Shown: positions 1-22,178 of the stretch, piece by piece
How the letters are laid out: each line of letters opens with the position of its first letter
Position numbering within the stretch: position 1 is the stretch's first letter
DNA from: a virus
IMG/VR virus record: IMGVR_UViG_3300023234_000009
Span: 1 to 22,178 of that record
DNA: 22,178 nt
Reading direction: 5' to 3' (one strand)
Position numbers and translations under genes: made by a program
Notes under the pieces: model-generated
What the model saw: the letters and a program-made list of their open reading frames with translations, nothing else
Databases searched by the model: none
What the model was told of the DNA's origin: nothing

Positions 1-465
1 ACCATCACATAAAGTAAGAACACCTGTTCCTACGGTTGAATCTGCTTGCCAGAACATATAATCCATTTGACTTGTTAAAGCCTGCATCTTATTTTCTACT
101 ACAAATTGTGCGAATGGGAATGTTTCTGGGTTTGAACCCTGTGCCATTAACTGACCATACCATTTAGGTTCAAGTGTTTTAGGACATAGTGCCTCTTTAT
201 AATCTACACTACATACAGAAACGCTTACTTGTTCCAAATTTGTATTACCACTTACCGTCCAACCGCAAGCTGCCGTTTGAAGATAAATATCATGATCTAA
301 TACATTAAGTTTCACATCACCTTTTTGTCCTGGTATAATTTCTATACCTGAACCAATTGTTGGTGCTGAATATAATGCCTTAGCCACCAAACCTGTATTC
401 TCGTTTGTATAATCGCTCAATGTTGAAACATCAAAAGCGAAATCATATTTTTTACTAAAACTCAT
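1..465 (-). CDS. Probable major capsid protein, N-terminal 155 residues (runs off the window)
   Basis: The frame is open from an ATG at 465 to the window edge, so only the first 155 residues are visible. The protein starts MSFSKKYDFAFDVSTLSDYT, then has a beta-rich, cysteine-containing section (LQTAACGWTVSG, VSVCSVDYKEALCPKTLEPKW). Seen: it lies 10 bp after a scaffold-like gene and two minus-strand genes after a prohead protease, the classic protease-scaffold-capsid order. Known: Bacteroidota phage capsid proteins often carry a similar early segment with conserved cysteines and a KTLEPKW-like stretch; I recall this as a style and have not aligned it. Inference: this is the main shell subunit, cleaved or matured by the upstream protease. 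The A-rich leader AAATAAAAAAA just before the ATG is the probable initiation region. Alternative: another abundant head protein. The missing C-terminus would settle the fold. Confidence 0.6.
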   Translation of the reverse strand, partial: MSFSKKYDFAFDVSTLSDYTNENTGLVAKALYSAPTIGSGIEIIPGQKGDVKLNVLDHDIYLQTAACGWTVSGNTNLEQVSVSVCSVDYKEALCPKTLEPKWYGQLMAQGSNPETFPFAQFVVENKMQALTSQMDYMFWQADSTVGTGVLTLCDG

Positions 466-475
466 TTTTTTTATT

Positions 476-1069
476 TTATTTTTGTCCTAACTTTCTAATT
501 GCGTCAAGAGCCGCTAATCTTTTTTCAATTGCGGTTAATTCAATAGTCGCCTGTGGTGCCTGTGCTATACTTTCCACCTCTGGCTCTGCTGACATCTTTT
601 CGATTTCAGCCTTTAATTCAATTTCCTGTTTGTTAAATTTTTCTAATTGTTGTTTCAATTCATCTACAACGATCATAAGATCATTATATTTTTCCTCAAA
701 ATTAATTTCCTCTAATGCTTCTTCTTCTGGTTCTGGTTCAGTTTCCTCTACCACTATTGGTATATACTCACTAATTACACCATTTACGATACTAAAAGTA
801 TCTCCATTTTCTAAAACATAGTCCCCATCAATAACAACAACCTCCATAATCTCATCAGTATAAACAGCAATTTCTACACCAAGCATTTCACCATCATAAT
901 ATATAATAGTTCCATCTTCTAATGTTGCTTCTGCTAATTTAGTATCAACTGGTTCTAATTCAGTTTCAACTGGCACTGGTTCAACTACTTCATCTAATTC
1001 AACAACACTTTCCATACCCAAGATAGTTCTTATCTTGTCTAAAATGCTTGAATAGTTTTTTTGTTCCAT
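476..1069 (-). CDS. Acidic coiled-coil protein, probable capsid scaffold
   Basis: A 197-residue, strongly acidic protein. Residues 1-50 are rich in Glu/Val/Pro; residues 50-110 look beta-rich (EDGTIIYYDGEML, ENGDTFSIVNGVI); residues 120-160 form a predicted coiled coil (EKYNDLMIVVDELKQQLEKF). The C-terminus is short and basic (EKRLAALDAIRKLGQK), as often seen where scaffolds touch the shell. The stop lies 10 bp before the probable capsid gene start, so the two are likely co-transcribed. Known: phage scaffolds are acidic, helical, low-complexity proteins encoded just upstream of the capsid gene. The function is inferred from composition and position; there is no catalytic motif. The HNH gene on the other strand separates it from the protease, so it may need its own promoter in 1070-1165. 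Confidence 0.6.
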   Translation of the reverse strand: MEQKNYSSILDKIRTILGMESVVELDEVVEPVPVETELEPVDTKLAEATLEDGTIIYYDGEMLGVEIAVYTDEIMEVVVIDGDYVLENGDTFSIVNGVISEYIPIVVEETEPEPEEEALEEINFEEKYNDLMIVVDELKQQLEKFNKQEIELKAEIEKMSAEPEVESIAQAPQATIELTAIEKRLAALDAIRKLGQK

Positions 1070-1083
1070 ATTAAAGATTGTTT

Positions 1084-1165
1084 TTTTTTCTACTCATATA
1101 TATAAAAAAGTCGAATTTGACATAAAAAAAATAAACATATTGAAAAGTTTTATATATATAGTTGT
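1084..1165. promoter_or_regulatory. Divergent A/T-rich intergenic region with TATATATA motifs on both strands
   Basis: This gap separates the scaffold gene (minus) from the HNH gene (plus). On the minus strand CTTTTTTATATATATGAG lies about 25-40 bases before the scaffold start. On the plus strand AAAAGTTTTATATATATAG ends only about 5 bases before the HNH start. Similar T-run plus TATATATA sequences occur before several other genes in the window. Promoter function is inferred from recurrence and position; the A/T-rich background weakens the case. Confidence 0.35.
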
Positions 1166-1798
1166 ATGGAAAATCAATGGAAATGGGTAAATGAAGATTA
1201 CCAAGTTAGTAATTTTGGTGATGTGAGGAGTTTCAAAATACATTTGGGTGGGTATGTTATGAAAAAATCTAAATCCCTTAGAGGTTATTATGTGGTTGGA
1301 TTAAATAAAAAAACACATTTAATCCATCAATTAGTATGGGATCACTTTGGAGATAGAAAAAGAACTGATATAGGCACCGTAAAAAAAGGAGATAAAAGAG
1401 ATATGAGTAAATTACAAATAGATCATATTGATAATAACCCACTTAATAATAACATCACTAATTTACAATTGCTTACAGGAACTCAAAATCAAAATAAAAG
1501 AAAAAAAACTAAACCACCAAAAATATATAAAAATAAAAAACCAATAAAAGATAATCCAAGAAAATATAGATGCCAGTTTTCTTTTAAAGGAAGATTAATA
1601 TATCTTGGAATTTATCATACAAAAGATGAAGTAAAAAAACATAAAGAAAATTTTAAAAATGATAAATATACTGGAAAATCAAATATATATTACCACTCAC
1701 AATTATTTATTAAAGGAAAACATATCCATCTTGGTTGGTTTAAGAAAAAAGAAGATGCTATACAAAAAGTAAAGGAATACAAATTAAAGACTATTTAG
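1166..1798 (+). CDS. HNH homing-type endonuclease (NUMOD4-HNH-AP2-like)
   Basis: A 210-residue protein and the only convincing plus-strand gene. Residues 3-30 match the NUMOD4 pattern (W..VNEDYQVSNFGDVRSFK). Residues 55-105 form an HNH core: LIHQLVWDHFGD, then LQIDHIDNNPLNNNITNLQL, with the DHIDNN metal/DNA site and the trailing NLQLLT typical of the family. The C-terminal half has two AP2-like beta units (YRCQFSFKGRLIYLGIYHT and HSQLFIKGKHIHLGWFKKK), which usually bind DNA. It is probably a free-standing homing endonuclease inserted between protease and scaffold. Its 3' end overlaps the convergent protease 3' end by 15 bases. Because NUMOD4 begins at residue 3, the first ATG is the right start, although the preceding TATATATA leaves almost no leader. 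Confidence 0.9.
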   Translation: MENQWKWVNEDYQVSNFGDVRSFKIHLGGYVMKKSKSLRGYYVVGLNKKTHLIHQLVWDHFGDRKRTDIGTVKKGDKRDMSKLQIDHIDNNPLNNNITNLQLLTGTQNQNKRKKTKPPKIYKNKKPIKDNPRKYRCQFSFKGRLIYLGIYHTKDEVKKHKENFKNDKYTGKSNIYYHSQLFIKGKHIHLGWFKKKEDAIQKVKEYKLKTI

Positions 1799-2377
1799 TA
1801 AATCTTTAATTTGTTCTATCTTTTGTTCATCTCTACTAAAATGTTTATCATACTTCTCTGTTAAGAATGCTTCAATTGATATGCCACCTATCTCACCACT
1901 TTTAATCTTGGCTTTGATGTCCTCATTTTCTATCTTATATGCTACGGCCCATGATCCATTCGGTATATCTTTAAAACCATATTTGGTCATCAGTTGGTCA
2001 TCTTGGTTTTCAACGATCCAAGAATATATAAGATGGACACCTTCAATTTGTTTTTCATGTTGTTCAGTATTATTCTTAAAGTTCTCACTCATTAAAAACC
2101 CTTGACTTAATTGTCTTATTGTATCCTCACTAAAATAAACATAATATTCTTCATTAGTTTCAGGATCAAATCTAAAAATTCTTTTATCAGCAATCAGTGC
2201 TGGACTAACTATGATCCCTTGCTCTTCAATTTCCTTACCAAAAGTAAAATTGGTTCTATCATCACCAAAATATACTAATTGTTTTTCAATAGCGGGGTAA
2301 TCTACAAACCCCATCGCTGTTAAAAAATCTTCATCTCCATCAACTATCAATTCAATTTCTTTAAGTTCCTTTTTCAT
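1784..2377 (-). CDS. XkdF-like prohead serine protease
   Basis: With the ATG at 2377 the product is 197 residues. The frame is open to another ATG at 2446, but those 23 extra residues look unrelated and overlap another small reading frame, so I prefer 2377. Residues 10-36 carry the family opening (FVDYPAIEKQLVYF). Residues 55-130 contain IIVSPALIADK, a conserved FLMSENF, and the candidate catalytic His107 in NTEQHEKQ. Residues 140-170 hold NGSWAVAYKI and SGEIGGISIEAF, with candidate nucleophile Ser167. This layout matches phage XkdF-like proteases (Peptidase_S78_2 type), which process the scaffold and shell during head maturation. The neighbouring scaffold and capsid genes agree. Convergent overlap with the HNH gene is 15 bases. 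Confidence 0.8.
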   Translation of the reverse strand: MKKELKEIELIVDGDEDFLTAMGFVDYPAIEKQLVYFGDDRTNFTFGKEIEEQGIIVSPALIADKRIFRFDPETNEEYYVYFSEDTIRQLSQGFLMSENFKNNTEQHEKQIEGVHLIYSWIVENQDDQLMTKYGFKDIPNGSWAVAYKIENEDIKAKIKSGEIGGISIEAFLTEKYDKHFSRDEQKIEQIKDLLNSL

Positions 2378-2517
2378 CTTTATCAATTTGTTTTTTATAT
2401 TCTTTATAAAGTTCAATCCACTCTTTCGTATATCTAAACTTTTCATCTAAAACCCTATTCTCTTTTATCAATTTTTTAAGTTCATCTTTTATCAATTTCT
2501 TTAAGTTGTTTTTTCAT
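2361..2517 (-). pseudogene. Small Lys/Glu-rich ORF, apparently frameshifted, upstream of the protease
   Basis: From the ATG at 2517 the reading is MKKQLKEIDKR then a stop. If one A is dropped from the A4 run after GAT, the frame runs on for 51 residues (DELKKLIKENRVLDEKF..., ending QIDKDEKGT) and stops at 2361, overlapping the protease start. The downstream part looks like real helical protein and its frame has no ATG. The 5' end is also a near copy of the protease translation start (AAATTGATAAA, ATGAAAAA, AACTTAAAGAAATTGA). It may be a sequencing error in an A run, a decayed gene or a recoded small protein. Confidence 0.35.
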
Positions 2518-2533
2518 TTTATCAATTTATTTT

Positions 2534-2722
2534 TTATTTCCAAAACTTATACCACTTTTTTGAAAAGTTTTTGTTTTGATAATCTAATTCTTGGACATAT
2601 ACTATTGTGTCTAATCTTTTCAAAATCATCATCAACAGATGATCACTTGTTATTCCTTCTTCAAACATTAAATCTCTTTGTTCTTTAATCCCTTTTATAT
2701 ATTCTAATTCTTCTTTTTTCAT
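2534..2722 (-). CDS. Small helical protein of unknown function (62 aa)
   Basis: Not recognised. The 62-residue product starts MKKEELEYIKGIKEQRD and looks all-helical with mixed charge. It ends in an aromatic/basic stretch (KKWYKFWK). It lies 63 bp after the tape-measure gene and before the protease, in the same direction. The leader AAATAAAAAATAAATT before its ATG recurs just after its stop, ahead of the next small ORF, suggesting a repeated translation-initiation element. Its place in the virion module suggests a small morphogenesis factor, but there is no direct evidence. Confidence 0.55.
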   Translation of the reverse strand: MKKEELEYIKGIKEQRDLMFEEGITSDHLLMMILKRLDTIVYVQELDYQNKNFSKKWYKFWK

Positions 2723-2745
2723 ATTAGTTATAATTTATTTTTTAT

Positions 2746-2763
2746 TTCCCTTATTCCAGGGAA
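2746..2763 (-). other. Small hairpin after the tape-measure gene
   Basis: TTCCCT and AGGGAA form a 6-bp stem around a 6-base loop, about 23 bases past the tape-measure stop. No T run follows on the minus strand, so it is not a standard intrinsic terminator. It could protect mRNA ends or be chance. Confidence 0.25.
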
Positions 2764-2785
2764 CATTACCCTTTTGTTCCAAAGT

Positions 2786-4738
2786 TTATAAAACTGCTTC
2801 TGCTTCAATTACAGATACTCTTTCTTGTGTAGATGTTATATCTGTTTCACTCACGATCACTTTTTTATCATTTATTCCATTTACAATCATACTAATACTT
2901 TCAGCACTTAACTTAATTGATCCATCACCAGTAGAAAAATCATTTCCACCACCACCTGTATTGGCTGCTGATGCCAAATTTCTTAACGATGGAGTTGCCA
3001 TACTCATATTATTAATTACACCTTCACCACCTTCAAGTTCTCCAAATGGAGTAATTATTCCACCTTGTGCATGTGATGGTCCTACTAATACTCCACCTTT
3101 TTCAAATGCTCCCAATGCCATCGCTGTCTGTGCTAAAACAGTTGCAACTCCAACAGCGGCTGATGCTATGTTTATACCAACTAACGCTTGTCCTGCTATT
3201 GGACCTAACCCCAAAGGAGGAGCGGTCAATGCTAATGAATTCGCAACCATAGTATTCTTAATAATTTGTGCTATGGCAATTGCCTTTTCAGCAACCAATG
3301 CTGCCTTTTGTATATCACTACCTTCTGCTGCTATTGATTGAATAAGTTGTAATCCTTGCTTGGCTATATCTAATTTACTATTTTCAATACCCTGCTCAAA
3401 TTTTAATTTTGCTCTTGCTTGATCTGCCGCTATCTTATCTGCTTCATCTTGAATATCTTGCTTATTTCTTAAATGCTCTTTTAATAGAAATTCCTTTTCT
3501 TCCTGTTTTAATAAATCATTTTCTAATTCGGTTTCATATCTTTCTAATTCTAATTCTTGTAAATTTTCATAATATTCGGCATCTGTTTCAGAATCTTCTA
3601 ACTTCCACTCATCTTCAAGTCCTTTCTTTCTATCTCTAAACTCTTTCATCCTTTCAATTTCAGTATCCTTTGCTAACTTTGATGCATCTGATTCTTGTTT
3701 CCTTAATGTATTCGCAAATTTTAAATTTTCAAGATTACTAACCACTGCCTTTGTTCTTAAATCATCAAGTGCTGCCTCTGCCTTGGCAATCTCTGCTAAA
3801 TCTTCAATAGTAGTTTGTGTTTGATCTTTATCAAGTTTCATTAAAGCAATCTTTTCCTCTTGTAATTTAATCGCTCTATCTTCCTCCTCCTTAATTAAAA
3901 CCATCATTTCATCACTTGCCGATATTCGTTCCTCAATAGATTTTGTTTCATCTTCACGAGTAGTTTTAAGTTTTTCCAACTCCAATCTATTACCAGCAAT
4001 AAATTTAGTCAATTGTGCTTCCGCTAATAATAGTTCATTTTGTTTCTTAACATATTTATCTGCTCCATCAACTGCATCTGTAACCACCTCTTTTAATGCT
4101 TCAAACCCCTTTTTTAATTTATTTGGTAAGTCATCTATACCTGTGCTCATCTGTAAGAAACTTTCCCCTGCTGCCAATGCGTCCTTCTTTGCTGCTGCGA
4201 AAAACTCTTTACTCTTTTCTTTCGCTTCATCACTAAAAATTCCCTTAATTGCAAGGGCTGATCCTTGTATTGTATTTATCAACCCACTAAAACTCTGTTT
4301 GAAAAAGTCAATCATACCTGTAACACGATTAACCATATTTTCTTTAATCACTTCCCACAAATCTATAACTGCTTGTTTAGGATCTTCAAATGCACTCATC
4401 AAAGCATCTTTAACTGGAATAAGAGCATCAGTTAATTTACTAAACAATATACCCATAGTTCTCGTTGCCTTATTGAAGAAGTCCATTACAGCCTGATTCT
4501 CTTTAAGCAGTGCGAACAACCCAGCAAGTGCTGCCAAGAATATCCCTATACCTGCCGTCTTTAATGCCATACCAACACCCTTAACTCCTTTAATCATACC
4601 ACTAAAACCACCCTTGGCTTCCTTACCAACTGTTTTAGCATTCTTACCTGTCTTATCAAGATTTTTATTTAAATCTTTTAATTCTTTATCTGCGTCCCCT
4701 GTATCAACATCTACTTTTAATACTATATCATCTGCCAT
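2786..4738 (-). CDS. Tail tape measure protein
   Basis: A 650-residue protein that spans the tail lumen and sets tail length. Residues 1-50 are a Lys/Asp-rich start (LKVDVDTGDADKELKDLNKN), typical of these proteins in Bacteroidota phages. Residues 45-85 include a Gly/Ala hydrophobic segment (ALKTAGIGIFLAALAGLFAL), probably membrane-active. Residues 225-450 are long Glu/Lys coiled coils. Residues 470-550 are Ala-rich and hydrophobic, and the end carries a Gly-rich motif (GVLVGPSHAQGG then GELEGGEGVIN) that I know from this family. It sits directly after a frameshifting chaperone gene, the diagnostic context. The start at 4738 follows the stop of a 34-residue ORF by one base. It is short for a tape measure, suggesting a short tail if tail length scales in the usual way. 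Confidence 0.88.
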   Translation of the reverse strand: MADDIVLKVDVDTGDADKELKDLNKNLDKTGKNAKTVGKEAKGGFSGMIKGVKGVGMALKTAGIGIFLAALAGLFALLKENQAVMDFFNKATRTMGILFSKLTDALIPVKDALMSAFEDPKQAVIDLWEVIKENMVNRVTGMIDFFKQSFSGLINTIQGSALAIKGIFSDEAKEKSKEFFAAAKKDALAAGESFLQMSTGIDDLPNKLKKGFEALKEVVTDAVDGADKYVKKQNELLLAEAQLTKFIAGNRLELEKLKTTREDETKSIEERISASDEMMVLIKEEEDRAIKLQEEKIALMKLDKDQTQTTIEDLAEIAKAEAALDDLRTKAVVSNLENLKFANTLRKQESDASKLAKDTEIERMKEFRDRKKGLEDEWKLEDSETDAEYYENLQELELERYETELENDLLKQEEKEFLLKEHLRNKQDIQDEADKIAADQARAKLKFEQGIENSKLDIAKQGLQLIQSIAAEGSDIQKAALVAEKAIAIAQIIKNTMVANSLALTAPPLGLGPIAGQALVGINIASAAVGVATVLAQTAMALGAFEKGGVLVGPSHAQGGIITPFGELEGGEGVINNMSMATPSLRNLASAANTGGGGNDFSTGDGSIKLSAESISMIVNGINDKKVIVSETDITSTQERVSVIEAEAVL

Positions 4739-4739
4739 C

Positions 4740-4844
4740 TTATTCCTTATTTTTTAGTTCATATAAAATTTCAGCAACTCCTTCAAACCCATATTCAATT
4801 AGTTTAATCATTGCCTCAAATTCAATTTCTAATTTACTTTTCAT
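4740..4844 (-). CDS. Very small ORF (34 aa) between chaperone and tape measure
   Basis: The product starts MKSKLEIEFEAMIKLIEYGF, is helical and acidic, and ends ELKNKE. Its ATG at 4844 overlaps the end of the frameshifted chaperone product (stop at 4836-4834), and its TAA is one base from the tape-measure ATG. Such tight packing suggests translational coupling. I do not recognise the sequence. It could be a real small tail-assembly factor or only a relay ORF that brings ribosomes to the tape-measure start. Confidence 0.5.
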   Translation of the reverse strand: MKSKLEIEFEAMIKLIEYGFEGVAEILYELKNKE

Positions 4845-5612
4845 ATATCTGTTTTTCTTTTGTTAAAGCCAACCAATTCAAAATTTCAAGTATCGGCTTC
4901 TTACCTATATATTCTATCTTTGTTATATCTCCATCACTTATATTATAAAGTATTAAGAACCAACCCCACTTTTTATAGTATTTTTCTGGTCCTGTGTCTT
5001 CGTATTCGTCGTCTTCAACTGGTTCATCTGTTCCTGATCCAAAGAGCCCACTATATTTTGTATATAAATCGTTCTTAAATTGATAAAAAAAAACAACGCT
5101 CCCAATACTTTATCCATCATAAGATTAGTTGAAAAGAACTCTGCCCTATCTTTAATTGTTTTACTATCATACTTATCTGTATATAATTTTTTCCTGTATA
5201 TCTTTTGTTTCTTTTTCTCCCTATATAGAATAGCCATTATCAAATGTAGATTATCTATTATATTATCTTGATCCTTGGTCAGTTCATCTAAATCTATAAA
5301 CATTTCAAATGTCATATTATATAGATCATCATCAAAAACATATATACGTTTTTTAATTTCTACGGCATCTACCAATTTGTAATCACCTTGTTTAAAGAAG
5401 GTTAGTAATTTTTCAGTGATCTTTTTCACATCTTCTAGTTTTATATGTTTTAGAATATCTTTATCTATACCAGATAATATATGTATATATTCTAACACAT
5501 TTCCTTTATCAACATCTTCCACCTTTGATAATTCTTGGAACTTTTCAATAGTCAATTCACTAAATTCATTAGGAACTTTATATGTTTTATCATTTATAGT
5601 TATTCTTATCAT
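4834..5612 (-). CDS. Tail assembly chaperone, long form made by -1 frameshift (259 aa)
   Basis: Reading starts at 5612 (MIRITINDKTYKVPNEFSEL). Without a shift it stops at 4953 (219 residues), but the last 40 or so residues of that form look random (SLDQEQMNQLKTTNTKTQDQ). Slipping back one base in the T9 run at 5085-5093 (after Leu173) opens a 259-residue product with protein-like sequence: YQFKNDLYTKYSGLFGSG, an acidic linker EPVEDDEYEDTGP, then YYKKWGWFLILYNISDGD and a helical end. Known: in many tailed phages a chaperone pair equivalent to lambda gpG/gpGT is made by -1 slippage directly upstream of the tape-measure gene, exactly this position. An uncorrected homopolymer length error would give the same picture. 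Confidence 0.7.
4953..5612 (-). CDS. Tail assembly chaperone, unshifted form (219 aa)
   Basis: This is the same gene read without the -1 slip. Residues 1-173 are shared with the long form. They open with a short beta region (IRITINDKTYKV) and continue with helices such as ELTIEKFQELSKVEDVDK and a charged EKKKQKIYRKKLYTDKYD. In phages with this arrangement, the short form is made in excess and coats the tape measure during tail assembly; the long form recruits tail tube subunits. A TATATATA motif lies just before the ATG (5613-5631). If the T9 run is really one base different, this short form would not exist. Confidence 0.55.
   Translation of the reverse strand: MIRITINDKTYKVPNEFSELTIEKFQELSKVEDVDKGNVLEYIHILSGIDKDILKHIKLEDVKKITEKLLTFFKQGDYKLVDAVEIKKRIYVFDDDLYNMTFEMFIDLDELTKDQDNIIDNLHLIMAILYREKKKQKIYRKKLYTDKYDSKTIKDRAEFFSTNLMMDKVLGALFFFINLRTIYIQNIVGSLDQEQMNQLKTTNTKTQDQKNTIKSGVGS
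5085..5093 (-). promoter_or_regulatory. T9 slippery site for -1 frameshifting
   Basis: On the coding strand TTG is followed by nine T and then ATC. In the zero frame this is three Phe codons, so it includes a T TTT TTT heptamer of the X XXY YYZ class. The zero frame loses protein-like character right after it, while the -1 frame gains it and runs to a stop at 4834. Confidence 0.6.
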
Positions 5613-5631
5613 CTCTTATATATATAATTTT
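5613..5631 (-). promoter_or_regulatory. TATATATA motif before the chaperone gene
   Basis: On the minus strand TTATATATATAAGAG abuts the ATG at 5612. The same core occurs before the HNH, scaffold, 354-residue and fibre genes. It could be a phage promoter giving an almost leaderless mRNA, or merely an A/T-rich, unstructured initiation region. Confidence 0.3.
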
Positions 5632-5639
5632 TTATGTTT

Positions 5640-5852
5640 TTACTTTGGATCCTTTTTCTTAATAGTAATTATATGTTTAATTTGTAAATCTTTTAATTCA
5701 TATTTATATTCAACCACATCATAATTCCATTTTTGAGATTGCCATAAAAACATATGATAAACATATCCTTCTATATACCAATCAGGTAGTTTATAAAATG
5801 GTGATACATCTGGTAATTCCAATTCACCTATCACATTAAAAATTGTTTTCAT
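5640..5852 (-). CDS. Small protein of unknown function (70 aa)
   Basis: Not recognised. The 70-residue product is rich in aromatics (SPFYKLPDWYIEGYVYHMFL, QSQKWNYDVVEYKYEL) and ends in a basic tail (IKKKDPK). Its ATG overlaps the previous gene's stop as TAATG, and a GGGAGG stretch lies about 8 bases upstream, one of the few Shine-Dalgarno-like sites here. That points to translational coupling with the 137-residue protein. Position before the tail chaperone suggests a head-tail connector or tail completion role, by context only. Confidence 0.6.
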   Translation of the reverse strand: MKTIFNVIGELELPDVSPFYKLPDWYIEGYVYHMFLWQSQKWNYDVVEYKYELKDLQIKHIITIKKKDPK

Positions 5853-6265
5853 TACATCCTCCCTTTACAAATTTTCTTAAAGGTTGTATATGCTTTACTT
5901 ATACAAGCACCACATCCAGCCGCATCGTGTCTTAAATAAAACTGGTTATATAAATTCATCAGTTCATTTAATTCACCAGGTGATGCTTTTGATTTACCCT
6001 TTAATCTATTCATAAGATCTACTATCAGTGGAAATAATTCTTCACGTTTCTTTTGAAGTGGTGTCCTTAAATCTGGTTCCCTCTCAATTTTTCTTTCAAG
6101 TAGTTCATCTGTATTCTTTTGATTAGTCTTTTCAATTATTAAAGAGTTTCTATCTTTTACTAATTCCATTTTTTCTTTATAATATTTCATAAAGTCTTGC
6201 CATTTTAAATCAGGTGTATCAAAACCCTCATCAAGTAAATTTTTAATCATATCTACTTTTTTCAT
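5852..6265 (-). CDS. Cys-motif protein of unknown function (137 aa)
   Basis: The N-terminal 75 residues are charged and helical (QDFMKYYKEKMELVKDRNSL, ERKIEREPDLRTPLQKKREE). Residues 105-137 carry NQFYLRHDAAGCGACI and end TTFKKICKGRM. The Cys-x-x-Cys pair with a third Cys near the end could bind metal or form a disulfide. I have seen similar CGACI-type C-termini in small Bacteroidota phage proteins but cannot name the family. It is coupled to the 70-residue gene by a TAATG overlap. A structural or connector role is only a guess from the neighbourhood. Confidence 0.6.
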   Translation of the reverse strand: MKKVDMIKNLLDEGFDTPDLKWQDFMKYYKEKMELVKDRNSLIIEKTNQKNTDELLERKIEREPDLRTPLQKKREELFPLIVDLMNRLKGKSKASPGELNELMNLYNQFYLRHDAAGCGACISKAYTTFKKICKGRM

Positions 6266-6275
6266 ATCTCATCTA

Positions 6276-6476
6276 TTATTTTTTTACTAACAAAATTCTC
6301 ATCAGTATTTCTGGTCCAAGGGTAAGATCATTATCCAACGCATCTAAAATTATATCTTTATAATTTTTATTTGTGATTTCAACTTTTATTTTGGAATCTA
6401 ATGCCTTATACCAAAAACCTTCTGTTTCTTCAATTATAGTAAAGTATTTTGTTTCTTTTATTAATCTTCTTTTCAT
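6276..6476 (-). CDS. Small protein of unknown function (66 aa)
   Basis: Not recognised. The sequence opens MKRRLIKETKYFTIIEETEG, continues with a beta-like WYKALDSKIKVEI and ends in a hydrophobic helix (GPEILMRILLVKK). Its ATG overlaps the stop of the sigma-like gene by four bases (ATGA), so the two are likely translated together. The 10-base gap to the next gene and uniform direction support an operon. Confidence 0.55.
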   Translation of the reverse strand: MKRRLIKETKYFTIIEETEGFWYKALDSKIKVEITNKNYKDIILDALDNDLTLGPEILMRILLVKK

Positions 6477-7012
6477 ATCTCATCTATTATTTTTTTAATC
6501 TGTTCCTTCAATTCACTAAATTTAGCAATGATAGTTGGTTTCGGTATTTCACTCTCCATACCAATTTTCTTAAAACTATACCCTGGTGTCTGTATCTTAC
6601 GATCCAAGTAGTCCATATAAACAATCTTATATACAAAAAACTCATCTATTCTATCAAGTGCCAATTCTATATCTGCTAAACATAAATTTTCATCATACTC
6701 ATCTCCATCTGTTATATCTATCTTATCCATATTGAAGTTTTTATCAAATGTGATCTTATTATATTTCCAATTGTAAGGACTGGTCTTACTAAAACAATTT
6801 ATCTTAAACATGCTCATTATATATTTATATGCCTGTCCATCATCTATTAATCTTGTAGATTTTTTAGTATCCATCATTAAAAATTGAATCAACACCTCGT
6901 GGAATATATCACTCCACTCTGGTATATTCTTTATCAATTCCAATTTTTCCTTTAATATAAAATAATTATCACTTATCCAAACTGATGGACTTAACATACT
7001 TATATCTATCAT
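6473..7012 (-). CDS. Sigma-70-like phage protein whose start codon lies in the repeat array
   Basis: A 179-residue protein. Residues 35-85 resemble sigma region 2 as found in Bacteroidota phage proteins: DIFHEVLIQFLMMD, DDGQAYKYIMSMFKINCFS, then KTSPYNWKYNK. Residues 115-170 resemble region 4, with an acidic helix (ADIELALDRIDEF), YKIVYMDYLDRK and a putative HTH (YSFKKIGMESEIPKPTIIAK). Such proteins are thought to direct RNA polymerase to phage promoters. Oddity: the first seven residues (MIDISML) are the same as those at the head of the upstream cassette ORFs and of the large terminase, and come from the repeat; divergence begins right after (SPSVW). Met6 could be an alternative start. Assignment is by motif pattern only. 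Confidence 0.6.
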   Translation of the reverse strand: MIDISMLSPSVWISDNYFILKEKLELIKNIPEWSDIFHEVLIQFLMMDTKKSTRLIDDGQAYKYIMSMFKINCFSKTSPYNWKYNKITFDKNFNMDKIDITDGDEYDENLCLADIELALDRIDEFFVYKIVYMDYLDRKIQTPGYSFKKIGMESEIPKPTIIAKFSELKEQIKKIIDEI

Positions 7013-7271
7013 TTTTTATATTCGTAAAGAGTTGAGTTGGAAATCTACCACCTTTAAACTTTTGTTTATTTTTATCACTACTCATCAAATTACTATCACT
7101 ATTGTAATTTTTAATATATCTTTTTAATCCCTTTAAAGATGTTTCTAAATCTTCATCACTAATATAATCAACCCTATTCAATTCAACACTTATCAATTTA
7201 GGAGATATTCTTAACATACTTAAACAATTCTTTTTTGTTGTTGGTAAATAACTGGGTTGGAAATCTACCAT
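6969..7271 (-). CDS. Cassette ORF 6: constant head, variable core, constant GRFPTQLFTN tail (100 aa)
   Basis: The product begins with a divergent leader (MVDFQPSYLPTTKKNCLSML), then the constant head RISPKLISVELNRV, a unique core (DYISDEDLETSLKGLKRYIK, about 45 residues) and the constant tail GRFPTQLFTNIKNDRYKYVK, ending SISLDK. The last 44 bases overlap the start of the sigma-like gene in another frame. The 5' end lies inside the preceding cassette's tail. Compared with cassettes 1-4 the leader is altered because the junction repeat here has diverged. No function known. The head and tail resemble the boundaries of the variable segment of phage adenine methyltransferases. It may be a translated peptide or a non-expressed cassette. 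Confidence 0.5.
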   Translation of the reverse strand: MVDFQPSYLPTTKKNCLSMLRISPKLISVELNRVDYISDEDLETSLKGLKRYIKNYNSDSNLMSSDKNKQKFKGGRFPTQLFTNIKNDRYKYVKSISLDK

Positions 7272-7443
7272 TTTTACAATAATTCATAATTGTTTTTGAT
7301 CCATTCAATCTTATTAAATTGGTAGTATCTGTTGTTGGTTTTCTTGTTTCAACATAATCACCAATCCTATTCAAATCAACACTAATCAATTTCGGCGATA
7401 TTCTACAAAACATAAGTCTTAACTTTTTTTCTTTGTATATCAT
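7198..7443 (-). CDS. Cassette ORF 5 (81 aa), overlapping the terL 3' end
   Basis: It starts inside the 3' end of the large terminase gene in a different frame (MIYKEKKLRLMFC), then shows the constant head RISPKLISVDLNRIGDY, a unique core (TRKPTTDTTNLIRLNGSKTI) and a tail variant GRFPTQLFTNNKKELFKYVK. The tail differs from the other units (NNKKELFK instead of IKNDRYK), so this is a diverged copy. The 41-base overlap with terL means the repeat supplies the last terL codons. Function unknown; see cassette ORF 6 for the family resemblance. Confidence 0.5.
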   Translation of the reverse strand: MIYKEKKLRLMFCRISPKLISVDLNRIGDYVETRKPTTDTTNLIRLNGSKTIMNYCKNGRFPTQLFTNNKKELFKYVKNIS

Positions 7444-8746
7444 AATACATTCTCATCATAATCATATCAGCATAATCTGGACTTCTTCCAATCGTTTTCT
7501 TTACCTTATCTTTACCTTCCACCGCTGTCTTACCAATTTTATCTACATTCGCCATTCGGTGTGCTTGAAGTTCTTGAATGATCACATCACGATATTCTCC
7601 ATCAGGTAGTTTTATATTATTAATTGATTCACTCAACTTAAAAAAACATTGTGATCTTAAATTCATATAATTTTCTTTATTCAAAGCAGATGAACCACCT
7701 TTAAAAGCAACACACCCCTTTAAGTAATCTGCCACTCCTATACCTAATCCATCAGCATCAATCAACACATTTTTAATAGGCACTCTATATAGTTTTATTT
7801 TATCTTTAATTATATTCACTAATTGTGTAGTGTCATTTTTCTTATAACTAAAAATTTTTAGTAACTCTGTTCCACTCCATAAACCAATTACAGATTTATC
7901 ATTACCAATATTAGCAACATCACAAGTTATATATTTATCACCTGGTAAAGGATCATTATAAAAACTTTGTAGTAATTCATCATAACTAAACAGAGCAAGA
8001 TCATCATCGTCATAATCCCAGTTGCCATATAACAATCTGGATTTATTCACACTGGTTAAAGTTTGTTCCAATCCATCAATATAACTTTTATCTAAATATG
8101 GATTGTCTTGTGGGAGAGCAAGAACTATTTTTCTATAAAGTGGTAATTCGTTTTCAGTATATGGTTTGTAGTAATCTGTATATAACCAACCCTTTGAAGG
8201 ATTAGATACTAATAACAATTTAGGTATTAGTTGATATTCTTTTAACATATGGGATAATCTGGTCATTAGTTTTTCAATTGCATCTCTACTAATCTGGGAC
8301 ACCTCATCTACAATAGCAAAGGTTAAAGATAAACTCATAATCCTTTCAAAATTAGGATCACTTGGGTTTGATGTTAATTCAATTAAGAATAACTTACTAC
8401 CATTATTAAATGATATTGTCTTCTCCATTCTATTGAATCTGTAATCAACATCTTCCTTCATATCATTTAATCTAAAAAATTCCATTAAAGTTTCTACTGT
8501 GGTCATCTTCAAAGAACTTAAAGTTTCCCTACATAAACCCCCAGCGATGTTAGGATACATTAAACAATAGATAGTCGCCCAGGCAACGGCTAAGTATGAT
8601 TTACCACTCCTTACTGAACCACCAAAGAGTATCTGTGTAGTAGTAGTATCAAATAACAATTTCCATGCTTCATATTGTATTAAAGATGGTTTAAATGTTA
8701 ATTCTTTTAACTTAGGTGATATTCTTAACATACTTATATCTATCAT
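7403..8746 (-). CDS. terL: Terminase large subunit
   Basis: A 447-residue packaging motor ATPase/nuclease that threads DNA into the prohead and cuts it. Seen: Walker A GGSVRSGKS (residues 42-50), Walker B LTFAIVDE (141-148), a coupling motif LLVSNP (178-183), and an RNase-H-like nuclease with CDVANIGNDKS (Asp276), LIDADGLGIG (Asp330/332) and RSPDYADMI (Asp424/427). Length is normal for the family. Oddity: the first 13 residues (MIDISMLRISPKL) come from the array repeat and match the heads of the cassette ORFs; the family-typical start is at about residue 14 (KELTFKPSLIQYEAW). The 3' end runs into another repeat head. The gene thus sits in the array like a very large cassette, and no portal gene follows it within the window. 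Confidence 0.96.
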   Translation of the reverse strand: MIDISMLRISPKLKELTFKPSLIQYEAWKLLFDTTTTQILFGGSVRSGKSYLAVAWATIYCLMYPNIAGGLCRETLSSLKMTTVETLMEFFRLNDMKEDVDYRFNRMEKTISFNNGSKLFLIELTSNPSDPNFERIMSLSLTFAIVDEVSQISRDAIEKLMTRLSHMLKEYQLIPKLLLVSNPSKGWLYTDYYKPYTENELPLYRKIVLALPQDNPYLDKSYIDGLEQTLTSVNKSRLLYGNWDYDDDDLALFSYDELLQSFYNDPLPGDKYITCDVANIGNDKSVIGLWSGTELLKIFSYKKNDTTQLVNIIKDKIKLYRVPIKNVLIDADGLGIGVADYLKGCVAFKGGSSALNKENYMNLRSQCFFKLSESINNIKLPDGEYRDVIIQELQAHRMANVDKIGKTAVEGKDKVKKTIGRSPDYADMIMMRMYYDIQRKKVKTYVL

Positions 8747-8945
8747 TTTTTATGTTAGTGAAGAGTTGAGTTGGAAATCTGCCAGTCATATAACTTGGTA
8801 TTAGTTTTTCACAACTGATAAAGTTTTTAACCTGATCACTTTTTATAGTATCATTGATTATTCTCTTCTCTTCATAATCTCCAATCCTATTCCCATTTAT
8901 GTTTAGTAGTTTAGGTGATATTCTTAACATACTTATATCTATCAT
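8712..8945 (-). CDS. Cassette ORF 4 (77 aa), directly upstream of terL
   Basis: Head MIDISMLRISPKL is constant, followed by a diverged segment (LNINGNRIGDYEEKR), a unique core (INDTIKSDQVKNFISCEKLI) and the constant tail GRFPTQLFTNIKNDRYKYVK ending NIT. Its last 35 bases are also the first 35 bases of terL in another frame, so ribosomes finishing this ORF would be placed at the terL start. NGNRIGD resembles the DGGRIG-type sequence that opens the variable segment in phage methyltransferases. Whether the peptide has a role of its own is unknown; one plausible job is translational coupling. Confidence 0.5.
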   Translation of the reverse strand: MIDISMLRISPKLLNINGNRIGDYEEKRIINDTIKSDQVKNFISCEKLIPSYMTGRFPTQLFTNIKNDRYKYVKNIT

Positions 8946-9153
8946 TTTTTATATTGGTGAAGAGTTGAGTTGGAAATCTACCATTCTTTATATATCCTTG
9001 TTTCCCTCCATACCCTTTACCACCACCATATATATTATCATTACCAGTAAATTCTTTTCTTATACAAGTATCTCCAATTAGTTCAGTTCCAACCCTATTC
9101 AATTCAACACTAATCAATTTAGGTGATATTCTTAACATACTTATATCTATCAT
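8911..9153 (-). CDS. Cassette ORF 3 (80 aa)
   Basis: Head MIDISMLRISPKL then ISVELNRVGTELIG, a Gly-rich unique core (EFTGNDNIYGGGKGYGGKQG) and the constant tail GRFPTQLFTNIKNDRYKYVK. The core style (RVGTE..., then Gly/Asn-rich, then GRFP) is close to the internal variable segment of phage adenine methyltransferases, where the text usually reads IDGCRIGTE ... GRFPAN. It overlaps the neighbouring cassettes by 35 bases at each end. No independent function can be assigned. Confidence 0.5.
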   Translation of the reverse strand: MIDISMLRISPKLISVELNRVGTELIGDTCIRKEFTGNDNIYGGGKGYGGKQGYIKNGRFPTQLFTNIKNDRYKYVKNIT

Positions 9154-9346
9154 TTTTTATATTCGTAAATAACTGGGTGGGAAATCTACCAACTTCATTA
9201 GTCCAATTACTTATATCCCTTGTTCCCCACATAGTTGGGTTTTGGACCACTGGTATATTTCTTTTTAATATATCATTAGTTCCAACCCTATTCAATTCAA
9301 CACTTATCAATTTAGGAGATATTCTTAACATACTTATATCTATCAT
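9119..9346 (-). CDS. Cassette ORF 2 (75 aa)
   Basis: Head MIDISMLRISPKL and ISVELNRVGTND are constant with cassettes 1 and 3. The unique core (ILKRNIPVVQNPTMWGTRDI, then SNWTNEV) is unrelated to the others by eye. The constant tail GRFPTQLFTNIKNDRYKYVK follows. Both ends overlap the adjacent cassettes by 35 bases. The sharp change from near-identical flanks to an unrelated core suggests core exchange or strong core diversification rather than simple drift. Confidence 0.5.
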   Translation of the reverse strand: MIDISMLRISPKLISVELNRVGTNDILKRNIPVVQNPTMWGTRDISNWTNEVGRFPTQLFTNIKNDRYKYVKNIT

Positions 9347-9536
9347 TTTTTATATTCGTAAATAACTGGGTGGGAAATCTACCTTCTGGATTTATCTTAA
9401 CTGGTTCTAATCTTTTTCCATCTGGTTTTTCACCTACACTAAAACTATTACCCTTTGGACCATTTTTGTAATTGTAAGTATCATTAGTTCCAACCCTATT
9501 CAATTCAACACTTATCAACTTTGGACTGATTTTCAT
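9312..9536 (-). CDS. Cassette ORF 1, first of the array (74 aa)
   Basis: The product opens MKISPKLISVELNRVGTND, without the MIDISMLR leader of the later units, as expected if this is the first copy. The core reads TYNYKNGPKGNSFSVGEKPD then GKRLEPVKINPE, followed by GRFPTQLFTNIKNDRYKYVK. The KGNSFSVGEKPDGKRLEP core is the clearest match to the variable segment of phage adenine methyltransferases, which often read GNSFG.EKPDG before GRFPAN. This is therefore probably a detached methyltransferase module. Resemblance is from memory of the family, not an alignment. Confidence 0.5.
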   Translation of the reverse strand: MKISPKLISVELNRVGTNDTYNYKNGPKGNSFSVGEKPDGKRLEPVKINPEGRFPTQLFTNIKNDRYKYVKNIS

Positions 9537-9812
9537 ACTTTGAATTTATTTTTAATTGTTGTAAAAATTTCTTAAAGTGTTTATCACAATTTCTTTTCTT
9601 TTTCTTTTTATCATATTCTATTTCTATCTTCAAAATGTTTAATTCTTTTTTATCCTATATTTTTTTATATCATTTACATATTCAATATATTTATAATTTA
9701 ACCCAACATCTATTAAAGTTTTTTCTGTAAAATACTTTTTTATATGTTTGAAATAATCTTCCTTACACATTGTCTCCATACCATTTAATTCTTTTTTGTC
9801 CTATATCATAAT
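9537..9812 (-). other. Decayed region with methyltransferase 3'-end copies and a 46-aa ORF
   Basis: This gap holds no recognisable intact gene. A 46-residue ORF runs 9779-9639 (METMCKEDYFKHIKKYFTEK, ending YRIKKN). Its start lies in an exact 39-bp copy of the methyltransferase 3' end, and its end lies in a weaker third copy (about 9637-9662). Beyond it an ATG-less frame encodes a Lys-rich stretch (HFKKFLQQLKINSKYENQ) that runs into cassette 1. The picture is of repeated duplication and decay. Confidence 0.5.
9774..9812 (-). repeat. Exact second copy of the 39-bp methyltransferase 3' end
   Basis: Positions 9774-9812 and 10296-10334 are identical over 39 bp. In the upstream copy this DNA encodes the methyltransferase C-terminus (YDIGQKRIKWYG). 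The downstream copy is fused to the array core at 9811, so it is a non-functional duplicate. The two copies bracket the 162-residue gene. Confidence 0.9.
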
Positions 9813-10301
9813 TTAGGTGATATTCTTAACATACTTATATCTATCATTTATTATTTTTAAATATGGTTTAACCACATTATCAATATACAACAATTCCAAA
9901 TTCTTTATTTCTTCTAATGTGAGCAATTTACCTATTCTTATACCAGCAATAAAAGGATCAGGTATTCTATGTGATAGAGCTATTTGTATCACAAGTTCTT
10001 GTTTTTCAATTGAATTATTTTTATTTGATTCTGTGTCTATATAGATATATCTTATACAATCAAAATAATAAGGTAGTTGATTATCATATCCATAAATAAC
10101 ACAATTCTTTACAAATTTATTAAATTCTTCATCTTCTACATCATTATCATCTTTCAATTCAATTATCTTTCTAATAAAGTAATTTATATAAGTTTGATGA
10201 ATACTTGAATTATTATATAGATATAATAATTCTTCTTTATTTATTTTTTCCATATCATTATTTATTTTTTCCATATCATTATTTATTTTTTTTATCTCCA
10301 T
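9813..10301 (-). CDS. Protein of unknown function (162 aa) with repeat-derived ends
   Basis: Not recognised. The N-terminus has a short tandem repeat (KINNDMEK twice, then KINKEE) encoded by a 21-bp DNA repeat. The middle is helical (IHQTYINYFIRKIIELKDDN, NKFVKNCVIYGYDNQLPYYF), followed by ELVIQIALSHRIPDPFIAGI. The C-terminus (NDRYKYVKNIT) is the same as the cassette tails because the array core repeat supplies it. The first 23 bases overlap the methyltransferase 3' end. It is bracketed by 39-bp direct repeats of that 3' end, suggesting insertion by recombination. It could be a passenger gene of the same process that built the array. Confidence 0.6.
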   Translation of the reverse strand: MEIKKINNDMEKINNDMEKINKEELLYLYNNSSIHQTYINYFIRKIIELKDDNDVEDEEFNKFVKNCVIYGYDNQLPYYFDCIRYIYIDTESNKNNSIEKQELVIQIALSHRIPDPFIAGIRIGKLLTLEEIKNLELLYIDNVVKPYLKIINDRYKYVKNIT

Positions 10302-11241
10302 ACCATTTAATTCTTTTTTGTCCTATATCATAATAGTCTTTATTCAATTCACAACCATAGATATTATCTGTATTATAACCAGCTTTAATTAATCCACATA
10401 CTTCACTCCCACTCCCACTAAATGGAACATATACTTTTTGATTAACAATTTCAGGTAATTTAAACAGGGAACTAATTTCATATATTAAGTTGATTGGTTT
10501 AAGTGTGGGATGTATATTGAGTTGATTATCAGTATCTTCTGTTATATGATTGTTCCTTTCCTTCTTACCAACCTTAGGACAATAGTTCAGTAAATCTACA
10601 CCTTCACTCCACTCCATTATATCATCCAATACAGATTTATTCTTTGTTGGTTTAGAAAAAACACAGATAGTTTCTACCATTTGTTTTAGGGGAGCCTTGG
10701 AGTATTTGTATCCATCAAAGACTTTTGATAAAGTTGATGCTGGTTCTGTTATATCCGTGTAGGTGTTTTTACCACCAAGTGTTAGTGGCTGGTTTCCTTC
10801 GCAGTTTGGTCTCGCGTTTGGATTTGGTCCAACCACTTCCCTCTCCTTTTTCAATCTCTTATCAATCATCTTACCAGCATCAGTGGCCTTTGGAAAATTT
10901 GAAACGAAATACCAATATAAAGATTGGTTTATATCAAAACCATTTTTAGTAGCGTAGTAATGAAGTGGTCCCAATTGACGATCCATACCAAACATTAGTA
11001 AATATCCACCGTGTTTTAAAGTTCTAAATGATTCTTTAAAGAATAAATCTAAATCTGTATGTGTTAGTCCGTCCCATTTATTCATAAAATCACTGGACTT
11101 ACCTTTAATTTTATATTGTCCGTCATTATCAACGAACCAAGTTGAACCCAACTGGTATGGAGGGTCAGTAAGTATCGTATTAAAATAGTAATCATAATAA
11201 GTTTTTATATCATCAAAAACATTTTCATTTCTTATATTCAT
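10279..11241 (-). CDS. DNA adenine methyltransferase, beta-class (motif IV before motif I)
   Basis: A 320-residue SAM-dependent DNA methyltransferase. Seen: catalytic motif IV TDPPYQLGS (DPPY at residues 26-29), SFRTLKHGGYLLMFG (motif V-like region), MVETICVFSKPT, LLNYCPKVGKKERN, HPTLKPINLIYE (motif X-like), and SAM-binding motif I VPFSGSGSEV (about 272-281) followed by NIYGCELNKDYY. DPPY with this order indicates N6-adenine (or N4-cytosine) methylation, beta-class. It probably protects phage DNA from host restriction; no cognate nuclease is visible. Oddity: relatives I know often carry a variable insert (IDGCRIGT ... GRFPAN) before the NYCPK motif; here SEGVDLL runs straight into NYCPK, while the cassettes downstream carry just such inserts. 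Confidence 0.9.
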   Translation of the reverse strand: MNIRNENVFDDIKTYYDYYFNTILTDPPYQLGSTWFVDNDGQYKIKGKSSDFMNKWDGLTHTDLDLFFKESFRTLKHGGYLLMFGMDRQLGPLHYYATKNGFDINQSLYWYFVSNFPKATDAGKMIDKRLKKEREVVGPNPNARPNCEGNQPLTLGGKNTYTDITEPASTLSKVFDGYKYSKAPLKQMVETICVFSKPTKNKSVLDDIMEWSEGVDLLNYCPKVGKKERNNHITEDTDNQLNIHPTLKPINLIYEISSLFKLPEIVNQKVYVPFSGSGSEVCGLIKAGYNTDNIYGCELNKDYYDIGQKRIKWYGDKKNK

Positions 11242-11282
11242 ATTAAGTTATTATTTTTTTAACAAATTTATATTGTCTTCAA

Positions 11283-11678
11283 TTATTTATCAATCTTTTT
11301 TTGTTCCCCTGAATTTAATTGTTTTGGTTCTGGAACTTTAATTATCAATTTCAGTGGTTCATTAAATGTTGTAGTTTGTTCTACATATTGTTTTTCAATC
11401 CATCCTCTTTCTTTACCGTGGCACTTCAAATAAAAGATGGCTGCTGTTAAATTTCCATTTAGTCCAGATTGATAAATACTTGATTCCATATTATCAATAC
11501 AAATTTCTCTTATAGTATCAATTTCATCTTTGATCCATTGCTCTTTTTCCATCCAATTATAAATAGTTCTTCTTACAATACCAGTTGCCATACAGGCTCC
11601 ATTTATATTACCACCATTGTTTTTCAAAATCTCTAAAAAATTCTCTTTATCTTTTTTCTTATAATACATAATTTTCAA
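11283..11678 (-). CDS. terS: Probable terminase small subunit
   Basis: A 131-residue protein. Residues 20-46 form an HTH (GGNINGACMATGIVRRTIYN, then WMEKEQW), the DNA-recognition part of small terminases that bind the packaging start. Residues 55-95 match the family middle: DNMESSIYQSGLNGNLTAAI, FYLKCHGKERGWIEK. The end is charged and flexible. Known: this HTH-plus-LKxxGKxRGW pattern is typical of phBC6A51-type small terminases. The gene lies upstream of terL in the same direction but is separated from it by the methyltransferase and the cassette array, which is unusual since the pair is normally adjacent. Met4 is a possible alternative start. Confidence 0.78.
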   Translation of the reverse strand: MKIMYYKKKDKENFLEILKNNGGNINGACMATGIVRRTIYNWMEKEQWIKDEIDTIREICIDNMESSIYQSGLNGNLTAAIFYLKCHGKERGWIEKQYVEQTTTFNEPLKLIIKVPEPKQLNSGEQKKIDK

Positions 11679-11714
11679 AATTTTTTTATATTGTATAAGT
11701 CGTATATATATGTT

Positions 11715-11933
11715 TTACAGATTGTTCCTTCTTTTCTTACTATACTCCCTCATCTTTTCTTTTCTAACCTCCTGATTTTTAATATGATAGTCCCTACTAT
11801 ATTTTTGTAGATGTTCTTTATTTTTAGCATAATATTCATTTACTACTTTTCTTGGTTTATCTTCAAACCACTTATTCATTACTTGCCAGAATTGGTATTT
11901 ATCAATTTTTTTATCAATTTTTAGTATCAACAT
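11715..11933 (-). CDS. Basic small protein of unknown function (72 aa)
   Basis: The N-terminus (MLILKIDKKIDKYQFWQVMN) is followed by a strongly basic helical region (YYAKNKEHLQKYSRDYHIKN then EVRKEKMREYSKKRRNN). Repeated Tyr/Lys/Asn runs of this type occur in nucleic-acid-binding regions of phage proteins and beside HNH domains, but no catalytic motif is present. Its start overlaps the preceding small membrane ORF by 20 bases. A DNA-binding role is a guess from charge. Confidence 0.5.
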   Translation of the reverse strand: MLILKIDKKIDKYQFWQVMNKWFEDKPRKVVNEYYAKNKEHLQKYSRDYHIKNQEVRKEKMREYSKKRRNNL

Positions 11934-12021
11934 CTTTATTCTTATTTATTTTACATCTCACAAAATTTCCAATTATCATACCCATTAGCATTCCTACTAA
12001 AAAACCTATTATCACTTCCAT
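11914..12021 (-). CDS. Single-TM micro-protein (35 aa)
   Basis: The ORF starts at the ATG at 12021 and reads MEVIIGFLVGMLMGMIIGNF then VRCKINKNKDVDTKN. Residues 3-21 are one clean transmembrane helix with Gly-x3-Gly-like spacing, followed by a basic cytoplasmic-type tail. A GATATATATAG motif and the leader ATAAAAAATAATAAATAATT lie just upstream. Small phage membrane proteins of this shape can be lysis regulators or superinfection factors; nothing specific supports either. It overlaps the next ORF by 20 bases. Confidence 0.5.
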   Translation of the reverse strand: MEVIIGFLVGMLMGMIIGNFVRCKINKNKDVDTKN

Positions 12022-12037
12022 AATTATTTATTATTTT

Positions 12038-12229
12038 TTATCTATATATATCATCTATTAAATTTTTAACCATATAGAAATATCCAAAGACTTCTTGTTG
12101 ATATTTAAACATATCTTCTTTACATTCAAATTCTAATTCTTGTGTTATATAATTTTCAAATGTATCCATAGTAAATTTAAGTATTTCTTCTTTACTAATT
12201 GGATCTTGTATTCTATCTGTTTCAATCAT
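12038..12229 (-). CDS. Small acidic protein of unknown function (63 aa)
   Basis: Not recognised. The product begins MIETDRIQDPISKEEILKFT and continues with acidic amphipathic helices (TFENYITQELEFECKEDMF) and an aromatic C-terminus (YFYMVKNLIDDIYR). It lies 16 bases after the preceding gene in an operon of small regulatory-type genes. Confidence 0.5.
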   Translation of the reverse strand: MIETDRIQDPISKEEILKFTMDTFENYITQELEFECKEDMFKYQQEVFGYFYMVKNLIDDIYR

Positions 12230-12245
12230 AATTAATCTTTATTTT

Positions 12246-12464
12246 TTATTTAGTTATTTTATAAGTATGATGTGTTCGTTCAGTTATTCTGGAAAAGACT
12301 TTATTCTCCCAACCATGATCATCTACAAATCTAACCTCAAAGTCAGGTATGGTTTCTTTTTCAAGTAATCTTTCTATTAAATCATTCACTTGTTCTTTAT
12401 TAAAAATTGGTTTAGTTGATTTTGTTTCTGTGTTTTTAACACCCCATATGATTATTTTATACAT
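12246..12464 (-). CDS. Small protein of unknown function (72 aa)
   Basis: I prefer the ATG at 12464 (MYKIIIWGVKNTETKSTKPI). It follows an AAGGGGTGAAT Shine-Dalgarno-like stretch, and its ATGTATAA overlaps the stop of the winged-helix gene, which indicates translational coupling. An ATG at 12479 would add five residues. The fold looks alpha/beta: NKEQVNDLIERLLEKE is a helix and DFEVRFVDDHGWENKVFSRI is a strand-rich part. Not recognised. Confidence 0.55.
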   Translation of the reverse strand: MYKIIIWGVKNTETKSTKPIFNKEQVNDLIERLLEKETIPDFEVRFVDDHGWENKVFSRITERTHHTYKITK

Positions 12465-12768
12465 ATTCACCCCTTTCATCTATATAGTTGAATAGTCCAT
12501 TGGCTGCTTGTATAATGCTTGTTCCACGTCCCATTAGTGATGTGTAGCATTTAAGTAGTTCATCTTTATCTGTTGTATATTGGTAGCCAAGTTTTCCTTT
12601 TGATACGATTGGTTGTCCCATTACTCTTAGTTGGTGTATCAGACCTTGTAGTTGAATTGTTGTTAGTTGGAATAAATCTTTAATTTCTCCACCTGTAATT
12701 GTTTTGTGTGAATTTCCTTTTAAGTAATTCAACACTAATTCTAATTGATTTTCCGTGTAATTTTTCAT
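12457..12768 (-). CDS. Winged-helix DNA-binding regulator (103 aa)
   Basis: Residues 20-62 read TITGGEIKDLFQLTTIQLQG, LIHQLRVMGQPIVSKGKLGY, a classic HTH followed by a wing (VSKGKLGYQYT). Residues 68-98 (KDELLKCYTSLMGRGTSIIQ, AANGLFNYI) match the helical tail of a group of small phage HTH proteins that read S.KEL....G.S...IR..I..LR..G.PI.S...GY. Probably a transcriptional regulator of early or middle genes. It is immediately downstream of an RHH-type gene with only one base between, so the two may act together or regulate the nearby promoter at 12951-12990. Confidence 0.72.
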   Translation of the reverse strand: MKNYTENQLELVLNYLKGNSHKTITGGEIKDLFQLTTIQLQGLIHQLRVMGQPIVSKGKLGYQYTTDKDELLKCYTSLMGRGTSIIQAANGLFNYIDERGEYV

Positions 12769-12769
12769 A

Positions 12770-12928
12770 TTATTTATTTTTTTTTATTTCAATATATTCT
12801 TTAATTGCTTTGCGAATAATTCTACTTGGTATAGAGCAATTATCTTCACATACTTTTTGAAATTCAGTATATGTTGAATCCTTTATCAAGTATCCCCTCA
12901 TCTTCATTTTTTCCATTTCCATTTTCAT
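12770..12928 (-). CDS. Ribbon-helix-helix-like small protein (52 aa)
   Basis: The ORF starts at the ATG at 12928 (MKMEMEKMKMRGYLIKDSTY). A beta-strand-like stretch (MRGYLIKD) is followed by two helices (STYTEFQKVCEDNCS and IPSRIIRKAIKEYIEIKK), the order expected of RHH/CopG-type DNA-binding proteins. The real start may be one of the later Met codons (residues 3, 5, 8 or 10). One base separates its stop from the winged-helix gene. It is the first gene after a candidate promoter, a common place for an autoregulator. Confidence 0.5.
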   Translation of the reverse strand: MKMEMEKMKMRGYLIKDSTYTEFQKVCEDNCSIPSRIIRKAIKEYIEIKKNK

Positions 12929-13018
12929 TTAGTTATTTTGTTTCTATAAGTATATATAAATATATATATATCAAAAAGGTGTTTTTGTTGATTATTTTTC
13001 ATTATTTAGTAATTTATA
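12929..13018 (-). promoter_or_regulatory. Candidate promoter region before the RHH/winged-helix operon
   Basis: No gene is seen in this gap. On the minus strand CACCTTTTTGATATATATAT and ATTTATATATACTTATAG occur at about 12947-12990, close in form to the region before the 354-residue gene (CTTTTCATATATATATTTAT). The shared T-run plus ATATATATATTTATATATA core before two separate units suggests a phage promoter class. Confidence 0.45.
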
Positions 13019-13165
13019 TTAATTCTTAATAGTGTTTATGTATATTTCATTTCCTATCATAATTATTATACCATCTTTTACAAGTTCAAGAAATGGTTTT
13101 TCTTTTTTAGTATCTAAAAATTTATCATATTCTGCATCGTCTTTAAATTTAAGTATTTTTTTCAT
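13019..13165 (-). CDS. Small protein of unknown function (48 aa)
   Basis: I choose the ATG at 13165 (MKKILKFKDDAEYDKFLDTK). The in-frame ATG at 13201 would start inside the left arm of the 30-bp inverted repeat and add the residues MGFALFKKTKTY, which are probably just translated repeat. The product is a short alpha/beta protein ending IIIMIGNEIYINTIKN. Not recognised. If transcription comes from the 354-residue gene, the hairpin before it may control its expression. Confidence 0.5.
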   Translation of the reverse strand: MKKILKFKDDAEYDKFLDTKKEKPFLELVKDGIIIMIGNEIYINTIKN

Positions 13166-13183
13166 ATATGTTTTTGTTTTTTT

Positions 13184-13283
13184 AAAAAGAGCAAAACCCA
13201 TATATTATTATATTACATATAAGCAATAGATTTTTTCTCTCTCTCTTTATAGTATATAATAATATATGGGTTTTGCTCTTTTT
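13184..13283. repeat. Perfect 30-bp inverted repeat with 40-base spacer
   Basis: Left arm 13184-13213 (AAAAAGAGCAAAACCCATAT then ATTATTATAT) is the exact reverse complement of the right arm 13254-13283. The spacer contains a CT repeat (CTCTCTCTCT). The right arm ends exactly at the stop codon of the 354-residue gene, so on the minus-strand mRNA this is a large stem just after that gene. Both arms encode MGFALF if translated outward, one on each strand. It could be a strong 3' end/attenuator, a recombination or protein-binding site, or a folded mRNA end. Confidence 0.9.
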
Positions 13284-14347
13284 CAAAATAATTTTTGATT
13301 ATCATCTTTCCAGTTTATTTTTCTATATTTTCTTACGGTTGGTATAGATAATCCAGTCTTACCTGATAAATCTTTATTAGTAATTTTTCTTTTATCTTGA
13401 AGCCATGTTATTCCATAAGATATTTTCTTATTATTTTGTTTTTCTTTTAATTTAGCCATTCCTTTATTCATATAATCTCTTTCTATTATACGCATTTGTT
13501 TTAGGTAATCTGGATTTTTCTTATCATAATAATTTAATGATAGGAAATTATATTCTTTATCTTGATAGAATAAAGAATTTCTACCACTCTCTTTATTTAA
13601 GATTAAGTATCTTCTTTCTTTGATTAAGTATCTTTGATTAAAATATATCTTTAAAGATTGTAGAATTTCATTTATTCTTTTTAAATTACTATTATCATCT
13701 TTTCTAATTGTAATAGATTTAATACGATTTTCTAATTCTTTTTTTTTAAATTCATCATCTGTATTTTCTATTTCATTTAATAATGATCGTTCATAAACAA
13801 TAGATGCTGATATAATTTTCTTTTTAAGTTTCTTATATGATTTAATATATTCTTTATTTTCTTCTAATTGTTTATATTCTACACTTGAATAACCTTCTCT
13901 GGTCATTATCTGTCCATTGATGACTTCTTCAATAGTTCTTGATTCTATATTTTCAAAAGGTGGTTCATATTTTATTTTTTCCACATTAGTTATTTCTAAT
14001 ACTTTTACAAATTTATTATATTGTCTTTGTAGTTTTTCATATTCCATATCCTTCATCTTATATTTCCATTTCATATAAGGTAGAATATACTTACTATTTT
14101 TATCCCCATTTAATTTGTATAATGTATATACCCTGGGTAGATTATATCTAAAATTTGAACTGAACCTTTCATAGTCATCCTTACTTGGTTCGTTCCATTC
14201 AGGTATAGATATAATATCAACACCATTTCTATATACAGAATATAGTTCATTATCTATAATATAATCTCTTTCGTTGCTTGTTGTTAGTTGTTTAAACCAA
14301 CCATCATTTAATTCTCCACTTTCTATATATCCATCTATCATATCCAT
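13283..14347 (-). CDS. Large charged protein with C-terminal helix-turn-helix (354 aa)
   Basis: Function not recognised. Residues 1-50 start MDMIDGYIESGELNDGWFKQ and include RDYIIDNELYSVYRNGVDII. Residues 95-260 are Lys/Glu-rich and probably coiled coil (KWKYKMKDMEYEKLQRQYNK, SYKKLKKKIISASIVYERS). The C-terminal 40 residues hold a good HTH: KRKITNKDLSGKTGLSIPTV then RKYRKINWKD. The helix-turn-helix (NKDLSGKTGLSIPTVRKYRK) resembles those in phage replication or packaging proteins. Its own TATATATA-type upstream region and the following inverted repeat mark it as a separately controlled unit. Candidate roles are regulator or DNA-replication organiser. Confidence 0.75.
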   Translation of the reverse strand: MDMIDGYIESGELNDGWFKQLTTSNERDYIIDNELYSVYRNGVDIISIPEWNEPSKDDYERFSSNFRYNLPRVYTLYKLNGDKNSKYILPYMKWKYKMKDMEYEKLQRQYNKFVKVLEITNVEKIKYEPPFENIESRTIEEVINGQIMTREGYSSVEYKQLEENKEYIKSYKKLKKKIISASIVYERSLLNEIENTDDEFKKKELENRIKSITIRKDDNSNLKRINEILQSLKIYFNQRYLIKERRYLILNKESGRNSLFYQDKEYNFLSLNYYDKKNPDYLKQMRIIERDYMNKGMAKLKEKQNNKKISYGITWLQDKRKITNKDLSGKTGLSIPTVRKYRKINWKDDNQKLF

Positions 14348-14425
14348 ATTCTTTTTATACTATATATATAAATATATATATGAAAAGTTTATTTTCATGA
14401 ATTATTTTTGTAATTAATAATGATT
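14348..14425 (-). promoter_or_regulatory. Candidate promoter before the 354-residue gene
   Basis: On the minus strand ATAAACTTTTCATATATATA then TTTATATATATAGTATAAAA precedes the ATG. It shares T-run plus ATATATATATTTATATATA with the region at 12951-12990 and, more loosely, with those before the scaffold, HNH and fibre genes. The rest of the gap shows nothing else. Confidence 0.45.
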
Positions 14426-15310
14426 CTATATTATATATTCTTTATCACTGCTGCTGATAAATTTGATATTAAATTGTGTGTCAGCCATTTTTAGTCCTCT
14501 TTTCAATTGATATTTGAAATTACTTGCGTGTGCTCTTTTAATAATTTCTGTTATATATGAGAAGGCGTTATTAAATTTTATATGATCGTATCCCATATAA
14601 TTTTGTATAGAATAGAGATATGTTTCCATCATAACATCATATCTAATATCTTCATCATAGTAATTAAATCTTTTATTTACTCCAACACATATTTCATATA
14701 TCATATGTTTAAGTTTTTCTGTTGTTGATCCTTTTCCTTTACTTAATATAACTTCATAAGTTAGTTCTATATTTTGTATATACCTTTTAGATGGTCCAAC
14801 TTTATATGGTCCTCTTTTCGGTGGTCTTTCTTTTTTCTTTCTTGGTTTTTTAACATAAGATAATCTTGCTTTAAGTTTTCTATCTTCATATCTTTCTTTC
14901 TTTTCTTCATCAGTAAGTCTTCCATAATTTCTTACAGCGAACCCTTTTTCTTTTCTTTGTTTTCTATATCTTTCCTTTGCTTTTATTCTATATCTTTCTT
15001 TTTTTTCTTCATCTGTTAAATGGCTTAAAGATATTCTTTTCGGTATATAATTAGATCTTTTTTTTGCTGCTTGTTTTTTATTATATTTTTTTATTTGTTC
15101 CTTTTGATGTTGAATCAATTCATCGGGTTCCATTGTAGATGGTTTTTTATTCCTTCTTGTTGGGTGAGATGTTTCAAGGTATAATTTTCTTTTTCTTTCT
15201 AACTTTTGATCGTATGTTAAACCTGTTAAGTAGATTCTACTATGAGGGTGAGATTTTCTATATTTATCTCTGGCTTCTATCTTTTGTTTTTCTGTATATA
15301 TTCTTTTCAT
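14426..15310 (-). CDS. T4 gp55-like sigma domain fused to a basic repetitive N-terminus (294 aa)
   Basis: Residues 1-175 are extremely basic with a repeated unit (LTDEEKKERYR at 98-108, LTDEEKKERYED at 132-143, weaker LTYDQKLERKRK at 31-42) and end in PKRGPYKVGPSK. Residues 180-271 resemble the T4 gp55 late sigma core: EKLKHMIYEICVGVNKRFNY, then DVMMETYLYSIQNYMGYD and KFNNAFSYITEIIKRA. The RFNY, acidic turn, Y(M)E and NAFSYIT pattern is the region 2-like helix set that binds RNA polymerase and melts the promoter. Known: gp55 recognises TATAAATA late promoters. Inference: this protein drives phage late transcription, with the basic arm aiding DNA binding. Resemblance is from memory of gp55; an HMM search would decide. 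Confidence 0.6.
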   Translation of the reverse strand: MKRIYTEKQKIEARDKYRKSHPHSRIYLTGLTYDQKLERKRKLYLETSHPTRRNKKPSTMEPDELIQHQKEQIKKYNKKQAAKKRSNYIPKRISLSHLTDEEKKERYRIKAKERYRKQRKEKGFAVRNYGRLTDEEKKERYEDRKLKARLSYVKKPRKKKERPPKRGPYKVGPSKRYIQNIELTYEVILSKGKGSTTEKLKHMIYEICVGVNKRFNYYDEDIRYDVMMETYLYSIQNYMGYDHIKFNNAFSYITEIIKRAHASNFKYQLKRGLKMADTQFNIKFISSSDKEYII

Positions 15311-15388
15311 AATTAATATAGGTTTTAAGAGTAAATAAGTTTAATATGATATATCCTATAGAAAAGATATTAAAGTGTCCCAGATCAA

Positions 15389-15715
15389 TTAAAAATCATA
15401 TTGGTCTTCATTTTTATCATCATCATCATCTTCATCATCTATTCCCATTTCAATTAAAATTGTATCATACATATTACCTACACTATCAACTGGTTTTTTA
15501 TCATCAAGTTTTCTTTGTATGTTATATATAAGTAAAAAGGCTTTTGTATATTCAAGTTTAGTATCCTTCATTATATCTGGGAGTTCATAATGATTTTGTT
15601 TTACTTTACAATAATATAGAATATCTTTTGTATTCCATTTTGAATAAGTGTCTAATATATCATCATAACTATATTCGTTATATGATTTAATTACATCAAC
15701 TATCTTTTGTTCCAT
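15389..15715 (-). CDS. Acidic-tailed protein of unknown function (108 aa)
   Basis: Not recognised. The body is helical with many aromatics (IVDVIKSYNEYSYDDILDTY, NTKDILYYCKVKQNHYELPD, YTKAFLLIYNIQRKLDDKKP). The end is an extreme acidic tail (GIDDEDDDDDKNEDQYDF). Acidic tails of this sort occur in DNA-mimic anti-defence proteins and in chaperone-like factors, but composition alone does not decide. It follows an intrinsic terminator, so it probably begins a new transcript, with TTTTTTATATATAAAAG upstream. Confidence 0.55.
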   Translation of the reverse strand: MEQKIVDVIKSYNEYSYDDILDTYSKWNTKDILYYCKVKQNHYELPDIMKDTKLEYTKAFLLIYNIQRKLDDKKPVDSVGNMYDTILIEMGIDDEDDDDDKNEDQYDF

Positions 15716-15730
15716 AAGGTTTTTTCTTTT

Positions 15731-15770
15731 ATATATAAAAAACCCTGGACCAAATCAAAAATCCAGGGTT
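15731..15770 (-). terminator. Intrinsic terminator on the minus strand
   Basis: A perfect 9-bp stem (AACCCTGGA at 15741-15749 against TCCAGGGTT at 15762-15770) with a 12-base loop is followed on the minus strand by a run of six T, then ATATATA. It lies about 65 bases after the stop of the 107-residue gene and ends the host-contact transcript. On the plus strand no T run follows, so it acts in one direction. Confidence 0.85.
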
Positions 15771-15786
15771 AATAAAAAATTATACA

Positions 15787-15806
15787 CGAACCTCATAGAG
15801 GTTTTA
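15787..15806 (-). other. Small hairpin upstream of the terminator
   Basis: AACCTC and GAGGTT form a 6-bp stem with a 3-base loop on the minus strand. A T run (TTTTTT) follows about 8 bases later. It may be a second, weaker terminator or an mRNA 3'-end structure. Confidence 0.35.
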
Positions 15807-15832
15807 CTTATATAAAGAAATTGTTAAAATGT

Positions 15833-16156
15833 TTATTTATCTTTATCATGATAGTAAGCACACTTACCAACTATATCAATTTGAAAGTCGGTTAGTTTTG
15901 ATAATATCAAATTCATAGTTTTAATCATTTCTTTATGTTCCTCTTTATTATCATTTGATAAATTGGTAATCTTTTCTCTATTCTTATCATTTTCATTTTC
16001 ACCCCAACTAACATGATCATTAAAAGTTTGTTTATTATTTATAATCATAATTTCTAATTCTTTTAGTTTCACATTTATCTTAACCCACAAACCAATTAAA
16101 AGGCCACTATAAAAAAGGACTATTGATACAATTGTAATTATTTCTGCTATTCCCAT
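15833..16156 (-). CDS. N-terminally anchored coiled-coil membrane protein (107 aa), possible lysis role
   Basis: Residues 4-26 form a transmembrane helix (AEIITIVSIVLFYSGLLIGL), followed by a coiled coil (KLKELEIMIINNKQTF, EKITNLSNDNKEEHKEMIKT, MNLILSKLTDF) and a Cys/His-containing end (VGKCAYYHDKDK). The product lies last in the tail-fibre transcript and just before a terminator. Known: holins, spanins and holin-associated proteins can have this size and topology, often at the end of the tail module. No endolysin is seen beside it, so the lysis role is only a possibility. It could also be a tail or membrane-contact protein. Confidence 0.55.
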   Translation of the reverse strand: MGIAEIITIVSIVLFYSGLLIGLWVKINVKLKELEIMIINNKQTFNDHVSWGENENDKNREKITNLSNDNKEEHKEMIKTMNLILSKLTDFQIDIVGKCAYYHDKDK

Positions 16157-16171
16157 AATTGATTTTATTTT

Positions 16172-17203
16172 TTATATTGTTCCTATTTTAACTCTATCAT
16201 TTCCTATATTATCAGCACCTACTAAAAATGTGGTTCCATCACCAGAAACAGCAACAACCGCTCCTCCATATACTAATGGATCAGTTTGTAAAGTCCAATT
16301 AACTCCATAATCATTTGATATATAAACCTCTGTATTACTACCACCTATCATCACTCTTCCATCACTACTCATATCACAATTCCAAGATATTATTGATAAA
16401 GGGTTAGCCCAAGATGTTCCATTGTCATTTGACACTAAAATTCCTCGAGTTCCACTATTACTTATCATAGAGTATATTATATACTTACCATCTGTTGATA
16501 TAGCACAATCATTTATAATAGAATCCGTTCCCACCATAACACTTTTTTGAGACCAGGTCGCTCCATAATTATTAGAGTATGTCGCAACAGCAGAACTAAA
16601 TGCCCATTGATAACGTCCGTCTCCACTAATAGCACAACAATTATGGTTATATAAATAACTTCGTTCCTCTGTCCAAGTTAGCCCAGTGTCAGTGCTTCTT
16701 AAAAAGTATTCTTTATTTGAACCTGTGGCACCATCATAACTCGAACCAACTCCCACTACTAATTGAAATCTACCATCATCACTCATATCAATGTCCATTA
16801 ATATGGAGTTGCCCCCTTTATATGTTAATCCACTATTAGGAAAAGTTACACCATAATCATTTGATATGGCTACTCTCCTCGTAGAACAGGAACCCTGATG
16901 TTGTCCGGTGTAAGATGTAGTTGCCGCAAAGACACCCACTGGTAGTTGAACCCAAGTGTCTGTGCCATAATTACTATTTTGGAAAGTATTATATAAATTA
17001 GCAAATAACATATATTGCCCAGTATAAGATATAGATGCCTTATTAAAGTATGGATTTCTAACCTGAACGAAAGGTGGTGATATAGTATCAAACCAATTAT
17101 TAACTTCGCCATTAAATTTAAGCATAATTAAATCTGGATCATAACTTTCATTATAAGTTCCGTTTATGATTAGTTTTTCATCATCTAAATATATTTGTGC
17201 CAT
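16172..17203 (-). CDS. Asp-box beta-propeller protein, probable tail/receptor-binding protein (343 aa)
   Basis: Five Asp-box (BNR-like) motifs are visible: ISNDYGVTF (113-121), STDTGLTW (170-177), YSNNYGATW (209-217), VSNDNGTSW (257-265) and ISNDYGVNW (295-303). Between them a second repeat recurs: MSDDGRF, ISGDGRYQW, ISTDGKYI, MSSDGRV and VSGDGTTF. Together they indicate a beta-propeller of about five to seven blades, the fold of sialidases and glycan-binding proteins. The N-terminus (MAQIYLDDEKLIINGTYN) is probably an attachment domain. No catalytic sialidase Arg/Tyr set could be identified, so binding is safer than cleavage. It lies among the fibre genes, supporting a host-surface role. 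Confidence 0.75.
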   Translation of the reverse strand: MAQIYLDDEKLIINGTYNESYDPDLIMLKFNGEVNNWFDTISPPFVQVRNPYFNKASISYTGQYMLFANLYNTFQNSNYGTDTWVQLPVGVFAATTSYTGQHQGSCSTRRVAISNDYGVTFPNSGLTYKGGNSILMDIDMSDDGRFQLVVGVGSSYDGATGSNKEYFLRSTDTGLTWTEERSYLYNHNCCAISGDGRYQWAFSSAVATYSNNYGATWSQKSVMVGTDSIINDCAISTDGKYIIYSMISNSGTRGILVSNDNGTSWANPLSIISWNCDMSSDGRVMIGGSNTEVYISNDYGVNWTLQTDPLVYGGAVVAVSGDGTTFLVGADNIGNDRVKIGTI

Positions 17204-17223
17204 ATATCATATTATTTTTATAT

Positions 17224-17292
17224 TTAAGCGAAGGTTCCGTTGCCTCCGCCCATTATTACTATATTGGTTCCGCTTAAATATATATTACCCAT
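17224..17292 (-). pseudogene. Remnant of a glycine-rich protein, 3' end (22 aa)
   Basis: The reading frame MGNIYLSGTNIVIMGGGNGT ends FA. The final NGTFA and the following bases resemble the 3' end of the 297-residue glycine-rich gene (DGTFALI and the same AAATATAAAAATAA-type trailer). The DNA around it is also similar, so it is probably a shrunken copy rather than a working gene, although a small displayed peptide cannot be excluded. Confidence 0.4.
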
Positions 17293-17334
17293 TATTTAAT
17301 TTTATTTTAAATATCACTTAAATTATATATTTTC

Positions 17335-17427
17335 TTATTGGTCTAACATATAAACTATCACCTTTATTTCTATTGTAACTAATAAAAGTATTTCATTTGT
17401 TATATTATTAAAATATATATCACTCAT
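17335..17427 (-). pseudogene. Remnant of a glycine-rich protein, 5' end (30 aa)
   Basis: MSDIYFNNITNEILLLVTIE followed by IKVIVYMLDQ. The start resembles that of the 297-residue protein (MSEIYFNTEQQNKILLSIVS). With the fragment at 17224-17292 it looks like both ends of a duplicated gene whose Gly-rich middle was lost. Confidence 0.4.
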
Positions 17428-17441
17428 TTTATATCTTATTT

Positions 17442-18335
17442 TTATATTAAAGCGAAAGTTCCATCACTTGTAAAAGTGTGTATCTTATCACCTCCGTCTG
17501 TTGTAATTGTTCCACCTGTCGCCAGGTTAGTTCCACTTGTATATCTAATGATTACTATACCTGAACCCCCTGCTTTACCTGATGCTACTGATGAAGCACC
17601 TGCTCCTCCACCGCCACCAGTGTTAGTTGTTCCTGATGCTCCATTATATATTGTCGTATCACTACCTTTTCCACCACCACCAAGTCCGCCTGATCCACCA
17701 TCAGCGTAGTCTAATGGACCTTGTGATCCACCTCCTCCACCACCAGCATAATAAGTCGCTGATCCAGATATACTTGTTGATATACCAACACCACCAGCAC
17801 CACCATTTCCACCAGTAATAGTTGAACCAGGAGTTCCATCAGCGCCAGCGCCACCGCCACCAGCACCTGTCCTATTGCCATCATAATCTCCACCATCTCC
17901 GCCTTGACTACCAGTTCCACCAGATAAACTATTTCCACCAGCACCACCACCGCATCCACCATCTAATCCAGCAGTATCCACAGTAGTTTGTCCAGGTGCT
18001 CCTCCACCGCCACCTAAAGCAGTTAGTTTATCAAACACACTATTACCACCATTGATGCCATAAGTATCGTTGCCTGTTACTGATGAACCACCTGATCCAA
18101 TTGTTACTGATGTTGAACCTGAAAAAGTATAACCAGTTAGTTCTATAAATCCACCAGCACCGCCACCACCACCACCATCACCAGCAGCATTTAATTCACC
18201 AGAAGCACCACTCCCTCCTCCACCAACTACTAAAACCCAGAAGTTTAGTTCTGTTGATAAAACAATCGTATTTCCACTAACGATGCTCAAAAGTATTTTA
18301 TTTTGTTGTTCGGTATTAAAATATATTTCACTCAT
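17442..18335 (-). CDS. Glycine-rich adhesin-like tail protein (297 aa)
   Basis: The start is MSEIYFNTEQQNKILLSIVS, and a conserved strand WVLVVGGGGSG at about residue 33-43 leads into about 215 residues of Gly-rich sequence (GDGGGGGGAGGFIELTGY, then GGGGAGADGTPG). The end carries SGIVIIRYTSGTN and a closing TFTSDGTFALI. Known: this layout, with a VLVVGGGG opening and GIVIIRY ... GTF closing, is widespread in phage tail and adhesin proteins. The Gly-rich part probably forms a polyglycine-II-like bundle that presents variable loops to the host. Function is inferred; decayed copies of its ends lie just downstream. Confidence 0.75.
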   Translation of the reverse strand: MSEIYFNTEQQNKILLSIVSGNTIVLSTELNFWVLVVGGGGSGASGELNAAGDGGGGGGAGGFIELTGYTFSGSTSVTIGSGGSSVTGNDTYGINGGNSVFDKLTALGGGGGAPGQTTVDTAGLDGGCGGGAGGNSLSGGTGSQGGDGGDYDGNRTGAGGGGAGADGTPGSTITGGNGGAGGVGISTSISGSATYYAGGGGGGSQGPLDYADGGSGGLGGGGKGSDTTIYNGASGTTNTGGGGGAGASSVASGKAGGSGIVIIRYTSGTNLATGGTITTDGGDKIHTFTSDGTFALI

Positions 18336-18353
18336 TTCATATCTTTATTTTTT

Positions 18354-19064
18354 TTATGCTGATGCTAATGTCCAGGTTGAACCACTAATATAAACATTAT
18401 ATAAAACTCCATCTGTATTATATATTTGTAATCCATCTATCGTTCCTGGGTCAGTTGATAATAAAAGTTTCGGTATTGTTAAAACTGGTGTATCATAAGT
18501 AAATCCAGCATCACTTGTTATACCACTTAAAGTTCCATCTACTCCATCTGTTCCACTTGTCCCTGCTGCTCCATCTGTTCCACTTGTCCCTGCTGCTCCT
18601 GTTGTTCCATCTATTCCACTTGTCCCTGCTGCTCCTGCTGCTCCTGTTGTTCCATCTGTTCCACTTGTCCCTGCTGCTCCTGTTGTTCCATCTGTTCCAC
18701 TTGTCCCTGCTGCTCCTGCTGCTCCTGTTGTTCCATCTGTTCCACTTGTCCCTGCTGCTCCTGTTGTTCCATCTGTTCCACTTGTCCCTGCTGCTCCTGC
18801 TGCTCCTGTTGTTCCATCTGTTCCTGCTGCACCTGCCACTCCTGATGTTCCACTTGTGCCTGCTACTCCTGATGCTCCATCTACTCCTGATGTTCCACTT
18901 GTGCCTGCACCACCACCACCACCAATAAGATTTACTTTAAGTGCTGCATTTACTGGATCATATACAGTGTTAATTACATCTGCTGCTGATCCATAATCAT
19001 ATACATTAAGAGTTTCACCTGAATATACGTTGTTTAATATTTTTGTTGTTGAATAATATCCCAT
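18354..19064 (-). CDS. Short collagen-like fibre protein (236 aa)
   Basis: Residues 1-50 are an N-terminal attachment part (MGYYSTTKILNNVYSGETLN). Residues 50-175 are Gly-X-Y triplets (GTS, GTD, GTT, GAA), including three 27-residue repeats encoded by an 81-bp tandem DNA repeat. The C-terminal 55 residues (SGITSDAGFTYDTPVLTIPK, then a Gly-Leu-Gln-Ile and Asp-Gly-Val-Leu-Tyr stretch) resemble the modules seen twice in the larger fibre. The start is supported by AAAGGA about 7 bases upstream. The protein probably trimerises into a thin fibre or decorates the tail; the repeat copy number may vary between isolates. Confidence 0.8.
   Translation of the reverse strand: MGYYSTTKILNNVYSGETLNVYDYGSAADVINTVYDPVNAALKVNLIGGGGGAGTSGTSGVDGASGVAGTSGTSGVAGAAGTDGTTGAAGAAGTSGTDGTTGAAGTSGTDGTTGAAGAAGTSGTDGTTGAAGTSGTDGTTGAAGAAGTSGIDGTTGAAGTSGTDGAAGTSGTDGVDGTLSGITSDAGFTYDTPVLTIPKLLLSTDPGTIDGLQIYNTDGVLYNVYISGSTWTLASA
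18570..18815 (-). repeat. 81-bp tandem repeat in the short collagen-like gene, about 3 copies
   Basis: The triplet order GTT GAA GAA GTS GTD GTT GAA GTS GTD recurs three times in a row (the third copy has GID once), giving an 81-bp DNA period. The bases are almost identical, so slippage or recombination should change copy number in frame. Ends are approximate. Confidence 0.8.
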
Positions 19065-19140
19065 TTTGTTCCTTTTGTTTTTTTAGTTAAACACAATCTA
19101 AAGATTGCGAACTTACTTATATATATAAAATGGTTAGTTT
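19065..19140 (-). promoter_or_regulatory. Candidate promoter before the short fibre gene
   Basis: On the minus strand CATTTTATATATATAAGTAA lies about 55-70 bases before the ATG, followed by a small CAATC/GATTG hairpin and an A-rich leader with AAAGGA. The motif matches the TATATATAAG seen elsewhere in the window. It lies just after the long fibre gene's stop. Confidence 0.4.
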
Positions 19141-22100
19141 TTAAATATAAACTCTTTCAACCCACCATTCTACTTTTTCTATATTAATTGTTCCTGATAA
19201 GCCGGCATCTACATAAAGATAGATATAATTTCCACTTGTAATCCATCTACTATTAATTATCATCATATTATATGTTCCTGATGCTGAAATTGATCCACTA
19301 TCAAGATATTTTCTTTGATATAAAGCAGTTCCAGTTGATCCAGTTCCACCATATATACTAAAATGCCAAACTGGCATCGGGTTTTGATCTAAAAACCTAG
19401 CATCAAAATTAACTTGAACTTTGTAATTACCAGAGTTCGCTACATAGATCCCATCATTAGTATTGTTATATGCTAAATCACCATAATCAATATGGTTATT
19501 TGATGAACTCAACATAGTAACTTTTTGTTTAGTTCCAGCTGTTATATCGAAAGATTGTGATAAAGTATAACTACCTACTCCAATATATTCAACTACACCA
19601 TCTCCATCTGATCCTGATGTTCCACTTGATCCGTCATCACCACTAGTTCCTGATGTGCCATCTGTCCCTGATGTTCCATCTGTTCCTGATGTGCCATCAT
19701 CACCACTTGTTCCTGAAGTTCCAGTCGCACCATCTGCTGCACTAATAGTTATTAAATCATCCAACCAAGTTAAAGTTATATTATCGCCCTCCTTGATACT
19801 GGCTGTGTCTCCTGCTGTTATATCACTTGATCCTATTTCAATCCCTGAACTATTTAATGCTCTATAAGTCCAACTACTATAATCATCTCCATCTGTGCCT
19901 GATGTTCCATCATCACCACTAGTTCCTGATGTGCCGTCATCACCACTTGTTCCTGATGTTCCACTTGGTCCTGTTGGACCTGTTGGACCTGTTGGACCTG
20001 TTGGGCCTATTGATCCTGTTGATCCATTTACACCACTAGTCCCTGATGTTCCGGCACCAGCATTAATAGTTATTAAATCATCCAACCAAGTTAAAGTAAC
20101 ATTTGTCCCCTCTTTGATACTGGCATAATCATTTGAAGTAATTATACTATGTCCTATTTCTAATCCTGAACTATTTACTGCTCTATAATTCCACCCATCA
20201 TAATCTTCACCACTGGTTCCTGATGTTCCTGAAGCATCTACTCCATCTGTTCCTGATGTTCCGTCATCACCACTAGTTCCTGATGTTCCTGAAGCATCTA
20301 CTCCATCTGTTCCTGATGTTCCATCATCTCCTGATGTTCCTGATGTTCCTGTTGCACCTACACTACCATCTTGACCGTCTGTTCCTGATGTTCCTGAAGT
20401 TCCAGAAGCACCTACACTACCATCTTGACCGTCTGTCCCTGATGTGCCATCATCACCACTAGTTCCTGAAGTTCCAGAAGCACCTACACTACCATCTACT
20501 CCATCTGTTCCTGAAGTTCCATCATCACCAGAAGTTCCATCTGTGCCTGATGTGCCTGTTGCTCCACTATCGGCACTAACAATTATCATATCATCTAACC
20601 AAGTTAAAGTTATATTATCACCTTCTTTAATACTGGCTGTATCACCTGCTGTTATGGTGCTTGAATTTATTTCAAACCCACCACTATTTATTGCCCTGTA
20701 AGTCCAACTATCATAATCATTACCACTGGTTCCTGATGTTCCTGATGCGTCTTGTCCATCTGTTCCACTTGTGCCACTAGTTCCTGTTACTCCTATTGAA
20801 CCATCTTGGCCGTCTGTTCCTGATGTGCCATCATCACCACTAGTTCCTGAAGTTCCAGAAGCACCTACACTACCATCTTGACCGTCTGTCCCTGATGTTC
20901 CACTTGTTCCTGTATTTCCTACTGAACCATCTTGTCCATCTGTTCCACTTGTTCCTGATACTCCGTCTGTTCCTGATGTTCCACTTGTTCCTGTATTTCC
21001 TACTGAACCATCTTGTCCATCTGTCCCACTTGTTCCTGCTACTCCGTCTGTCCCTGAAGTTCCTGTATTTCCTACTGAACCATCTTGTCCATCTGTCCCA
21101 CTTGTTCCTGATAAACCATCATCACCACTTGTTCCTGATGTTCCTGCTACTCCACTTGTTCCTGCTACTCCGTCTGTTCCTGATGTTCCGTCAGTTGATC
21201 CTGTATTACTAAAAACAACTCCACTATCTGTATCGATATATAAGTTATTGAAGTTAGTGTGATCCGTTGCTCCTGTGGTTCCTGTTAAAGTTAAGAAAGG
21301 ACTATAAAGTATATCATTTGTAAAATATAAATCTACATCAAAAGTAGAACCGGTTAATCCGTCTGTGCCTGATGTTCCTGTTCCGCCATTTACTCCTGAA
21401 GTGCCTGATGTTCCATCTTGCCCATCTGTTCCACTTGTGCCAGCAGTTCCATTTCCATCTAACCCATCTGTTCCTGATGTGCCATCTGTTCCTGAAGTTC
21501 CTGATGTGCCTGTTTCACCTGTTCCTCCACTATTGGCATAAACATCACCATTTTCTTGATCTATAAACAATCCATAATAATTTGATGGGTGAGATGTAAA
21601 TTCAGTCGTTCCTGTTAAATTAATTTCAGGTGTGTATAAAACATCATTTAAGTAATAAAAATTACTATCAGTAGTAATTCCAGTTAAAGCACCATCTGTT
21701 CCGTCTGTTCCTGAACTACCTGATCCTCCGTCTGTTCCTGATGTTCCACTTGTTCCGTCTGTGCCTGATGTTCCACTTGTTCCATTTGTGCCTGAACTAC
21801 CTGATGTTCCATCTGTTCCACTTGTTCCATCATTACCTGCTGGACCCTGTCCTCCATCATCACCACTAGTTCCTGATGTTCCTGATACACCACTAGTTCC
21901 TGATGTTCCACCTGCTGGTCCTTGTGGTCCATCTGTTCCTGATGTTCCTGATACTCCGTCTGTTCCTGATGTTCCACTTGTTCCTGATACTCCGTCTGTT
22001 CCTGATGTTCCACTTGTTCCTGATGTTCCACTTGTGCCGTCTGTTCCATTTACTCCCGAAGTTCCTGATACTCCGTCTGTTCCTGATGTTCCTGATGTTC

Positions 22101-22178
22101 CTGTATTTCCTACTGAACCATCTTGTCCATCTGTCCCACTTGTTCCTGCTACTCCGTCTGTTCCTGATGTTCCACTTT
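19141..22178 (-). CDS. Long collagen-like tail fibre, start beyond the window (at least 1,011 aa)
   Basis: The frame is open from the window edge to the stop at 19141. No ATG is needed inside; the TTG near 21570 is internal. Most of it is Gly-X-Y (GTS, GTD, GDD, GQD, one GPT run), forming a long triple-helical shaft. Interrupting modules are seen: two of about 45 residues (with DVLYTPEINLTGTTEF and DILYSPFLTLTGTTGA), and three of about 50 residues with YRAINSGGFEI, DTASIKEGDNITLTWLDD near 20572-20721, 20056-20211 and 19738-19888. The C-terminal 150 residues (VVEYIGVGSYTLSQSFDIT, then NSGNYKVQVNFDARF) look like a C1q/TNF-type jelly-roll head, the likely receptor-contact tip. A phage fibre is the natural reading. 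Confidence 0.88.
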   Translation of the reverse strand, partial: SGTSGTDGVAGTSGTDGQDGSVGNTGTSGTSGTDGVSGTSGVNGTDGTSGTSGTSGTSGTDGVSGTSGTSGTDGVSGTSGTDGPQGPAGGTSGTSGVSGTSGTSGDDGGQGPAGNDGTSGTDGTSGSSGTNGTSGTSGTDGTSGTSGTDGGSGSSGTDGTDGALTGITTDSNFYYLNDVLYTPEINLTGTTEFTSHPSNYYGLFIDQENGDVYANSGGTGETGTSGTSGTDGTSGTDGLDGNGTAGTSGTDGQDGTSGTSGVNGGTGTSGTDGLTGSTFDVDLYFTNDILYSPFLTLTGTTGATDHTNFNNLYIDTDSGVVFSNTGSTDGTSGTDGVAGTSGVAGTSGTSGDDGLSGTSGTDGQDGSVGNTGTSGTDGVAGTSGTDGQDGSVGNTGTSGTSGTDGVSGTSGTDGQDGSVGNTGTSGTSGTDGQDGSVGASGTSGTSGDDGTSGTDGQDGSIGVTGTSGTSGTDGQDASGTSGTSGNDYDSWTYRAINSGGFEINSSTITAGDTASIKEGDNITLTWLDDMIIVSADSGATGTSGTDGTSGDDGTSGTDGVDGSVGASGTSGTSGDDGTSGTDGQDGSVGASGTSGTSGTDGQDGSVGATGTSGTSGDDGTSGTDGVDASGTSGTSGDDGTSGTDGVDASGTSGTSGEDYDGWNYRAVNSSGLEIGHSIITSNDYASIKEGTNVTLTWLDDLITINAGAGTSGTSGVNGSTGSIGPTGPTGPTGPTGPSGTSGTSGDDGTSGTSGDDGTSGTDGDDYSSWTYRALNSSGIEIGSSDITAGDTASIKEGDNITLTWLDDLITISAADGATGTSGTSGDDGTSGTDGTSGTDGTSGTSGDDGSSGTSGSDGDGVVEYIGVGSYTLSQSFDITAGTKQKVTMLSSSNNHIDYGDLAYNNTNDGIYVANSGNYKVQVNFDARFLDQNPMPVWHFSIYGGTGSTGTALYQRKYLDSGSISASGTYNMMIINSRWITSGNYIYLYVDAGLSGTINIEKVEWWVERVYI
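19738..20721 (-). repeat. Three copies of a ~50-residue globular module inside the long fibre
   Basis: Copies lie near 19738-19888, 20056-20211 and 20572-20721. Each reads Tyr-Arg-Ala-x-Asn-Ser, then SIKEG and TLTWLDD, with differences between copies of about a quarter of residues. The spacing DNA is collagen-like. They may be knobs or trimerisation points along the shaft. Confidence 0.85.

Follow-up and report, generated by a model that had tools for sequence, protein, structure and literature searches.

A phage DNA methyltransferase gene followed by an array of putative detached target-recognition segments

Introduction

What is encoded by a row of small phage genes that share both of their ends and have unrelated middles? 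The question is raised by a 22 178-nt stretch of viral DNA (positions 1–22 178 of the IMG/VR record IMGVR_UViG_3300023234_000009), referred to here as the window. A sequence-only reading had placed an array of such genes at 6990–9849 and had described them as cassettes of no known kind. The array itself is real, but these limits left out the gene that is key to it, that of a DNA methyltransferase (MTase) at 10279–11241. The units appear to be the target-recognition (TRD) segment of this enzyme, detached from it and present in several versions, a likeness that the first reading had missed. All of the loci considered below are metagenomic contigs.

Results

Organization of the array

Six ORFs of 74–100 aa with common heads (ISPKLISVELNRV) and tails (GRFPTQLFTNIKNDRYKYVKN) lie on the minus strand from 9536 to 6969, and their cores comprise 31–40 residues. 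The features of the region, in the order of the minus strand, are:

10279..11241, minus strand: beta-class N6/N4 DNA methyltransferase, 320 aa; PF01555 E = 2e-12, phrog_67 7e-25
9813..10301, minus strand: ORF162; no family match; inserted between the MTase and the array
9809..9857, minus strand: seventh copy of the junction repeat (family D2, 94%), at the 3′ end of ORF162
9312..9536, minus strand: putative TRD unit 1, 74 aa; constant head and tail, open core; among the top 35 of the TRD-segment HMM (see below)
9119..9346, minus strand: putative TRD unit 2, 75 aa; 35-nt overlap with unit 1; TRD-segment HMM
8911..9153, minus strand: putative TRD unit 3, 80 aa; 35-nt overlap with unit 2; TRD-segment HMM
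8712..8945, minus strand: putative TRD unit 4, 77 aa; 35-nt overlap with unit 3; TRD-segment HMM
7403..8746, minus strand: terminase large subunit gene; PF03237 1e-9
7198..7443, minus strand: putative TRD unit 5, 81 aa as listed; TRD-segment HMM
6969..7271, minus strand: putative TRD unit 6, 100 aa as listed; TRD-segment HMM
6473..7012, minus strand: downstream gene; start within the unit 6 tail; same gene order in L055 and L037

Unit 5 likely starts at the M before FCRISPKL, and unit 6 at the M of MLRISPKL, which gives a 20-nt overlap with unit 5. The six units are not contiguous, the terminase gene splitting the array 4 + 2 between units 4 and 5. Copy-to-copy spacing is 193–220 bp (about 193–208 bp in the sequence-only reading), with 1514 bp where the terminase intervenes. 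The 49-bp junction repeat is present in seven copies in the window, not six. At most unit junctions, start and stop overlap by exactly 35 nt when counted from the first ATG, or 20 nt from the second (M.(R/K/N)ISPK). In five related loci (L004, L005, L008, L009 and L010) the stop of the MTase gene overlaps the first unit by 20 nt as well; the window differs in that ORF162 and two small ORFs lie between the MTase gene and unit 1. No terminator-like site was found between units, promoter-like sites were not in excess of those in shuffled sequences, and an Rfam search returned no RNA family.

A unit head (MIDISMLRISPKL) also forms the beginning of the terminase gene, which shares 35 nt with unit 4. 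A gene for a D12-class adenine methyltransferase (PF02086 3e-21), found at L004:7432-8571 and L010:1292-2431, likewise starts with a unit head (MNNISMSNISPKLIDQ). The terminase gene is a whole gene caught in the unit junctions; that for the D12-class enzyme looks as if it had been caught in the same way. The product of 6473..7012 has no significant family match and is sigma-like by position. At the other end, 40 nt of the 3′ end of the MTase gene (10295–10334) recur at 9773–9812, after ORF162. With its end in a unit tail and the 40-nt border copy behind it, ORF162 resembles an insertion that duplicated its border.

The array was also found in four other metagenome contigs, three of which are identical to the window across 8.7–12.0 kb, while the fourth has one mismatch in 11.4 kb. 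It is therefore not an assembly artefact, as had been considered at the outset, and this lineage has undergone no rapid shuffling. Among named phages, those of Flavobacterium, Cellulophaga and Bacteroides have the closest terminases, which makes a Bacteroidota host probable. Elsewhere in the window, a NUMOD4/HNH endonuclease gene at 1166–1798, on the plus strand and thus opposite to the surrounding phage genes, possibly encodes a homing endonuclease, and the collagen-like GTSGTDG repeat proteins at 18354–22049 are probably tail fibres; like repeats occur in L006, L046 and L056.

Constant ends and open cores

That constant ends enclose unrelated cores was confirmed by aligning the six units at the DNA level. 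Mean pairwise identity is 0.81 in the head and 0.86 in the tail, as compared with 0.546 in the core; codon-shuffled cores give 0.535 ± 0.034, and 0 of the 15 core pairs lie above this null by 3 sd. The cores are nevertheless coding: over 30 units their 1121 codons include no stop, while the other frames contain 82 and 263. Strong purifying selection acts on the tails, pS and pN in GRFPTQLFTN being 0.65 and 0.026 within the window and 0.56 and 0.035 over the 30 units. A core common to L005, where it is the single unit, and to the array of L009 has 12 synonymous and 4 nonsynonymous codon differences. The open cores, the selection, the fixed overlaps and the absence of terminators fit small proteins that are co-expressed but translated separately.

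The GRFPTQLFTN codons differ strongly between units at synonymous sites, whereas the junctions are more alike, so that movement also involves whole units, from one junction to the next. The first reading had proposed that cores are exchanged through their flanks, which describes one swap seen between L010 and L004 (see below) but not the movement of whole units. Two cores that are otherwise different, those of L009:7049-7303 and L004:6992-7264, have the same last part, KLKYTTEFRE, a hint of recombination within cores.

The catalytic chain

The 320-aa protein encoded just upstream of the array scores 47.9 bits against PF01555 (cut-off 26.7) and holds both catalytic motif groups in one chain, DPPY (motif IV) at residues 26–29 and PFSGSGS (motif I, F.G.G) at residues 273–279. 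It has no recognition segment at about residue 208–218. The AF2 model of this TRD-less chain reached a pLDDT of 81.5 and a pTM of 0.75, and its best Foldseek match was CcrM–DNA (6pbd, E = 1e-11); M1.HpyAVI and the MboIIA and PvuII methylases were also matched. Two loops of the model are of low confidence, one in variable region 1 (147–157) and one at the excision point (208–218). Variable regions 1 and 2, at about residues 139–164 and 231–241, are two more hypervariable segments with sharp borders. They are swapped between MTase genes that are otherwise 97–100% identical, and may carry part of the specificity. A search of genome contigs with the MTase yielded one distant Clostridia enzyme, without an array.

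The units resemble the segment that the enzyme lacks

In this class of enzymes the order is motif IV, TRD, motifs X and I. Single-chain homologues carry, at the place of the gap, the pattern NID.CR(V/I)-core-GR(F/W)PAN, which in seven single-chain phage homologues takes the form GTG(A/G)(I/L)NID.CR(V/I)-core-GR(F/W)PAN between a KP..V..NV and a YC.KA block. In the array-linked enzymes the segment is cleanly absent from the region between these blocks, and the window MTase and its eight array-bearing relatives (9/9) all lack it. The position of the gap, taken with the order of the class, identifies it as the target-recognition position. The fused relatives L046 (498 aa) and L048 (528 aa) have SSCLNIDGERV-core-GRFPSQLLVDE followed by DLIKYQPKVSKSERN in one chain, L046 being 55% identical to the window MTase in its N-terminal part; in the split enzymes LDDIIEWSE runs directly into VDLLNYCPKVGKKERN. 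An RFP-like motif occurs in 59 of 59 single-chain viral homologues without internal stops, and the full pattern fits 55 of 61 enzymes (L046 and L048 included), with cores of 29–55 aa and a median of 36. The cores of all units measure 28–51 aa.

A profile of the embedded segments (TRD-segment HMM) was built from 53 sequences, without the units, L046 or L048, and run against 388 ORFs drawn from the window and seven loci. All 35 units came out on top (E 5e-5 to 0.4), and the best of the 353 other ORFs had E = 2.3; the units are mutually related, so that p-values from this ranking overstate, but the separation of units from non-units is itself complete. When the GRFP end was removed from the profile, 28 of the top 35 ORFs were units. 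Conversely, an HMM of the units found L048 and L046 at 2e-5 and matched the other single-chain enzymes almost always within the segment, and BLASTP aligned units with L046 over their full length (2e-7 and 6e-7).

One unit provides a direct match to an embedded core. The core of L009:7486-7719 (GSETISTHKAPVGTFAGGDADRGSDTSNYFNHQ) is 70% identical to that of L135 over 33/33 aa, boundary to boundary, with a score of 53.9 bits as compared with 24.6 for the best of a 20-fold shuffled set. At the DNA level the two cores are 60% identical, with 19 synonymous and 10 nonsynonymous codon changes, while the flanking DNA is only 29–36% identical. L135 is the enzyme of a GC-rich, unrelated phage, and the free core comes from an AT-rich one. 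The end-to-end match indicates that the boundaries of a unit core are those of a TRD core.

With the single-chain enzymes, heads and tails share no more than two short motifs, correctly spaced, and E-values for single units are weak; hhalign of the unit alignment against the seven single-chain enzymes gave a match of 13 columns only, and the AF2 model of fused L046, made from 10 sequences, was poor (pLDDT 41). The units had no meaningful match in Pfam, PHROGs, NCBIfam or PADLOC. Taken together, the sequence comparisons give good support to the view that the units correspond to the detached TRD segment of the upstream MTase.

Relatives and cassette turnover

Eight related contigs carry the same MTase followed by 1 to at least 9 units, each locus with cores of its own; arrays with other unit numbers or cores were what the sequence-only reading had proposed to look for in metagenomes. 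L005, L006 and L007 have a single unit each. Across 11 loci there are 31 core types (two partial), and wherever a locus is long enough to judge, the units lie near the MTase gene.

Gain, loss and swap of cassettes, for which the sequence-only reading had suggested comparing related strains, can be seen between near-identical phages, in which cassettes differ in number, order and type. A 2124-bp stretch that spans the terminase gene and the units behind it is 99.2% identical in L008 and L010, and the identity begins exactly at a junction, ATATAAAAAATGATAGATTTAAGTATGTC; upstream of it L008 has five units, and L010 has two other units and the D12-class gene. In L010 as compared with L004 (96.4% over 4.1 kb), the first unit after the terminase has a different core and the same GRFP tail DNA. 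The block order is T6-MTase-T7-T8-D12-TerL-T9 in L004, T7-T8-D12-TerL-T18-T19-T20-T24-T25 in L010 and T13..T17-TerL-T18-T19-T20 in both L008 and L011. L055 (3924–7191; terminase 68% identical) has TerS, TerL and the next genes in the same order, without MTase and without units, and thus represents an empty locus.

Free-standing units were found in none of the other loci examined, outside this group. The remaining matches of a GRFPTQLF pattern scan of viral contigs were chance frames or unrelated, and tblastn with five units against named phages and with one against plasmids returned either nothing or matches at chance level (E 3 or more).

Discussion

We consider it likely that these loci encode a split, multi-specificity phage MTase, in which one catalytic subunit is served in trans by TRD peptides, from 1 to at least 9 of them, each translated on its own. 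The 320-aa protein would be a complete catalytic core that has lost its target-recognition segment, and each unit would be that segment as a separate protein of 72–90 aa, its constant head and tail docking on the catalytic core and its variable core of 28–51 aa reading the DNA sequence. Given the single strand and the overlapping stop and start codons, the genes are probably on one transcript and the peptides would be made together and take turns on the single catalytic subunit. We infer that each core confers a different specificity, so that phage DNA would be methylated at several motifs and thereby protected from several host restriction enzymes, evasion of restriction being the presumed purpose. 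Loci with a single unit (L005, L006 and L007) would be simple two-part enzymes, and arrays would supply several specificities at once. Cassettes would be gained, lost and swapped by homologous recombination at the junction repeats, lineages keeping different sets. Such a holoenzyme, composed of a catalytic subunit and an evolvable set of exchangeable, separately translated peptides of about 75 aa whose genes come and go like beads at short junction repeats, is in our view the probable arrangement.

Other readings have to be weighed against this one. The units might be a silent store of spare TRD segments that are copied into the MTase gene to alter its specificity, as in hsdS shuffling loci, and the constant flanks, the turnover of cassettes and the cassette-like manner in which variable regions 1 and 2 are swapped within the MTase gene would all be in keeping with the store that was first proposed. 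However, none of the nine linked MTases has a segment to replace, and there is no expression site; the units are open, under purifying selection and each provided with its own start and stop in a fixed overlap, and the lone unit of three contigs would be useless as a store. No recombinase was seen among the searched ORFs of the window, which is a fragment of the phage genome. We thus regard a store as improbable, although the units may recombine into enzymes elsewhere. It also seems unlikely, if a little less so, that the units, although derived from TRDs, serve a different purpose, for instance as decoys or inhibitors binding host restriction sites or host methyltransferases, and that the linked MTase works without them. 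The catalytic core is indeed predicted to fold without the segment, and variable regions 1 and 2 could provide specificity. Against this, the part missing from the MTase is precisely the unit, the first unit is tightly linked to the MTase gene and overlaps it in five loci, and the units stay near it wherever the contig is long enough to tell.

The constant overlap and the same relative frame from each unit to the next may also suggest that programmed frameshifting fuses the units into one many-TRD polyprotein, a multispecific single-chain enzyme. This is very unlikely, since an ATG is conserved at each unit start and the chain would include the terminase gene. Hardly credible is the alternative that the sequence-only reading had kept in reserve, a decaying array of tandem duplicates, which would here be the remains of a broken MTase. 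The tandem layout, the short overlapping ORFs and their fragment-like length recall such a remnant; yet stops are absent from the cores, purifying selection acts on the tails and on one shared core, the cores are unrelated rather than drifting, the junction geometry is fixed and the array is kept in about ten distinct contigs. CRISPR and integron were rejected, the cores being open coding frames apparently homologous to TRDs and no Cas or integrase gene being found among the window ORFs searched. As first reported, no reverse transcriptase, integrase or Cas gene is present among the ORFs searched in the window, itself part of a larger phage genome. On comparison with diversity-generating retroelements, which are marked by a reverse transcriptase, a template repeat and adenine-directed changes, the cores are wholly different, not point-mutated.

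The proposed split MTase shares features with several known systems. Single-chain phage beta-class MTases (PF01555, phrog_67), such as those of Bacillus phage BSP18 and Microcystis phage Mel-JY01, have the same fold and motif order and the same segment, with constant ends and a variable core of 29–55 aa; there, however, each enzyme has a single, embedded segment, whereas in the present loci it is detached, with 1 to at least 9 copies. SPR, phi3T and H2I encode, according to the account in PMC8936443, multispecific cytosine-5 methyltransferases with several TRDs and one catalytic core. These are of the C5 class with tandem TRDs in one polypeptide, and the present enzyme is of the N6/N4 class with TRDs as separate ORFs. 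M.AquI and M.EcoHK31I are natural split methyltransferases made of two separately encoded polypeptides (PMC3404938). Their enzyme parts are encoded by adjacent genes, a likeness to the 20-nt MTase/unit overlap of five loci, but their catalytic motifs are divided between the partners, while here a single chain keeps them all and the TRD alone is separate, in many versions.

In Lactococcus plasmids, Type I HsdM acts with several HsdS subunits in trans (PMC3138775), and in both cases several exchangeable specificity subunits may share a single catalytic partner. HsdS is, however, a bacterial protein of about 400 aa with two TRDs and conserved regions, as opposed to single-segment peptides of about 75 aa arrayed in a phage; the units (72–100 aa) have a single core and no family match. 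The phase-variable hsdS locus tvr of pneumococci has TRD cassettes beside a methyltransferase gene, with repeats at their ends (PMC6265443), but there a recombinase joins TRDs into one expressed hsdS, whereas the window shows neither an expression site nor a recombinase. Orphan TRD2 homologues of a Type IIB S subunit have also been reported (PMC9159934). In none of these known systems is a single catalytic chain accompanied by a series of free TRD peptides, and the open-access literature searched contained no account of such an array.

If the proposed split MTase is real, the specificity of a DNA-modifying enzyme would reside on a detachable peptide, about 75 residues long and with a variable core of 30–50 residues, many such peptides being in use at once. 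This would represent a new architecture for the escape of phages from restriction, and the arrays would record in nature which specificities are important to a population. It would also offer a modular tool, in which the swap of a small peptide changes the methylated motif. The core found free in an AT-rich phage and embedded in a GC-rich one provides a testable case of beta-class specificity segments moving between phages.

Follow-up and report, generated by a model that had tools for sequence, protein, structure and literature searches.

Free-standing TRD genes as probable exchangeable parts of a split phage DNA methyltransferase, in an array that engulfs the terminase gene terL

Introduction

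In the viral DNA analysed here (the window, 22,178 nt in length) the gene for the terminase large subunit, terL, lies among small repeated ORFs and opens with the same residues as they do. This raises the question of what the repeats encode and how an essential packaging gene has come to lie within them. The preliminary description recognised a repeat array, which is real, but missed the nature of its units: judging from sequence, the cassettes appear to be the target-recognition domains (TRDs) of the adjoining N6/N4 methyltransferase rather than a repeat of undefined kind, and all 30 that were compared match TRD profiles. We hold with good confidence that the array consists of free-standing, exchangeable TRD genes of a split methyltransferase (core at 10279-11241) and has engulfed terL. 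The locus recurs in four further contigs (L001-L003 at 100% identity, L004 with a single mismatch over 10,041 nt), and an error of a single assembly is therefore unlikely.

The cassette array of the window

The genes around the array are all located on the minus strand. The first is a terminase small subunit gene (11283-11678) with a PHROG match of 5.1e-10 and a Pfam GP3_package match below the cut-off, which is followed by the 320 aa methyltransferase core (10279-11241). The slot behind the methyltransferase is occupied by a 162-aa ORF (9813-10301) that has no Pfam match but ends in a cassette-type tail, NDRYKYVKNIT, and by a cassette stub reading MLRISPKL* (9806-9832). A 46-aa ORF (9639-9779) is enclosed by repeats of the methyltransferase 3' end, a sequence that is present three times (9624-9666, 9770-9812 and 10292-10334); the copies bracket this and the 162-aa ORF, which are unrelated, as if genes had been inserted behind the methyltransferase and had duplicated its end.

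The array comprises six complete cassettes in addition to the stub. Cassettes 1 (9312-9536), 2 (9119-9331, from the conserved Met), 3 (8911-9138) and 4 (8712-8930) precede terL (7403-8746), and cassettes 5 (7198-7413) and 6 (6969-7217) follow it, the tail of the last overlapping the start of the downstream gene (6473-7012), which begins MIDISMLSPSVWI. Cassette 4, directly upstream of terL, is of the GDY type that is also found in L048 (2040-2252) and L054 (1034-1246). The earlier placement of terL between cassette ORFs, opening with their repeat and with its 3' end entering the next repeat head, agrees with this order: the head MIDISMLRISPKL is common to terL and the cassettes, and the terL stop overlaps the ATG of cassette 5 by 11 nt. 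Pfam scans of 23 ORFs of the window, which is a fragment, included the six cassettes and terL and revealed no recombinase or reverse transcriptase of the kind associated with shufflons, integrons or DGRs. Elsewhere the window encodes a NUMOD4/HNH homing-type endonuclease (1166-1798) on the plus strand, opposite to its neighbours, and a BNR-repeat protein (16172-17203), and the region 16172-22049 also holds long collagen-like Gly-Thr-Ser ORFs in which 9-nt repeats are numerous.

A methyltransferase core without a TRD

The core at 10279-11241 matches the Pfam family N6_N4_Mtase (PF01555) at 2.1e-12, with 47.9 bits against a cut-off of 26.7, and a PHROG DNA methyltransferase at 7.3e-25. Together with PF01555, the catalytic motif DPPY (DIPY in the core of L060) identifies it as a putative beta-class N6/N4 DNA methyltransferase. 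Full-length phage enzymes contain a NID.CR[VI]-variable-GR[FW]P.N segment between '..RKP' and 'FYCAKA'. Methyltransferase matches were present in 382 phage records, of which 8 were taken and 7 entered alignment A3 (the unannotated L067 being left out); alignment to 7 single-chain phage enzymes covers the window core almost completely (E 1.4e-42) and is interrupted precisely where these have the TRD. A single-chain enzyme that is 60% identical over residues 1-210, L070, has ISPSILDINGNRI..GRYPSQMF at this gap. In alignment A5 the segment of the single-chain relatives is lacking from five TRD-less cores (window, L048, L058, L060 and L072), where it would fall between 'K..KS.LDD' and 'DL..Y..KV'. 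The window core chain accordingly carries no TRD between its catalytic and SAM-binding parts. Of 21 new loci 17 were read, L079, L080, L083 and L089 duplicating the match coordinates of others. Six window-type cores form one clade in the tree (100/99), and the AU test allows a single origin that includes L072 (p 0.33); the separation of core and TRD may also have arisen twice, once in the window clade and once in L072.

A second hypervariable stretch lies within the methyltransferase core of the window (10279-11241), between 'EREVVG' and 'IT.PAS'. Over 3.7 kb L048 and L049 share 99.8% identity but differ at L048 525-613 and, to a lesser degree, upstream of it; the stretch may be a second specificity element that is exchanged by recombination. 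Other variants were observed among the single-chain methyltransferases: those of L086 (5809-8238) and L081 (6001-8130) contain large additional in-frame stretches, the one in L086 resembling, by eye, an HNH endonuclease placed after the TRD, and the methyltransferase of L088 (5947-7023) is internally deleted from after 'DFMNKWDMPNGDF' into the TRD.

The catalytic part of the single-chain L071 enzyme is modelled confidently by AlphaFold, and the nearest PDB structures are N6-adenine enzymes, namely M.BceJIV (8urk, 2e-9), CcrM (6pbd) and RsrI (1nw6). Its TRD (223-347) is mostly below a pLDDT of 50, and a lone cassette reaches a pLDDT of 50 with no confident fold. With both TRD folds of low confidence, structure is silent on docking and speaks neither for nor against it.

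Homology of the cassettes to TRDs

Thirty distinct cassettes were drawn from the window and related contigs. They encode proteins of 67-90 aa that share one build, with ISPKLI...NR[VI] at the head, 28-51 aa of variable centre, then GRFPTQLF, and KYVK in the tail. A TRD HMM was constructed from 94 of 100 single-chain enzymes; the remaining six (L073, Henu15, L132, L163, L170 and L179) fall outside the TRD pattern, a TRD-like stretch being visible at least partly in all of them. The 94-TRD profile matches every one of the 30 cassettes with 13.0-39.6 bits, compared to 10.3 for the best of 3000 shuffled cassettes, and an HMM of 12 close TRDs likewise matches 30/30 (15.5-40.2 bits; best shuffle 13.2). 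In the reverse direction a cassette HMM recognises 29 of the 100 single-chain enzymes at E<=0.01 and none of 1000 decoys, with 40 of 41 domain matches falling on the TRD. In the L050 cassette at 7630 the variable centre matches the TRD of the single-chain enzyme L117 at E 7.8e-15, with 27 of 37 residues identical (73%), compared to 101 of 310 (33%) for the L050 and L117 cores. A result that counts against the homology came from hhalign, in which cassettes and seven distant enzymes pair at the correct columns but with only 19.5% probability (E 1.2e-3).

Pfam and PHROG scans of the cassettes gave nothing meaningful, and searching PDB sequences with them returned chance matches only. None of six cassettes was matched by tblastn in the phage collection, and profiles of core and cassettes found no relative in bacterial genomes. 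Evidence for the system thus comes from a few metagenomic viral contigs.

Arrays in relatives and exchange around terL

The number of cassettes in relatives varies from one to at least nine. In L058 and L059 the methyltransferase is followed by one cassette, and L060 has terL, methyltransferase and one cassette in this order. L050 combines a different terL with the methyltransferase and at least four cassettes. In L048 and L049 the methyltransferase is followed by five cassettes, terL and at least four further cassettes, one of them cut at the contig end, and in L051 by two cassettes, a D12 methyltransferase, terL and five cassettes. L057 has one cassette ahead of the methyltransferase, is L051-like through terL and then continues with a different cassette, and L054 has four cassettes and then a terL with its own start, MDINFRPL. 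L072 belongs to another lineage with another terminase and contains a TRD-less core, a TRD, a terS-like gene (named by position and look; it has no Pfam match), terL and a second TRD. Its two TRD genes (6923-7333 and 8940-9212) flank the terminase genes, and the tail of the second overlaps the start of the following gene; this second TRD and the region downstream of it are also present in contig L181 (100% over 4,493 nt). The D12-class adenine methyltransferase within the arrays of L051 (1289-2431) and L057 (7429-8568; Pfam 2.9e-21) opens with a cassette head, MNNISMSNISPKLIDQTEG, and terL is thus not the sole gene to start from the array. In L005 an HNH-like gene, named by eye and without a Pfam match, lies between terS and terL.

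The expectation that the repeats recombine is borne out by L048, L051 and L057, which share nearly the same terL and differ in their 5' or 3' cassettes. Identity between L048 and L051 is 99.2% in the stretch that opens at position 2206, just ahead of where terL starts, and takes in the 3' cassettes, whereas the blocks between the methyltransferase end and terL are different (989 versus 1579 nt). For L051 and L057 an identity of 99.2% extends from the methyltransferase across terL and ends in the head of the cassette behind it, beyond which the two contigs diverge. These breakpoints indicate that cassettes have been swapped on either side of a nearly unchanged terL. The corollary drawn earlier, that exchange between the flanks must delete or duplicate terL, does not hold for these cases, as the exchanges are one-sided and leave terL whole; no deleted or doubled terL was found among the contigs, which are consensus sequences that rare molecules could escape. 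Cassettes have also been lost, leaving traces such as the MLRISPKL* stub of the window, a 36-nt remnant of a cassette tail behind terL in L005, a scar in L060 that consists of a tail alone and precedes the downstream gene, and, in L057, a stub lacking its body in front of terL.

The borrowed head of terL

By family match terL is a phage terminase large subunit. Residues 17-440 correspond to the PHROG terminase large subunit (1.2e-30), and the Pfam matches Terminase_6N (1e-9) and Terminase_3 (1.5e-8) exceed their family cut-offs (PF03237, 38.8 bits versus 22; PF04466, 34.9 versus 23.2). The neighbouring small ORFs open with the 13 residues that head the annotated protein, MIDISMLRISPKL. Seven copies of the 36-nt junction containing this head are present in the window at up to 10 mismatches, four of them exact, compared to 0.0 in shuffled windows. 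At the terL start region (8712-8746, minus strand) the junction encodes the tail of cassette 4 in another frame, and its Pro-Lys codons CCTAAG contain the TAA stop of cassette 4 out of frame.

The proposal that terL took its start from the repeat gains support from two relatives without cassettes at the terL locus. The terL proteins of L005 (68%) and L006 (58%) match that of the window only from residue 15, their own starts falling near its residue 14. The L006 protein begins with MKIDFQPF and the L005 frame opens TTG-EITFEPQP right behind another gene, and neither has the cassette head. Array-free relatives with the same N-terminus had been named as the sign that terL itself was the source of the head; L005 and L006 rule this origin out, but L005, given its cassette-tail trace, may formerly have had a cassette 3' of terL. 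L060 was considered as a further cassette-free terL and dropped, its terL start containing the tail trace QFKYVKNINI. In the L048 group terL reads MIDLSMSKELTFEP, and at the former terL start the window DNA, AAGTTAAAAGAATTAACATTT, differs from that of L048, ATGTCAAAAGAATTAACATTT, at two positions. From this comparison the window terL emerges as a cassette head placed before the former start.

The start codon of terL is probably not the annotated one. All 30 cassettes have a second ATG (AGT-ATG), which in 8 of them is the sole in-frame Met, and the first ATG, belonging to the 'MIDIS' codons, doubles as coding sequence for the tail of the preceding ORF. On these grounds terL probably starts at 8731 with MLRISPKL-KELTF, five residues shorter than annotated, and the borrowed head would be MLRISPKL. 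The downstream gene (6473-7012) is a plausible source of MI..SML, given that its homologue in L005 starts MISLSMLNTSVWI. The L005 DNA behind MISLSMLNTSVWI reads as a cassette tail, IKNDKFKYVKHIGLD, in another frame and L060 has a plainer scar, LFTNIKNDKFKYVK, at the same place; for these reasons the L005 start may itself be a scar rather than the origin of MI..SML.

Open frames, overlaps and alternative readings

The variable centres are open in frame in 30/30 cassettes, with 0.028 expected for each by shuffling, and are open in only 4 in frame +1 and in none in frame +2. Each cassette contains one TRD and has its own stop, which mostly lies within the next ORF. In 22 of the 27 junctions with a determinable upstream ORF (3 of the 30 have none) the stop of the upstream ORF ends 20 nt past the next ATG, and it is provided out of frame by the Pro-Lys codons of ISPK (CCTAAA or CCTAAG). 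The position of each stop inside the start of the next ORF suggests coupled translation from one message. A TRD that occurs in two arrays (L050 7413 and L058 4748) has a dN of 0.066 and a dS of 1.45, a dN/dS of about 0.05, and in some paralogous cassette pairs, including most of the more distant ones, dN is near dS, which fits diversification or weak constraint.

These properties bear on the possibility that the cassettes are a silent library, that is, unexpressed TRD copies which recombine into a full-length methyltransferase in the manner of gene conversion. A variable centre between constant ends and the turnover of cassettes between strains are what such donors would display. The local core, however, has no TRD slot sequence for them to recombine into, and an own ATG, the consistently open frame and the mostly fixed 20-nt overlap are not needed in donors; nor does a library account for the lone cassette right behind the core in L058 and L059. 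We consider a silent library unlikely. It is more doubtful still that a repeat element merely spread around terL and that the cassettes are the non-functional wreckage of one former TRD. The stubs and scars (MLRISPKL* in the window, the tail traces of L005 and L060, the body-less stub of L057) and the repeat-derived heads or tails on several neighbouring genes would suit such decay, whereas 30 open centres, the low dN/dS of the TRD shared by two arrays and the match of one centre to the TRD of a distantly related single-chain enzyme speak against it. Least probable is that real TRD cassettes serve another enzyme or act as small DNA-binding proteins, since one candidate, the D12 methyltransferase, lies inside two arrays (L051 and L057) with a cassette head but is absent from those of the window, L048, L050, L054, L058 and L060, and what the core lacks is precisely the segment that the cassette family represents.

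Proposed mechanism

For the split methyltransferase it is proposed that the catalytic chain has lost the TRD that is present inside related single-chain enzymes, and that the TRD would instead be encoded as separate small proteins with constant ends (ISPKLI..NRV and GRFPTQLF..KYVK) and a variable centre. Each small TRD protein would associate with the core and determine which sequence is methylated, and one core with several TRDs could protect the phage DNA from several restriction enzymes. The sequences themselves show the homology to TRDs, the segment absent from the core, the overlapping ORFs, the turnover of cassettes next to terL and the head of terL, whereas binding of the core in trans, different specificities, coupled translation and a role in anti-restriction are what we infer. 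With the constant ends as recombination arms, the array may gain, lose and swap cassettes. With the array placed at the terminase genes, cassettes would have settled on either side of terL; as the start region of a cassette holds the stop of the preceding ORF, terL behind cassette 4 would use a cassette start and retain MLRISPKL as a short N-terminal extension. Overall, and with moderate confidence, we favour a modular methyltransferase operating through the exchange of subunits, in which one TRD-less core is served by tandem single-TRD subunits, each with its own motif, and the phage edits its TRD repertoire by cassette recombination around the terminase genes.

If this is true, nature has a system in which DNA specificity resides in interchangeable proteins of about 75 aa that serve one enzyme, and these could be used as plug-in parts for programmable methylation. 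Comparing the methylome with the cassette content would then give a direct readout of phages tracking host restriction. The locus would also be an example of a packaging gene that, although essential and enclosed by an array that recombines, keeps a usable start by borrowing that of the array.

Comparison with known systems

The nearest known enzymes are the beta-class N6/N4 phage methyltransferases (PF01555; PHROG 67; for instance in Bacillus phage BSP18), which have the same catalytic core and the same TRD slot. In single-chain PF01555 enzymes one TRD is part of the chain, whereas the chain described here has none and TRDs are encoded apart from it, in one to at least nine ORFs. Type I M and S genes likewise overlap and provide a separate specificity subunit, and the coupling suggested here would be a further parallel. 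The S subunit of type I systems serves a different methylase family. The window core has no Pfam match to the HsdM family at E<=1, its best match being PF01555, and the cassettes, with one TRD each instead of the two of an S subunit, are single TRDs of about 75 aa present in many copies beside a PF01555 core. In EcoKI the hsdM and hsdS genes overlap by 1 nt and their translation is coupled (PMC3510504), and the type I S subunit is described as carrying two TRDs and conserved helices (PMC12707154).

Exchange of TRDs by recombination at flanking repeats is reported for S genes of Helicobacter pylori as domain movement (DoMo), in which the repeats of x-TRD-y recombine and TRDs move, vanish or are added (PMC3077401). 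The cassettes share the constant ends (30/30) and have mosaic breakpoints at their heads (L048, L051 and L057), but DoMo acts within one S gene, whereas here whole overlapping genes are exchanged in an array that also engulfs terL. Several targets for one phage enzyme are reportedly known from the Bacillus phage C5 methyltransferases, which Trautner et al. in 1996 are said to have described as enzymes with several TRDs that act in anti-restriction. Those TRDs lie in one polypeptide that methylates cytosine at C5; the cassettes end in their own stops and are predicted to be separate polypeptides that accompany an N6/N4-type core. CRISPR arrays and integrons are roughly alike in stocking specificities, but the modules stocked here would be expressed proteins for anti-restriction.

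No array of separate TRD-only genes for one core was found in the literature covered (titles and abstract openings, with few subscription papers). The location of the array has a precedent in lactococcal 936 phages, in which the terS-terL interval is described as an insertion hotspot with methyltransferase, Dam-type and HNH genes, and a protective function of the terminase-region methyltransferases has been demonstrated (PMC4190342). The 936 genes are described there as whole enzymes, with no mention of a TRD array or of an altered terL start. The TRD array is accordingly what we regard as the new part of the system, and its position in the terminase region as a variant of a known habit.
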